Origin: Pseudobutyrivibrio sp. OR37
GTDB lineage: Bacteria; Bacillota; Clostridia; Lachnospirales; Lachnospiraceae
Assembly (NCBI RefSeq): GCF_900113655.1
Contig: NZ_FOQF01000025.1
Location: 1-52,877 of the forward strand
Direction: 5' to 3'
DNA length: 52,877 nt
Part shown: positions 1 to 52,877 of the stretch, one piece after another
Layout of the letters: the number at the start of each line of letters is the position of its first letter
How positions within the stretch are numbered: the stretch's first letter is position 1
Notes under the pieces: generated by a model
Told to the model about the DNA's origin: nothing
The model's database searches: none
The model's input: the letters and a program-made list of their open reading frames with translations, nothing else
Position numbers and translations under genes: made by a program

Positions 1-207
1 CAGACCTTAGGTATGAAAGATTTATACTCTCACAGAAAAGAAACCATAGAAAGAATCTTCGGAACAGCCAAAGAGAATCATGGTTTTAGATATACGCAGA
101 TGTATGGGAAGGCGCGCATGGTAATGAAGGTTGCGCTTACCTTTGCGTGTATGAATTTAAAGAAGCTGGCAAAGATACAGCAAGAATGGGATTTAGAAAT
201 GGCCTAA
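1..207 (+). CDS. IS1182-family transposase, C-terminal fragment
   Basis: The reading frame is open from the first base, so the gene enters from the left edge and only its last 68 codons are visible. The segment RKETIERIFGTAKENHG followed by FACMNLKKLA is the C-terminal end of the DDE transposase domain of IS1182-type elements, in which the last catalytic Glu lies in the ETIER stretch. It would cut and join DNA for transposition of its own element. Whether the element is intact cannot be judged, because the rest lies outside the window. Two hairpins follow the stop codon. Family assignment is from memory of the motif. Confidence 0.75.
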   Translation, partial: QTLGMKDLYSHRKETIERIFGTAKENHGFRYTQMYGKARMVMKVALTFACMNLKKLAKIQQEWDLEMA

Positions 208-257
208 AGGAAGGCCTTTTTACATAAAAATCAAAATATAATCTTAGAAAAATGGAA

Positions 258-290
258 AGGATGCTGCAAAACTTAGTTTTGCAGCATCCT
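258..290. terminator. Perfect 16-bp hairpin downstream of the transposase
   Basis: Arms at 258-273 and 275-290 are perfectly complementary around a single central base (AGGATGCTGCAAAACT and its complement). It is 50 bp past the transposase stop and is followed by TCTTTGTC rather than a long T run. It could be the transposase terminator, or part of the end of the IS element. Confidence 0.5.
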
Positions 291-307
291 CTTTGTCTAC
301 ACTCTGT

Positions 308-340
308 AATCTCACATACAGTTGTATGTGAGATTTTTTT
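308..340 (+). terminator. Rho-independent terminator
   Basis: Arms AATCTCACATACA (308-320) and TGTATGTGAGATT (323-335) enclose a 2-base loop and run into a T tract to 340. This is a good intrinsic terminator for plus-strand transcription leaving the transposase. Confidence 0.75.
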
Positions 341-571
341 ATTAGCTTTAGGTTGGGGAACCTATTCAATATACGCCTTCACTTTTCTAGTGAGGCTAGA
401 ATTCTTTTGGCTATCATTTCGATAGCATATTTCATGGTAAGTTGGATTTTTCGTATCCATGCGCAGCAAGCAGGATATGGTTTATTTTCTGTACCTTTTT
501 GCACTCTTTTTTTGCGAAGGCAGGGTGACAGAGGAATACTTTACACGGAAATAAGTAACTATTTTGTTTTG
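341..571. other. Gene-less stretch between terminator and tRNA remnant
   Basis: I see no convincing gene here. Short open frames exist on both strands but lack ribosome sites and resemble no family. On the minus strand this DNA would be the downstream flank of the tRNA remnant. Confidence 0.5.
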
Positions 572-600
572 TGCGGGTGACAGGACTTGAACCTGCACGG
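572..600 (-). pseudogene. 3' end of a tRNA gene (probably tRNA-Leu), truncated
   Basis: Read on the minus strand, this contains a T-arm (GCAGG, loop TTCAAGT, CCTGT) followed by a 3' acceptor strand CACCCGC and discriminator A. The preceding CCGT fits the end of a long variable arm, as in tRNA-Leu. The matching 5' acceptor GCGGGTG, D-arm and anticodon arm are absent: the sequence turns directly into the TTACCACT palindrome array. A tRNA 3' end without its body is what integrases leave as an attachment-site copy, but a truncation by repeat expansion is also possible. Confidence 0.7.
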
Positions 601-603
601 AGA

Positions 604-1169
604 TTACCACTGCGGAAGCTGATGTGGGAAGCCATAGTGGTAAAGTAAGCCGGAAATTACCACTGTGAAGCCGATGCAGGGAAGCCACAGTGGTAAAGGA
701 AGCCGGAAATTACCACTGTGAAGCCGATGCAGGGAAGCCACAGTGGTAAAGGAAGCCGGAGATTACCACTGTGAAGCTGATGAATGGAAACGCAGTGGTA
801 AAGGAAGCCGGAAATTACCACTGCGGAGCCGATGCGGGAAGCCACAGTGGTAAAGGAAGCCGGAAATTACCACTGCGGAGCTGATGCAGGAAGCCACAGT
901 GGTAAAGTAAGCCGGAAATTACCACTGTGAAGCCGATGCAGGGAACCACAGTGGTAAAGCAAGCCAGAGATTACCACTGCGGAAGCCGATGCAGGAAGCC
1001 GCAGTGGTAAAGTAAGCCAGAAATTACCACTGCGAAAGCTGATGCAGGAAGCCGCAGTGGTAAAGTAAGCCGGAAATTACCACTGCGGAGCCGATGCAGG
1101 GAAGCCACAGTGGTAAAGGAAGCCGGAAATTACCACTGTGGAAGTTGATGCAGGGAACCACAGTGGTAA
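604..1169. repeat. Array 1: 11 tandem palindromic units, TTACCACT...AGTGGTAA, ~52.6 bp period
   Basis: Units begin at 604, 657, 710, 763, 814, 867, 919, 971, 1024, 1077 and 1130. Each starts with TTACCACTG and ends with CAGTGGTAA (TAGTGGTAA in the first), so each can form a hairpin with a 9-11 bp stem. The interior is a variation on GAAGCCGATGCAGGGAAGC, and units are joined by about 13 bp resembling AGTAAGCCGGAAA. Periods are 51-53 bp. The array begins 3 bp after the tRNA remnant and ends 38 bp before a nuclease-like gene. It is not a CRISPR, because interior and linker are both conserved. Confidence 0.92.
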
Positions 1170-1207
1170 AGCAGAAGTCAGAAAAGCCAAAAAAGAAAAG
1201 GAGTATT

Positions 1208-2029
1208 ATGAGTAAAGCTATAATTGATGTTTTAAACAAGGAAAGAAATCAACTTATCATGGAAAAAGAAAGATTAGAGAAAGTAATTGTCCCAGATGAT
1301 GGTAGTTATTTGGAAATTAAGAAGAACAAGGGAAAGTATGTCCAGTATTATAAGTGTAGCAAAAAGGGAAATAGCATGGCTTCAGCCAAAACTTTTATTA
1401 GAAAAAGTGATTTAGATATCGCAAAGCAGCTTGCTCAGTCTGAATTCGATAGGAAGCTTTATGCAGATATCAATACCAGATTCAATAGATTAGATTCTTT
1501 GCTAAGCTATTATAGCAATAATAGAATAAGTGATTTATATTCAAAGTTATCCCCTGAAAGAAGAGCATTGATAGAAAGTACTTATTTAGATGATGAGAAT
1601 TATATAAAGCAGTGGCAAGAGTTATATGCAAACAAAGATGATGAATACATAAGTAAGTACCCCATCGAAACCCAATATTACACCGAAAAAGGCGAACATG
1701 TCAGATCAAAGTCTGAAATGATAATAGCAGACAAGCTTTCCAAAGCAGGTGTTCCTTATGTATATGAGCCAGCCTGTGATTTGAATAAGAAAGGACTTCA
1801 CCCAGATTTCGCTGTACTCAACATAACAACTAGAGAGACATATTTCTATGAGCATTTTGGGATGATGGATAAGCCAGAGTATGCCACAGCAGCAATAAGA
1901 AAGATTGCTAAGTATCGCGAGCTAGGATACGAGTATGGGCAGAAGCTGTTGTTTACATTCGAGACTGGTGGAGATGGATTAAGTATAAAAGATTTAAAAA
2001 TAATAATTGAAAAATATTTACGAAATTAA
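1208..2029 (+). CDS. Putative PD-(D/E)XK-type nuclease, 273 aa
   Basis: The start is ATG 1208, which has AAAAGGAG five bases upstream. An in-frame ATG at 1094 lies inside the palindrome array and would translate repeat sequence. The N-terminal half (to about residue 150) is charged and helical. The C-terminal half has the layout of a restriction-endonuclease fold: E170 in RSKSEMIIADKL, then HPDF (H198-P199-D200-F201), then YEHFG with E215, then a helix and GQKLLFTF. D200 and E215 would be the metal ligands; the residue two after E215 is Phe, not the usual Lys, so the assignment is probable rather than certain. Its substrate is unknown. It stands alone between the palindrome array and a sigma factor operon. 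Confidence 0.65.
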   Translation: MSKAIIDVLNKERNQLIMEKERLEKVIVPDDGSYLEIKKNKGKYVQYYKCSKKGNSMASAKTFIRKSDLDIAKQLAQSEFDRKLYADINTRFNRLDSLLSYYSNNRISDLYSKLSPERRALIESTYLDDENYIKQWQELYANKDDEYISKYPIETQYYTEKGEHVRSKSEMIIADKLSKAGVPYVYEPACDLNKKGLHPDFAVLNITTRETYFYEHFGMMDKPEYATAAIRKIAKYRELGYEYGQKLLFTFETGGDGLSIKDLKIIIEKYLRN

Positions 2030-2038
2030 TAATTTTAC

Positions 2039-2067
2039 TGTCATATTTTGTCATCATTAGTCGTATT
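2039..2067 (+). promoter_or_regulatory. Possible ECF-type promoter of the sigma factor operon
   Basis: TGTCAT (2039-2044) and CGTATT (2062-2067) are 17 bp apart, which resembles the form of autoregulated ECF promoters. A second TGTCAT lies at 2050-2055. This is a pattern match only. Confidence 0.3.
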
Positions 2068-2107
2068 ATAAGTGAAGGCCTTTCAAAAAACATACGAGGT
2101 GAAAAAG

Positions 2108-2617
2108 ATGCCATATATGAATAGCCATAACGTGCAACAGCTTGTAAATCGATATTCTGATATGATTCTAAGGATTAGTTTTATGCAGCTGAAAAGTACT
2201 GATGATGCAGAAGATATTTGCCAAGATGTATTTATGAAACTTTTAACTGGGGATTTTCAGTTCGAAAGTGAAGCGCATGAAAAAGCTTGGATTATCCGCA
2301 CAACTATAAATGCATGCAGAGATCATATGCGAACAAGTTTCTGGAAAAGAGCGACCGTATTAGATGAAGCCTATGGAATTCATGCAACAATGCAACAAGA
2401 TTCAGAGATGCTAGAAATCATCATGACATTACCTAAGAACTATAGAACCAGTATTTATCTGCATTATTACGAAGGATATTCAGTAAATGAAATCGGGACA
2501 ATGCTAAATAAACCTGCAAATACCATATCTGCATATTTATCTAGGGGAAGAAAGAAATTAAGACCGTTATTGAAAGATGCTTATGATTTGCAGTGTAGTT
2601 CACTTGAAAGGAGTTAA
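2108..2617 (+). CDS. ECF-family RNA polymerase sigma factor
   Basis: A 169-residue sigma-70 factor of the extracytoplasmic-function type, which directs RNA polymerase to stress-response promoters. Region 2 is at residues 10-80, with the core-binding DAEDICQDVF at 33-42. Region 4 is at about 108-152, with the helix-turn-helix YSVNEIGTMLNKPANTISAYL. I chose ATG 2108, which has GAGGTGA five bases upstream; a GTG at 2072 has no ribosome site. The next gene starts 2 bp after the stop and encodes a membrane protein with the layout of an anti-sigma factor, so the two probably form a sigma/anti-sigma switch. The signal sensed is unknown. Confidence 0.85.
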   Translation: MPYMNSHNVQQLVNRYSDMILRISFMQLKSTDDAEDICQDVFMKLLTGDFQFESEAHEKAWIIRTTINACRDHMRTSFWKRATVLDEAYGIHATMQQDSEMLEIIMTLPKNYRTSIYLHYYEGYSVNEIGTMLNKPANTISAYLSRGRKKLRPLLKDAYDLQCSSLERS

Positions 2618-2619
2618 TC

Positions 2620-3414
2620 ATGGATAAAGATTTACGAGAAGAGATAATAGAATCTATGGATGCAATTTGTTTTTCACCTTCAGATAAGAAAAGGATTGTG
2701 GCTAATCTTACACAAGCTAAGATTACACCAATTGAAAGAGAGGGCAAAAATATGAAGAAATGGAAGCTGCCAAAGGTAGCAGTAATTGCAGTAACAGTTA
2801 TAGCTTTGACTGGTGGAGTAGCTTATGCAGCAGGTACGATTTCAAGCACTTCAGTAGGTTCATCGATATTCGATTATAAATACACCTATGAAAAGCTTGA
2901 TAAGATATATGATAAGGCAGGATTTGAAGGATATATTATAGAGGAATTCTCAAATGGATATTCCTTTGATAAAGCTGCAGTTTTAAAAGTTAATGGGCAG
3001 GATAAAAATTTAAACAATGTTAAATCTTGGAATGAAATTGATGTAAAGTATGAGAATGCTCAAGGAGATGAAATAGGCCTTGCATTGGACGAAAGTATAA
3101 ATACAGGAGAGACTGAAGACGATAGGACTCCATCCTCATCAAGAGACATAAATGGAATCATTGTTAAATATAACGAGGATGAGTATGTATTTTTGCCAGG
3201 TAATATGGAAAACAATGTGCCAGAAGAAATAAAAAAGAGGGCTGAAAATGATGAACATTACATTATTAGTTATGGTTCAGATGAAGAAGAGCATTCAACA
3301 TTCACTAGTATTAATTTTGTGAAAGATGATGTCTATTATTTGATATATGGACAGAATACAACCCTTTCAGAGGATGACTTTTATTCAATGGCAGAAGAGA
3401 TTATTAATGAATAA
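2620..3414 (+). CDS. Single-pass membrane protein, probable anti-sigma factor
   Basis: A 264-residue protein translationally coupled to the ECF sigma gene. Residues 1-50 are a cytoplasmic segment that would bind the sigma factor; residues 52-71 are a hydrophobic span (VAVIAVTVIALTGGVAYAAG); the rest is an acidic extracellular domain of about 190 residues. The end resembles the DUF4367 type of domain (INFVKDDVYYLIYGQ...LSEDDFYSMAEEI), a match from memory. The role as anti-sigma factor is inferred from topology and gene order, since no zinc-binding anti-sigma motif is visible. A terminator follows the stop. Confidence 0.65.
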   Translation: MDKDLREEIIESMDAICFSPSDKKRIVANLTQAKITPIEREGKNMKKWKLPKVAVIAVTVIALTGGVAYAAGTISSTSVGSSIFDYKYTYEKLDKIYDKAGFEGYIIEEFSNGYSFDKAAVLKVNGQDKNLNNVKSWNEIDVKYENAQGDEIGLALDESINTGETEDDRTPSSSRDINGIIVKYNEDEYVFLPGNMENNVPEEIKKRAENDEHYIISYGSDEEEHSTFTSINFVKDDVYYLIYGQNTTLSEDDFYSMAEEIINE

Positions 3415-3421
3415 CAAAGAA

Positions 3422-3458
3422 CCGGAGATTTTCTAATAAAAGAAATCTCCGGATTTTT
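3422..3458 (+). terminator. Rho-independent terminator of the sigma operon
   Basis: CCGGAGATTT (3422-3431) pairs perfectly with AAATCTCCGG (3443-3452), followed by ATTTTTGTT. It closes the two-gene operon and lies just before the convergent peptidase gene. Confidence 0.85.
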
Positions 3459-3480
3459 GTTATTATAATGAAAAAAATGT

Positions 3481-4428
3481 CTATACATTAACGCTGCGCT
3501 TGATAGCTTCGCACATAACCTGGTTAGCCAAAGTACCAACCACATCCAGTGAAGCTTCCACTGAACCTAAGGATATGGCGTAGATGCTGTCACCGTCCAT
3601 AGATGTGTGGACAGGGCGAATGCAACGGGCATAGGCATCATGTGTCATGCCAGCAAGCTTGCAAAGCTGAGTCTTGTTGAACTTTGCATTCGTAAATACG
3701 ATACCGATAGTAGTGTTAGTAGTTACCCCGGCAGGTGGATTTGCTACCATGTCATACATAAGCTCCTCGCAGGAAACATCGTTAAGTGAAGAGCCATCAG
3801 CAGACAATACACCGGCGATGCGCTTGTTGTCTACATAATCATAAACATCTCCAACAGCGTTTGTGCATACAATTGCGCCCACCTTCAAATCTCCTAAAGC
3901 AACAGCGTAGCTTGCGATACCTGATTTTGTACATCTATCAGGGCCAAGTAATTTTCCTACTGTGGCGCCACAACCAGCACCAAAGCAACCTGATTGGAAA
4001 TTACCGGCAGCGCCCTCAAAAGCAAGGGAAGCAGCCTTGTAACCCATTTCCTTATCCGGGTAAACATCATTTCTGCCATAGCCTAAATCAAAAATATCTG
4101 ATTGGCAAACAAGTGGAACAACCACATCTCCAACAGGAAATCCAATGCCATGTTCAGCTAAATATTTCATAACACCGCCAGCAGCATCTAGACCAAAGGC
4201 TGATCCGCCGCCTAAAACTACAGCGTGAATTACCTCTGCGGCAGCAAGTGGGTCCATAAGACCTGATTCGCGACTGGCAGGGCCGCCACCTCTAATATCT
4301 AAACCGCAAGGCGCACTTTCAGGTGCGATGATAACGGTAACACCTGTGCCAGCGTAAGCCTCCTCAACTTGACCAATTTTCACATTGCCAATATCTGTAA
4401 TAGGAATTTCTTTTAAAAGTTTATTCAT
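3481..4428 (-). CDS. Peptidase family S58 (DmpA / P1 aminopeptidase-like)
   Basis: A 315-residue protein of the N-terminal nucleophile group that includes L-aminopeptidase/D-esterase DmpA, beta-aminopeptidases and the pantetheine hydrolase ThnT. Features of the family are TGVTVI near the start, the glycine-rich GLDIRGGGPASRESGLMDP (residues 43-61), VVLGGGSAFGLDAAGGV, and TTNTTIGIVFTNA. In ThnT the precursor cuts itself before a Thr preceded by Asn; here the NTT motif suggests the same, whereas DmpA uses a Ser. That cleavage is inferred. It is transcribed alone, back to back with the GntR operon. Substrate is unknown; C-terminal PVHTSMDGDSIYAISLG also fits the family. Confidence 0.85.
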   Translation of the reverse strand: MNKLLKEIPITDIGNVKIGQVEEAYAGTGVTVIIAPESAPCGLDIRGGGPASRESGLMDPLAAAEVIHAVVLGGGSAFGLDAAGGVMKYLAEHGIGFPVGDVVVPLVCQSDIFDLGYGRNDVYPDKEMGYKAASLAFEGAAGNFQSGCFGAGCGATVGKLLGPDRCTKSGIASYAVALGDLKVGAIVCTNAVGDVYDYVDNKRIAGVLSADGSSLNDVSCEELMYDMVANPPAGVTTNTTIGIVFTNAKFNKTQLCKLAGMTHDAYARCIRPVHTSMDGDSIYAISLGSVEASLDVVGTLANQVMCEAIKRSVNV

Positions 4429-4552
4429 TTGATTTCTCCCAATTCATTAAAAGTATCGATTCAGACCGCCCAGCCAACTAAGCATAATCAGCAGCCCAGC
4501 CCAACCTAAGTTTAATTATAATACTTCTTTCAAAAGAAATGTGTAAAAAATC

Positions 4553-4596
4553 TTGACGGCTATAGTATCATAGTGTACTATACAGATAGTACACTA
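4553..4596 (+). promoter_or_regulatory. Promoter with overlapping YtrA-type operator
   Basis: TTGACG (4553-4558) and TACTAT (4576-4581) are spaced by exactly 17 bp. A perfect inverted repeat with 11-bp arms, TAGTGTACTAT (4571-4581) and ATAGTACACTA (4586-4596), covers the -10 box and the start site. The outer AGTGTA...TACACT half-sites, 12 bp apart, closely resemble the operator I recall for the YtrA regulators of Bacillus (same half-sites, 13 bp apart). Binding here would block polymerase, so autorepression of the operon is likely. Confidence 0.85.
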
Positions 4597-4623
4597 GTAC
4601 AAACGAACAGGAGGAGTGTGGAT

Positions 4624-4977
4624 ATGCAGTATGATTCAAAAATACCCATTTATTTGCAGGTGATTAAATTCCTCAAAACCGACATTATTAGCGGGCAAAT
4701 AAAGTGCGGACAGAAGCTACCATCCAGCCGCGAGCTGGCAGTAACATATACGATTAATCCTAACACCGCAGCCCGTGTTTATCAGGAACTGGAGCGTGAG
4801 GGTGTGTGCTATACCAAGCGAGGTATGGGCACTTTTGTAACAGAGGATGAAGGAGTGATTACAATGCTAAGAGAGCAGATGGCAGAGGAAGCATTAGATG
4901 TATTTTTAAAATCTATGAGCGAATTAGGGATATCTATTGATGAAGCGGTAGAGCTTCTAAAGCAAAGGGAGGAATAA
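4624..4977 (+). CDS. GntR-family repressor, YtrA subfamily
   Basis: A 117-residue regulator with a winged helix at about residues 5-72 (PIYLQVIKFLKTDIISG, then LPSSRELAVTYTINPNTAARVYQELEREG), followed by a short helical tail and no ligand domain, which is the definition of the YtrA subgroup. I chose ATG 4624, which has AGGAGG nine bases upstream; longer frames would start within the operator. It sits first in an operon with an ABC ATPase and a permease, the usual setting. YtrA proteins generally repress their own transporter operon until a cell-envelope stress such as a cell-wall antibiotic; the inducer here is unknown. Confidence 0.9.
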   Translation: MQYDSKIPIYLQVIKFLKTDIISGQIKCGQKLPSSRELAVTYTINPNTAARVYQELEREGVCYTKRGMGTFVTEDEGVITMLREQMAEEALDVFLKSMSELGISIDEAVELLKQREE

Positions 4978-4979
4978 CT

Positions 4980-5690
4980 ATGCTAGAAAGTATTGATGTA
5001 ACCAAAAAATTTGTGGGCAAGACAGCTGTGGATGGAATCACTATGCAGCTTGAACCAGGGCACATATATGCATTGCTTGGGCCAAACGGAAGTGGTAAGA
5101 CCACATGGATGAAAATGGCAGCAGGCCTTATAAAGCCTACCTCGGGACAGATTAGATATAACAATCAGCCTATTTCCATAGCTACCAGAAATGAAATTGC
5201 ATACATGTCAACAGAGCCATATTTCTATGATTGGATGACTGTTGGGGATGTTGGAAAATACTACGCAGATTTTTTCCAGGACTTCTCCATGGAAAGATAT
5301 GACTACATGCTTGAAAAAATGGATTTGGACAAGAAGCTAAAGGTTAAATCCCTTTCATCAGGTATGATGGCAAAGCTTAAGGTAGCAGCTACCATGGCGA
5401 GAGATGCAAAGGTTTATATGCTTGATGAGCCTCTTAACGGCATCGATTTGCTGGCAAGAGATTCAGTGATGAACATGATTTTGATGGCAGCAGACGAAAC
5501 CAAAACCTTATTGGTTTCCAGCCACTTGGTAGAGGAATTAGAATCAGTTGTGGATAAGGCAATCTTCATTAAGAGAGCCCAGTTCGCTGGAATGTATGAT
5601 GTAGAGGCACTTAGAACAGAAGAAAATACATCCTTGGCAGATAAATATCGTCAGGTGTTTTCTGATGTGGAAATGGGAGGAATTCAGTAA
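4980..5690 (+). CDS. ABC transporter ATP-binding protein (YtrB-like)
   Basis: A 236-residue ATPase of an ABC exporter. Walker A is GPNGSGKT at residues 34-41, the signature is LSSGMMAKL at about 125, and Walker B is VYMLDEP at about 144. The signature has S-S-G-M-M in place of S-G-G-Q, a drift common in this YtrB/BcrA-type group. Its ribosome site GGAGG lies inside the end of the regulator gene, two bases separate the genes, and the start of the permease overlaps its stop. It would power the membrane partner encoded next. Confidence 0.9.
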   Translation: MLESIDVTKKFVGKTAVDGITMQLEPGHIYALLGPNGSGKTTWMKMAAGLIKPTSGQIRYNNQPISIATRNEIAYMSTEPYFYDWMTVGDVGKYYADFFQDFSMERYDYMLEKMDLDKKLKVKSLSSGMMAKLKVAATMARDAKVYMLDEPLNGIDLLARDSVMNMILMAADETKTLLVSSHLVEELESVVDKAIFIKRAQFAGMYDVEALRTEENTSLADKYRQVFSDVEMGGIQ

Positions 5691-6442
5691 TGTTAAATCT
5701 TATTAAATATGAGTTCAGAAAAAGTTGGATTATCAAAGCAATCATTTTAGTGTTCACTGCTGTATTTGAATTGATGTTTATTGGTGGCACTATTTTTAAC
5801 AACGAAGATTTTTTAGGCATGGGAATAGCCTTCTTGTCCCTTACAACAATCTGTGCACTTTTCATTATTGGAGTGTACGGAATATTCAGATTGCATAAGG
5901 ATTTAACTACAAAACAAAGCTACATGCTTTTCATGACACCAAACAGTAGCTATAAGATTCTTGGGGCGAAGCTGATTGAAAATGCAGGCTCTATTTTAGT
6001 TGCCGGTTTATTTTACGTACTTTTAGCCATCGTTGATTTCACTTTCCTCATGGCGGCAAATGGTGAAATAAGAGAAGGAATTGAATTTTTAAATCAGATA
6101 CTGGGGGCACATTATTCAGTGGATACCTATGGCTTTGTAATGGTCAGCCTAAACCTTATTGTTATATGGATATTTACTATTGTTGTTGGATATCTTGCAG
6201 TCATCATTTCAGCAAGCATATTAAGTGGAAGAAAGTTCAGCGGTGTTATCAGCTTCATCATCTTCCTGATTATCAACGGGGTAGTGCAGAAGATTCATGG
6301 AATTATCCTGGAGCTAGTTGGATTTGATACTTTCGGATTTTCCACTGGAAAGACAGTGCTTGGATTAGTTTTTGATATCGTATTTGCGATAATTGTTTAC
6401 TTTGCTGCTGCATGGATTATGGATAACAAGCTATCTGTTTAA
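5690..6442 (+). CDS. ABC transporter permease, YtrA-operon type
   Basis: A 250-residue integral membrane protein with about six hydrophobic spans: near residues 15-35, 45-70, 100-125, 155-180, 185-205 and 225-245. The N-terminal MLNLIKYEFRKSW is typical for ABC-2-like permeases that pair with YtrB/BcrA ATPases. Its ATG shares one base with the stop codon of the ATPase gene, so the two are coupled. Substrate is unknown; the family includes bacitracin and lantibiotic-type exporters. No terminator is visible before the next gene 134 bp on. Confidence 0.85.
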   Translation: MLNLIKYEFRKSWIIKAIILVFTAVFELMFIGGTIFNNEDFLGMGIAFLSLTTICALFIIGVYGIFRLHKDLTTKQSYMLFMTPNSSYKILGAKLIENAGSILVAGLFYVLLAIVDFTFLMAANGEIREGIEFLNQILGAHYSVDTYGFVMVSLNLIVIWIFTIVVGYLAVIISASILSGRKFSGVISFIIFLIINGVVQKIHGIILELVGFDTFGFSTGKTVLGLVFDIVFAIIVYFAAAWIMDNKLSV

Positions 6443-6576
6443 GAATTTATTAAAATTATAAAATTTGTATAAATTATTTGTGATATCTATTTACATAAAA
6501 GAATAATGAAATTACACTAATTAGCAAATGTGTGTTAATCATTATGTGCCCTAAGGCAATTCAAGGAGGATGAAAC

Positions 6577-8025
6577 GTGAAGGTTTTAAAGAAAATAGGG
6601 GGCTTTTTAAAGAAGCACCTTAAACTGGTAATTATATTGGCAGTTATATTGGCAATAGTTGGACTAATAGTTCACAATGCGAACTCAGCTAAAAAGGCAA
6701 TGGAGGAAGCGGCAAACGAGCCTGTTACCTCTGAAATCAAAAAGATGGATTTGCAGAAGAGCGTGGCAGTGACAGGTTCCCTTACTGCAAACGATAAGGC
6801 AACAGTTACTTCCACAATCGGTGGCACAGGTATCACTGGTGTAAAGGTTTCAAAGGTAAACTACAAGGAAGGCGATTATGTTGAAGCAGGCACTGTTGTA
6901 GTTGAGTTTGACGGCGATGATTACGAGAGAAAGCTTGCGGAGCTTAATGCTCAAAATAACATTGATAATAAAGTAAGCTTGAAGGACATTGCAGATTTAC
7001 AGCAGAAGATTCTTGATGCACAAAAGGATTTGGAAAACACTCAGGCAGATATTGTAAAGAAGCAGGAGTGGCTTGATAAAAACGAAAAGTATTATAGAGA
7101 TATAAAGGATGCTTTTGAAAATGGTCAGAAAGATCCTTATTCAGATGAAACAGAAAGATATCTCGAGCAGAGCGCAATAGTTCAGGAAAGATATGGATTC
7201 ACTATCGATAGCTACGAGGCAAAGCAGGACGAGCTAAAGACCTTAAAGGACAAGGCAAAGACACTTCAGGACACCATTACAAATACTCAGCAGTCCATTG
7301 AAATCGCTCAGCTTAAGCAGAACTTTGCACAGACCTATACTCAGGTAGATGCCAAGGATGATGTGTACGAGAGCATGGAGAAGACCCACGTATCAGCACC
7401 AATTTCTGGTTACATCATCACAATGAATGTAGAAGAGGGTAACAACTATACTCAGGGTAATACCGTATTTACCATAGCAGATACCAGCGGCTTTGTGGTT
7501 GCAGCAACTGTTAATGAATACGATGTAGCCAATATTGCAACTGGTCTTCCAGCAAAGATTAAATTTGAAGCAACAGGTGATGAGGAATTTGATGGGGAGG
7601 TAACCTTCGTGTCAGTGGCATCTGAAGGCTCTATTTCAGAGTCGAACCCACAGGCACAGGCTGCTGCAGCAGGTACCAGCGCAGGAGTGGCTAACTACAA
7701 AATCAAAATTCAGCTTAAAAATAATGATGACCGACTTCGCGTAGGCATGACAGCAAAGGCCAGCGTAGTATTGGATTCTGTAGATAACGTGCTTGCTGTT
7801 CCATACGATTGCATTCAGCAGGATGATAAAGGCAAAGATTTTGTTGCCGTTATCGACAAGGATGGAAACAAGAAAAATGTATACGTAACAGTTGGACTTG
7901 AAAGTGACTACTATGTAGAAATCAAGGGCGACGGCCTTAAGGAAGGCATGACAGTAGAGGCGATTGTTAAGGATGCTCCAAGTACAGACATTATGGATTA
8001 CATGGAGATTTCAACAGAAGAATAG
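6577..8025 (+). CDS. Periplasmic-adaptor-like (membrane fusion) protein, MacA/HlyD type
   Basis: A 482-residue adaptor protein. It begins with GTG 6577, nine bases after AAGGAGG. Residues 13-33 form a membrane anchor; next come a biotinyl-lipoyl-like beta segment (VAVTGSLTANDKATVTS...GDYVEAGTVVVEFDG), a long coiled coil at about residues 120-260, the second lipoyl half (THVSAPISGYIITMNVEEG), a beta-barrel, and a C-terminal domain with VPYDCIQQDDKGKDFVAVI. In Gram-positives such proteins assist MacB-type ABC exporters encoded next to them, as here: an ATPase and an FtsX-type permease follow. Likely exports a peptide or toxic compound; substrate not predictable. Confidence 0.88.
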   Translation: MKVLKKIGGFLKKHLKLVIILAVILAIVGLIVHNANSAKKAMEEAANEPVTSEIKKMDLQKSVAVTGSLTANDKATVTSTIGGTGITGVKVSKVNYKEGDYVEAGTVVVEFDGDDYERKLAELNAQNNIDNKVSLKDIADLQQKILDAQKDLENTQADIVKKQEWLDKNEKYYRDIKDAFENGQKDPYSDETERYLEQSAIVQERYGFTIDSYEAKQDELKTLKDKAKTLQDTITNTQQSIEIAQLKQNFAQTYTQVDAKDDVYESMEKTHVSAPISGYIITMNVEEGNNYTQGNTVFTIADTSGFVVAATVNEYDVANIATGLPAKIKFEATGDEEFDGEVTFVSVASEGSISESNPQAQAAAAGTSAGVANYKIKIQLKNNDDRLRVGMTAKASVVLDSVDNVLAVPYDCIQQDDKGKDFVAVIDKDGNKKNVYVTVGLESDYYVEIKGDGLKEGMTVEAIVKDAPSTDIMDYMEISTEE

Positions 8026-8039
8026 CGGAGGAAATTAAA

Positions 8040-8765
8040 TTGGAAGATAATGTAATGCTTGACCTTCGCAATATTCATAAAAGCTTTTTCATCGGAACCC
8101 CTAACGAGTTTGAGGTTTTACACGGACTTAATTTCACGGTGAAAAAGGGCGAGTTTGTTTCCATAGTTGGTCAGTCTGGTTCAGGTAAATCTACTCTGAT
8201 GAATATCATCGGCGCACTGGACAGGCCTACAGCAGGGGAGTACACCCTGGATGGAATTGATATTGAAAAAGCGAAGGATCATGAGCTTTCAGCTTTAAGA
8301 AATAAGAAAATCGGATTTGTGTTCCAAACCTACAATCTGATTGCCAGAACCAATGCTCTTAAAAACGTTGAGCTTCCTATGATGTATGCGGGAATGGGCA
8401 GAGCCGAGCGTATGGAACGAGCAAAGATGCTTCTTGAAGAGGTAAATATGACTGATAGAATGCATCATAACCCGGACGAGCTTTCAGGTGGACAGAAGCA
8501 GCGTGTGGCAATTGCCAGAGCTATGGCAAACGACCCAGCAATCATCCTTGCCGATGAGCCAACAGGTGCCCTGGATTCTGCAACAGGTAGAATGATTATG
8601 GATATCTTCCATAAGCTTCATGAGGAGCAGGGCAAGACCATCGTTCTAATCACTCACTCTCCAGAGCTTTCTCAGGAGACTGAACGCATAATCACCTTGA
8701 AGGATGGCAACATTATTGGTGAATCAGCAGGCAATTGGAACAGAGCAACAAAGGAGGTGGAGTAA
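8040..8765 (+). CDS. ABC transporter ATP-binding protein, MacB/LolD type
   Basis: A 241-residue ATPase. Walker A is GQSGSGKST at about residue 44, the signature [16 protein letters not shown] at about 147, and Walker [14 protein letters not shown] near 170, all intact and typical of the LolD/MacB group that works with FtsX-like permeases. The start is TTG 8040, placed nine bases after CGGAGG; an ATG at 8055 is in frame but poorly spaced. The stop codon abuts the permease start with no gap. It is the energy source for the MacA/MacB-like exporter. Confidence 0.92.
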
Positions 8766-10055
8766 ATGCTATTTACTGAAAACATCCTGGTTGCTTTAGC
8801 AGGACTTAAAGCCAACATAATGCGTTCCTTGCTCACCATGCTTGGAATCATCATCGGTATCGCATCGGTTATTGCTATCATGACAGTTGGTAATTCTATT
8901 ACCTCAATCGTCAACAGCACCATGCAGGATTTAGGTGCCAACAACCTGGAAATGGGCGTTATGCAAAAATCCAGGGACAACAAAGCCTCAGATTCAGGTG
9001 AAAATTACGGCAGTGGCTATGTCCGTGAAATGACTGATCAGGATTTGATTACAGAAGACATGCTAAAGGCCTTCAGGGCAGAATTCCCGGATGACGTTAA
9101 ATACGTGCTTAAGTATGAGAATGTTGGGGATAAGGGCAAGGTGACAGAAGGCAGTAAAAACGCTAACGTTCAAATCATTGGTTATAATAAGGATAATTTT
9201 GATTTTAAGGATAAGAAAATCCTTGCTGGACGTGGATTTTTGAATCGTGATTATGAAGAGGCTAAAAAGGTTTGTATCGTTACCGATAAGCTGGTAGAAA
9301 GAATCTATAATGGCGACAATGAAAAGGCTTTGGGCCGGCAGATTGAAATCAATGTGGGTGGCACCTACTATAGCTACTACATTGTAGGTGTGTACGAATA
9401 CGTGCAGGAGCAATTCTCCTTCGGTGTTTCTGACAATCCTACAACAGAGCTTATCATCCCTTACGAAACAGCAAGGGTAGCCAATCATAATCAGAATAAG
9501 GGCGATTATTATTTCACCTTGGTAACCTCTGTAAATACCAATAATGATGAGTTCGCCACAAAGGTAAGAGATTACTTCAATATTAATTACTATTCAAGAA
9601 ATGATGCCTACGAGGTTATGGTTGTTTCCATGACATCCATGATGAATCAGATGAATACCATGATTGGTGCCATTCAGCTGGCGCTGTCAGTTATCGCAGG
9701 CATATCCCTTGTGGTAGGTGGTATCGGCGTTATGAACATTATGCTGGTGTCCATCACCGAGCGTACCAAGGAAATCGGAACCAGAAAAGCACTTGGTGCT
9801 ACAAATGGTTCCATCAGATTGCAGTTCATCACCGAATCAGTGGTTATCTGCCTGATTGGTGGAATTATCGGAATTGTTCTTGGAATTGTTCTTGGAACAG
9901 TTGCTGTAAAGATAATGGGCTATGATGCTGCGGTTTCCCTACAGAGTATCGTAATTGCGGTAGGATTTTCTATGGCAATCGGTATCTTCTTCGGATACTA
10001 CCCAGCTAATAAAGCTGCCAAGCTTAACCCAATCGACGCTTTGCGTTACGAATAA
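8766..10055 (+). CDS. MacB/FtsX-type ABC transporter permease
   Basis: A 429-residue permease. It has a first membrane span at about residues 18-42 (SLLTMLGIIIGIASVIAI), a large extracellular MacB-like domain at about 43-290, then three spans near 300-325, 350-380 and 390-415. The cytoplasmic loop ERTKEIGTRKALGAT around residue 331 and the end NPIDALRYE are hallmarks of the MacB group. It starts directly at the stop of the ATPase gene. Its stop codon is only 2 bp from the stop of the convergent nth gene. Confidence 0.92.
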   Translation: MLFTENILVALAGLKANIMRSLLTMLGIIIGIASVIAIMTVGNSITSIVNSTMQDLGANNLEMGVMQKSRDNKASDSGENYGSGYVREMTDQDLITEDMLKAFRAEFPDDVKYVLKYENVGDKGKVTEGSKNANVQIIGYNKDNFDFKDKKILAGRGFLNRDYEEAKKVCIVTDKLVERIYNGDNEKALGRQIEINVGGTYYSYYIVGVYEYVQEQFSFGVSDNPTTELIIPYETARVANHNQNKGDYYFTLVTSVNTNNDEFATKVRDYFNINYYSRNDAYEVMVVSMTSMMNQMNTMIGAIQLALSVIAGISLVVGGIGVMNIMLVSITERTKEIGTRKALGATNGSIRLQFITESVVICLIGGIIGIVLGIVLGTVAVKIMGYDAAVSLQSIVIAVGFSMAIGIFFGYYPANKAAKLNPIDALRYE

Positions 10056-10057
10056 AA

Positions 10058-10690
10058 CTATATACGTTTTAAACATACATCTGAAAGGCAGCATTTGTCG
10101 CAGTAAGGCGCGGTGCGGGCAGTGCAGACAGCACGACCGTGGTCAACCAGTCTGTGGCAAAGGTTGTTGCCTTCTTCAGGAGGAACGATTTTCCTAAGAG
10201 CCATCTCAACTTTGGATGGCTCTTTTATATTGTCTACAAGGCCGATTCTATTTGACAGACGGATAGCGTGGGTGTCGGTGACGATGGCAGGCTTGCCAAA
10301 AACATCTCCTAGTATAAGATTGGCAGATTTGCGGCCTACACCAGGAAGCGCCAACAATTCCTCCATAGTATCAGGAACCTTGCAATCGTACACATCCCTA
10401 AGCATTTTCATGCATGCCACAATATCCCTGGCTTTAGATTTGCCAAGTCCACAAGGTCGTACAATTTCCTCAACCTCACTTACATCAGCATCGGCAATTG
10501 CGCTGATGGTAGGAAATTTGGCATACAGATGTGGAACGATTTCATTTACCCTGGCATCAGTGCACTGGGCTGCTAGCCTGACACTTACTAACAATTTCCA
10601 GGCATCGTCATAATCCAATGTGCAATCGCTGTATGGATATTCCTTTTTTAATCTTTCAATTACTATTAGTGCTAATTCTTTTTTTCTCAT
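10058..10690 (-). CDS. nth: Endonuclease III (DNA glycosylase/AP lyase)
   Basis: A base-excision repair enzyme that removes oxidised pyrimidines and nicks the abasic site. The helix-hairpin-helix LPGVGRKSANLIL carries the catalytic Lys, and VTDTHAIRL carries the catalytic Asp. The C-terminal 4Fe-4S loop reads C-x7-C-x2-C-x5-C (CTARTAPYCDKCCLSDVC), one residue longer in the first gap than in E. coli. I chose the ATG at 10690 (MRKKELALIV), which gives 210 residues, the family's usual size; an upstream ATG at 10744 would add 18 odd residues. Neither start has a strong ribosome site. Confidence 0.92.
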   Translation of the reverse strand: MRKKELALIVIERLKKEYPYSDCTLDYDDAWKLLVSVRLAAQCTDARVNEIVPHLYAKFPTISAIADADVSEVEEIVRPCGLGKSKARDIVACMKMLRDVYDCKVPDTMEELLALPGVGRKSANLILGDVFGKPAIVTDTHAIRLSNRIGLVDNIKEPSKVEMALRKIVPPEEGNNLCHRLVDHGRAVCTARTAPYCDKCCLSDVCLKRI

Positions 10691-10782
10691 GTGATAATAA
10701 TAACACAGATACTTTACATAGGGGATGACTTTTGAATAATACATTCAATTAGTAAAAAGCACAGAACATTTTTAATTTTTTG

Positions 10783-10788
10783 TATAAT
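10783..10788 (+). promoter_or_regulatory. Likely -10 box for the large surface protein gene
   Basis: A consensus TATAAT follows a T-rich stretch. No good -35 box is seen 17 bp upstream. If used, transcription would start near 10795 and give a leader of about 190 nt containing the structure at 10878-10961. Confidence 0.5.
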
Positions 10789-10877
10789 GTGATGAAATGT
10801 GTCTAGAGTGTGAATTTTATATTGAAAAGAATTTTCAGAAATGATACTCTAACATTACACGACATAACGATTTAGGG

Positions 10878-10961
10878 AAGGCGATTTATATACCGAATCA
10901 TTTGGGGCTATATTGGGATGATTAGGTAGGGTCGCTTTTTTTGACGCGTTTTGTCAAAAAA
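10878..10961 (+). promoter_or_regulatory. Structured 5' leader: terminator-like stem overlapped by a second hairpin
   Basis: A long stem forms from AAGGCGA (10878-10884) with TCGCTTT (10932-10938) and TACCGAATCAT (10891-10901) with ATGATTAGGTA (10918-10928), with a 16-nt apical loop, and runs straight into a T tract, as an intrinsic terminator does. The T tract itself is the left arm of a second hairpin, TTTTTTTGAC (10936-10945) with GTCAAAAAA (10953-10961), ending 5 bases before the ribosome site AAGGAGG. The two cannot form fully together. This fits an attenuator or unknown riboswitch; I do not recognise a known class. Confidence 0.55.
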
Positions 10962-10983
10962 TTTTAAGGAGGAGAGTATAGGA

Positions 10984-13900
10984 ATGAAAAAATTGGCTCG
11001 AAGAGGGCTTTCTTTGGTTCTGGCTTTTTTCATGGTTGCAACTACTGCATATTCTGATATGTCCTTTGTATCCCTTGCAGAAGAAGCTAATCATGTATGG
11101 ACTAAAGTAAGTCTTAACGAAATCACTTCTAATGACTCTATTGCCATCGCAGTTACAACATCTGATGGCGAAACCTATGTTATGCCAAGCGTATCCTCTA
11201 CTAAATCTGGACCTAGTGCAGTTCTAGCAACAGTTAGTGGAAGCGAGCTTACCGTTTCAGAGGGTAAGGACAGCGATTATGCTTGGAGCGTTAGCACAAA
11301 AACAGTAGAAGAAACTGTTGTTGCTAATAGCGAAAACAATGCTGAGGCTGAGGAGGATTCTTTAGTAGAAAAGAATCTTTCAGATTCAGAGGATAAATCC
11401 GAAGAATTAACTTCAGAGAAAACAGCTGAAGAAACTGTAGTAAATACAGATGATTCTTCAAAGGCTGCTGTTGAGGAAGATGCTAAGGAGCAGCTTTCAG
11501 ATAATAAGGAAGCTTCAGAAGAATTAAAGGAAGATGCTTCAGCAGAGGAAGAACAGGAAGAAGATAAGAAGGAAGAGACTGTTACAAAAACATACTACAC
11601 CTTCGCTTCTGGTACTAACTATCTATATACTACTGCAGCAAACAATGGTGTAAGAGTTAACAGTATGCCAAAGGATGAAGTAGGCGCTAGATGGGAATTA
11701 GCTGATAACGGCTATCTATCAGCCAAGGATTCTAAGGGGGTAGCTCGTTATTTAGGAATCTATAATAAGAAGGATTTCAGAGCTTACACTTCAAATGGTG
11801 GAAATATTGCTGACCAGTCAGTGGCTTTCTACAAGCTCACCACCAAAAACGCAGGTGATGCCAAGGTTGCAGCACCTACAGCTTCAATCGAAAGCGGAAA
11901 AGCTGTTGAATTTGGCACAGAGGTAACTCTTTCATGTGCTGATGAAGACGCAAAGATTTATTACAACGTAAACGGTAGTGAGGATAACTATTCCCCATAC
12001 AAGGAAGCAGTTGTAATCACAAAGGACACTACAATCTACGCTTATGCTACAAAGGATGATAAGAAGAGCGAAATCGTTTCTTTCAATTATACACTTGCAG
12101 CAGGAAGCAAAATCACTGATGTAACAAAGCTTGATTCTGAGCAGGAGTTTGTTCTTGCATTTAACGATGCAAACATCATGACAACAACTGCTACAGCACC
12201 AGATAAGAAGGGTAATACAAAGCTTGAAGCTCTTAAGGCAGAGCTTGATTCTGACAAGCACCTTGTTTACTCAGAGGCAGAAGCACCTATCGCAAAGCTT
12301 TCATTAGAGAAGGCTGAGGCAGATGGTGAGTATTACATCACAACAAACATCTTTATTGAAAATGTATTAACAAAGCATTATTTAACAACTACAGCTACAG
12401 GCAGTGCTCTTTCTTTTGTTACTGAAAAGACAGATTACAGCACATGGTCAGTAGAGACACAGGAAGATGGTAGCTTATTAATCAAAAATACAAAGGCTAT
12501 TTATCACGATGCAAAGAAGAACATTGATAAGCCACAGTACATCGAGTTTTTCAATACCTTCACAGCTTACAGCTATGTTGCAGGAACAGATAAAATCGAT
12601 GCATTCAAGCTTAATGCATACACAGTTCCTTCCCTTCAGGTAAAGGAAGACGTTCCTACTAAAAATACTGTAGGCAAGCTGCTTACAAGAGAGCTTTATG
12701 ATGGTGACCAGGTAGTTGCATATCATCCAGGCTCAGGCAAGGTTATGACATCGGTTGCTGAAAAGGGTGGTCTTCAGGGAATCGACCTTAAGCCAGCTGA
12801 AGATGAAACAATTGATATCAAGGATACTGAAGCAGTTGTTCTTACAGTAGTAATTGATGAAAACGGAAACTATCTGTTCAAGACAGAAGATGGTAAGTAT
12901 CTTACAATCGAAAAGTTAGAGACAGAAAAGGATGGCAAGACAAAGACAACAATCAATCTTATTCTTGCAGATAACGCAACAGATGAAAGTACATGGACTC
13001 TTGCAGCAGCAGATGACAAGAATGCTGGTAACTTCTATCTAAAGAGTGCAACTGTAAAGGTTGGCTCTAGCGTTCAGGCCTTCGAGTACTACGGCGGTGA
13101 TTTCAAGGCTTATGGCTTCAAGGAAGATCCAGCTTACGTATTTAATTTCTTCGCTTTAGAAGAAGGCGAGAAGACAGTTAAGCTTGAGTACGAGGACGAA
13201 AGACTTGCTGTTGCACAGTGGGCAGGTAATGCTCATTACAACGAGTTTGAAGATTGTGCTAAAGCAATCTATGGTGATAAATACGCTACAAACGATATGC
13301 TTGATAAGTCAGCAAAGTTCACATCAGTCGTTGGTGGTGTAGAAACACAGCCATGGACATCTGCAAAGAGCTCAACAACAGGCTCAACAAGCTTTTACAT
13401 GGGTTCAACTGGTGTTGCAAATGCTGCAACAGATTACATGCAGCTTGCTCTTTCAACAGTTGGCTATGGAAACCTTGAGCTTGGCTTTAGAATGAGAGCT
13501 TCAAATACAGCAGCTGGTTCATTCCAGTTACAGTATTCAACAGATGGAGAGAACTTCAAAAACTTCAAGACAGGTACTTACTCATACAAATATTCTGCAT
13601 ACAAGAAATCTGGTAAGCAGGATGAAAATGGTAAGGAAATCATGGAGCAGTATGAGGTAAGTGGTTCTGGCGATATTGCAGACGGTATTGCAAAGACATC
13701 TTATGCTCCTACATATTATGTGAGCTTTAAATTTAATGTTCCAAATGCAGCAGCAAATGCTGAGAAGCTTTATATCAGATTTGTTCCAGGCAATTTAAAT
13801 GCTAAGGGTGACAAGGAGCCATCTAATGGCGGCGTTATCCGTATGGATAGTGTTGCATTATCAGGAAACCCAGTTATCGACCCTACCAGAGCAAGATTTG

Positions 13901-16900
13901 TAGTTGCAAATCCAAGCAGCTCAGAGGTTGCTATTGGACAGAAGATTGATCTTTCATCACTTACAGAAGGCGCAGATATTTACTATTCAGTAAATGGTGG
14001 CGAATTCGTTAAGTATGATGAAAACGAAAAGCTTACAATCACTGAGCTTCCTGCAACAGTTCAGGCATACGCTACAAAAGAGGGTATGGAAAAGAGTATC
14101 ACAGTTAGCTACTCATATACTCAGGCTCAGGTTCAGGCAGTAAAGGCTGCACCAAACGGTGGTGCCGTTATCGAAAATCAGAAGGTATCACTTAAGACAA
14201 AGACAGAAGATGCAACAATCCTCTACAGATACATGACTGAAGAAGAGATTGCGGCAGCTGATGCAAAGGCTACAAAGACTGAAGAAAAGGCAGAGGGCGA
14301 AGAAGCTACTGAGCCTACAGAGCCTGCAACAGAAAAGGAAGTAGAGCACGAAGACTGGATTACCTACACAGGTTCATTCGAGCTTAAGGCTCTTCCATGT
14401 CAGCTTCAGGTAAAGGCTGTTAAAGAAGGCTATAAGGATAGCGCAGTATCAACAATTAAGTTCACAAAGAGACTTAATGACAAATACAATATCTACTTCG
14501 GACAGGTTCATGCTCATACAAACATTTCCGATGGTGCTGGTTCACTTGAGGATGCCTTAAAGCATGCAACAAAGGTAGATAACTTAGATTACATTGTAAT
14601 CACAGATCACAGTAACTCAATTGATAATGAGAAGGAATCAAAGATTACTGAAAACGTTGATAAGTCTGCAGATGATGAGTGGACATACGCTCACAATCTT
14701 GTAAAGCAGTACTCAACAGACAAATTTACATGTGCTTACGGTTATGAAATGACATGGTCAAACGGACTTGGTCACATGAACACCTTCAACACACCAGGTT
14801 TCCAGAGCCGTACACAGACAGAATATTCAACATATTCAACAGCTCTTCAGAACTACTATGCAGCACTTAGAACTGTTCCTGATTCAATCAGCCAGTTCAA
14901 CCACCCAGGTACTACATTCGGTGATTTCAGTGATTTCGCATATTACTCAGAAGAGAATGATAACCTTATCACAATGATCGAGGTTGGTAACGGTGAAGGA
15001 ACAATCGGTTCTTCAGGTTACTTCCCATCATACGAGTACTACACACGTGCACTTGATAAGGGCTGGCACGTAGCTCCTACAAACAACCAGGATAACCACA
15101 AGGGTAAGTGGGGCGATGCCAATACAGCACGAACAGTAATGCTTGCTGATGTAAATGATGAGAACGCTATCTACGATGCAATGAGAAACTATCGTATTTA
15201 CGCAACAGAGGATAACGATCTTTCAATTTACTACACACTTGATAATTACATCATGGGTACAATCCTTGAGAAGGATGCAGTTGGCGACACAGTAGAGCTT
15301 AAGGCAGACATTAAGGATCCTACAGATTCAAAGATTGGCAGAGTTGAAGTTATTGTAAACGGTGGACAGTCAATCGCTATGCAGAACGTATCAGGTAATG
15401 ATACAACGGTTAAATTTGAAGTACCTTCAAGCTATTCATACTACTACTTAAAGATTACAGAGGATGATGGCGATATCGCTGTTACAGCTCCTGTATGGGT
15501 AGGCGAGGTTGAAGCTTGTGGTATCAACAAGACTTATACAAACACAGTTCTTCCAGTTAAGGGAGAAAGCCTTGACGTAAATGTTGATTTATACAACAAC
15601 GAAGCAAGTGCTCTTGATATTAACTTCATCGACGTTGTACTTAAGGACGTTGATGGTAAGGAAACACCGGTTGCATCACTTACAGGCGAGGAAGCAGGGG
15701 TTGCTTCAGTTGCTTCAAATGATACAGCTACATTCAAAACAGATTTTGTTTACAACGAAGCAGGTCAGGTAACCTACGAAATCACAGTTAGAGCAACACT
15801 TAACGGTGTTCCAAAGGTTTACACAGATAAGCTGCAGGTAAGCTACGCACTTCCATCTATGATTGCAGACATCGTTATCGATGGTACACATGGAAATGAT
15901 TATGTAACAGGCTACTACGGTGGAAACGTAAATGCGTTTATCAAGCTTTGCGCAGCAAAGAATATCCGTGCAACAGTTGTAAGAGACAAGATTACAGCTG
16001 ACACACTTAAGAATGCTAAGCTTCTTGTAGTTTCAGCTCCAGCAAAGAAGTCTGGTACTGCAAACGCAGGAGATTACAAGGTAAGCCATTTCGAAGATGA
16101 ATTCATTGCTACTGTTAAGGACTACGTTGCAAACGGTGGTTCAGTTGCAGTTTGCGGTTTGGCTGATTACTCAGATACAGCAGAAGGTCAGACAGGCACA
16201 GAGCAGAACAAGCTTCTTTCAGCAATCGGCGCAACAATCCGCATGGGTTCTGATGAGGTTTGCGATGACAAGAATAATGGCGGTCAGGTTTACAGAATGT
16301 ATCCTACAAATGTAAATCTTGATTCTGAGCTTCTTGCAGGCTTCAGAGAGGGCCAGAAGTACAGCCAGTATTCAGGCTGCTCAGTTGATATTTCAAATGC
16401 TACAGCAAACGATGTTGTAGATGCAGCAGAATGGCTTGTAAAGGGATATAACACAACATACTCTGTAGATTGCAAGGATGATAATGGTAAGGCAATCGAA
16501 GGCACCCTTGAAAATGGAGTAAAGGGTAAGAAGCTTGACAACGAAGGCAACGTAACCTTCCTTGCTCGTCAGAAGACAAAAGCAGGTGGACAGATTATCG
16601 TAGCCGGTGGCGTATTCCTTTCAGACTTCGAAGTAAAGGCAGAGATGGACAACAACGATTCTCTTCCTTATGTAAACCACACAATCGTAAACAACATTTT
16701 AGATGGTTCACAGGTTGAGCTTCCAGTATCAACAATCGCTGAAGCAAGAGCCGGTGAAATGAATGAAGTGTTTGCCGTAGAAGGATATGTAACATCTGGT
16801 ACAGACAACGAAAACACAACATTCTTCGATACAATCTATCTCCAGGATGAGACAGCTGGTATCGATATCTTCCCATACGCAACACCAGGTCTTGCAATTG

Positions 16901-17811
16901 GTACAAAGATGCGTATCGTTGGATATGTTTCACAGTACCAGGGAGATAAGGAATTAAAGGTTATTTCTTACAAGATTCTTAATGATGAGCCACACATTTG
17001 GGAGCCTAAGAAGGTTGATACAAAGACAGCAATGGATTACGACAAGCTGGGCGGTTCATTACTTGAGACAGAAGGTAAGGTTACAAGAGTAGCAATTGGT
17101 GCTGATGGTGCCATTGAAGAGTTCTGGCTTAAGGATAAGTCAGGTGTTGAGGCAGCTATCTTCATCGATGGTTACATCAAATCAGCTACAACAGGTAAGA
17201 ACACTCTTACTGATTTTGTAAAGGTTGGCGCTACAGTTTCTGCAATTGGTGTACTTTACAAGCATCCAGAAGGAGCTTCTGATGTATCAGTACCAGTATT
17301 CAGAGTAAGAAACTGCGATGACATTAAGCTTATCAAGGCAGCTCCATCAGTTACTCCAGGTGGTAACGGTGGAAATGGCGGAAACAGCAATCCTATTGCA
17401 AATATTATCAGCAACATCAACAAGGCTATTGATAAGGCAGTAGATGCTATTATCGCTCCAATCGAAAACACACCAGTTGGTCGTGTAGTAAGAAATGTAG
17501 TTGACAGAATTAGAACTGTAAGAGACAGATTCTTCGGAAACGGTGATGCAACTGTATCAGAGGATACTACTGAAGCAGTAGTAGAGGATGAAGCAGAAGA
17601 GCAGCCAGAAGAAGAGCCGGCAGATGAGGAAGTTTCTGTAGATCCACAGCCATCTGAGACAATCGAAGATGAGCAGGTACCAGAAGCTGGCAAGGAAAAA
17701 ACATCATTCCCAGTAGTGCCAGTTGCAGCAGCATCTGTTATAATCGTAGCAGGAGTTGGAGCAACACTTGCAGGAAAGTTTGGACTACTAGGAAAGTTGT
17801 TTGGAAAGTAA
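10984..17811 (+). CDS. Giant cell-surface protein with PHP metallo-phosphoesterase (CehA/McbA-like) domain
   Basis: A 2275-residue secreted protein. ATG 10984 follows AAGGAGG by 11 bases. Order of parts (approximate residues): signal peptide 1-33; Ser/Glu-rich acidic linker 106-199; chitobiase-C-terminal-like beta domain 293-369; ricin/fascin-like beta repeats 370-735; jelly-roll-like domain 739-967; two more chitobiase-C-like domains 969-1161; PHP domain 1169-1416 with metal-binding motifs VHAHTN, VITDHSN, GYEMTW and FNHPG; beta region; ThuA/glutamine-amidotransferase-like fold 1627-1880; OB-fold-like regions 1915-2115; acidic linker; C-terminal membrane span about 2243-2263 followed by a Lys-containing tail. 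PHP domains cleave phosphoesters; with the other parts this suggests extracellular nucleic-acid or phospho-glycan processing, which is inference. Confidence 0.8.
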   Translation: MKKLARRGLSLVLAFFMVATTAYSDMSFVSLAEEANHVWTKVSLNEITSNDSIAIAVTTSDGETYVMPSVSSTKSGPSAVLATVSGSELTVSEGKDSDYAWSVSTKTVEETVVANSENNAEAEEDSLVEKNLSDSEDKSEELTSEKTAEETVVNTDDSSKAAVEEDAKEQLSDNKEASEELKEDASAEEEQEEDKKEETVTKTYYTFASGTNYLYTTAANNGVRVNSMPKDEVGARWELADNGYLSAKDSKGVARYLGIYNKKDFRAYTSNGGNIADQSVAFYKLTTKNAGDAKVAAPTASIESGKAVEFGTEVTLSCADEDAKIYYNVNGSEDNYSPYKEAVVITKDTTIYAYATKDDKKSEIVSFNYTLAAGSKITDVTKLDSEQEFVLAFNDANIMTTTATAPDKKGNTKLEALKAELDSDKHLVYSEAEAPIAKLSLEKAEADGEYYITTNIFIENVLTKHYLTTTATGSALSFVTEKTDYSTWSVETQEDGSLLIKNTKAIYHDAKKNIDKPQYIEFFNTFTAYSYVAGTDKIDAFKLNAYTVPSLQVKEDVPTKNTVGKLLTRELYDGDQVVAYHPGSGKVMTSVAEKGGLQGIDLKPAEDETIDIKDTEAVVLTVVIDENGNYLFKTEDGKYLTIEKLETEKDGKTKTTINLILADNATDESTWTLAAADDKNAGNFYLKSATVKVGSSVQAFEYYGGDFKAYGFKEDPAYVFNFFALEEGEKTVKLEYEDERLAVAQWAGNAHYNEFEDCAKAIYGDKYATNDMLDKSAKFTSVVGGVETQPWTSAKSSTTGSTSFYMGSTGVANAATDYMQLALSTVGYGNLELGFRMRASNTAAGSFQLQYSTDGENFKNFKTGTYSYKYSAYKKSGKQDENGKEIMEQYEVSGSGDIADGIAKTSYAPTYYVSFKFNVPNAAANAEKLYIRFVPGNLNAKGDKEPSNGGVIRMDSVALSGNPVIDPTRARFVVANPSSSEVAIGQKIDLSSLTEGADIYYSVNGGEFVKYDENEKLTITELPATVQAYATKEGMEKSITVSYSYTQAQVQAVKAAPNGGAVIENQKVSLKTKTEDATILYRYMTEEEIAAADAKATKTEEKAEGEEATEPTEPATEKEVEHEDWITYTGSFELKALPCQLQVKAVKEGYKDSAVSTIKFTKRLNDKYNIYFGQVHAHTNISDGAGSLEDALKHATKVDNLDYIVITDHSNSIDNEKESKITENVDKSADDEWTYAHNLVKQYSTDKFTCAYGYEMTWSNGLGHMNTFNTPGFQSRTQTEYSTYSTALQNYYAALRTVPDSISQFNHPGTTFGDFSDFAYYSEENDNLITMIEVGNGEGTIGSSGYFPSYEYYTRALDKGWHVAPTNNQDNHKGKWGDANTARTVMLADVNDENAIYDAMRNYRIYATEDNDLSIYYTLDNYIMGTILEKDAVGDTVELKADIKDPTDSKIGRVEVIVNGGQSIAMQNVSGNDTTVKFEVPSSYSYYYLKITEDDGDIAVTAPVWVGEVEACGINKTYTNTVLPVKGESLDVNVDLYNNEASALDINFIDVVLKDVDGKETPVASLTGEEAGVASVASNDTATFKTDFVYNEAGQVTYEITVRATLNGVPKVYTDKLQVSYALPSMIADIVIDGTHGNDYVTGYYGGNVNAFIKLCAAKNIRATVVRDKITADTLKNAKLLVVSAPAKKSGTANAGDYKVSHFEDEFIATVKDYVANGGSVAVCGLADYSDTAEGQTGTEQNKLLSAIGATIRMGSDEVCDDKNNGGQVYRMYPTNVNLDSELLAGFREGQKYSQYSGCSVDISNATANDVVDAAEWLVKGYNTTYSVDCKDDNGKAIEGTLENGVKGKKLDNEGNVTFLARQKTKAGGQIIVAGGVFLSDFEVKAEMDNNDSLPYVNHTIVNNILDGSQVELPVSTIAEARAGEMNEVFAVEGYVTSGTDNENTTFFDTIYLQDETAGIDIFPYATPGLAIGTKMRIVGYVSQYQGDKELKVISYKILNDEPHIWEPKKVDTKTAMDYDKLGGSLLETEGKVTRVAIGADGAIEEFWLKDKSGVEAAIFIDGYIKSATTGKNTLTDFVKVGATVSAIGVLYKHPEGASDVSVPVFRVRNCDDIKLIKAAPSVTPGGNGGNGGNSNPIANIISNINKAIDKAVDAIIAPIENTPVGRVVRNVVDRIRTVRDRFFGNGDATVSEDTTEAVVEDEAEEQPEEEPADEEVSVDPQPSETIEDEQVPEAGKEKTSFPVVPVAAASVIIVAGVGATLAGKFGLLGKLFGK

Positions 17812-17814
17812 GAA

Positions 17815-18948
17815 ATGAAAAACGAACTGATTATTAAAATTGTATCAGTCGTATTATTTGTAGGTTTAAGCATTGGCGTAATTTTATACGCTAATGCTGA
17901 CAAGCCTACATACACTATTACAGAGGACTCTGGCGTTGAATTCGAAACCGCTAGAGTTCTTTCTGTATTAGAGGATAATACGACAGTTGATGAAGAAACA
18001 GAAAATGTAAAAAAGGGAGACACCGACCTTGAGGTAGAGCTTTTGACTGGCCGCTACAAGGGTGATGTGTGCCATGTTACCAATTACTACAGTGCCCTTT
18101 ACAATGTGGATGTGTCAAAGGGAGACAGGGTAAGCGTACGAATCGATACTACGGGAAAACATGAGTACACAGTCAGCATCTATAATTACGATAGAGTGCC
18201 ACTGATGATTGGACTTGTTATCGTATTTGCGATAGTTCTTATTGCACTTGGTGGCAAGCAGGGCTTGAAGGCATTTTTAGGTCTTGTGTACACAGTGCTT
18301 GTGATTGTGTTTGTGCTTCTTCCTCTTACACTTAAGGGAGTAGCGCCAATACCACTTACCATAGCAATCGTATTTGTTACCTCGGCAGTGTGCTATTTGC
18401 TTATCGGCGGTCTTCAAAAGAAGACTATTGCAGCAGCCCTTGGTAGTCTAGCAGGAGTACTTATTGCGGCACTTCTTGGAGCCACAGCAGCACACATAGG
18501 CGGTGTAACCACCTTCCAGATGGATGAGGCAGAGGCACTGCTTCTTGTTAAATCAAGCTACCCAATTCAGCTTAGGGGCTTGTTTATAAGCAGTATTCTT
18601 ATAGCAGCCATCGGTGCAGTAATGGATATTGCCATGTCTATATCATCTGCAATAGGAGAAATCCACGAAGCCAATTCAAAGCTTGGCTTTAAGGAGCTTT
18701 TTGCGGCAGGCATGAACATTGGCCGTGATGCAATGGGAACCATGGCAAACACACTTGTGCTTGCTTATGTGGGTGGGGCACTTAATATGATGGTGCTTAT
18801 ATATTCCTATGGTGTTTCATTCATCCAGTTGGTAAATACCGATTTTGTTGCTATTGAAATGATTAGAGCCATCGCAGGTTCCATCGGAATCATCGGCACA
18901 GTGCCTTGTGTTTCGGCGATTGCAGCATATTTATATTCGAAGAAGTAA
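17815..18948 (+). CDS. YibE/F-family membrane protein
   Basis: A 377-residue protein of the YibE/F family, whose function is unknown. An N-terminal span (residues 5-27) is followed by an extracellular domain of about 100 residues with EVELLTGRYKGDVCHVTN and GDRVSVRI, then about seven spans from residue 125 on. The conserved AIGAVMDIAMSISSAIGEI and the glycine-rich GRDAMGTMANTLVLAYVGGAL support the family. It starts 3 bp after the stop of the large surface protein gene, with only a weak ribosome site, so it is probably co-transcribed and coupled to it. A terminator follows. Confidence 0.88.
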   Translation: MKNELIIKIVSVVLFVGLSIGVILYANADKPTYTITEDSGVEFETARVLSVLEDNTTVDEETENVKKGDTDLEVELLTGRYKGDVCHVTNYYSALYNVDVSKGDRVSVRIDTTGKHEYTVSIYNYDRVPLMIGLVIVFAIVLIALGGKQGLKAFLGLVYTVLVIVFVLLPLTLKGVAPIPLTIAIVFVTSAVCYLLIGGLQKKTIAAALGSLAGVLIAALLGATAAHIGGVTTFQMDEAEALLLVKSSYPIQLRGLFISSILIAAIGAVMDIAMSISSAIGEIHEANSKLGFKELFAAGMNIGRDAMGTMANTLVLAYVGGALNMMVLIYSYGVSFIQLVNTDFVAIEMIRAIAGSIGIIGTVPCVSAIAAYLYSKK

Positions 18949-18950
18949 TA

Positions 18951-18981
18951 ATAGAGTCTCCTTTGTGGAGGCTCTATTTTT
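18951..18981 (+). terminator. Rho-independent terminator
   Basis: ATAGAGTCTCC (18951-18961) pairs with GGAGGCTCTAT (18967-18977) with one G-U pair, then TTTT. It ends the surface protein/yibE-like transcript. Confidence 0.85.
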
Positions 18982-18992
18982 ATAAAAAAGAG

Positions 18993-19051
18993 TTAGACAT
19001 AGCTAACGCGAAGTAGTAATATATAACCGAGATAAATAAATCTCGTGGTTT
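18993..19051 (+). promoter_or_regulatory. Promoter and leader hairpin of the ABC exporter pair
   Basis: TTAGAC (18993-18998) and TAATAT (19017-19022) lie 18 bp apart as a likely promoter. Just after, CGAGAT (19028-19033) and ATCTCG (19040-19045) form a small hairpin flanked by AACC and GGTT, which could be an operator or an RNA stem close to the ribosome site. Confidence 0.4.
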
Positions 19052-19076
19052 AATGAGTTCCAAGAAGGAGGACTAT

Positions 19077-20864
19077 ATGAAAAAAAGAAGTACATTCTCC
19101 TGGGTAATTCAATTTGCAGGGAGAAAGAAGAGTTATTACATCGGTAGTGTGCTACTTGCTATTATAGGTGTTGCCATGTCATTTATTCCATATTTGATAA
19201 TTGCAAAGATCGTTGGAATGCTTTTATCAAAGGATATGGATTTCAGCCATTACATGCCACTGATTTTGATGATGGCGTTATGTTGGATTCTTAGAGTTGC
19301 GCTTCACTCAACATCTACAACATTGTCCCACATTGCCACATTCAACGTATTAGGCGGGATTAGAACTCAGCTTTGCAAGAAGCTTTCAACCATTCCCCTT
19401 GGTTCGGTTTTGGACGACAACAGTGGTGCCTACAAAAATATTATTGTAGAGCGCGTTGATTCTATGGAAACAACTTTGGCTCATATTGTGCCTGAGTTTA
19501 CAGCAAATATCTTGTTGCCTATAGTCATGTTCATTTACATTCTTGTTTTGGATTGGCGCATGGGCTTAGCAAATCTCATTTCAGTTGCAATCGGTTTATG
19601 TTTTGTAGCTGGTATGATGACCCGAAGTCAGGGTGAATTCGAATATACGATACAAAAAACTAAATATTTAAATGATACAGCTGTTGAATATATCAATGGT
19701 ATTGAGGTTATCAAAGCCTTTGGTAAGACAGGAAGCTCCTATGAGAAATTCGTACTTGCTGCAAAAGAAGGGGCAGATTGCTTCATCAATTGGATGAGAA
19801 AATGTATCTGGTTCCAGGCAGGATGCTTTGCCTTTACACCTGCTACATTCCTTGGAATACTTCCAGTTGGTTTGCTTTTAGTGAAAAATGGTAGCATGAC
19901 TCCAGAAGATTTCATCACATCAGTTATTCTCTCAGCAGGTCTCATGGGACCTTTGATGATTGCCTTTTCATACATGGACGACATTATGAAAATGCAGGCA
20001 ATCTTTGGGGAAGTCACAGAAATCATTGAAAGAGAAGATATGGTGAGACCTGGTACTCTTACAAAGCAGCCAGTTGGCGCTGATATTTCTCTCAGAAATG
20101 TGCATTTTTCTTACAAGGATCAGGAGATTTTGCATGGACTGAATATGGATATCAAGCAAGGTGAGGTTAACGCATTTGTGGGACCTTCCGGTTCAGGAAA
20201 GAGCACCATTGCCCGTCTCATTGATTCACTGTGGGATGTGAATGAAGGCACCATCACTTTTGGCGGAGTGGATATTAAGGAACTTCCGCTTGATTATTAC
20301 ACAAGTCAGATTGCTTATGTTGCCCAGGACAACTATCTGTTTGATATGTCTGTAATGGAAAATATCAGATTGGGCAAGGCAGGTGCAACAGATGAAGAGG
20401 TTATCGCCGCAGCGAAAGCTACTGGATGCCATGAATTCATCCTTGGCCTTGAAAATGGCTACGATACCATAGTTGGTGGCTCAGGCGGACATCTATCAGG
20501 GGGAGAGCGACAGAGAATCTGTATAGCACGAGCAATGCTTAAAGATGCACCGGTTGTAATTATGGATGAGGCTACCGCATATACGGATCCAGAAAACGAA
20601 GCGCTGGTACAGGAAAGTGTGGCAAAGCTTGTTGCGGGCAAGACACTTATCGTTATTGCTCATAGACTTTCAACCATCATGGATGTGGATAAGATTTTCG
20701 TTATAAATGAGGGAAATGTGGAGGCAAAAGGCACCCATGCTCAGCTCCTAGCTGATTGTCCTCTCTACAGAAATATGTGGGAGGCACACACCATGTCGAA
20801 GGATGATGACGGAGTGGATTCAGTCATGGGTTCTGAAGCTAGAAGGGAGGCCGCTCATGCTTAA
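19077..20864 (+). CDS. ABC half-transporter with fused ATPase domain (IrtA/YbtP-like)
   Basis: A 595-residue protein with an exporter-type membrane domain (six spans, residues 15-310) and an ATPase domain (about 335-580). Walker A is GPSGSGKST, the Q-loop is in AYVAQDN, the signature is LSGGERQRICIARAM, Walker B is VVIMDEATA, and the switch His is in VIAHRLS. I chose ATG 19077, five bases after AAGGAGG; an earlier ATG at 19053 has none. Such half-transporters work as dimers with the one encoded next, which overlaps this gene by 8 bp. Related pairs import siderophores (YbtPQ, IrtAB) or export drugs. The partner gene is damaged here. Confidence 0.9.
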   Translation: MKKRSTFSWVIQFAGRKKSYYIGSVLLAIIGVAMSFIPYLIIAKIVGMLLSKDMDFSHYMPLILMMALCWILRVALHSTSTTLSHIATFNVLGGIRTQLCKKLSTIPLGSVLDDNSGAYKNIIVERVDSMETTLAHIVPEFTANILLPIVMFIYILVLDWRMGLANLISVAIGLCFVAGMMTRSQGEFEYTIQKTKYLNDTAVEYINGIEVIKAFGKTGSSYEKFVLAAKEGADCFINWMRKCIWFQAGCFAFTPATFLGILPVGLLLVKNGSMTPEDFITSVILSAGLMGPLMIAFSYMDDIMKMQAIFGEVTEIIEREDMVRPGTLTKQPVGADISLRNVHFSYKDQEILHGLNMDIKQGEVNAFVGPSGSGKSTIARLIDSLWDVNEGTITFGGVDIKELPLDYYTSQIAYVAQDNYLFDMSVMENIRLGKAGATDEEVIAAAKATGCHEFILGLENGYDTIVGGSGGHLSGGERQRICIARAMLKDAPVVIMDEATAYTDPENEALVQESVAKLVAGKTLIVIAHRLSTIMDVDKIFVINEGNVEAKGTHAQLLADCPLYRNMWEAHTMSKDDDGVDSVMGSEARREAAHA

Positions 20865-22513
20865 AATTCTGATGAAATTTTTCAAATTTTGCAACGAAGA
20901 AAACAGAAAAAAGTTTTATATATCAATTGCATTCGGTGTTCTTGATGCAATATTTACAGGCATGAAAATTCCTGCAGCTTATTTTGCAATTGATGGTTAT
21001 AAATAGGTTCTATCAGATGCTTCTAACAGAAGGAGGCTATAGGACCTGCGCTGGCAAGCGAATCGAAATTGGCGAGCATCTCAGATATTTGCCAATGGGA
21101 TATTTTAATGATACAAGCCTTGGGCATATCACATCTGTTACCACCAATATTTTGGAGCAGACCGGAGATATAGCAACCCGCGCAATAATATTAGTAATGC
21201 AGGGCACAATTACAACAGCTATCGTTAGCCTTGGCATGTTTATTTTCGATGTGCGAATCGGCTTGATATGTGTTGCTGTTATCCTGATTTTCTTTATCTT
21301 CAATCAGTTTACAAACAAGAGCGTAGAGAAGGTTGCTCCTGAGAAAATTGAGGCAGATAAGGACATGGTTGGCGTAATTCTTGAGTTCATCCAGGGCATT
21401 GCAGAAATCAGAAACTACAACATAATCTCCATGAACAACGCAAGACTCAATAAAGCAATCGAAAGAAAAACAAAGGCTGATATCAAAGCGGAGATTGCAG
21501 CCATTCCTTTGGTAGGCGTGCAGATGCTCATCTGTAAGCTTGCGGGAGTAGTAATTGCAGGCGCATCAATTGCTTTTTATCTGAATGGCACCATGAAGCT
21601 CACATACTGCATCACAATGATGCTTTGTGCATTCATTATCTTTGAATCCCTTGATTTGGCAGGAACTTACACAGCTCTTATCAGAATCATTGGAAAAGGC
21701 GTTGATATGGTAAATGAGATTATGGAAGTTGAGCAGATGGATATTAATGGTGAGGAAATTCATCCTTCAAACCGTGACATTCATCTTGAACATGTCAGCT
21801 TTGCCTATGAAGATAGAACCATTATTGATGATGTAACTTTAGATATCAAAGAGAAAACAACTACAGCTATTGTTGGCCCATCCGGTGGTGGTAAAACCAC
21901 TATAACATCCCTGATTGCAAGATTTTGGGATGTAAAATCTGGAAAGGTCACCTTAGGTGGAAGAGATGTAAGGGATTATAGCTTTGATTCATTGATGGAA
22001 AACTTTAGCTTTGTTTTCCAGCGAGTTTATCTATTTGAAGATACCATCGCAAACAACATCAGATTTGGCCGTCCTGAAGCTTCCATGGAGGATGTAATTG
22101 CTGCAGCAAAGAAGGCCTGCTGCCACGATTTTATCATGTCACTTCCAAATGGATATGAGACAGTTGTGGGGGAGGGCGGTGCCACATTATCAGGTGGAGA
22201 AAAGCAGAGAATCGCCATTGCAAGAGCCATTATGAAGGATGCGCCAATCATCATTTTGGATGAGGCCACCGCTAATGTGGATCCAGAAAATGAAAAGGAT
22301 CTTACAGAGGCAATCGAAAATCTCACTAAGGAAAAGACAATCATCATGATTGCCCACAGATTAAAGACTGTAAGACATGCCGACCAAATCGTAGTAATTG
22401 ATAAGGGCAAAATCGTGCAGCAGGGTAAACACGACGAGCTTATGGCGAAGGATGGGATCTACAAGAAATTTGTAAGTGGACGTAAGAAGGCTGTCAGCTG
22501 GAAGATAGCGTAG
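20857..22513 (+). pseudogene. Second ABC half-transporter, broken by an internal deletion and frameshift
   Basis: ATG 20857 follows AGGGAGG and opens a frame of 49 residues ending KIPAAYFAIDGYK and a stop at 21004-21006. The rest of the protein continues in the next frame from about 21002 (NRFYQMLLTEGGYRTCAGKR) to 22513, with the later membrane spans and an intact ATPase domain: Walker A GPSGGGKTT, signature LSGGEKQRIAIARAI, Walker B IIILDEATA, switch IAHRLK. Aligned by eye to its partner, about 33-35 residues between the first and second spans are missing, so this is a deletion of about 100 bp and not a single-base error. ATG codons at 20984 and 20993 could start a shortened protein, but without a ribosome site. 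Confidence 0.8.
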
Positions 22514-22580
22514 ATTCTTGCTAAATTATGAGGCATGAAAAGTAAAAGAAATAGAAGGTGTAGAAATATGACACGAAAGT

Positions 22581-22607
22581 AAGGACTAGGCATTTTGCCT
22601 AGTCCTT
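22581..22607. terminator. Perfect 12-bp hairpin between convergent genes
   Basis: AAGGACTAGGCA (22581-22592) and TGCCTAGTCCTT (22596-22607) enclose a TTT loop. No T run follows directly on either strand, so termination is likely but not certain. It may serve both the transporter operon and the lipoprotein gene. Confidence 0.6.
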
Positions 22608-22622
22608 GCTGAGTGCTTTTAT

Positions 22623-23174
22623 TTATGAACGAATATTTACAGTTTTTGCAACACCGTTTTCGATTTCTACTTCAAAGAATAGGCCGGAATCTAGTAGACC
22701 ATTGAATATTTCTTCAAACTCTTCACGTGTCTTTTCCTCGGGACCAGATTCACCACCATATAACAGGTATTTTGTGTTTTCATCAACTTTAAATGTATTT
22801 ACATCACCAGGAACCATTCCGATTGGGTCCTGAGACATATCATTCTTGAAGTTTAAAGTACCTTCTAGTGTAAATGTGTCTCCATCTAAATGTGCATCAT
22901 AAATTATTGCACGTATAACGCCATACTCATCAGGCTCACCGCTGAGCTCCTTATTTGATGCTTCTAGATATCCGCACCATACTTCTGTCTGCGCTGCGTC
23001 TTCAGAGTCTTCTTCTACATCCTCTGTTGATTCTTCTGAAACAGTATCTTCCACAGGCTGTTCTACAGATTCTACAGGCTCAGATGTCTCTGGTGCAGAA
23101 TCCTGCTTTCCACAGGCGATTGTAGCTAATCCCATGCAGAAAATCATAGATAATACGATTATTCTTTTTTTCAT
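22623..23174 (-). CDS. Small acidic lipoprotein of unknown function
   Basis: A 183-residue protein with a lipoprotein signal (MKKRIIVLSMIFCMGLATIAC, cleaved before Cys21; the box T-I-A-C is weaker than consensus), a Glu/Ser-rich linker to about residue 65, and a compact C-terminal domain of about 115 residues with VWCGYLEAS, DEYGVIRAIIYDAHLDG and VDENTKYLLYGG. I do not recognise the family. The start is the ATG at 23174, which has AAGGAG upstream; a longer start ten residues earlier has none. It is transcribed alone. Confidence 0.75.
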   Translation of the reverse strand: MKKRIIVLSMIFCMGLATIACGKQDSAPETSEPVESVEQPVEDTVSEESTEDVEEDSEDAAQTEVWCGYLEASNKELSGEPDEYGVIRAIIYDAHLDGDTFTLEGTLNFKNDMSQDPIGMVPGDVNTFKVDENTKYLLYGGESGPEEKTREEFEEIFNGLLDSGLFFEVEIENGVAKTVNIRS

Positions 23175-23397
23175 TTTCAAACGCTCCTTATTTTTAGGCA
23201 TAATTTTATTCCCTCACGACCACTAGAGTAATGCTTTTGTGGTAAAAAAACAACTAAAGAAATCTTAAATGTATGTGCAACATATTTGTTGATTAATTCT
23301 TTACTGACATTCTTTCAATAAAAGAAAAACAGATTGTTGTGGCTTTTTAAAGATAGGTGAATAGTGCCATTTCTTATAATAATGTAGTGCTTTATCA

Positions 23398-23426
23398 TTG
23401 AAAAGCACTCCTTCTTATGTTACAAT
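23398..23426 (+). promoter_or_regulatory. Promoter of pyrE
   Basis: TTGAAA (23398-23403) and TACAAT (23421-23426) are separated by 17 bp, a near-consensus housekeeping promoter. Transcription would start near 23433 and leave a leader of about 40 nt, with no attenuator or PyrR-binding loop visible. Confidence 0.8.
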
Positions 23427-23474
23427 CGGAAAGGTTTTGAAAATTAATCTGTTTGTAACGAAGGAGAATCGTTT

Positions 23475-24161
23475 ATGGAAAGCTACAAGTCAGAATTTAT
23501 AGAGTTTATGGTGGAGGCAGACGTCCTAAAGTTCGGTGATTTTACATTGAAGTCAGGGCGTAAGTCTCCTTTTTTTATGAATGCAGGAGCATACGTTACA
23601 GGTAGTCAGCTAATGCGCCTTGGCGAGTATTATGCAAAGGCTATTCACGATGCTTATGGAGAGGATTTCGATGTCCTCTTTGGCCCAGCTTATAAGGGCA
23701 TCCCTCTTGCTGTAATCACAGCAGAGGCATTCCACAGATTGTACGGTAAGGAAGTTAAATATTGCAGCAATCGTAAGGAAGAAAAGGACCACGGCGCTGA
23801 TAAGGGCGGCATTTTAGGTTACAAGATACAGGATGGCGACAGAGTAGTTATGATAGAGGATGTTACAACATCTGGTAAGAGCATGGAAGAAACAGTTCCA
23901 ATCGTTCGCGCCCAGGGAGATGTTACAATCGTTGGTCTTATGGTTTCTCTTAATCGTCAGGAGTTCGGTCTTTCAGGAGACAGAAGCAAGACAGCACTTG
24001 ATGAAGTTGCTGATACATACGGTTTTAAGACAGCTGCCATCGTTTCAATGGACGAGGTAGTAGAACATCTTTGGGACAGACAGTGCCAGGGACGTGTCGT
24101 TATCGACGACGAAATGAAGTCACGTATTGATGCATATTATGAGGAATACGGAGTTAAATAA
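23475..24161 (+). CDS. pyrE: Orotate phosphoribosyltransferase
   Basis: Joins orotate to PRPP to give orotidine monophosphate in pyrimidine synthesis. The 228-residue protein has LKSGRKSPFFMNAG near residue 24, GPAYKGIPLAVITAEA at about 74, RKEEKDHGADKGGILG (flexible catalytic loop), and the PRPP motif VVMIEDVTTSGKSMEE near 125. The start has AAGGAG nine bases upstream. The next gene overlaps its stop by one base. Other pyrimidine genes are not in the window. Confidence 0.95.
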   Translation: MESYKSEFIEFMVEADVLKFGDFTLKSGRKSPFFMNAGAYVTGSQLMRLGEYYAKAIHDAYGEDFDVLFGPAYKGIPLAVITAEAFHRLYGKEVKYCSNRKEEKDHGADKGGILGYKIQDGDRVVMIEDVTTSGKSMEETVPIVRAQGDVTIVGLMVSLNRQEFGLSGDRSKTALDEVADTYGFKTAAIVSMDEVVEHLWDRQCQGRVVIDDEMKSRIDAYYEEYGVK

Positions 24162-24502
24162 TGAGTATAGGTAGAGGACGTTTTCACAGACGCAGCTCTT
24201 ATGGAAATCAGCTGAAGGCACTTCCAGTAGAGGCCATGTATGCAGCAGGTGTTTCACTGGGCACATTAGTTTTATATGTTGCCATTATGGTTGGTTCTGT
24301 TTACCTTTCAGGAGAGACTCCAAAGTGGCTGGGAGGCCTTGGAACATTAGGCTTTTTAGTTGCATTTTGTGCACTGATTTATAATATCCGTCAGATGAAA
24401 ACGAAAACAGAGTTAAAATACAGAGCAACCTGCCTTGCTATTAGCAGCGTTGTTATGATTGTTTGGATGGCCACACTTGTTGTGGGGATTATAAGAGGTT
24501 AA
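24161..24502 (+). CDS. Small membrane protein with three spans (DUF6142-like)
   Basis: A 113-residue protein with a basic N-terminus (MSIGRGRFHRRSSYGNQLKAL) and three hydrophobic spans near residues 27-48, 57-77 and 89-110. It resembles the family I recall as DUF6142, found in Lachnospiraceae; that name is from memory. It overlaps the pyrE stop by one base and lies 2 bp before the aminopeptidase gene, so the three are co-transcribed. Function unknown. Confidence 0.75.
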   Translation: MSIGRGRFHRRSSYGNQLKALPVEAMYAAGVSLGTLVLYVAIMVGSVYLSGETPKWLGGLGTLGFLVAFCALIYNIRQMKTKTELKYRATCLAISSVVMIVWMATLVVGIIRG

Positions 24503-24504
24503 TT

Positions 24505-26556
24505 ATGAGCAAAACATTTTATCAGCAAACAGATGATATATTAGAGCGTTTCCAGCTTGCAACAGAGCGCATCTCTACTATAAAGGAAGACCATGATTTA
24601 CCTGAAAAGCTTCAGGCTTATTTCAATCAGGTAGCAGACTTTTTCATGACAGTTCTTCCTATTATGAATAAGGCAGCTGATGGTACACTTTTTGATCGTA
24701 CTATCACAGAATGTGAAAAAGACAATGATGCTGTATTTGCTATCTATGGTGAGGATACCTACAAAAACAGCTTCCTTTGTCCTACATACGCAGTGGCAGA
24801 GCTTGGTCAGGAATTAGGTGGCCCACTTTCTGCTATTTTCTACGAGATGACAAACATCATCGAGGCAGCCTTCGCAGGTCGTCTTGATAAGTTTACTATC
24901 TACGCAGAATTATTCCTTCAGGTTTATGGCGAGTGCCAGATGGAGGAAGAGGACAAATATCGCAAAGAAGGCATCCTTGATGCTATGTATTCTGCAAAGC
25001 ATGATTACTCTCAGTTATTTATGTCTGAGAGCATTATCAGCATGATTGATGCAGACTACGATTATTATAGAAACATCATCATGAAGGATGATTTGTCTGA
25101 TGACAGATACATGTACAAATATGGTATGTACATCGGACCAAATGAAAGAAAGATTGCAGCTCATTTACGTAGTCTTCCTCACGAGGATGTTGTTGCTATG
25201 GCACGCACCTATGTAGAAGGATACATCAAGGGCTTTGAGGTTACAGGCAAGGATATCACTATTAAGGATACTGTTGGTGTTCATGCACCAGTTGGTTTCG
25301 AGCTTATGACTCGCGAAGCTATCCGTCTTTTCGACGAGGCAGGTCTTGCATCTACAGTTAGATTTGGTGGTATGACATCACGCAACCTTTATTCATCAGT
25401 TCCTAACAAGCAGTGCGAATACGACCACAAGGATGACAGAGCATACTACTGGGACAAGGGTATGGCAGACAGAATGCTTGAGGTTCTTAAGAATACCTTC
25501 GAAAAGAACAAGGAGCTTGCAGCAGTATTTGGTGGCCCAGCTGTTATCGAAACCTTCGGTGAGAAGCCATTCGAGCCAGTTAACCACGATGCTAATGCAA
25601 AATACAGCGATAAGCAGAACGAGCTTAACGTTTATTTTGCCAGCCAGAATGGACAGATTACAAACGAATACATCCATGGCGAGGAGCGCAGCTTCACAAT
25701 TATCGCATATCCGATACCAGAAATCGGCAAGGACTTTAACGAAATCTTCAACGAAACAGTTGCAGTAAATACAATGGATTACGAGCTTTACAAGAACATC
25801 CAGCAGCACATCATCGATGTACTTGATCAGGGTGAAACTGTTCACATTACAGGACGTGGCGACAACCACACAGACATCACTGTAAAGCTTCATCATCTTG
25901 ATAATCCTGCAAAACAGACCAACTTCGAAAACTGCGTAGCTGATGTAAACATCCCTGTTGGTGAAGTGTTCACATCTCCTGAGCTTGAAGGTACAAACGG
26001 TGTGCTTCACGTTACTCAGGTTTACCTTAACGAGCTTGGTTACCGTAACCTTGAGCTTAAGTTTGAGGAAGGCAAAATTGTTTCATACACATGCAGCAAT
26101 TTTGATTCAGAAGAAGAAAACAAGAAATACATATATGATAACGTATTGTTCAAGCATGACACCCTTCCAATGGGAGAGTTCGCCATCGGAACAAACACAA
26201 GAGCATTTGTCATGGGACAGAAGTATGGCATCGCCGACAAGCTTCCAATCCTTATCGCTGAAAAGACAGGCCCTCACTTCGCAGTAGGTGATACCTGCTA
26301 TTCACACGCAGAGGATGTACCAATGTACAATCCAGACGGCAAGGAATGCATCGCCCGCGACAATTCATGCTCACTCCTAAGAAATGAAGATATTTCAAAG
26401 GCATATTTCAATTGCCACACAGATATAACAATACCTTATTACGAGCTAGGTGACATTACAGTCCACACAGCGGATGGCCGCACTCTCGATGTCATTCGCC
26501 AGGGCCGCTTCGTAATCCCTGGCACCGAGGAGCTGAATAAGGTTCTCGATTCGTAA
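24505..26556 (+). CDS. M29-like (thermophilic aminopeptidase T) metallopeptidase with long N-terminal extension
   Basis: A 683-residue protein. The C-terminal part carries the M29 metal-ligand pattern: GEVFTSPE (about residue 487), GEFAIGTN (about 556), GPHFAVGD plus a following Tyr (about 590) and NCHTDITIPY (about 636). These bind two metal ions for removal of N-terminal amino acids. Usual M29 enzymes have about 370-415 residues; here about 230 extra helical residues precede the peptidase. I do not recognise that extension. The start is ATG 24505, just after the membrane-protein gene. A frame opened at 24463 lies within that gene and has no ribosome site. Confidence 0.85.
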   Translation: MSKTFYQQTDDILERFQLATERISTIKEDHDLPEKLQAYFNQVADFFMTVLPIMNKAADGTLFDRTITECEKDNDAVFAIYGEDTYKNSFLCPTYAVAELGQELGGPLSAIFYEMTNIIEAAFAGRLDKFTIYAELFLQVYGECQMEEEDKYRKEGILDAMYSAKHDYSQLFMSESIISMIDADYDYYRNIIMKDDLSDDRYMYKYGMYIGPNERKIAAHLRSLPHEDVVAMARTYVEGYIKGFEVTGKDITIKDTVGVHAPVGFELMTREAIRLFDEAGLASTVRFGGMTSRNLYSSVPNKQCEYDHKDDRAYYWDKGMADRMLEVLKNTFEKNKELAAVFGGPAVIETFGEKPFEPVNHDANAKYSDKQNELNVYFASQNGQITNEYIHGEERSFTIIAYPIPEIGKDFNEIFNETVAVNTMDYELYKNIQQHIIDVLDQGETVHITGRGDNHTDITVKLHHLDNPAKQTNFENCVADVNIPVGEVFTSPELEGTNGVLHVTQVYLNELGYRNLELKFEEGKIVSYTCSNFDSEEENKKYIYDNVLFKHDTLPMGEFAIGTNTRAFVMGQKYGIADKLPILIAEKTGPHFAVGDTCYSHAEDVPMYNPDGKECIARDNSCSLLRNEDISKAYFNCHTDITIPYYELGDITVHTADGRTLDVIRQGRFVIPGTEELNKVLDS

Positions 26557-26613
26557 ATGGCCCAGGTCGTAGACGTGGACGGCGCGAGTCGGTGGTTAGA
26601 CCAAGTATAAATA

Positions 26614-26699
26614 GCCAGTAGGTAACAAGCTATTAGGTTTCTTAAGCGAAGCTTCCTATGCGGAGCGTAGAAACACTAATGCTTGTTGCCGTAACTGGC
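26614..26699 (+). repeat. Long branched hairpin upstream of purE
   Basis: GCCAGT and GGTAACAAGC (26614-26630) pair with GCTTGTTGCC and ACTGGC (26681-26699). ATTAGGTTTCT (26632-26642) pairs with AGAAACACTAAT (26669-26680) with one bulge. The tip has two small stems, AAGC-GAA-GCTT and CTATGC-GGA-GCGTAG. The element ends 25 bp before the purE start. The whole gap 26557-26724 contains no other gene. Confidence 0.8.
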
Positions 26700-26724
26700 G
26701 GGATATAGACTAGGAGGATATGTT

Positions 26725-27231
26725 ATGGCAAAAGTAAGTGTAGTTATGGGTAGTGATAGCGACATGCCTATTATGGCAAAGGCTATCGAAGTTTTGGAGC
26801 AGTTTGGGATTGATTACGAGGTTCGTATAATCTCAGCTCACCGCGAACCAGACATCTTTGTGGAGTACGCAAAGACTGCAAAGGACCGTGGGGTGCAGTG
26901 CATCATCGCAGGTGCAGGCAAAGCTGCACATCTTCCAGGCATGTGTGCAGCCATCTTCGAAGGCCCAGTTATCGGCATCCCTATGAAGACTAGCGATTTA
27001 GGTGGAGTGGATTCCCTCTACTCAATCGTTCAGATGCCAACAGGAGTTCCTGTAGCTACAGTAGCAATCAACGGAGGCGCCAACGCAGGCATTCTTGCAG
27101 TTAAAATGCTTGCCATGACAGATTCAACCCTAGCAGGCAAACTCCACGATTTCATCGTAGAGCAGAAGGAGTCCGTAGAATCAAAGGACGCAAAATTACA
27201 AAGCGAAGGCTATCGTGCCTTCTTATCTTAG
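26725..27231 (+). CDS. purE: N5-carboxyaminoimidazole ribonucleotide mutase
   Basis: Moves the carboxyl group of N5-CAIR to carbon 4 in purine synthesis. The 168-residue protein has the class I motifs GSDSDMPIM (residues 9-17), SAHREPD (38-44) and AGAGKAAHLPGM (about 69-80). It begins after AGGAGG. The partner purK, which makes N5-CAIR, is not in the window. A terminator follows directly, so purM may have its own transcript or depend on read-through. Confidence 0.95.
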   Translation: MAKVSVVMGSDSDMPIMAKAIEVLEQFGIDYEVRIISAHREPDIFVEYAKTAKDRGVQCIIAGAGKAAHLPGMCAAIFEGPVIGIPMKTSDLGGVDSLYSIVQMPTGVPVATVAINGGANAGILAVKMLAMTDSTLAGKLHDFIVEQKESVESKDAKLQSEGYRAFLS

Positions 27232-27239
27232 ATACGTAG

Positions 27240-27274
27240 AAGGAAACTCTTATAAAAAAGGGTTTCCTTTTATT
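27240..27274 (+). terminator. Rho-independent terminator after purE
   Basis: AAGGAAACTCT (27240-27250) pairs with AGGGTTTCCTT (27259-27269) with one G-T pair, then TTATTTA. It lies 8 bp after the purE stop. Confidence 0.8.
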
Positions 27275-27290
27275 TATAAATTTTTAATGA

Positions 27291-27426
27291 GCTTGTACTA
27301 AACCAAGTTGGAAGGCGCGAGCAAGAGGGCCCCATGCAAGCTAGGAAGGAACCGCGGAGCGGGAGGTTGCCTAGCGCAGTATGGGAGATGGCTTGCGGGA
27401 GCTTAGAAAGACAAAATTGTACAAGC
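27291..27426 (+). repeat. Long interrupted hairpin upstream of purM
   Basis: Nested pairs fold this 136-bp stretch: GCTTGTAC (27291-27298) with GTACAAGC (27419-27426), then GCAAG with CTTGC, CCCAT with ATGGG, GCTAGG with CCTAGC, AACC with GGTT, and a CCGC-GGA-GCGG tip. It shares two 8-mers in the same order, GGCGCGAG and GCGGAGCG, with the gap upstream of purE, which suggests a common origin. It ends 31 bp before the purM start. Confidence 0.7.
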
Positions 27427-27457
27427 GGATTATAAGTAATGTAAAAAGGAGAGAAAC

Positions 27458-28483
27458 ATGGATTACAAGAGTTCAGGAGTGGATATTGAGGCAGGATATG
27501 AGTCAGTGGAGCTCATGAAAAAGTTTGTGAAGGGCACTATGCGCCCAGAGGTCCTCGGCGGCCTTGGCGGTTTTTCAGGAGCCTTCGACTTAAGCGCTAT
27601 TAAGAATATGGATGAGCCAGTACTTTTATCGGGTACAGATGGCTGTGGCACAAAGGTTAAGCTAGCATTTCTTATGGATAAGCACGATACAATCGGTATC
27701 GATGCAGTTGCAATGTGTGTAAATGATGTTGCATGCGCAGGTGGTGAGCCTCTGTTCTTCCTAGATTATATTGCATGCGGTAAGAACATCCCTGAGAAGA
27801 TTGCTACAATCGTTAGCGGTGTTGCAGAGGGCTGTAAGCAGTCAGGATGCGCACTTGTAGGTGGCGAGACAGCAGAACACCCAGGTCTTATGCCAGAGGA
27901 AGAGTACGACCTTGCAGGCTTTGCAGTAGGTATCGTAGATAAGAAGGACATCATCACAGGCGAGAATCTTAAGGATGGTGATGTGCTTATCGGTATGGCA
28001 TCTACTGGTGTTCATTCAAATGGTTTCTCTCTTGTAAGAAAGATTTTCGATATGACAAAGGAAAGTCTTGACACATATTATGATGAATTGGGTTGCACAC
28101 TTGGCGAAGCACTTATCGCTCCAACACGTATTTACGTTAAGGCTCTCAAGGCTGTAAAGGATGCAGGCGTTCGCGTAAAGGCTTGCTCACACATCACAGG
28201 CGGTGGTTTCTACGAGAATATTCCACGTATGCTTCCAGAAGGAAAGCGCGCCGTTGTAGAGAAAAATTCTTACGAAGTTCCTGCAATCTTCAAGCTTATG
28301 GCTGCTAAGGGTAACGTATCAGAACAGATGATGTACAACACCTACAACATGGGCCTTGGTATGATTGTTGCAGTTGACCCAGCAGATGTTGATAAGACAA
28401 TGGAAGCTATGCGCTCAGCAGGCGACACACCTTACGTAGTTGGTAAAATCATCGACGGCGAAAAGGGCGTAGACCTCGTATAA
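27458..28483 (+). CDS. purM: Phosphoribosylformylglycinamidine cyclo-ligase (AIR synthetase)
   Basis: Closes the imidazole ring in purine synthesis using ATP. The 341-residue protein shows MDYKSSGVDIEAG at its start, GTDGCGTKVKLAF, the metal/ATP-site segment GIDAVAMCVNDVACAGGEPLFF (read in two parts), GGETAEHPGLM and SHITGGGFYENIPRML. Length is normal for the family. The start has AAGGAG seven bases upstream. Confidence 0.95.
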   Translation: MDYKSSGVDIEAGYESVELMKKFVKGTMRPEVLGGLGGFSGAFDLSAIKNMDEPVLLSGTDGCGTKVKLAFLMDKHDTIGIDAVAMCVNDVACAGGEPLFFLDYIACGKNIPEKIATIVSGVAEGCKQSGCALVGGETAEHPGLMPEEEYDLAGFAVGIVDKKDIITGENLKDGDVLIGMASTGVHSNGFSLVRKIFDMTKESLDTYYDELGCTLGEALIAPTRIYVKALKAVKDAGVRVKACSHITGGGFYENIPRMLPEGKRAVVEKNSYEVPAIFKLMAAKGNVSEQMMYNTYNMGLGMIVAVDPADVDKTMEAMRSAGDTPYVVGKIIDGEKGVDLV

Positions 28484-28513
28484 TCGCCTTTAATTGCATA
28501 TAAGTATAACTTA

Positions 28514-28605
28514 GGCAACTTCTAGCTAACAATCTATTATATTTCTCAAGGGAATCGTGTTAGATGACCGGAGAAATATAATGATTGTGAGCGTAAGAAG
28601 TAGCC
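28514..28605 (+). repeat. Long hairpin upstream of purN
   Basis: GGCAACTTCT (28514-28523) pairs with AGAAGTAGCC (28596-28605), GCTAACAATC with GATTGTGAGC, and ATTATATTTCTC (28536-28547) with GAGAAATATAAT (28571-28582). In all more than 30 base pairs form with few mismatches. The loop is 23 nt. The element ends 15 bp before the purN start, close to its ribosome site. Confidence 0.8.
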
Positions 28606-28620
28606 GGATTTGGAGAATAG

Positions 28621-29247
28621 ATGAAAATTGCTGTATGTGTGTCTGGCGGTGGCACAAACCTCCAGGCAATTATTGATAAAATTGAATCAGGTGAGATTCA
28701 CAATACTGAGATTGCAGTTGTAATCTCAAATAATAAAAATGCCTACGCCCTAGAGCGTGCAGCAAAAGCCGGAATCGAAGGCGTGTGCATCAGCCCAAAG
28801 GATTATGCATCCCGCGATGAATTCAACAAAGCATTTCTTGAGAAGCTTAATTCTTATAATGTAGATTTAGTAGTGCTGGCAGGATTCTTAGTGGTGATTC
28901 CAGAGGAAATGATTCGCCAGTATAGGAACAGAATCATCAATATCCATCCATCCCTGATACCAAGCTTCTGTGGCACAGGCTACTATGGCTTAAAGGTACA
29001 CGAGGGGGTTCTCTCCCGCGGTGTAAAAGTCACCGGCGCCACATGCCACTTCGTGGATGAAGGCACCGACACTGGCCCAATCATCTTGCAGAAGGCTGTC
29101 GAGGTTTTAGAAGGCGACACTCCTGAAATCCTCCAGCGTCGTGTCATGGAGCAAGCCGAGTGGATTATCATGCCACGCGCCATAGACCTAATTGCGCGTG
29201 GATGTGTCAGCGTGGTAGATGGCAAGGTACATATCGCTGCAAAATAA
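28621..29247 (+). CDS. purN: Phosphoribosylglycinamide formyltransferase
   Basis: Adds a formyl group from 10-formyl-tetrahydrofolate to GAR in purine synthesis. The 208-residue protein has VSGGGTNLQAI near residue 8, the catalytic region INIHPSLIPSFCGTGYYG (Asn-x-His near 107), and the folate-site Asp in VDEGTDTGPII. The loop SFCGTGYYG replaces the common AFKGLxAxx form, a known clostridial variant in my recollection. It begins after TTTGGAG. Confidence 0.94.
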   Translation: MKIAVCVSGGGTNLQAIIDKIESGEIHNTEIAVVISNNKNAYALERAAKAGIEGVCISPKDYASRDEFNKAFLEKLNSYNVDLVVLAGFLVVIPEEMIRQYRNRIINIHPSLIPSFCGTGYYGLKVHEGVLSRGVKVTGATCHFVDEGTDTGPIILQKAVEVLEGDTPEILQRRVMEQAEWIIMPRAIDLIARGCVSVVDGKVHIAAK

Positions 29248-29252
29248 ATGTA

Positions 29253-29762
29253 TTACCACTGTAGGAAGAAAGATAGAAAATGCAGTGGTAAAAAAAGAGT
29301 AGGATTACCACTGTAAGAGAAAAGGCACGAAATGCAGTGGTAAAAAAAGAGTAGGATTACCACTGTAAGAAGAAAGACATGAAATATAGTGGTAAAGCAA
29401 GCGGGAAAATACCACTGCAAATCAGTCAGCGCGAAATACAGTGGTAAAGTAAGAGAGAAATTACCACTGTGACCCAGCTAGTGCAAAATCCAGTGGTAAA
29501 AATAGAGAGATTACCACTACCACCCAGTTAAAATGGAAAAGCTAGAGGTAAAGAAAAAGCAAATTACCACTAGTGAAGCTGAAAATCTAAGCTGCTAGAG
29601 GTAAACCAAACAGAGATTACCACTAGCACCCAGCGAAAATAGAAATGCTAGTGGTAACCTAGCAAAAATTACCACTAGCACCCAGCAAAAATAGAAATAC
29701 TAGTGGTAACCCAGCAAAAAATTACCACTACCACCCGGTACAGACAGAAGCGCTAGTGGTAA
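29253..29762. repeat. Array 2: 10 tandem palindromic units, TTACCACT...AGTGGTAA, ~52 bp period
   Basis: Units begin at 29253, 29305, 29357, 29409, 29461, 29511, 29564, 29617, 29669 and 29722. They fill the purN-purD gap. Units 1-5 extend the stem as ACTG/CAGT; units 6-10 extend it as ACTA/TAGT, with unit 8 reaching an 11-bp perfect stem ending AGC/GCT. Units 6 and 7 have AGAGGTAA on the right. The filler is A-rich and unlike the filler of array 1, yet the end octamers and the period are the same. The last unit ends 25 bp before purD. Confidence 0.92.
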
Positions 29763-29787
29763 AGGAGCAAATATTGGAGGAGAATAC

Positions 29788-31059
29788 ATGAAAGTTTTAA
29801 TAGTAGGTAGCGGCGGACGTGAGCATGCAATTGCACTTGCGGTTTCAAGAAGCCAGAAGGTAGACAAGATTTACTGCGCACCAGGAAATGCAGGTATTGC
29901 GGAGCTTGCAGAATGCGTAGATATAAAGGCAATGGAGTTCGACAAGCTTGTTGCCTTTGCCAAGGAAAAGGAGATTGACCTTACAATCATCGGCATGGAT
30001 GATCCACTTGTAGGTGGCGTAGTTGATGAATTTGAAAAGGCTGGTCTTAGATGCTTTGGCCCTAGAAAGAATGCGGCTATCCTTGAGGGTTCAAAAGCAT
30101 TCTCAAAGGATTTAATGAAGAAATATAATATCCCAACAGCGGGCTATGAGAATTTCACAGACCCAGAGGCTGCCTTAAAGTACCTTGAAACAGCAAAATA
30201 CCCAATCGTATTGAAGGCTGATGGCCTTGCACTTGGTAAGGGGGTGCTTATCTGTGAGAATCATGAGCAGGCGGTAGCAGGTGTTGCAGAAATCATGCAG
30301 GACAAGAAGTTTGGAAACGCTGGCAACACAATGGTTATCGAAGAGTTCATGACAGGTCGCGAGGTTTCTGTACTTTCATTTGTAGATGGAAACACAGTAA
30401 AGATTATGTCATCTGCGCAGGATCATAAGCGTGCAGGTGATGGGGATACTGGCCTTAACACAGGTGGTATGGGTAACTTCTCGCCATCTCCATTCTTCAC
30501 AAAAGAGGTAGAGGAATTCTGCCAGAAGAATATCTTCCAGCCTACAGTAGATGCTATGAAGGCTGAGGGAAGAGAGTTCAAGGGAGTTATCTTCTTTGGT
30601 TTGATGCTTACAGAGGATGGCCCAAAGGTTCTTGAATATAATGCAAGATTTGGAGATCCAGAAGCACAGGTAGTGTTACCTAGACTAAAAAATGATATAA
30701 TCGATGTAATGGAAGCTTGCATTGATGGTAAGCTTGATGAAATCGATCTACAGTTTTCTGATGAAGCAGCAGTTTGCGTAGTACTTGCTTCTGAGGGTTA
30801 TCCAGTTTCTTACAAGAAGGGATTTCCTATTACAGGCTTTGACAAGTTCAACAACAAGGATTATTTCTGCTTCCACGCTGGCACTGCCTTTAACGATAAG
30901 GGCGAGATTGTCACAAACGGAGGACGTGTGCTTGGCATTACAGCACTTGGCGATACATTAGTAGAGGCTCGTGCAAAGGCTTATGAAGCTACCGAATGGA
31001 TTGATTTCGAAAATAAATATATGAGACATGATATCGCAAATGCGATATTAAATAACTAG
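29788..31059 (+). CDS. purD: Phosphoribosylamine-glycine ligase (GAR synthetase)
   Basis: An ATP-grasp enzyme that joins glycine to phosphoribosylamine. The 423-residue protein shows VLIVGSGGREHAIA at the start, GPRKNAAILEGSKAFSKDLM, YPIVLKADGLALGKGV (ATP grasp), and the signature RFGDPEAQVVLPRL near residue 287. It starts after TTGGAGGAG. It is probably read from the purN side through array 2, or from a promoter that I cannot see within the array. Confidence 0.95.
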   Translation: MKVLIVGSGGREHAIALAVSRSQKVDKIYCAPGNAGIAELAECVDIKAMEFDKLVAFAKEKEIDLTIIGMDDPLVGGVVDEFEKAGLRCFGPRKNAAILEGSKAFSKDLMKKYNIPTAGYENFTDPEAALKYLETAKYPIVLKADGLALGKGVLICENHEQAVAGVAEIMQDKKFGNAGNTMVIEEFMTGREVSVLSFVDGNTVKIMSSAQDHKRAGDGDTGLNTGGMGNFSPSPFFTKEVEEFCQKNIFQPTVDAMKAEGREFKGVIFFGLMLTEDGPKVLEYNARFGDPEAQVVLPRLKNDIIDVMEACIDGKLDEIDLQFSDEAAVCVVLASEGYPVSYKKGFPITGFDKFNNKDYFCFHAGTAFNDKGEIVTNGGRVLGITALGDTLVEARAKAYEATEWIDFENKYMRHDIANAILNN

Positions 31060-31072
31060 CAACGAGGAAGAT

Positions 31073-31414
31073 ATGCACGAATTAGCAGTAACAGAATATG
31101 TTTTTAACTTGGTAAAAAAGCAGGCTGAGGCCAATGATGTAGAGAAGGTGGAGAAGATTCATTTACTTATTGGTGACCAGTGCGATTATGTACCAGAGAT
31201 TATCGAGGAATATTTGCAGGTAATGAGCGAGGGGACACCACTTGATGGGGTAAAGGTAGACGCTAAGGTAAAGGAATCCACAGTGCTTTGCAAGGATTGT
31301 GGTGCTACATTTACCAGACATGAATTTAAAGGAAGTTGTCCAAAATGCGGAAGCGATAATCTAAAGCTTAATCGATGCACAGATTTTATCGTAGAAAATA
31401 TTGAGGCTAGATAA
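31073..31414 (+). CDS. hypA: HypA-family nickel metallochaperone
   Basis: A 113-residue protein. It begins MHE, which in HypA binds nickel through the N-terminus and His2. It has a zinc-binding C-x2-C...C-x2-C arrangement at about residues 73-93 (CKDCGATF...CPKCGS). HypA delivers nickel to [NiFe] hydrogenase or urease. No hydrogenase or other hyp genes are in the window, and it sits 13 bp after purD, so its client is uncertain. The start follows ACGAGGAAG. Confidence 0.88.
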   Translation: MHELAVTEYVFNLVKKQAEANDVEKVEKIHLLIGDQCDYVPEIIEEYLQVMSEGTPLDGVKVDAKVKESTVLCKDCGATFTRHEFKGSCPKCGSDNLKLNRCTDFIVENIEAR

Positions 31415-31441
31415 TTATTAGAAATAGAAGGTTTTTACAAA

Positions 31442-32023
31442 ATGACAATCATACTAGATGGCATAACTAAATCATACAACGGCAAAAAGGTTCTTGATAA
31501 CTTAAAGGTGGAAATAGAAGATGGCAGATGCTATGCCTTCGTTGGGGACGAAGGTTCAGGCAAAACCACCGCTCTAAAGATTTTCATGGGATTAGAAAAT
31601 CCTGACGAAGGAAGCGTGGCACGAATGGGAGATTACAAATATCCTACACTTCACAGCGCCTACGTTTCCCAGGATGGCCAGCTTAATCTTAAGAAAAGCG
31701 CTACCTGGAATGTTAAAAAGGCACACAGATGGGCCAGCAAGGGAAGAGCAGCAGAGGAGCTGTCGCGCTTCCTTCCTGAGGACAGATTGGAGATTCCGGT
31801 TGGTGAGCTGACATCTGTTGAAAGACGTTTGGTGGAGCTTACCAGAGCATTCTTTGTTCCTGCTGATTTCATAGTTTTGGACGAGCCATTTGAAGGAATG
31901 GATGAAGAGCTTAGAGCTAAATGTCTGGATTACATTATGCAGATAAAAGGCAACAGACCTCTTCTGATAGCTCAAAGAACAGAGGACGGATTGGATTTCG
32001 CTAAAAAGATAAGATTGTCATAA
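31442..32023 (+). CDS. Small ABC-type ATPase with degenerate signature
   Basis: A 193-residue ATP-binding protein. Walker A is GDEGSGKTT at about residues 35-43; Walker B is FIVLDEPFEG near 140. In place of LSGGQ it has LTSVERR, and it is about 20-40 residues shorter than normal ABC ATPases. No permease is next to it: hypA precedes and an MgtC-like gene follows. It could be a transporter subunit whose partner is elsewhere, or a non-transport ABC protein. Confidence 0.75.
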   Translation: MTIILDGITKSYNGKKVLDNLKVEIEDGRCYAFVGDEGSGKTTALKIFMGLENPDEGSVARMGDYKYPTLHSAYVSQDGQLNLKKSATWNVKKAHRWASKGRAAEELSRFLPEDRLEIPVGELTSVERRLVELTRAFFVPADFIVLDEPFEGMDEELRAKCLDYIMQIKGNRPLLIAQRTEDGLDFAKKIRLS

Positions 32024-32040
32024 TGCTACGGGGGGTGTTT

Positions 32041-32736
32041 ATGGTAAATACGATATTTGATTACTTAGAGGGAATGAGCGATGGAGCAGTAGCAATCCGT
32101 CTGATTTTAGCGACCTTTTGTGGAAGCTTAATTGGATGGGAGCGTGTGGTTAGACGCCACAGTGCTGGCATCCGCACATTCTCTCTTGTTAGTTTAGGCT
32201 CTGCAGTTGCAACGGTATTGAATATTTATTTATCATACCTGCCTGATTTAAATGCAGATGTTAGCCGTATTCCTGCGGGAGTTGTAAGCGGCATCGGATT
32301 TCTTGGTGCCGGCACAATCATTGTGACTGGCCGTAACCAGATTAAAGGTCTTACCACTGCGGCTTCCCTTTGGGTGGCATCCTGCATGGGAATGGCCTTT
32401 GGAGCTGGCTATCTGTTTGTAGGATTAGTATGCTTTGTACTGGTAATGACAGCCAATGTGATTTTGGTACATGTCAGTCAGAAGGTGGAAGAATACAGCC
32501 GTTATGTCAGCGTATATGTTGAGGTGGAGGAGAACAACGGTGTGAAAAAGCTTAGAAAGAAATTTGCAGAGATGGGCTATCAAATCTCCAGCATGAACAA
32601 AACAAAGGATAAGACCTTGTTGGGCACTGACACCGCACTGATGATAGAGCTTGATTTCGGGGGGAGACATTCTCATCAGGAGCTTTTAGAAACACTTAAC
32701 AATTTAGATTTTGTAAGCTATGTGGAAGAAGTATAG
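32041..32736 (+). CDS. MgtC/SapB-family membrane protein
   Basis: A 231-residue protein with about four membrane spans (residues 13-130) and a soluble C-terminal domain that resembles an ACT fold (about 150-231). The family motifs GSLIGWER, GIRTFSLVSLGSA, GIGFLGAGTI and GLTTAASLWVASCMG are all present. MgtC proteins relate to growth at low magnesium and to control of ATP synthase or membrane potential. I chose ATG 32041, five bases after GGGGGTG; an ATG at 32023 overlaps the ATPase stop but has no ribosome site. Confidence 0.88.
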   Translation: MVNTIFDYLEGMSDGAVAIRLILATFCGSLIGWERVVRRHSAGIRTFSLVSLGSAVATVLNIYLSYLPDLNADVSRIPAGVVSGIGFLGAGTIIVTGRNQIKGLTTAASLWVASCMGMAFGAGYLFVGLVCFVLVMTANVILVHVSQKVEEYSRYVSVYVEVEENNGVKKLRKKFAEMGYQISSMNKTKDKTLLGTDTALMIELDFGGRHSHQELLETLNNLDFVSYVEEV

Positions 32737-32763
32737 CAGGGGATATTTTATTGGAGGGTGATT

Positions 32764-34341
32764 ATGATTAGAGATGGTAAAGTTTGGCTAGCAAACACTA
32801 AAGAGGGCGAACCAGTGTATATCTTGCCTAAGATGGCAAACAGGCATGGACTTATAGCTGGCGCTACCGGCACAGGAAAGACTATCACTCTTAAGGTGAT
32901 GGCGGAGTCATTTTCAGATATGGGTGTACCAGTTTTCCTGGCTGATGTTAAGGGCGATATTGCTGGCATGATTAATCCTGGCAAGGACAGCGAGGATATG
33001 CAAAAGCGCATCACAAAATTCGGCTTGGCCACCCAGGGGTTTGAATATCACAAATATCCAGTTACCCTGTGGGACGTGTTTGGTAAAAACGGTATCCAAA
33101 TCCGCACTACCATCACAGAAATGGGGCCATTGCTGCTTTCAAGAATCCTTGATTTGAACGAAAATCAAAGCAGCATCCTTTCTATTATTTTTAAGATTGC
33201 CGACGAAAGCAATCTTGCCCTGATTGACACAAAGGATTTAAAGGCCATGTTAAATTACGTGGCAGATAATAATAAAGATTTCGAGGATGATTACGGAACT
33301 CTTAACAAGCAAAGCATCGGCGTTATACAGCGTGCAGTAGTGGCACTTGAAATGGCTGGTGGAGACCAGTTCTTCGGTGAGCCTGCAATAGATATCCGTG
33401 ACTGGTTCACGGTAGGCGAGCAGGGCAGGGGCATGATTCACATTTTAGACAGCCAAAGCCTTATCAACAATGGCACACTTTATTCCACCTTCCTGCTGTG
33501 GATGCTTTCAGAGCTTTTTGAAACCATGCCAGAGGTGGGAGATTTGGACAAGCCAAAGATGGTATTCTTCTTTGACGAGGCCCATCTGCTTTTCAAGGAC
33601 ACACCAAAGCCACTTTTGGATAAGATAGAGCAGGTAGTTAAGCTGATTCGCTCAAAGGGAATTGGCATATATTTCGTAACACAAAATCCTAGGGATATTC
33701 CTGATGGGGTTTTGGCGCAGCTTGGAAACAAGGTGCAGCATGCCCTTCATGCTTACACACCTTCAGACCAAAAGGCTGTTAAGGCAGCAGCAGATTCATT
33801 CCGTGAGAATCCTGCCTTCAAAACAGCTGATGTAATAGAAGCCCTTGGAACAGGCGAGGCAGTAGCATCCTTCCTTCAGGAGGATGGCACACCAGCAGTG
33901 GTGGAGCAGGTTGATATTTTGCCACCTCAGTCACAGATGGGAGGAATCTCGGATTCAGAAAGAGATGCTGCAATTAAAGCCAGCCTTCTTTATTCTAAAT
34001 ATGCTAATGGCTATGATGCCGAATCGGCTTTCGAGCTGCTTGCCAGAATGGGAGTCGAAAAGGCAGAAGCAGAGGCTAAAGCCAAGGCTGATGCAGAAGC
34101 TGCAAAGGCTGCCGCAAAGGAACAGGCCGCCGCTGAAAAAGCAGCTGCCAAAGAAGCAGAAAAGGAAGCTAATCGCAGAAAGCGAGCAGCAAAATCTGTA
34201 GGAACTACTGTGGCAGGAACTGTTGGCCGAGAGGTTGGCAAGAAGGTGGGCAAGCAGCTAGGCGGAAAGTTCGGTCAGACACTTGGCGGCAACACAGGCG
34301 CCCAGCTGTTTAGAGGAATATTAAATACATTGTTAAAGTAA
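32764..34341 (+). CDS. HerA-like ATPase/helicase (DUF853)
   Basis: A 525-residue P-loop ATPase of the HerA/FtsK superfamily. Walker A is GATGTGKTIT (about residue 39), followed by FLADVKGDIAGM; Walker B is MVFFFDEAHLLF near 274; an arginine-finger region reads IYFVTQNPRDIP. Residues about 435-475 are Ala/Glu/Lys-rich and predicted coiled coil, and the tail is Gly-rich. Related proteins are of uncertain function; some HerA proteins pump DNA. The start is ATG 32764, five bases after GGAGGG. Confidence 0.9.
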   Translation: MIRDGKVWLANTKEGEPVYILPKMANRHGLIAGATGTGKTITLKVMAESFSDMGVPVFLADVKGDIAGMINPGKDSEDMQKRITKFGLATQGFEYHKYPVTLWDVFGKNGIQIRTTITEMGPLLLSRILDLNENQSSILSIIFKIADESNLALIDTKDLKAMLNYVADNNKDFEDDYGTLNKQSIGVIQRAVVALEMAGGDQFFGEPAIDIRDWFTVGEQGRGMIHILDSQSLINNGTLYSTFLLWMLSELFETMPEVGDLDKPKMVFFFDEAHLLFKDTPKPLLDKIEQVVKLIRSKGIGIYFVTQNPRDIPDGVLAQLGNKVQHALHAYTPSDQKAVKAAADSFRENPAFKTADVIEALGTGEAVASFLQEDGTPAVVEQVDILPPQSQMGGISDSERDAAIKASLLYSKYANGYDAESAFELLARMGVEKAEAEAKAKADAEAAKAAAKEQAAAEKAAAKEAEKEANRRKRAAKSVGTTVAGTVGREVGKKVGKQLGGKFGQTLGGNTGAQLFRGILNTLLK

Positions 34342-34362
34342 AGAATATGCTAAAAATGAAAG

Positions 34363-34391
34363 GGCCGCAGCAGAAGCTGTGGCCTGATTTT
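34363..34391 (+). terminator. Rho-independent terminator
   Basis: GGCCGCAGC (34363-34371) pairs with GCTGTGGCC (34376-34384) with one G-T pair, followed by TGATTTTATTT that overlaps the end of the convergent birA gene. Confidence 0.8.
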
Positions 34392-35172
34392 ATTTAACGA
34401 TTCTATTGTATATTTCAGCAATCAGCTGATTCTTGGAAACACTGGCCTGTCCTGGCTTAAACAGCGAGCCTACAATATCTTGAAGCTCTTTTGGAAATGC
34501 TGACAAATCAGAATCAAAGTTTATTCCGATGCCTACAACAATCCACTGAACCAGTCCCGAATCAAATTCCGTGCCGGCTTCAGTAAGGATGCCGCAGATT
34601 TTTTTGCCATCTACGAATAGGTCATTGATAGGCTTGATAGCAGGCTTGACCTTGCAAAGCTGTTCAATAGATTGGCAAACAGCGCTTCCAACCTGTAGTG
34701 TAATATCATCTGGCTTAAGGCTATCAAGCTTTTCAGGTGATAATATGATGCTCATATAGATGCCGCCTTTAGGAGAGTAAAAGCTATGATCCTTACGCCC
34801 CCTGCCAGTGCCCTGAGTATTGGCTACAATAAGAGTACCATGCTCGGCCCCAGCGATAGCCATTTCCTTTGCCAGCTTGTTGGTGGAATCCACCGTATCA
34901 TATATATGAAATTTATCTATCAATCCATTATCCTGGCTGCCAGATGTTATATAGGAAGCAATGCCCTGGGCAGAAATAATATCGTTATCTTCTCCAAGCA
35001 TGTAGCCCTTATTGCTAACTGCTTCTATTTTATATCCAGCCTTGCGAAGCTCATTGATGGCCTTCCAAATGGCATTTCTCGAAAGCCCAAGCTGGGATGC
35101 GATAGCTTCCCCAGAGATATATTCTGTTTTGTTATTCTCCAATAATTCTAAGACCTTGTCCTTTGAACTCAT
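34390..35172 (-). CDS. birA: Biotin ligase with N-terminal DNA-binding domain (BirA)
   Basis: A 260-residue bifunctional protein. Residues about 15-60 form a winged helix (GEAIASQLGLSRNAIWKAINELRKAG); the rest is the ligase that attaches biotin to carboxylase subunits. The biotin loop is GTGRGRKDHSF, and IYMSIILSP follows. The usual KWPND motif reads KPIND, lacking the Trp, though the key Lys, Asn and Asp remain. A domain for repression suggests it controls biotin genes and perhaps its own; palindromes in the adjacent promoter region are candidates. ATG 35172 follows AGGAG. Confidence 0.92.
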   Translation of the reverse strand: MSSKDKVLELLENNKTEYISGEAIASQLGLSRNAIWKAINELRKAGYKIEAVSNKGYMLGEDNDIISAQGIASYITSGSQDNGLIDKFHIYDTVDSTNKLAKEMAIAGAEHGTLIVANTQGTGRGRKDHSFYSPKGGIYMSIILSPEKLDSLKPDDITLQVGSAVCQSIEQLCKVKPAIKPINDLFVDGKKICGILTEAGTEFDSGLVQWIVVGIGINFDSDLSAFPKELQDIVGSLFKPGQASVSKNQLIAEIYNRIVK

Positions 35173-35215
35173 TTATGTCTCCTAAGTATTTATGTGATTA
35201 GTAATATTATTTTTG

Positions 35216-35338
35216 CACTTTAAAGTGGTAAAGTTTACTAAACTCTCCATATATATATTAGAAGTATTTATGCTATTTTGTCAAAGTTATTAAAAAGATG
35301 TGGTAATTCTTGAATTTCACACTTTAGTGCGATAAACT
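35216..35338. promoter_or_regulatory. Divergent birA/leuB promoter region with two CACTTT-type palindromes
   Basis: For leuB, TTGAAT (35310-35315) and TAAACT (35333-35338) are 17 bp apart, and the palindrome CACTTTAGTG (35320-35329) sits in the spacer. For birA on the minus strand, TTTACC and TAATAT are about 17 bp apart, and the perfect palindrome CACTTTAAAGTG (35216-35227) sits in that spacer. A further palindrome GTAAAGTTTAC is at 35228-35238. The placement suggests operators; the regulator is unknown. Confidence 0.55.
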
Positions 35339-35373
35339 ATTTAAAATGGTTTTTATAAAGGGAAGGGATAATC

Positions 35374-36465
35374 ATGACTTACAACATTGGCGTAATCAAA
35401 GGAGACGGAATTGGACCAGAGATAGTAACCGAGGCGGTAAAAGTGCTTGATGCCATCGGCACTAAGTTTGGTCATCAGTTCAATTATACTGAGATTCTTA
35501 TGGGAGGTTGCTCAATCGACGCTACAGGTGAGCCTCTTACAGATGAGGCAATAGCGGCGGCAAAGGCCTCTGATGCAGTGTTGATGGGTTCAATAGGTGG
35601 CAACACATCTACCAGTCCATGGTACAAGCTACCAGCAGATAAGCGCCCAGAGGCAGGCTTGCTTAAGCTTAGAAAGAGCCTCAATCTTTTCGCAAATCTT
35701 AGACCAGCATATTTATATGAAGAATTAAAGGAAGCGTGCCCACTTAGGGACGATATCATTGGAGAGGGCTTCGACATGATGATTATGCGAGAGCTCACTG
35801 GTGGTCTATATTTTGGAGAGCGTTCCACAAAAGAAGAAAATGGTCAGCTTGTTGCCAGAGATTCTCTTACATATTCAGAAACTGAAATCAGACGTATTGC
35901 AAAGCGCGGCTTTGATATTGCCATGAAGCGCAGGAAAAAGGTTACATCTGTTGATAAGGCCAACGTGCTAGATAGTTCACGTCTTTGGAGAAAGATTGTT
36001 GAGGAGGTAGCAGCAGATTACCCTGAGGTTGCCTATGAGCACATGCTTGTTGATAACTGCGCAATGCAGCTAGTCAAGGACCCAGGCCAGTTCGATGTAA
36101 TTCTTACAGAGAACATGTTCGGAGATATTTTAAGCGATGAAGCATCCATGGTTACCGGTTCCATCGGAATGCTGTCATCTGCATCACTTAATGATACAAA
36201 GTTTGGACTTTACGAGCCATCAGGCGGCAGCGCCCCTGACATCGCAGGAAAGGGCATCGCCAATCCGATAGCCACAATCCTATCCGCAGCCATGATGCTT
36301 CGCTACAGCTTCGACCTAGACGCTGAAGCAGATGCCATCGAAGCGGCAGTAAAGCAGGTGCTTAAGGACGGCTACCGCACCATCGACATCATGCCCCGCG
36401 ACGGCAGCACCGTAAAGCAGGTAGGCACCGTGGAGATGGGAGACTTGATTGTAGAAAGACTATAA
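35374..36465 (+). CDS. leuB: 3-Isopropylmalate dehydrogenase
   Basis: Oxidises 3-isopropylmalate in leucine synthesis, using NAD. The 363-residue protein begins with [14 protein letters not shown], has [13 protein letters not shown] (about residues 135-147), [13 protein letters not shown] and [16 protein letters not shown]. Length and motifs are normal. It starts after AAGGGAAGGG and is the first gene of the leuB-ilvD-ilvB-serC-serA series. leuA, leuC and leuD are not in the window. Confidence 0.95.
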
Positions 36466-36468
36466 AAA

Positions 36469-36580
36469 GGCTTCGCCCCTTGGGGGGAGAAGCTGTCACC
36501 GCAGGTGACTGATGAGGGGGGATATAAATGAGACCCTCATCCGTCTGCTTCGCATCCACCTTCCCCCAGAGGGGGAAGGC
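36469..36580. repeat. REP-like palindromic element, copy 1 (between leuB and ilvD)
   Basis: Two halves lie head to head. The left half (36469-36518) has GGCTTC, CCCC/GGGG, GTCACC-GCA-GGTGAC and ATGAGGG. The right half (36534-36580) has CCCTCAT, a decayed GTC hairpin, and CCTTCCCCC-AGA-GGGGGAAGG. ATGAGGG pairs with CCCTCAT at the centre. The same modules recur at 46138-46237 in the opposite order. It adds in-frame codons upstream of ilvD that are unlikely to be translated. Confidence 0.85.
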
Positions 36581-36598
36581 TATGAAAGGAGTCAACAA

Positions 36599-38269
36599 AT
36601 GAGAAGTGACAATGCTAGAGCTGGCATGCAGCAGGCGCCAGCGAGAAGTTTGTTTAATGCACTGGGATTTACCCCAGAAGAAATGAAAAAGCCAATGGTT
36701 GGTATCGTATCCTCGTACAACGAAATCGTACCAGGCCATATGAATATTGATAAGATTGTGGATGCCGTAAAGCTAGGCGTAGCCGAAGCAGGCGGTGTTC
36801 CAGTAGTTTTCCCGGCAATCGCCGTATGTGATGGTATTGCCATGGGACACATTGGAATGAAATATTCCCTTGTAACACGTGATTTAATTGCAGATTCAAC
36901 AGAGTGTATGGCACTTGCACATCAGTTTGATGCACTTGTTATGGTTCCAAACTGTGACAAGAACGTGCCAGGACTTCTGATGGCAGCAGCCCGCCTTGAT
37001 CTTCCTACAGTTTTTGTATCAGGCGGCCCAATGCTTGCAGGCCATGTAGGTGGTCAGAAGCGTTCACTTTCTTCTATGTTTGAGGCAGTTGGTGCTTATG
37101 CAGCTGGCACAATGACAGAAGAGGATGTTGAAAATTACGTAGAAAATGTTTGCCCTACCTGCGGAAGCTGCTCAGGTATGTACACAGCCAATTCCATGAA
37201 CTGCCTTACAGAGGCACTTGGAATGGGTCTTAGAGGAAACGGTACAATCCCAGCAGTTTACTCAGAAAGAATTCGTCTTGCAAAGCACGCTGGTTACGCT
37301 GTTATGGATATGTATAACAAGGGCATCACAGCTCGTCAGATTATGACAAAGGATGCAATCCTTAACGCCCTTACAGTAGATATGGCACTTGGATGCTCTA
37401 CCAATTCAATGCTTCACCTGCCAGCTATCGCTCATGAAATCGGATTTGATTTCGATATCGAATTTGCAAATCCTATTTCTGAAAAGACTCCAAACCTTTG
37501 CCATCTTGCACCAGCAGGTCCTACATACATGGAAGACCTTAACGAGGCAGGCGGTGTGTGGGCTGTTATGAAGGAGCTTGCAGATATCGGCTTACTTAAC
37601 ACAGATTGCATGACAGTTACAGGAAAGACTGTTGGAGAAAATATTAAAAATGCAGTAAACAGAAATCCAGAGGTAATCAGACCTGTGGACAATCCATATA
37701 CAAAGACTGGTGGACTTGCAGTCCTCAAGGGAAATCTTGCACCAGACGGTTCTGTTGTAAAACGAAGCGCAGTAGTGCCAGAGATGCTTGTACACGAAGG
37801 TCCAGCCAGAGTGTTTGACTCAGAGGAAGATGCTATCACAGCCATAAAGGGTGGCAAAATCGTAGAGGGAGATGTAGTAGTCATCCGCTACGAAGGACCA
37901 AAGGGTGGCCCAGGTATGAGAGAGATGCTTAATCCTACATCAGCTATTGCTGGTATGGGACTTGGCTCATCAGTTGCCCTCATTACAGACGGACGATTCT
38001 CAGGAGCCAGCCGTGGAGCTTCCATCGGACATGTTTCCCCAGAAGCAGCCGTAGGCGGACCAATCGCCCTAGTAGAAGAAGGCGACATCATCGCCATCGA
38101 CATACCAAATTACACCATGACACTAAAGGTAAGTGACGAAGAACTAGCTGCCCGCAAAGCAAAATGGCAACCACGTGAGCCTAAGGTTACAACAGGCTAC
38201 CTAAGAAGATACGCAGCACAGGTTACTAGCGGCAACCGCGGAGCAATCCTTCGTACACCGGAATTATAG
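36599..38269 (+). CDS. ilvD: Dihydroxy-acid dehydratase
   Basis: Dehydrates 2,3-dihydroxy acids in valine, isoleucine and leucine synthesis, using an iron-sulphur cluster. The 556-residue protein has [30 protein letters not shown] and GRFSGASRG, including the three cluster cysteines. I chose ATG 36599, seven bases after AAAGGAG; the frame is open upstream through the palindromic element, but a start there would add 29 residues unlike the family. It is 18 bp before ilvB. Confidence 0.95.
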
Positions 38270-38287
38270 AGGACTAGGAGATTATAT

Positions 38288-39958
38288 ATGTTATTAAACG
38301 GTTCAGAAATAATTATAGAATGTTTAAAGGAGCAGGGAGTGGATACAGTTTTTGGGTATCCAGGCGGTGCAATCCTTAATTTGTATGATGAGCTTTATAA
38401 GCATCAGGATGAGATTCATCATGTGCTTACCAGCCACGAGCAGGGCGCAGCTCACGCAGCAGATGGCTATGCCCGTTCAACAGGTAAGGTAGGTGTGTGC
38501 CTTGCAACTAGCGGCCCTGGAGCAACAAATCTGGTGACAGGTATAGCTACGGCCCACATGGATTCTGTTCCAATCGTTGCGATTACCTGTAACGTTGCAG
38601 TGCCTTTGCTTGGAAAGGATTCCTTCCAGGAGATAGATATCACTGGCATCACAATGCCTATCACAAAGCATAATTTTATTGTGAAGGATATCAAGGATTT
38701 GGCAGAGACAATCCGCCGTGCATTTACTATTGCACAGTCAGGTCGCTCAGGTCCAGTTCTTATTGATGTGCCAAAGGATGTTACAGCTCCTTCTAATAAA
38801 TGTGAATATATGCCAATGAAGCCTATCCCAGTAGGTAGAGTAAAGAAAAACATTACTCCAGATGCAATCGCTCAGGCTATCAGCATGATTAAGAAGGCTA
38901 AAAAGCCAGTGATCTTCGTTGGTGGTGGTGCAGTTCTTGCAAATGCAGCAAAGGAATTAAAGAAGTTTGTAGAGCTTGTTGATGCACCAGTTTGCGATAC
39001 TCTTATGGGAAAGGGCGCATTCAACGGAACAGATGAAAAATACACAGGAATGCTTGGAATGCATGGCTGCAAGGCTTCAAATCTTAGCGTTTCTGAATGC
39101 GATTTGCTTATCGCTGTTGGAACAAGATTTTCTGATAGAGTTCTTGGCAATCCAGATAAGTTTGCCAGCAATGCAAAGATTCTTCAGTTCGATGTTGATC
39201 CAGCAGAAATAAATAAAAATATTTTGACAGACCACGCTGTAATAGGCGATGTTAAAGAGATTTTATCTAGAATTAACAAGGAGCTTGACCAACAAAAGCA
39301 TGATAAGTGGGTGGAACATGTTAAACAGCTTTCAAATGATAATCCACTTACCATTCCCCAAAATGGTCTTTCAGGTCAGTTTATTGTAGCTGAAACCTAT
39401 CGCCAGACAAAGGGTGATGCAATCATCACCACAGAGGTTGGCCAGAATCAGATGTGGGCTGCTCAATATTATAAATTCAAAAAGCCACATCAGCTGCTTA
39501 CATCAGGCGGTCTTGGAACCATGGGCTACGGCCTTGGTGCTGCTATCGGTGCGGCAACAGGAAACCCTGATAAGAAAGTAATCAATATTGCTGGTGATGG
39601 TTGCTTCAGAATGAATATGAATGAGATGGCAACAGCTGCTAGAGAGAAGCTTCCAATCGTGGAAATCATTATCAATAACCACGTGCTTGGAATGGTTCGT
39701 CAGTGGCAGACCATCTTTTATGAAAAACGCTATTCTGCAACAGTTTTAGACGACGGGGTAGATTATGTAAAGCTTGCAGAGGCGATGGGGGCTAAGGGAA
39801 TCAGAGTTACAACTCAGGAAGAATTCAAGTCGGCACTTAAGGAGGCACTGTCCTCCGAGAGCCCAGTGCTCATTGACTGTATCATCGATTCAGATGACAA
39901 GGTATGGCCAATGGTAGCACCGGGAGCACCTATTAACGAATTCTTTAATGAAGATTAA
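38288..39958 (+). CDS. ilvB: Acetolactate synthase, large (catalytic) subunit
   Basis: Condenses two pyruvates, or pyruvate and 2-oxobutyrate, using thiamine diphosphate. The 556-residue protein has FGYPGGAILNLYDEL (catalytic Glu follows in SHEQGAAHAADGYAR), GPGATNLVTGIATA, and the thiamine motif GDGCFRMNMNEMATA...IINN. The small regulatory subunit ilvN is not next to it. It lies close behind ilvD and before serC. Confidence 0.95.
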   Translation: MLLNGSEIIIECLKEQGVDTVFGYPGGAILNLYDELYKHQDEIHHVLTSHEQGAAHAADGYARSTGKVGVCLATSGPGATNLVTGIATAHMDSVPIVAITCNVAVPLLGKDSFQEIDITGITMPITKHNFIVKDIKDLAETIRRAFTIAQSGRSGPVLIDVPKDVTAPSNKCEYMPMKPIPVGRVKKNITPDAIAQAISMIKKAKKPVIFVGGGAVLANAAKELKKFVELVDAPVCDTLMGKGAFNGTDEKYTGMLGMHGCKASNLSVSECDLLIAVGTRFSDRVLGNPDKFASNAKILQFDVDPAEINKNILTDHAVIGDVKEILSRINKELDQQKHDKWVEHVKQLSNDNPLTIPQNGLSGQFIVAETYRQTKGDAIITTEVGQNQMWAAQYYKFKKPHQLLTSGGLGTMGYGLGAAIGAATGNPDKKVINIAGDGCFRMNMNEMATAAREKLPIVEIIINNHVLGMVRQWQTIFYEKRYSATVLDDGVDYVKLAEAMGAKGIRVTTQEEFKSALKEALSSESPVLIDCIIDSDDKVWPMVAPGAPINEFFNED

Positions 39959-39982
39959 CCTTAGACAAAGGAGAAAAGAGTA

Positions 39983-41065
39983 ATGAGTAGAGTTTACAAT
40001 TTTAGTGCAGGACCAGCAGTTTTACCAGAAGAGGTATTAAAGGAAGCAGCAGAGGAGATGCTTGATTACAGAGGATGTGGAATGTCTGTAATGGAGATGA
40101 GCCACCGAAGCAAGGTATTTGATGAAATCATCAAAGAGGCAGAGGCTGATATTCGTACACTTATGAACATCCCTGATAATTACAAGGTATTGTTCCTTCA
40201 GGGTGGCGCCAGCCAGCAGTTTGCAGCAATTCCAATGAACCTTATGAAAAATAAAAAGGCTGGCTATATCATCACAGGTCAGTGGGCAAAGAAGGCTTTT
40301 GCAGAAGCAAAGATGTACGGCGAGGCTGTAGAGCTTGCTTCATCAGCTGACAAGACCTTCAGCTACATTCCAGACTGTTCCGACCTTCCTATCACTGATG
40401 ATATGGATTATGTTTACATCTGTGAAAACAATACAATCTACGGTACTAAATTCAAGACTCTCCCAAATACAAAGGGAAAAGATTTGGTAGCTGATGTTAG
40501 TTCATGCTTCTTATCTGAGCCAGTTGATGTTAATAAATACGGCATCATCTATGGCGGCGTACAGAAGAACGTAGGACCAGCAGGTATGGTTATCGTAATT
40601 ATCCGTGAGGATTTAATCCGCGACGATGTACTTCCTGGAACACCTACCATGCTTAAGTACAAGACACAGGCAGACAATGACAGCTTGTACAACACACCTC
40701 CATGCTACGATATCTATATTTGCGGCAAGGTATTTAAGTGGTTACTCAAGAATGGCGGCCTTACAGCAATGAAGGCACTCAACGAGAAAAAGGCCAAGAT
40801 TCTTTATGATTATCTTGATTCTTCAAAGCTTTTCAAGGGCACTGTTAGAAAGGAAGACCGTTCTTTAATGAACGTGCCATTCGTTACAGGCAACGAAGAG
40901 TTAGACGCAAAGTTTGTAAAGGAAGCTACAGCAGCAGGCTTCGTAAACCTTAAAGGCCACAGAACTGTAGGTGGTATGCGTGCATCTATCTACAACGCTA
41001 TGCCTATCGAGGGTGTAGAAAAGTTGGTTGAGTTTATGCGTAAGTTTGAGGAGGAGAATGCCTAA
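39983..41065 (+). CDS. serC: Phosphoserine aminotransferase
   Basis: Converts 3-phosphohydroxypyruvate to phosphoserine with pyridoxal phosphate. The 360-residue protein starts MSRVYNFSAGPAVLPEEVL, has MSVMEMSHRSKVF, LFLQGGASQQF, and the cofactor Lys in YGGVQKNVGPAGM (near residue 197). The start follows AAAGGAG. Its stop shares a base with the serA start, so the two serine genes are coupled. Confidence 0.95.
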   Translation: MSRVYNFSAGPAVLPEEVLKEAAEEMLDYRGCGMSVMEMSHRSKVFDEIIKEAEADIRTLMNIPDNYKVLFLQGGASQQFAAIPMNLMKNKKAGYIITGQWAKKAFAEAKMYGEAVELASSADKTFSYIPDCSDLPITDDMDYVYICENNTIYGTKFKTLPNTKGKDLVADVSSCFLSEPVDVNKYGIIYGGVQKNVGPAGMVIVIIREDLIRDDVLPGTPTMLKYKTQADNDSLYNTPPCYDIYICGKVFKWLLKNGGLTAMKALNEKKAKILYDYLDSSKLFKGTVRKEDRSLMNVPFVTGNEELDAKFVKEATAAGFVNLKGHRTVGGMRASIYNAMPIEGVEKLVEFMRKFEEENA

Positions 41066-42228
41066 TGTTTACATATAATTGTTTGAATCCGATTTCAGAT
41101 AAGGGACTAGTTAATTTTTCTACAGATTATAAAAAGGTTGAGACTATCTGCGAAGCAGATGCATGTCTTGTACGCTCTGCAGCAATGCATGACATGGAGC
41201 TTGGCAAGAATCTTAAGTGTATTGCCAGAGCAGGCGCAGGCGTCAACAATATTCCTCTTGTAAAATGTGCAGAGGAAGGTATCGTTGTATTCAACACACC
41301 AGGTGCCAACGCAAACGGTGTTAAGGAGCTGGTTTTTGCTGGAATGCTTCTTGCAAGCCGTGACATCGTAGGTGGTATAGAGTGGGTTAGCGAAAACAAG
41401 GATGATGAGAACATCGGAAAGACTGCAGAGAAGGCTAAAAAGGCTTTCGCAGGAACAGAAATTGCAGGCAAAAAGCTGGGCGTAATCGGCCTTGGCGCAA
41501 TCGGTGTTAAGGTGGCCAATGATGCAACACGTCTTGGCATGGAAGTACTTGGCTTCGACCCATACATTTCAGTAAATGCCGCATGGAATCTTTCACGTAA
41601 TGTAAAGCACGTTACAAACGTTGAAGATATCTACAAGGAATGTGATTTCATTACAGTTCACGTTCCACTTACAGATACAACAAAGGGAATGATTAATAAA
41701 GAAGCTGTTCAGGCTATGAAAAAGGGTGTGGTTATTCTTAATTTTGCTAGAGACCTTCTTGTAGATGAGCAGGCTGTTTTAAATGGAATTGATTCTGGTA
41801 AGATTCGTAAATACGTTACAGATTTTGCAAATCCTACAGTTGCTGGCAAGCCAGGGGTTATTTGCACACCACATCTTGGTGCATCAACAGAAGAGGCAGA
41901 AGATAACTGTGCAATAATGGCTGTTAAAGAAATCATGGATTACATGGAAAATGGTAACGTTACCCATTCTGTTAATTATCCTGATTGCGATATGGGTGTT
42001 TGCAAGGCAGAAAGCCGCGTGGCTATCCTTCACAAAAACAAGGCAGGTATGATTGCTGCATTTACATCTATCCTTAGTAAGGAAAATGTAAACGTAGAAG
42101 ACATGACCAACAAGAGTCGCGGAGATTTCGCATATACACTTCTTGATTTAGGAAGCAAGCTTTCTGACCAGGTTATTTCAGAGATTGAGCAGGTTGACGG
42201 AGTAATCAAAGTTAGAGTTGTAAAATAG
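41065..42228 (+). CDS. serA: D-3-Phosphoglycerate dehydrogenase
   Basis: First step of serine synthesis, oxidising 3-phosphoglycerate with NAD. The 387-residue protein has the NAD motif GLGAIGVKVANDATRLG (about residues 139-155), VHVPLTDTTKGMI, and the catalytic His in CTPHLGAST. Residues about 315-387 form an ACT domain (AILHKNKAGMIAAFTSIL), usually for feedback control by serine. It overlaps serC by one base and ends at a strong terminator. Confidence 0.94.
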   Translation: MFTYNCLNPISDKGLVNFSTDYKKVETICEADACLVRSAAMHDMELGKNLKCIARAGAGVNNIPLVKCAEEGIVVFNTPGANANGVKELVFAGMLLASRDIVGGIEWVSENKDDENIGKTAEKAKKAFAGTEIAGKKLGVIGLGAIGVKVANDATRLGMEVLGFDPYISVNAAWNLSRNVKHVTNVEDIYKECDFITVHVPLTDTTKGMINKEAVQAMKKGVVILNFARDLLVDEQAVLNGIDSGKIRKYVTDFANPTVAGKPGVICTPHLGASTEEAEDNCAIMAVKEIMDYMENGNVTHSVNYPDCDMGVCKAESRVAILHKNKAGMIAAFTSILSKENVNVEDMTNKSRGDFAYTLLDLGSKLSDQVISEIEQVDGVIKVRVVK

Positions 42229-42241
42229 CATAAAAAGCCTT

Positions 42242-42270
42242 AAAGACGGTGGGAATCCACCGTCTTTTTT
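42242..42270 (+). terminator. Rho-independent terminator of the leu/ilv/ser series
   Basis: AAAGACGGTGG (42242-42252) pairs perfectly with CCACCGTCTTT (42257-42267) around GAAT, followed by further T. Confidence 0.92.
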
Positions 42271-42284
42271 CATGATTGATAATG

Positions 42285-42293
42285 TGCTATAAT
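42285..42293 (+). promoter_or_regulatory. Extended -10 promoter of the MscS gene
   Basis: TGCTATAAT is a consensus extended -10 box. Transcription would start near 42300, leaving a short leader that holds only the ribosome site GGGAGGA. Confidence 0.75.
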
Positions 42294-42326
42294 GGTTAAG
42301 ATTGTAAAAATGGGAGGATTGTCGGT

Positions 42327-43199
42327 ATGGAAACCATGGAGACAGTTACAGCGGAAGAATTAGTGGACGATATTCAAAAGGGTGTTTTCCAGCAGCAGCT
42401 AGAAAAACTCATCCCAAAGTTTTGGAGTTTTGGCTGGAGCGTCGTTTTAGCCATAATAGTATTTTTCATTGGCTCTAAAATAATAAAGGGTATCATTAAG
42501 CTGTTTCACAAAACAATGGATAGGCATGATTTCGACCCAGGCGTTGAGACCTTCCTTGAATCTGTTATCAGATGGATTTGCTATATTATTCTTATCACTA
42601 TCATTTTAGGCTTATTCGGTGTTACTACAGCCTCTATTTCAGCAGCAGTTGCAGGCCTAGGTGTTACCATCGGTCTTGCTTTGCAGGGAGCTTTATCAAA
42701 TTTCGCAGGTGGTATTTTAATACTTCTCATGCATCCCTTCAGAGTGGGAGACTACATCATAGAGCACGCTACAGGCCAGGAGGGCACAGTAGAAAAAATC
42801 AACATCATTTATACTACACTTAAAATGCTAGATGGCCGCTTGGTTCAGATTCCAAACGGTACACTTTCTGCGGCATCACTTACCAATTGCACTGCCCAGG
42901 AGTATCGTTTATTCAACGAAACTGTCGGAATCAGCTATGACAGTGATATTAAAAAAGCTAAAGAGATTTTAAAATATATTGCAGAAAACTGCCCACACAA
43001 GCTGGATAATGTACCTGTTCAGGTGTTTGTTTCAGAGCTTGCAGACAGCGCAGTTATGATTGGACTCAGATTCCCAATCGATATTGATCATTTCTGGGAA
43101 GAGAAATGGAACACACTAGAGGAAATAAAGAATAGATTCGACAAATCCGGCATCGAAATCTGCTTTAATCAGTTGGATGTACATATAAAGGAAAAATAG
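42327..43199 (+). CDS. Small-conductance mechanosensitive channel (MscS family)
   Basis: A 290-residue membrane channel that opens under osmotic down-shock. It has three spans at about residues 33-55, 75-100 and 103-130; the pore-lining third span includes ATSASISAAVAGLGVTIGLALQGALSNFAGG-type glycine/alanine packing (read in parts). The beta domain follows with PFRVGDYI and VQIPNGTLSAASLTN. Size matches MscS. It has its own promoter, and its stop lies 12 bp before the M16C protease gene. Confidence 0.93.
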   Translation: METMETVTAEELVDDIQKGVFQQQLEKLIPKFWSFGWSVVLAIIVFFIGSKIIKGIIKLFHKTMDRHDFDPGVETFLESVIRWICYIILITIILGLFGVTTASISAAVAGLGVTIGLALQGALSNFAGGILILLMHPFRVGDYIIEHATGQEGTVEKINIIYTTLKMLDGRLVQIPNGTLSAASLTNCTAQEYRLFNETVGISYDSDIKKAKEILKYIAENCPHKLDNVPVQVFVSELADSAVMIGLRFPIDIDHFWEEKWNTLEEIKNRFDKSGIEICFNQLDVHIKEK

Positions 43200-43211
43200 A
43201 AAGGCACAATT

Positions 43212-46124
43212 TTGAACAAGTCGTACGAATTACTTAAAGAGGAAAAGCTTGAGGGCCTTGATTCCCTTGGCTTTATATTTGAACATAAGAAAACAAAAGC
43301 ACGTATCTGCTTTATATCAAACGATGATAATAACAAAGTTTTTTATATAGGCTTTAGGACACCACCAAAGGATTCCACTGGCGTAGCCCACATCGTAGAG
43401 CACACTGTTCTTTGTGGCTCCGATAAATATCCAGTGAAGGACCCATTTGTAGAGCTTGTAAAGGGAAGCTTAAACACCTTCCTTAACGCAATGACCTACC
43501 CAGACAAGACAGTTTACCCTATCGCCAGCACCAACGACGCAGATTACATGAATCTTATCGATGTTTACATGGATGCAGTTTTCCATCCAAACATCTACAA
43601 GTATCGTGAAATCTTCGAGCAAGAGGGTTGGCACTATGAAATGGAAAACGAAGATAGCGATTTAACTATCAATGGCGTTGTATATAACGAAATGAAGGGT
43701 GCTTATTCATCACCAGATGATGTGCTTTCACGCCAGATTCTTAATTCACTATTTCCACATACAACCTATGCCATCGAATCAGGCGGTGATCCAAAGGTAA
43801 TCCCTAATCTTACCTACGAGGATTTCCTGGCATTCCACAGCAAATATTATCACCCTAGCAATTCCTACATTTATGTATATGGTGATGTGGATATCGATGA
43901 GCTTTTAGAATATTTAGACACCAAATATCTACGCTACTACGATTACCTGGAGGTTGATTCTGAAATTAATATGGAGCCAGCCTTCGAAAAGCCAGTAGAA
44001 ATCACAGTAGATTACCCAATCGGCGCCGACCAGGACACAGCCAACAATGCATATCTTTCTTATAATGTATGCATCGGCGATGTACTTGACCCTAACATGT
44101 ACAGGGCCTTCGATATTTTGAATTACGCCCTTGTTTCTGCACCAGGTGCACCTCTTTACAAGGCCTTGATTGACGCTGATATAGCCGAGGATGTAGAATG
44201 TTCATTTGAGTCCTCTCAAAGACAGATGTATTTCTCTGTCGTTGCCCGTGGTGCAAATGAAGAGGACAAGGACAAATTTGTTAATATAATCGAATCCACT
44301 CTTAAAGAGCAGGTTGCAAAGGGCATCGATAAAAAGACCTTGTTCGCCTCTATCAATGGCGAACAGTTCCGTGCCAGAGAGCTTGATTTTGGTAGCGCAC
44401 CAAAGGGACTTATTATCGGTCTGCAGCTTCTTGATAGTTGGCTATATGATAAGAACACACCATTCTTACATTTGCATGCCGTAGATACACTCGAAAAAAT
44501 CAAATCAAGAGTTAATAATGGATTTTTTGATAACATCACAGATGTATATCTTTTATCCAACAATCATAAATCTATCGTTACACTTCGTCCAAAGCAGGGA
44601 CTTACAGCTGCAGATGACGAGGCATTAAAGAAAAAGCTGGCAGACATTAAGGCGTCTCTTTCAAAGGAAGATATCAAGAAAATTGTTGAGCATACAGCTT
44701 ACCTTAAGGAGTATCAGCAGACTCCTAGCTCAAAGGAGGATTTGGCAAAAATCCCTATGCTTAGCAGGTTCGACCTTACCAGAGAGGCAAGGCCAATCGA
44801 TTTGGAGGTTTATGATGAGGATGGCACTACCATTTTGCATCATAAGGTAAGCACCAATGGAATTCATTACTTTAATATGGTATTTGATATTTCAGATTTA
44901 CCACTTCAGGCGGCGCCTTATGTATCATTGCTAGAGCGTTTCCTTGGATTGATGGATACAAAGAATTACACCTACACAGATTTCACTAATGAAATGTATC
45001 TACACACAGGTGGCATTACTACCAATTCTGCAGTCCATGAGATATACGGTCAGCATGATAAATACAAGATAACCTTTGAGGTTCGTTCTAAATTTATATA
45101 TGATGAGGCTGATGCCGCCAAGGATTTAGCCTTAGAAATGATTTGCAATACAATCTTTTCAGATGAAAAGCGTTTAAAGGAATTAATCACAGCCGAAAAA
45201 TCTCACATGGAATATATACTTAACACCAAGGGCAATTTGGTGGCAGCTACAAGAGCTCGCTGTGGTTATTCAAAACGTGCGAATATTTCTGATATGGGAA
45301 GCGGAGTTGGCTTCTATCGATTCCTTAAGGACATCGAAGAAAACTTTGATAGCCGAAAAGAAGAAATTATATCTACACTTAATAATATGTGCAAAATCGT
45401 TTTTGCCAAGGATAGATTACTTATTTCATCAACAGGCAAGGCAGAAGTACTTAGCCAATCCAGAAGGCTTGTACAGGATATCAAGCCACAGCTTACTCAG
45501 GAAAAGCTCTCATTCCAGGGCGAAGACACATTTGTCATCCATCCAGTAAAGGAAGCTTTAAAGGATGCATCACAGATTCAGTACGTTGCCATGGCTGGGG
45601 ATTTTGTTAAGGAAGGATTTAATTATAATGGAGCTTACAAAATCCTTAACACAGTCTTAGGCTACGATTACTTTTGGATAAAGGTAAGAGTTCAGGGTGG
45701 CGCTTATGGCTGCAATATGAATTCCAGCCGCCAGGGAGATATGGTATTCGTTTCATATCGTGATCCAAATCTTTCAGAGACCTTAAAGGTATTTGAACAG
45801 ACAGGCGATTATCTTAGAAACTTCGAAGCCGACGAACACGATATGACAAAATATATTATAGGTACTGTCAGTGGCATGGACACTCCACTCACTCCATCCC
45901 AGCGAGGCTTGCGTGGACTTAATTGCTACCTGTCAGGTATCGACTATGATATTATTCAAAAGACTCGCGACGAAGTACTAGATGCCACCGTAGAAGACAT
46001 CCGTGCCCTGGCCGCACCAGTAGACGCCGCCATGTCACAGCGTTACATCTGCGTTGTCGGCAATGAGTCAGTTATCGAGGGCAATAAAGACATATTTAAT
46101 AATATAGAGAGTTTATATAATTAA
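43212..46124 (+). CDS. M16C-family zinc metalloprotease (presequence protease-like)
   Basis: A 970-residue insulinase-type peptidase. The inverted zinc motif HIVEHTVLCGS is at about residues 61-71 (H-x-x-E-H), with the third ligand Glu in VVYNEMKGAYSSPDDV near 160. The remainder has the four-domain layout of M16C, including the arginine/tyrosine region VRVQGGAYGCNMNSSR near 830. Such enzymes degrade peptides in a closed chamber. The start is TTG 43212, seven bases after AAAGG; no nearby ATG gives a better frame. A REP-like element lies just after the stop. Confidence 0.92.
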   Translation: MNKSYELLKEEKLEGLDSLGFIFEHKKTKARICFISNDDNNKVFYIGFRTPPKDSTGVAHIVEHTVLCGSDKYPVKDPFVELVKGSLNTFLNAMTYPDKTVYPIASTNDADYMNLIDVYMDAVFHPNIYKYREIFEQEGWHYEMENEDSDLTINGVVYNEMKGAYSSPDDVLSRQILNSLFPHTTYAIESGGDPKVIPNLTYEDFLAFHSKYYHPSNSYIYVYGDVDIDELLEYLDTKYLRYYDYLEVDSEINMEPAFEKPVEITVDYPIGADQDTANNAYLSYNVCIGDVLDPNMYRAFDILNYALVSAPGAPLYKALIDADIAEDVECSFESSQRQMYFSVVARGANEEDKDKFVNIIESTLKEQVAKGIDKKTLFASINGEQFRARELDFGSAPKGLIIGLQLLDSWLYDKNTPFLHLHAVDTLEKIKSRVNNGFFDNITDVYLLSNNHKSIVTLRPKQGLTAADDEALKKKLADIKASLSKEDIKKIVEHTAYLKEYQQTPSSKEDLAKIPMLSRFDLTREARPIDLEVYDEDGTTILHHKVSTNGIHYFNMVFDISDLPLQAAPYVSLLERFLGLMDTKNYTYTDFTNEMYLHTGGITTNSAVHEIYGQHDKYKITFEVRSKFIYDEADAAKDLALEMICNTIFSDEKRLKELITAEKSHMEYILNTKGNLVAATRARCGYSKRANISDMGSGVGFYRFLKDIEENFDSRKEEIISTLNNMCKIVFAKDRLLISSTGKAEVLSQSRRLVQDIKPQLTQEKLSFQGEDTFVIHPVKEALKDASQIQYVAMAGDFVKEGFNYNGAYKILNTVLGYDYFWIKVRVQGGAYGCNMNSSRQGDMVFVSYRDPNLSETLKVFEQTGDYLRNFEADEHDMTKYIIGTVSGMDTPLTPSQRGLRGLNCYLSGIDYDIIQKTRDEVLDATVEDIRALAAPVDAAMSQRYICVVGNESVIEGNKDIFNNIESLYN

Positions 46125-46137
46125 TTTAGGAAGTGTG

Positions 46138-46237
46138 CCCTCATCAGTCAGCTGCGCTGACAGCTTCCCCCAAAGGGGGAAGCCTAAAAAGCCTTCCCCC
46201 TCTGGGGGAAGGTGTCGCCGCAGGCGACGGATGAGGG
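46138..46237. repeat. REP-like palindromic element, copy 2 (between the M16C gene and era)
   Basis: Order of modules: CCCTCAT, GTCAGC-TGC-GCTGAC, CTTCCCCC-AAA-GGGGGAAG, TAAAAA, CCTTCCCCC-TCT-GGGGGAAGG, GTCGCC-GCA-GGCGAC, ATGAGGG. The two halves are inverted copies, arranged tail to tail compared with copy 1. The small stems differ in sequence but keep pairing (GTCAGC/GCTGAC, GTCGCC/GGCGAC, GTCACC/GGTGAC in copy 1), a sign that structure is conserved. Confidence 0.88.
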
Positions 46238-46256
46238 TGTATCTAGAGGTATTAGA

Positions 46257-47168
46257 ATGAGTGAGAATTTTAAATCAGGTTTCGTTACTATAGTGGGCCG
46301 CCCAAACGTAGGCAAAAGCACTCTTATGAACCACATCATTGGTCAGAAGATTGCCATCACAAGTAACAAGCCACAGACCACAAGAAACAGAATCCAGACA
46401 GTATACACAGATAGTGAAAAGGGACAGATTGTATTCCTTGACACACCTGGTATGCATCAGGCTAAAAATAAGCTTGGTGAATATATGATGTCTGCTGCCA
46501 AAAGCACTGTAAATGATGTGGATTTAGTATTATGGCTGGTAGAGCCTGATACAAAGGTAGGAGCAGGAGATAAGAAAATCGCAGAATTGCTTGCTACAGT
46601 TGAGACACCAGTTATTCTTGTTATTAATAAGATTGATATGGCTGATGGTGCCAAGGTAGGCGAGTCTATTTCTGCCTATAAGGATTTGTGCGATTTCGCA
46701 GAGGTAGTTCCTGTATCAGCTCTTCATGGTGAAGGCTGCGAGGATTTACTTTCTACTATATTTAAGTATCTTCCAGAAGGCCCAGCCTTCTACGATGAAG
46801 AAACAGTTACAAATCAGACTCTTAGAGAAATCACAGCAGAAATCATCCGAGAAAAATCACTTCACGCTCTTAACGATGAGGTACCACACGGTATCGCCAT
46901 CATGATTGATAGCATGAAGGAGAGAAATGGTGGTAAGCCAATGTGGGATATCGAAGCTACTATCGTTTGCGAAAAGAATTCCCATAAGGGCATTATTATA
47001 GGAAAGGGCGGTGCTATGATTAAAAAAATCGGCACCAACTCACGTTACGAAATCGAAAGACTTCTTGATGCCAAGGTTAATCTTAAGCTTTTTGTTAAGG
47101 TTAAAAAGGATTGGCGAGACAGCGATTTCGAGCTTAAGAATTTTGGTTACAAAAAAGAGGATTTATAA
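46257..47168 (+). CDS. era: GTPase Era
   Basis: A GTP-binding protein for maturation of 16S rRNA and the 30S subunit. The 303-residue protein has G1 GRPNVGKST, G2 and G3 TTRNRIQ / DTPGMH, G4 NKID, and a C-terminal KH domain with ICEKNSHKGIIIGKGGAMIKKIG-like motif (seen in parts, about residues 240-263). ATG 46257 follows GAGGT and gives a normal length; the frame is open upstream into the palindromic element. It is 3 bp before recO, a common pairing. Confidence 0.95.
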   Translation: MSENFKSGFVTIVGRPNVGKSTLMNHIIGQKIAITSNKPQTTRNRIQTVYTDSEKGQIVFLDTPGMHQAKNKLGEYMMSAAKSTVNDVDLVLWLVEPDTKVGAGDKKIAELLATVETPVILVINKIDMADGAKVGESISAYKDLCDFAEVVPVSALHGEGCEDLLSTIFKYLPEGPAFYDEETVTNQTLREITAEIIREKSLHALNDEVPHGIAIMIDSMKERNGGKPMWDIEATIVCEKNSHKGIIIGKGGAMIKKIGTNSRYEIERLLDAKVNLKLFVKVKKDWRDSDFELKNFGYKKEDL

Positions 47169-47171
47169 TAG

Positions 47172-47897
47172 ATGGGACTAGTTACCTTAACAGGACTTGT
47201 GCTTTCTAGCTCCGATGTGGGAGAATTCGATAAGAGACTTGTTATCCTTACTAAGGAAGCAGGCAAAGTCACTGCTTTTGCAAAAGGGGCAAGGCGCCCT
47301 AATAATTCAATGATTGCAGCCTGTTCTCCATTTTGCTTTGGAGTGTTTGATGCATTCGAGGGACGAAATTCCTACCATCTTAGCAAAGCTAATATTTCCA
47401 ATTACTTTAGGGATTTAGTGATGGATTATGATAAGGTTTGCCTTGGCTCCTATTTTTTGGAGGTTGCAAGCTTTTTATCTGTAGAAGGTGGCGATGAAAA
47501 GCTTAGGCTGGCACTTTTATATCAAAGCCTCAAGGCATTGGAATCGGGCAAATTCAGTCACAGGCTATTAAAGGATATCTACGATTTAAAGACCTGGGTG
47601 ATTGATGGCGAGTATCCTAATGTATTTTCTTGTATGCTTTGTGGAAAGAAGGAAGATTTATCCACATTTTCAATAAAGCACCATGGAACATTGTGCAAAA
47701 GTTGCGGAAATTTAGAAGCAGGTGTTAAAATTTCCACTTCAACCCTCTACGCAATGCAATTTATTGTTTCCTCTACCATTGAAAAGTTGTATACTTTTGT
47801 GTTGAATGGAGAAACTGAAGAAGAATTGACTAGAATTTTGGACGCTTATAGATTAAACTATAGGTCGCACAAATATAAGAGCGAGGAATTTTTATGA
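47172..47897 (+). CDS. recO: DNA repair protein RecO
   Basis: Works with RecF and RecR to load RecA on gapped DNA and anneal strands. The 241-residue protein has an N-terminal OB fold (VTLTGLVLSSSDVGEFDKRLVILT in parts, then GKVTAFAKGARRPNN) and a C-terminal zinc site with C-x2-C...C-x2-C (CMLCGKKE...CKSCG, about residues 155-179). It follows era by 3 bp and overlaps the next start by 4 bp. Confidence 0.94.
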   Translation: MGLVTLTGLVLSSSDVGEFDKRLVILTKEAGKVTAFAKGARRPNNSMIAACSPFCFGVFDAFEGRNSYHLSKANISNYFRDLVMDYDKVCLGSYFLEVASFLSVEGGDEKLRLALLYQSLKALESGKFSHRLLKDIYDLKTWVIDGEYPNVFSCMLCGKKEDLSTFSIKHHGTLCKSCGNLEAGVKISTSTLYAMQFIVSSTIEKLYTFVLNGETEEELTRILDAYRLNYRSHKYKSEEFL

Positions 47898-48667
47898 CAA
47901 ACTATAAGTCAAGGACGACAGGAATGCGCTCTAGAAATAACGGGGCACGTCCTAGACCAGGAGTAGCATCAAGAGAGCTACAGGAGGCCAGAAGAAGAAA
48001 AAGACAAAGAGAGGTTATGCGTAACCGCATTATCTTTGGTACATGCCTGTTGGCATTCGCATTACTTCTTATATTTATAATTGTTAAATTAATAGGCTTG
48101 GCTCTAAACGCAGGTAAGTCTTCCGATACATCCACCCTTACCTTCGCAGCAGATGGAAAGGTTGTATTTGAGGAAGTAACAGATTTCGATACAGATACCT
48201 ATTCTAAATCAGAGCTTAAATCCTACACAAACGATTTAATCAAAAGCTTCAACGATACCTACGGCTCTAAGGCAATCAGTCTTGATAAGCTTAGGGTAAA
48301 GGGCGACAAGGCATATCTTAAGACTACCTACAAGGATGCAGATTGCTACAGCGCCTTCACTTCATATACTACATATAATGCATCATACACAGATGCAGTT
48401 GAGGCTGGATACGATTTTGGTGTGTTATTCTCACAGGTAGCAGATGATAAGCTTTTAGAAGCTGGTGTTATAAATGCAGATACAGAATTTGCAGATTATA
48501 ATGTAGCTATCGTTAATGAAAATATCACAGTTACAGTTCCAGGAGATATTGCATACGTATCAAATGCTGATGTAGAACTTATCGATTCAGATACAATTAC
48601 CATTTCACAGGCAGATGGAAATTCAGATGCCACAGATATGGTTTATATAATATATAGTACTAAATAG
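47894..48667 (+). CDS. Single-pass membrane protein of unknown function
   Basis: A 257-residue protein with a very basic N-terminus (residues 1-45, rich in Arg), one membrane span (about 46-70, IIFGTCLLAFALLLIFIIVKL in part) and an extracellular acidic domain of about 185 residues rich in Asp, Thr and Tyr. I do not recognise the family. The start overlaps the recO stop by 4 bp (ATGA), so it is coupled to era-recO. It is followed closely by glyS. Confidence 0.8.
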   Translation: MTNYKSRTTGMRSRNNGARPRPGVASRELQEARRRKRQREVMRNRIIFGTCLLAFALLLIFIIVKLIGLALNAGKSSDTSTLTFAADGKVVFEEVTDFDTDTYSKSELKSYTNDLIKSFNDTYGSKAISLDKLRVKGDKAYLKTTYKDADCYSAFTSYTTYNASYTDAVEAGYDFGVLFSQVADDKLLEAGVINADTEFADYNVAIVNENITVTVPGDIAYVSNADVELIDSDTITISQADGNSDATDMVYIIYSTK

Positions 48668-48682
48668 AAGGGAATATATATC

Positions 48683-50080
48683 ATGGAAAAAACAATGGAC
48701 AAAATTATTGCTCTTGCAAAAGCCAGAGGCTTTGTATATGCAGGATCAGAAATCTACGGTGGTCTTGCGAACACTTGGGACTATGGTAACCTTGGTGTAG
48801 AGCTTAAGAACAATGTTAAGAGAGCATGGTGGCAGAAATTTGTACAGGAAAACCCATACAATGTTGGTGTTGACTGTGCTATTCTTATGAATCCACAGAC
48901 ATGGATTGCATCAGGTCACCTTGGTTCATTCTCAGATCCTCTTATGGATTGTAAGGAATGTCATGAGCGTTTCAGAGCTGATAAAATCATTGAGGATTTT
49001 GCAGCTGAAAACAACTTTGAGCTTAAGTCTTCTGTAGATGGCTGGAGCAAGGAAGAGATGAAGGAATTCATCGAAAGCAACAATGTTCCATGTCCTACAT
49101 GTGGAAAGCACAATTTTACAGACATCCGTGAGTTCAACCTTATGTTCAAAACATTCCAGGGTGTTACAGAGGATGCTAAGAATACAGTTTACCTTCGTCC
49201 AGAAACAGCACAGGGTATTTTCGTAAACTTCAAGAATGTACAGCGTACATCACGTAAGAAGGTTCCATTTGGTATTGGCCAGATTGGTAAGTCATTCCGT
49301 AACGAAATCACACCTGGTAACTTTACATTCCGTACTCGTGAGTTTGAGCAGATGGAGCTTGAGTTCTTCTGCAAGCCTGGTACACAGGATGAGTGGTTCC
49401 AGTACTGGAGAAGCTTCTGCCGTGATTGGCTTGTTAGCCTTGGCATGAAAGAGGATGAGATGCGTCTTCGTGACCACGATCCAGAGGAGCTTTCATTCTA
49501 CTCAACAGGTACTACAGATATCGAGTTCTTATTCCCATTTGGTTGGGGCGAGCTTTGGGGTATCGCTAGCCGTACAGATTACGACCTTACACAGCACCAG
49601 AATGTTTCAGGTCAGGATCTTACATATTTTGATGATGAGCTTAACGAAAAGTATTTACCATACGTTATCGAGCCATCACTTGGCGCAGACCGTGTAGTAC
49701 TTGCATTCCTTTGCGCAGCTTATGATGAGGAAGAAATCGGTGATGAAAATAGAAGTGATGTTCGTACAGTTCTTCACTTCCATCCAGCACTTGCACCAGT
49801 TAAGATTGGTGTGCTTCCACTTTCTAAGAAGCTTAATGAAGGCGCTGAGAAAATCTTCGCAGAGCTTTCTAAGAAGTATAATTGTGAATTTGACGACAGA
49901 GGAAATATCGGTAAGAGATATCGTCGTCAGGACGAAATCGGTACACCATTCTGTATCACATACGATTTCGATTCAGAAGAAGATCATATGGTTACAATTC
50001 GCCACCGTGATTCTATGGAACAGGAGCGTATCGCAATTGCTGATTTGGACGCTTACTTTGCAGATAAGTTTACTTTTTAA
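48683..50080 (+). CDS. glyS: Glycine-tRNA ligase (single-chain, dimeric type)
   Basis: Charges tRNA-Gly. The 465-residue class II synthetase begins with [18 protein letters not shown] and shows [30 protein letters not shown] (motif 2 area), [21 protein letters not shown] and [14 protein letters not shown] (motif 3). This is the eukaryote/archaea-like alpha2 type, rather than the glyQ/glyS alpha-beta pair. Cysteines at CKEC and CPTC could bind zinc. No T-box leader is seen upstream, where only 15 bp separate it from the previous gene. Confidence 0.95.
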
Positions 50081-50116
50081 ACTTAACGAATTGAAAAACT
50101 TTGGAGGAGACATGCT

Positions 50117-50764
50117 ATGGAGAAATCAAAATTAGAAGGCAAGACGGTAGATTACCGTGAGCTAGAAAACACAATGCCTTCTGAACTCGGGGAAGATTTG
50201 CTTTTAGAGCAAATCGATGCCTTCCGTGAGAAGGCAACACAGCTCCAGCAGTTAATAGCTCAAAAGGAACAAAAGGCTGCAGAGCTAGAAGCATTAGTTA
50301 AAGAGAAAGAAGAAATAAATGTTATGCTACAGGATGAGCTCTCTAAAAAGCAGCAGGAGGCTGATACTCTCGTTGCCGATGTAGAGACTCAGGTAGATAG
50401 AATGATGCAGGTTGTTAAAAACAACATGGATCAGTTAGAGGTAGATATTAAAGGTCAGGTTAGTGGTAACCAGCAATCATACGAGGAACACAGTAGAAAT
50501 CTTCAGGATACACTTAAGAGTGTTTCTTCAGGACTTGATTCTATCCAGAGCGAGCTTTCAGAAAAGACTCACTCAGAATCAGTTCATTTATATCGTTTGA
50601 TTCAAGATTTACTTAAAGAACATGACAACAGCGAAGAGCAGGCACTTAAGGCAGTAGAGCACTACAAGTCCTTAAAGAAGCTTTCTGTTGTCGTTATAGT
50701 ATTATTGGTACTTTCACTTGGTTTATCAGCTGCTTCATTTATTCTTTCTTTAGGTATTATTTAG
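50117..50764 (+). CDS. Coiled-coil protein with C-terminal membrane anchor
   Basis: A 215-residue protein with a long coiled coil from about residue 30 to 180, rich in Gln, Glu, Lys and Leu, and one hydrophobic span at about 190-213 (LSVVVIVLLVLSLGLSAASF). The body would be cytoplasmic, anchored at the C-terminus. The family is not recognised; the form resembles structural or division-associated proteins. ATG 50117 follows GGAGGAG by 8 bases. It lies between glyS and the pyrophosphatase gene. Confidence 0.75.
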   Translation: MEKSKLEGKTVDYRELENTMPSELGEDLLLEQIDAFREKATQLQQLIAQKEQKAAELEALVKEKEEINVMLQDELSKKQQEADTLVADVETQVDRMMQVVKNNMDQLEVDIKGQVSGNQQSYEEHSRNLQDTLKSVSSGLDSIQSELSEKTHSESVHLYRLIQDLLKEHDNSEEQALKAVEHYKSLKKLSVVVIVLLVLSLGLSAASFILSLGII

Positions 50765-50782
50765 AATTAAAATGGAGGAATT

Positions 50783-52426
50783 ATGCCGAAGTCAGTTTAT
50801 ATTATCGGTCACAAAAATCCAGATACAGACAGCATTTGTGCAGCAATAGGGTATTCTTATCTTAAGAACGCTCTTAGTACTGGTGAAAATTATGTCCCAA
50901 AGAAGGCGGGCTCACTCAATGAGGAGACTCGTTATGTATTAAATCGTTTCAATATTCCAGAGCCAGAGACAGTTACAGACGTAGGTGCTCAGCTTAGCGA
51001 TATTGAATACAGACAGTTAGAGGGAGTTAGTGGACATATCTCTCTTAAGAAGGCATGGGAGACTATGCTTGATAAAAACGTTGCAACCCTTCCAGTTGTA
51101 GGACAGACTGGTAAGCTTGAGGGTGTTATCGTAAACGGAGATATTGCTTATTCATACATGGATATATATGATAACAGCATCTTATCTCGTTCACGTACTC
51201 AATATTCTAATATTATTGGAACTCTTAATGGTAGACTTGTTACAGGTAACCCACACGCATATTTCGTAAAGGGTTCTGTAGTTATCGCATCAAGCAGCCG
51301 TGAGGAGCTTATCGATGATATTAAAAGAGACGACCTTGCCATTGTTGGTAACATTACAGCTCGTCAGCTTATCTGTATTGAAGCAGGCTGTAGCTGCTTG
51401 ATAGTTTGTGGAACAAGCAAGGTAGAAAAGGAAGTAGAAGAGCTTGCTGAAAAGAATCAGGTAGTTCTTATCACTACAGAATTTGATACATTTACAGTTG
51501 CAAGACTTATTCATCAGGCTATGCCTATCCGTCAGTTCATGCAGAAGGATGATATTATCAGCTTCGAGCTTGACGATTATGTTGATGAAGTAAGAGAGGT
51601 AATGAAATCTGTTAGACATCGAGATTTCCCAATCCTAGATGAAAACAGACATTACATCGGAATGGTTTCTAGACGTCTTCTTTTAAATATGGAGAAGAAG
51701 AGAATCATCCTTGTTGACCACAACGAAAAGTCACAGGCTGTTGATGGAATTGACCAGGCTGAAGTATTAGAGATTATTGATCACCATAGATTAGGTTCAT
51801 TGGAGACAGTTTCTCCTATCTTATTTAGAAATCAGCCTTTAGGTTCTACAGCTACTATCGTTACACTTATGTATAAGGAACGTGGCGTAGAAATCCCTAA
51901 GGACATAGCAGGTATCCTTTGCTCAGCTATACTTTCTGATACATTGATGTTCAGATCACCTACATGTACACCTACAGATGAATCACTTGCAAGAGAGCTT
52001 GCAGAAATCGCAGGTGTAGATGTTACAGAGCTTGCAACATCTATGTTTGAAGCAGGTAGTGATTTCAAGGATCGTACAGCAGAGCAAATCTTCCACCAGG
52101 ATTACAAGATTTTCTCTAGTGGCGAGACAAAGTTTGGTGTAGCTCAGGTTAGCTCAGTATCACGCAGCCAGCTTAATACAATCAAGGACGATATCAAGTC
52201 ATACATGGATACAGTTCTTGAATCAGCTAATTTGGATGCAGTATTCGTAATGCTCACAGATATTCTTAACCAGACAACAGAGCTTTTATTCGTAGGTTCT
52301 GATGCAGACAAGATTATCGCAGATGCATTCCGCATGCCAGTAGCTACTGATAGCTATATGCTCGAGGGTGTTGTTTCCCGCAAGAAACAGCTCATTCCAC
52401 CTATCATGGAATCCCTTCAGGAATAG
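50783..52426 (+). CDS. Manganese-dependent inorganic pyrophosphatase with CBS and DRTGG domains
   Basis: Hydrolyses pyrophosphate to phosphate in the cytoplasm (family II, DHH). The 547-residue protein is larger than the simple 310-residue form because a regulatory insert lies between the halves of the first domain. N-terminal HKNPDTDSICAAIGY binds metal; residues about 70-250 hold a CBS motif and a DRTGG domain, then a second CBS; DHNEKSQA and EIIDHHRLG give the DHH site; the DHHA2 domain ends with SRKKQLIPPI. CBS domains of such enzymes bind adenine nucleotides, and DRTGG forms diadenosine phosphates, so control by nucleotides is likely. Confidence 0.93.
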   Translation: MPKSVYIIGHKNPDTDSICAAIGYSYLKNALSTGENYVPKKAGSLNEETRYVLNRFNIPEPETVTDVGAQLSDIEYRQLEGVSGHISLKKAWETMLDKNVATLPVVGQTGKLEGVIVNGDIAYSYMDIYDNSILSRSRTQYSNIIGTLNGRLVTGNPHAYFVKGSVVIASSSREELIDDIKRDDLAIVGNITARQLICIEAGCSCLIVCGTSKVEKEVEELAEKNQVVLITTEFDTFTVARLIHQAMPIRQFMQKDDIISFELDDYVDEVREVMKSVRHRDFPILDENRHYIGMVSRRLLLNMEKKRIILVDHNEKSQAVDGIDQAEVLEIIDHHRLGSLETVSPILFRNQPLGSTATIVTLMYKERGVEIPKDIAGILCSAILSDTLMFRSPTCTPTDESLARELAEIAGVDVTELATSMFEAGSDFKDRTAEQIFHQDYKIFSSGETKFGVAQVSSVSRSQLNTIKDDIKSYMDTVLESANLDAVFVMLTDILNQTTELLFVGSDADKIIADAFRMPVATDSYMLEGVVSRKKQLIPPIMESLQE

Positions 52427-52489
52427 AATTAATAAAAACTATGACCTTTTTGTGAAAAACGGTCACAATGCATTTTAGATGTTATAATA

Positions 52490-52532
52490 GGTGTTACATG
52501 AAAGCAAACGCTTGAATGTAACGCCTTTTTTA
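52490..52532 (+). terminator. Rho-independent terminator after the pyrophosphatase gene
   Basis: GGTGTTACAT (52490-52499) pairs with ATGTAACGCC (52516-52525) with one wobble pair, followed by seven T. A second hairpin (TGACCTTTTT with AAAAACGGTCA) lies at 52442-52465, upstream. Confidence 0.85.
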
Positions 52533-52543
52533 CTTTATAGGAA

Positions 52544-52562
52544 ATTTCTCCTTCGGAGAAAT
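52544..52562. repeat. Short perfect hairpin
   Basis: ATTTCTCC (52544-52551) and GGAGAAAT (52555-52562) enclose TTC. It lies between two terminators of opposite direction; its role is unclear. Confidence 0.5.
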
Positions 52563-52569
52563 CTTGAAC

Positions 52570-52594
52570 TAAAAAGGCCCGCGCGGAGGCGGGC
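52570..52594 (-). terminator. Rho-independent terminator of the small acidic protein gene
   Basis: On the minus strand GCCCGC (complement of 52589-52594) pairs with GCGGGC (complement of 52577-52582), followed by CTTTTTAG. It lies 20 bp past the stop of the minus-strand gene. Confidence 0.85.
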
Positions 52595-52614
52595 ATGAAA
52601 ACAAGAAGTATTAC

Positions 52615-52800
52615 TTAGAAGATATAAAAACCTTCTGCACCTACTTCATCTTCTGGATCAAAATCATCATCTTCAAGGAAATAGTGCATATCTAATAAAT
52701 CATCATCGCTCATAGCTTTGATGTCAGATGCCGTCATTCCTTCAGGTGGATTTTGGATATATTTAGTTCTTATTTCATCTACAGGATTGTTGTTACTAAT
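52615..52800 (-). CDS. Small acidic protein, unknown function, possible AUU start
   Basis: The frame ends with a run of acidic residues and EVGAEGFYIF; the core reads NPVDEIRTKYIQNPPEGM then TASDIKAMSDDDLLDMHYF. I do not know a function. A near-perfect ribosome site GGAGGTGA lies at 52813-52806, and the codon 8 bases after GGAGG is ATT (52800-52798), with no ATG, GTG or TTG there. The alternatives are a GTG at 52836, which would place the ribosome site inside the gene, or an ATG about 20 codons further in. I therefore give 61 codons from ATT. A terminator follows. Confidence 0.6.
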   Translation of the reverse strand: MSNNNPVDEIRTKYIQNPPEGMTASDIKAMSDDDLLDMHYFLEDDDFDPEDEVGAEGFYIF

Positions 52801-52877
52801 AAGAATCACCTCCAAGCTTTTTAATGATTTTAACACTTGGAGAAAGATATAGGAACCTATCCAGCTTTAGCCCAAGC

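Follow-up and report, generated by a model that had tools for sequence, protein, structure and literature searches.

Two arrays in the window

The gap between purN and purD in the window (the whole stretch of DNA analyzed, 52,877 nucleotides) is occupied by array 2 (29253..29762, no strand assigned), ten dyad units of the form TTACCACT-N23/25-AGTGGTAA joined by linkers of 11-13 bp. The 5' neighbor, purN (formyl transferase, PF00551; 28621..29247, + strand), has a stop codon that ends at 29247, and the array ends 25 bp before the ATG (29788) of the 3' neighbor, purD (29788..31059, + strand, named by Pfam). By their Pfam names, the surrounding genes form a purM-purN-purD run. The mean period is 52.1 bp ((29722-29253)/9), and the coordinates bear out the ten units, the period and the location given in an earlier, sequence-only reading.

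Units 1-5 are 39 bp long, are mostly of a G/C extension class and have 13 bp linkers after units 1-4; units 6-10 are 41 bp long and of an A/T class, with 11 or 12 bp linkers after units 5-9. Units of the A/T class are also longer, by 2 bp, and have shorter linkers. The earlier description of stems extended by G/C in units 1-5 and by A/T in units 6-10 is right at position 9 for units 1, 2, 4 and 5 (G/C) and 6-10 (A/T), but unit 3 is G/T; the AGC/GCT extension of unit 8 is as described. Retention of the octamers of array 1 has to be qualified by one-sided breaks in unit 4 (ATACCACT) and in units 6 and 7 (AGAGGTAA), and the description is simplified in that units 6 and 10 have C/C at position 10 and unit 9 has C/A at position 11. 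The fillers of the two arrays are unlike by inspection of both sequences, in agreement with that reading.

Array 1 (604..1169, no strand assigned) comprises eleven dyad units with the half-site of array 2. It lies directly upstream of the gene for a 273-aa nuclease-like protein, P0001 (1208..2029, + strand), which has a C-terminal PD-(D/E)XK-type domain and is the proposed reader of both arrays. With arrays 1 and 2 excluded, the window has 5 exact octamers. Genome-wide (3.56 Mb), the pattern TTACCACT-N10..30-AGTGGTAA has 18 forward matches, all in arrays 1 and 2, and the reversed control has 0; the occurrence of array 2 is far beyond chance.

An inverted 3' fragment of tRNA-Leu(UAG) (571..603, - strand) abuts the outer end of array 1, and an intact copy is on contig C66. 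In several species (L120, L121, L122, L124, L125 and L128) the nuclease-side array likewise has such an inverted fragment at its outer end. The tRNA and the array half-site have CTAGTGG in common, and it is possible that the first array unit derives from the tRNA. Downstream of the intact tRNA-Leu(UAG), near position 24900 of contig C66 (L351), an integrase-like reading was seen by eye on the other strand. Thus, an element may have displaced the nuclease locus at this site. Elsewhere in the window, positions 1-207 resemble, by eye, the C-terminal end of a transposase gene, the gene after P0001 (2072-2617) encodes a sigma-70-type factor (Pfam regions 2 and 4), and a 2286-aa open reading frame (10951-17811) has only chitobiase-C-like and Fn3-associated stretches by Pfam.

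The nuclease-like protein

P0001 has no match in Pfam or NCBIfam at 0.001. Residues 157-270 match the end of the PDC-S68 models of PADLOC (E 3.5e-24), relatives of the protein match HEAT_CxxC_PDDEXK, and there is a T7 endonuclease I profile match (E 0.005). The predicted structure has a pLDDT of 88 and a pTM of 0.58; a first model was dropped (pLDDT 62.8, vs 88 for the second). The best Foldseek match of the model, to MunI, is weak (E 0.099), and there is none at 0.001. The acidic residues E170, D200 and E215 are present in 112/112 family members, with or without arrays, and K232 in 103/112 (R in the rest). By analogy, these four would be the catalytic residues of the PD-(D/E)XK-type domain. 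A phage origin was considered and rejected: P0001 has no relative in the viral contigs, where the family profile found 8 loci that match the C-terminal part of the query only.

Distribution of the half-site units

The dyad pattern was identified in 16 of 61 genomes, all of them among the 29 that belong to the genus of the window, Pseudobutyrivibrio (Lachnospiraceae), and in none of the 32 genomes from other genera. One genome (G011) has a single dyad match only; reversed controls gave 0 to 2 per genome across the 61. When the species collection was scanned with a 1.5-unit pattern, 45 stretches were found, 43 labeled Pseudobutyrivibrio. The two out-of-genus matches (one Gracilibacteria and one Vallitaleaceae record, 3 sites each) were left out of the unit counts, for which the set is 45 non-redundant arrays with 299 units (266 distinct) and 262 linkers. 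The element type that had been described as recurrent is real.

Most units are 39 bp (174) or 41 bp (95) long, with 26 of 40 bp and 4 of other lengths, and linkers are mostly 13 bp (177) or 12 bp (77; other lengths 8). Unit and linker lengths compensate in the TTACCACT group: 39+13 accounts for 144 and 41+12 for 69 of 254 pairs (Spearman -0.80). Across the 45 arrays the octamers are near-invariant and the fillers variable, and the conserved portion of the unit is a half-site of 8-11 bp. TTACCACT comes first and AGTGGTAA last in 37 of 47 arrays, the opposite order occurs in 0, and 10 have an odd number of sites. Thus, we take the inverted pair to be the unit.

The gene family represented by 1208-2029 adjoins 11 of the 47 arrays. 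Among the 29 genus genomes, 14 encode a close orthologue of P0001 (249 bits or more). Each of these orthologues is directly preceded by a TTACCACT-type array, and in 13/14 the distance from array end to start codon is ~23-41 bp. Arrays in which units adjoin are found in 15 of the 29, namely the 14 orthologue genomes and G021; the co-occurrence has a Fisher probability of 2e-7, a statistic that ignores relatedness among the 29 genomes. The orthologue shares its locus with tRNA-Leu(UAG) in 12/14. G021 has kept arrays, and its tRNA-Leu(UAG) locus lacks the nuclease-like gene.

Arms in the wider family

At least one family member is carried by 28 of the 29 genus genomes, and the 14 orthologue genomes also carry other members, which align along most of the protein at 25-39% identity. 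Outside the genus, any family match is found in 61 of 150 Lachnospiraceae genomes; in a phylum-wide sample of 299 genomes the number is 15, and the near-full-length matches are all from Lachnospiraceae. Many of the other members are directly preceded by an array that has the architecture of the TTACCACT arrays with different arms (e.g., TACTATC, TACAGTG, AGACGTA, GACTATA, GCACGCA). TAC occurs in the forward half-site of 20/33 arms outside the TTACCACT group, counted for arms that score 8 or more in a spacing-bounded finder, with related proteins not merged.

A general detector scored 9 or more upstream of 73/112 members with 150 bp or more of upstream sequence (59/98 without the 14 orthologues), with 0/112 shuffles (maximum 6) and 10/76 downstream regions reaching this cut, which was chosen after the shuffle scores were known. 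Of the 107 members judged for array status, 20 have no array and 14 a weak one. Three earlier finders were superseded: one missed degenerate arrays (of 77: 36 upstream, 3 downstream, 1 shuffled), the next was too lax (52 upstream, 22 downstream and 5 shuffled, of 77), and the third was bounded in spacing.

Arm identity tracks protein identity in these sequences. Arms are shared by 42/44 protein pairs at 60% identity or more, 68/102 at 45-60%, 174/792 at 35-45% and 352/1690 below 35%, the last being the background of a lax sharing test. Glutamine at position 46 is found in 57/73 array-bearing members vs 5/20 without an array (p 2e-5; the 14 members with weak arrays, of which 11 have Q, were left out). 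Since Q46 goes with array presence, and the position falls in a predicted N-terminal three-stranded sheet, the N-terminal domain may be the array reader.

Dispersal and turnover of arrays

Two paralogues were followed in the window's genome (G000), which holds only 2 TTACCACT arrays. The TACTATC arms give 24 forward dyad matches there, with a reversed control of 0. These dyads flank their own gene on both sides and form arrays on contigs C35 (two places), C48, C58, C26 and C15; one lone match is on C16. The TACAGTG paralogue, the third tried, has 3 dyads at its own gene only and no dispersed array in this genome. Arrays adjoin purD, pgm, folC, DUF2520-panBC and glycoside hydrolase genes.

Both G000 and G025 have arrays at the site upstream of a DUF2520 gene that precedes panB and panC, and their DUF2520 proteins are 96.8% identical. 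In G000 (L332 ~2300-2640) the units are of the TACTATC type; in G025 (L062 ~1430-1800) the array is chimeric, with one TACTATC-type unit first and then TTACCACT-type units. As the two genomes carry different arms at one site, the address appears to have been switched in register. In G025, 185 bp separate the array from the gene, and by eye over 100 bp of this interval is alike in G000.

Arrays are found between purN and purD in 9 of 29 genomes, from 1 unit (G008) to 14 or more (G025). In the remaining 20 the gap is 2 to 212 bp, lacks octamers and is short or otherwise filled. Some of these gaps hold other palindromic-looking elements, alike by eye within L296/L297/L301 and within L299/L303/L306. 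By-eye inspection of purN-purD showed no target-site duplication. Among the orthologous purN-purD units that could be matched (183), 133/3294 arm sites (4.0%) and 975/3875 filler sites (25.2%) differ; the units were matched by filler similarity, which favors a low filler difference, and the pairs are not independent.

Pairing and helical phasing

The sequence-only reading took compensating changes to mean that pairing, or dyad symmetry, is maintained. Dyad symmetry is kept, but pairing is unsupported for the core octamer: over 299 units and 8 positions we counted 71 one-sided changes, with 42 falling at position 6, a single compensated one and a single double change that leaves a wobble. At position 6 there are 31 A/A and 8 T/T vs 1 T/A. 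Since octamer changes are one-sided and almost never compensated, the core does not look like an RNA-pairing element. Positions 9-11, outside the octamer, do covary between sides. This covariation falls into two classes by length, G/C in 39-bp units and A/T in 41-bp units, and thus may be due to shared ancestry. Array 2 is predicted to fold strongly as RNA (z -11.35), as expected for a string of inverted repeats.

The repeat periods of the family cluster near 52.5, 63, 73.5 and 84 bp, and the step that fits them best, 10.45-10.85 bp according to the cut used, is about one DNA turn. With one array taken per protein cluster, 52 lineages below 60% identity (score 9 or more) give R(10.5)=0.83 and a best step of 10.45 over 7-16 bp, and 0/4000 jittered controls reach the observed vector strength. 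The 23 lineages below 45% identity give R=0.76 with a best step of 10.5, and a stricter score cut of 12 gives best steps of 10.60 (n=39) and 10.85 (n=18), again with a vector strength that no jittered set reaches. Periods over 56 bp alone (n=15) have R 0.67 (Rayleigh p 1.2e-3) and, with a scanned step, fall just below the 95% point of the null maximum (0.678). Thus, the signal needs the 5-turn class plus others. Off-grid periods (70.2, 71.0, 80.8 and 96.3) were retained in the analysis. Whole helical turns matter to proteins on double-stranded DNA, and we know of no reason why they should matter to a string of RNA hairpins. The period quantization points to phased binding on double-stranded DNA, and DNA dyad symmetry is therefore favored over RNA pairing.

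The sense strand is purine-rich in 65 of 73 arrays at nuclease-like genes (mean 0.59), and the gap from array to start codon in these 73 has a median of 40 bp (10th to 90th percentile 17 to 243). This bias and the short distance suggest that the arrays at nuclease-like genes probably lie in a transcribed leader, so that a role at the RNA level is possible. Purine richness of the sense strand is not predicted by DNA binding alone.

Comparison with known systems

Iteron and operator arrays consist of repeated half-sites spaced by whole helical turns, to which phased DNA-binding proteins attach. They differ from the present arrays in that here the proposed reader is nuclease-like, each paralogue has its own arms and arrays are dispersed in the chromosome. 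The PDC-S68 candidate defense proteins of PADLOC resemble P0001 in the nuclease domain (residues 157-270), but their models are 1202-1273 positions long and match its C-terminal part only. A CRISPR-like array was rejected, as fillers drift by substitution between orthologous units; the window has no Rfam match at the gathering threshold, to CRISPR or to any other known RNA family. No cas genes were named among the neighbors scanned, where one helicase has a sub-threshold Cas3-like match.

In REPIN-RAYT systems, as outlined in excerpts of PMC3116915, an enzyme gene lies beside cognate inverted short repeats that are dispersed intergenically, and several enzyme groups each have their own repeat. 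The P0001-type gene is likewise beside cognate inverted repeats with dispersed copies and an own repeat per enzyme group, and inverted doublets are the unit in intergenic space in both. However, the units of P0001 are in long, regular, helically phased arrays at few loci, whereas REPINs are many single doublets. P0001 has no transposase match at 0.001 in Pfam or NCBIfam that would make it a RAYT (HUH tyrosine transposase); a recombinase zinc-ribbon match is sub-threshold (E 0.032), and the C-terminus resembles PD-(D/E)XK-type proteins. A REP palindrome is described in part of PMC3733652 as 20-40 bp with a tagged end (GTAG and similar), unlike the conserved part here, which is only the 8-11 bp half-site.

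Type III toxin-antitoxin systems (ToxIN, CptIN, TenpIN) have tandem repeats directly upstream of a nuclease gene, and the repeat differs by subgroup (PMC5086642, in the portion consulted). The gene order is alike, but here only short half-sites are conserved, arrays occur away from the gene and phasing is helical. No ToxN-type match for P0001 was found in Pfam even at E 1. Lacking as well is a terminator between array and gene: none of 5 terminator-like sites in window 200-1215 falls after 426, and at the L129 array the only site found (921-942) is before the array.

Proposed working and alternatives

We think it reasonably probable, from the sequence evidence, that P0001, encoded beside array 1, has a DNA target array of which array 2 is a dispersed copy. 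The best reading for the family, which occurs in rumen bacteria and related organisms, is that the phased dyad arrays of each array-bearing member would be bound by that member, next to its gene and in some cases at further loci. P0001 would read the half-site TTACCACT(G or AG), with two copies occupying one dyad unit. Successive dyads would be whole helical turns apart, placing the bound proteins on one face of the DNA with contacts along the array, i.e., binding would be direct and cooperative. The effect of the arrays is likely transcriptional. Because the array ends so close to the start codon in 13/14 orthologues, its occupancy would repress the nuclease-like gene, an autoregulation in which polymerase is probably blocked. 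At purN-purD, the same complex would reduce purD compared with purN, or act according to the state of the cell. Cutting or nicking by the nuclease possibly drives changes in array copy number, or spread.

Several observations count against this reading. As given above, 20/107 members have no array and 14 a weak one, and 10/76 downstream regions score as arrays. G021 has arrays without the nuclease at the tRNA-Leu locus, some periods are off the grid, the best step shifts under a stricter cut, periods over 56 bp alone do not exceed the scanned null, the TACAGTG paralogue shows no dispersal, and no Foldseek match is significant. The folding of array 2, the covariation at positions 9-11 and the purine-rich leaders also count against it, in favor of RNA.

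The strongest rival is a selfish, REPIN-like replicator, in which the nuclease would propagate its cognate array to further intergenic sites and make it expand, the dispersed arrays would have no host function and half-sites would be kept by the requirement of the enzyme only (for REPINs as selfish replicators, see excerpts of PMC3116915 and PMC8049555). We consider this unlikely, but it is the alternative to which we give most weight. It accords with a purN-purD gap that arrays fill in only 9/29 genomes, running there from 1 unit to 14 or more, and that is short or has another content in the remaining 20; the invariant acidic residues and the change at the DUF2520 site from TACTATC-type units in G000 to mainly TTACCACT-type units in G025 are also in its favor. 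However, a genome with only 2 TTACCACT arrays is a poor fit to a replicator, the orthologue does not roam (tRNA-Leu(UAG) is in the same locus in 12/14) and the purN-purD arrays persist in 9 genomes. A target-site duplication is not visible there by eye. Of 10 genes neighboring 6 paralogues in G000, Pfam matches 8, none of them to a mobile-element family. An RNA-level system, with the leader transcribed as a string of hairpins that the nuclease binds or cuts, as in a type III toxin-antitoxin array, is improbable. The position of the repeats directly upstream of a nuclease-like gene, the z of -11.35, the purine bias and the covariation at positions 9-11 are all as it would have them, but the 71 one-sided vs 1 compensated octamer changes and a period quantized in ~10.5 bp steps are not. 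Neither are the lack of a terminator-like site between array 1 and P0001 and the DUF2520 array of G025, 185 bp from its gene across a stretch of which more than 100 bp is alike in G000. Finally, the arrays could serve as operators for a conventional transcription factor of purine or other metabolism, which would have the nuclease gene as just one of its targets. The genes beside them (purD, pgm, folC, DUF2520-panBC, glycoside hydrolases) fit such a role. This we regard as very improbable, given that arrays follow the presence of the nuclease, that paralogues differ in arms, each keeping its own array, and that the exact pattern finds no isolated dyad in the genome.

Returning to the P0001-target reading, we suggest only tentatively that the family constitutes a new class of DNA-addressed proteins: a nuclease-fold family in which array-bearing paralogues have their own phased array beside the gene, the same address at few loci, and re-addressing in register, as at the DUF2520 site. 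No description of such a system of arrays and nuclease-like proteins was found in the open-license literature searched. If the reading is true, this one family would provide dozens of natural protein/half-site pairs that can be read straight from the genome. Thus, a recognition code would be testable at once. The evolution of the arrays would be unusual, with periods changing mostly by whole helical turns, and the proteins would combine a nuclease domain that has intact acidic residues with proposed targets that stand uncut in the operons of the host itself.
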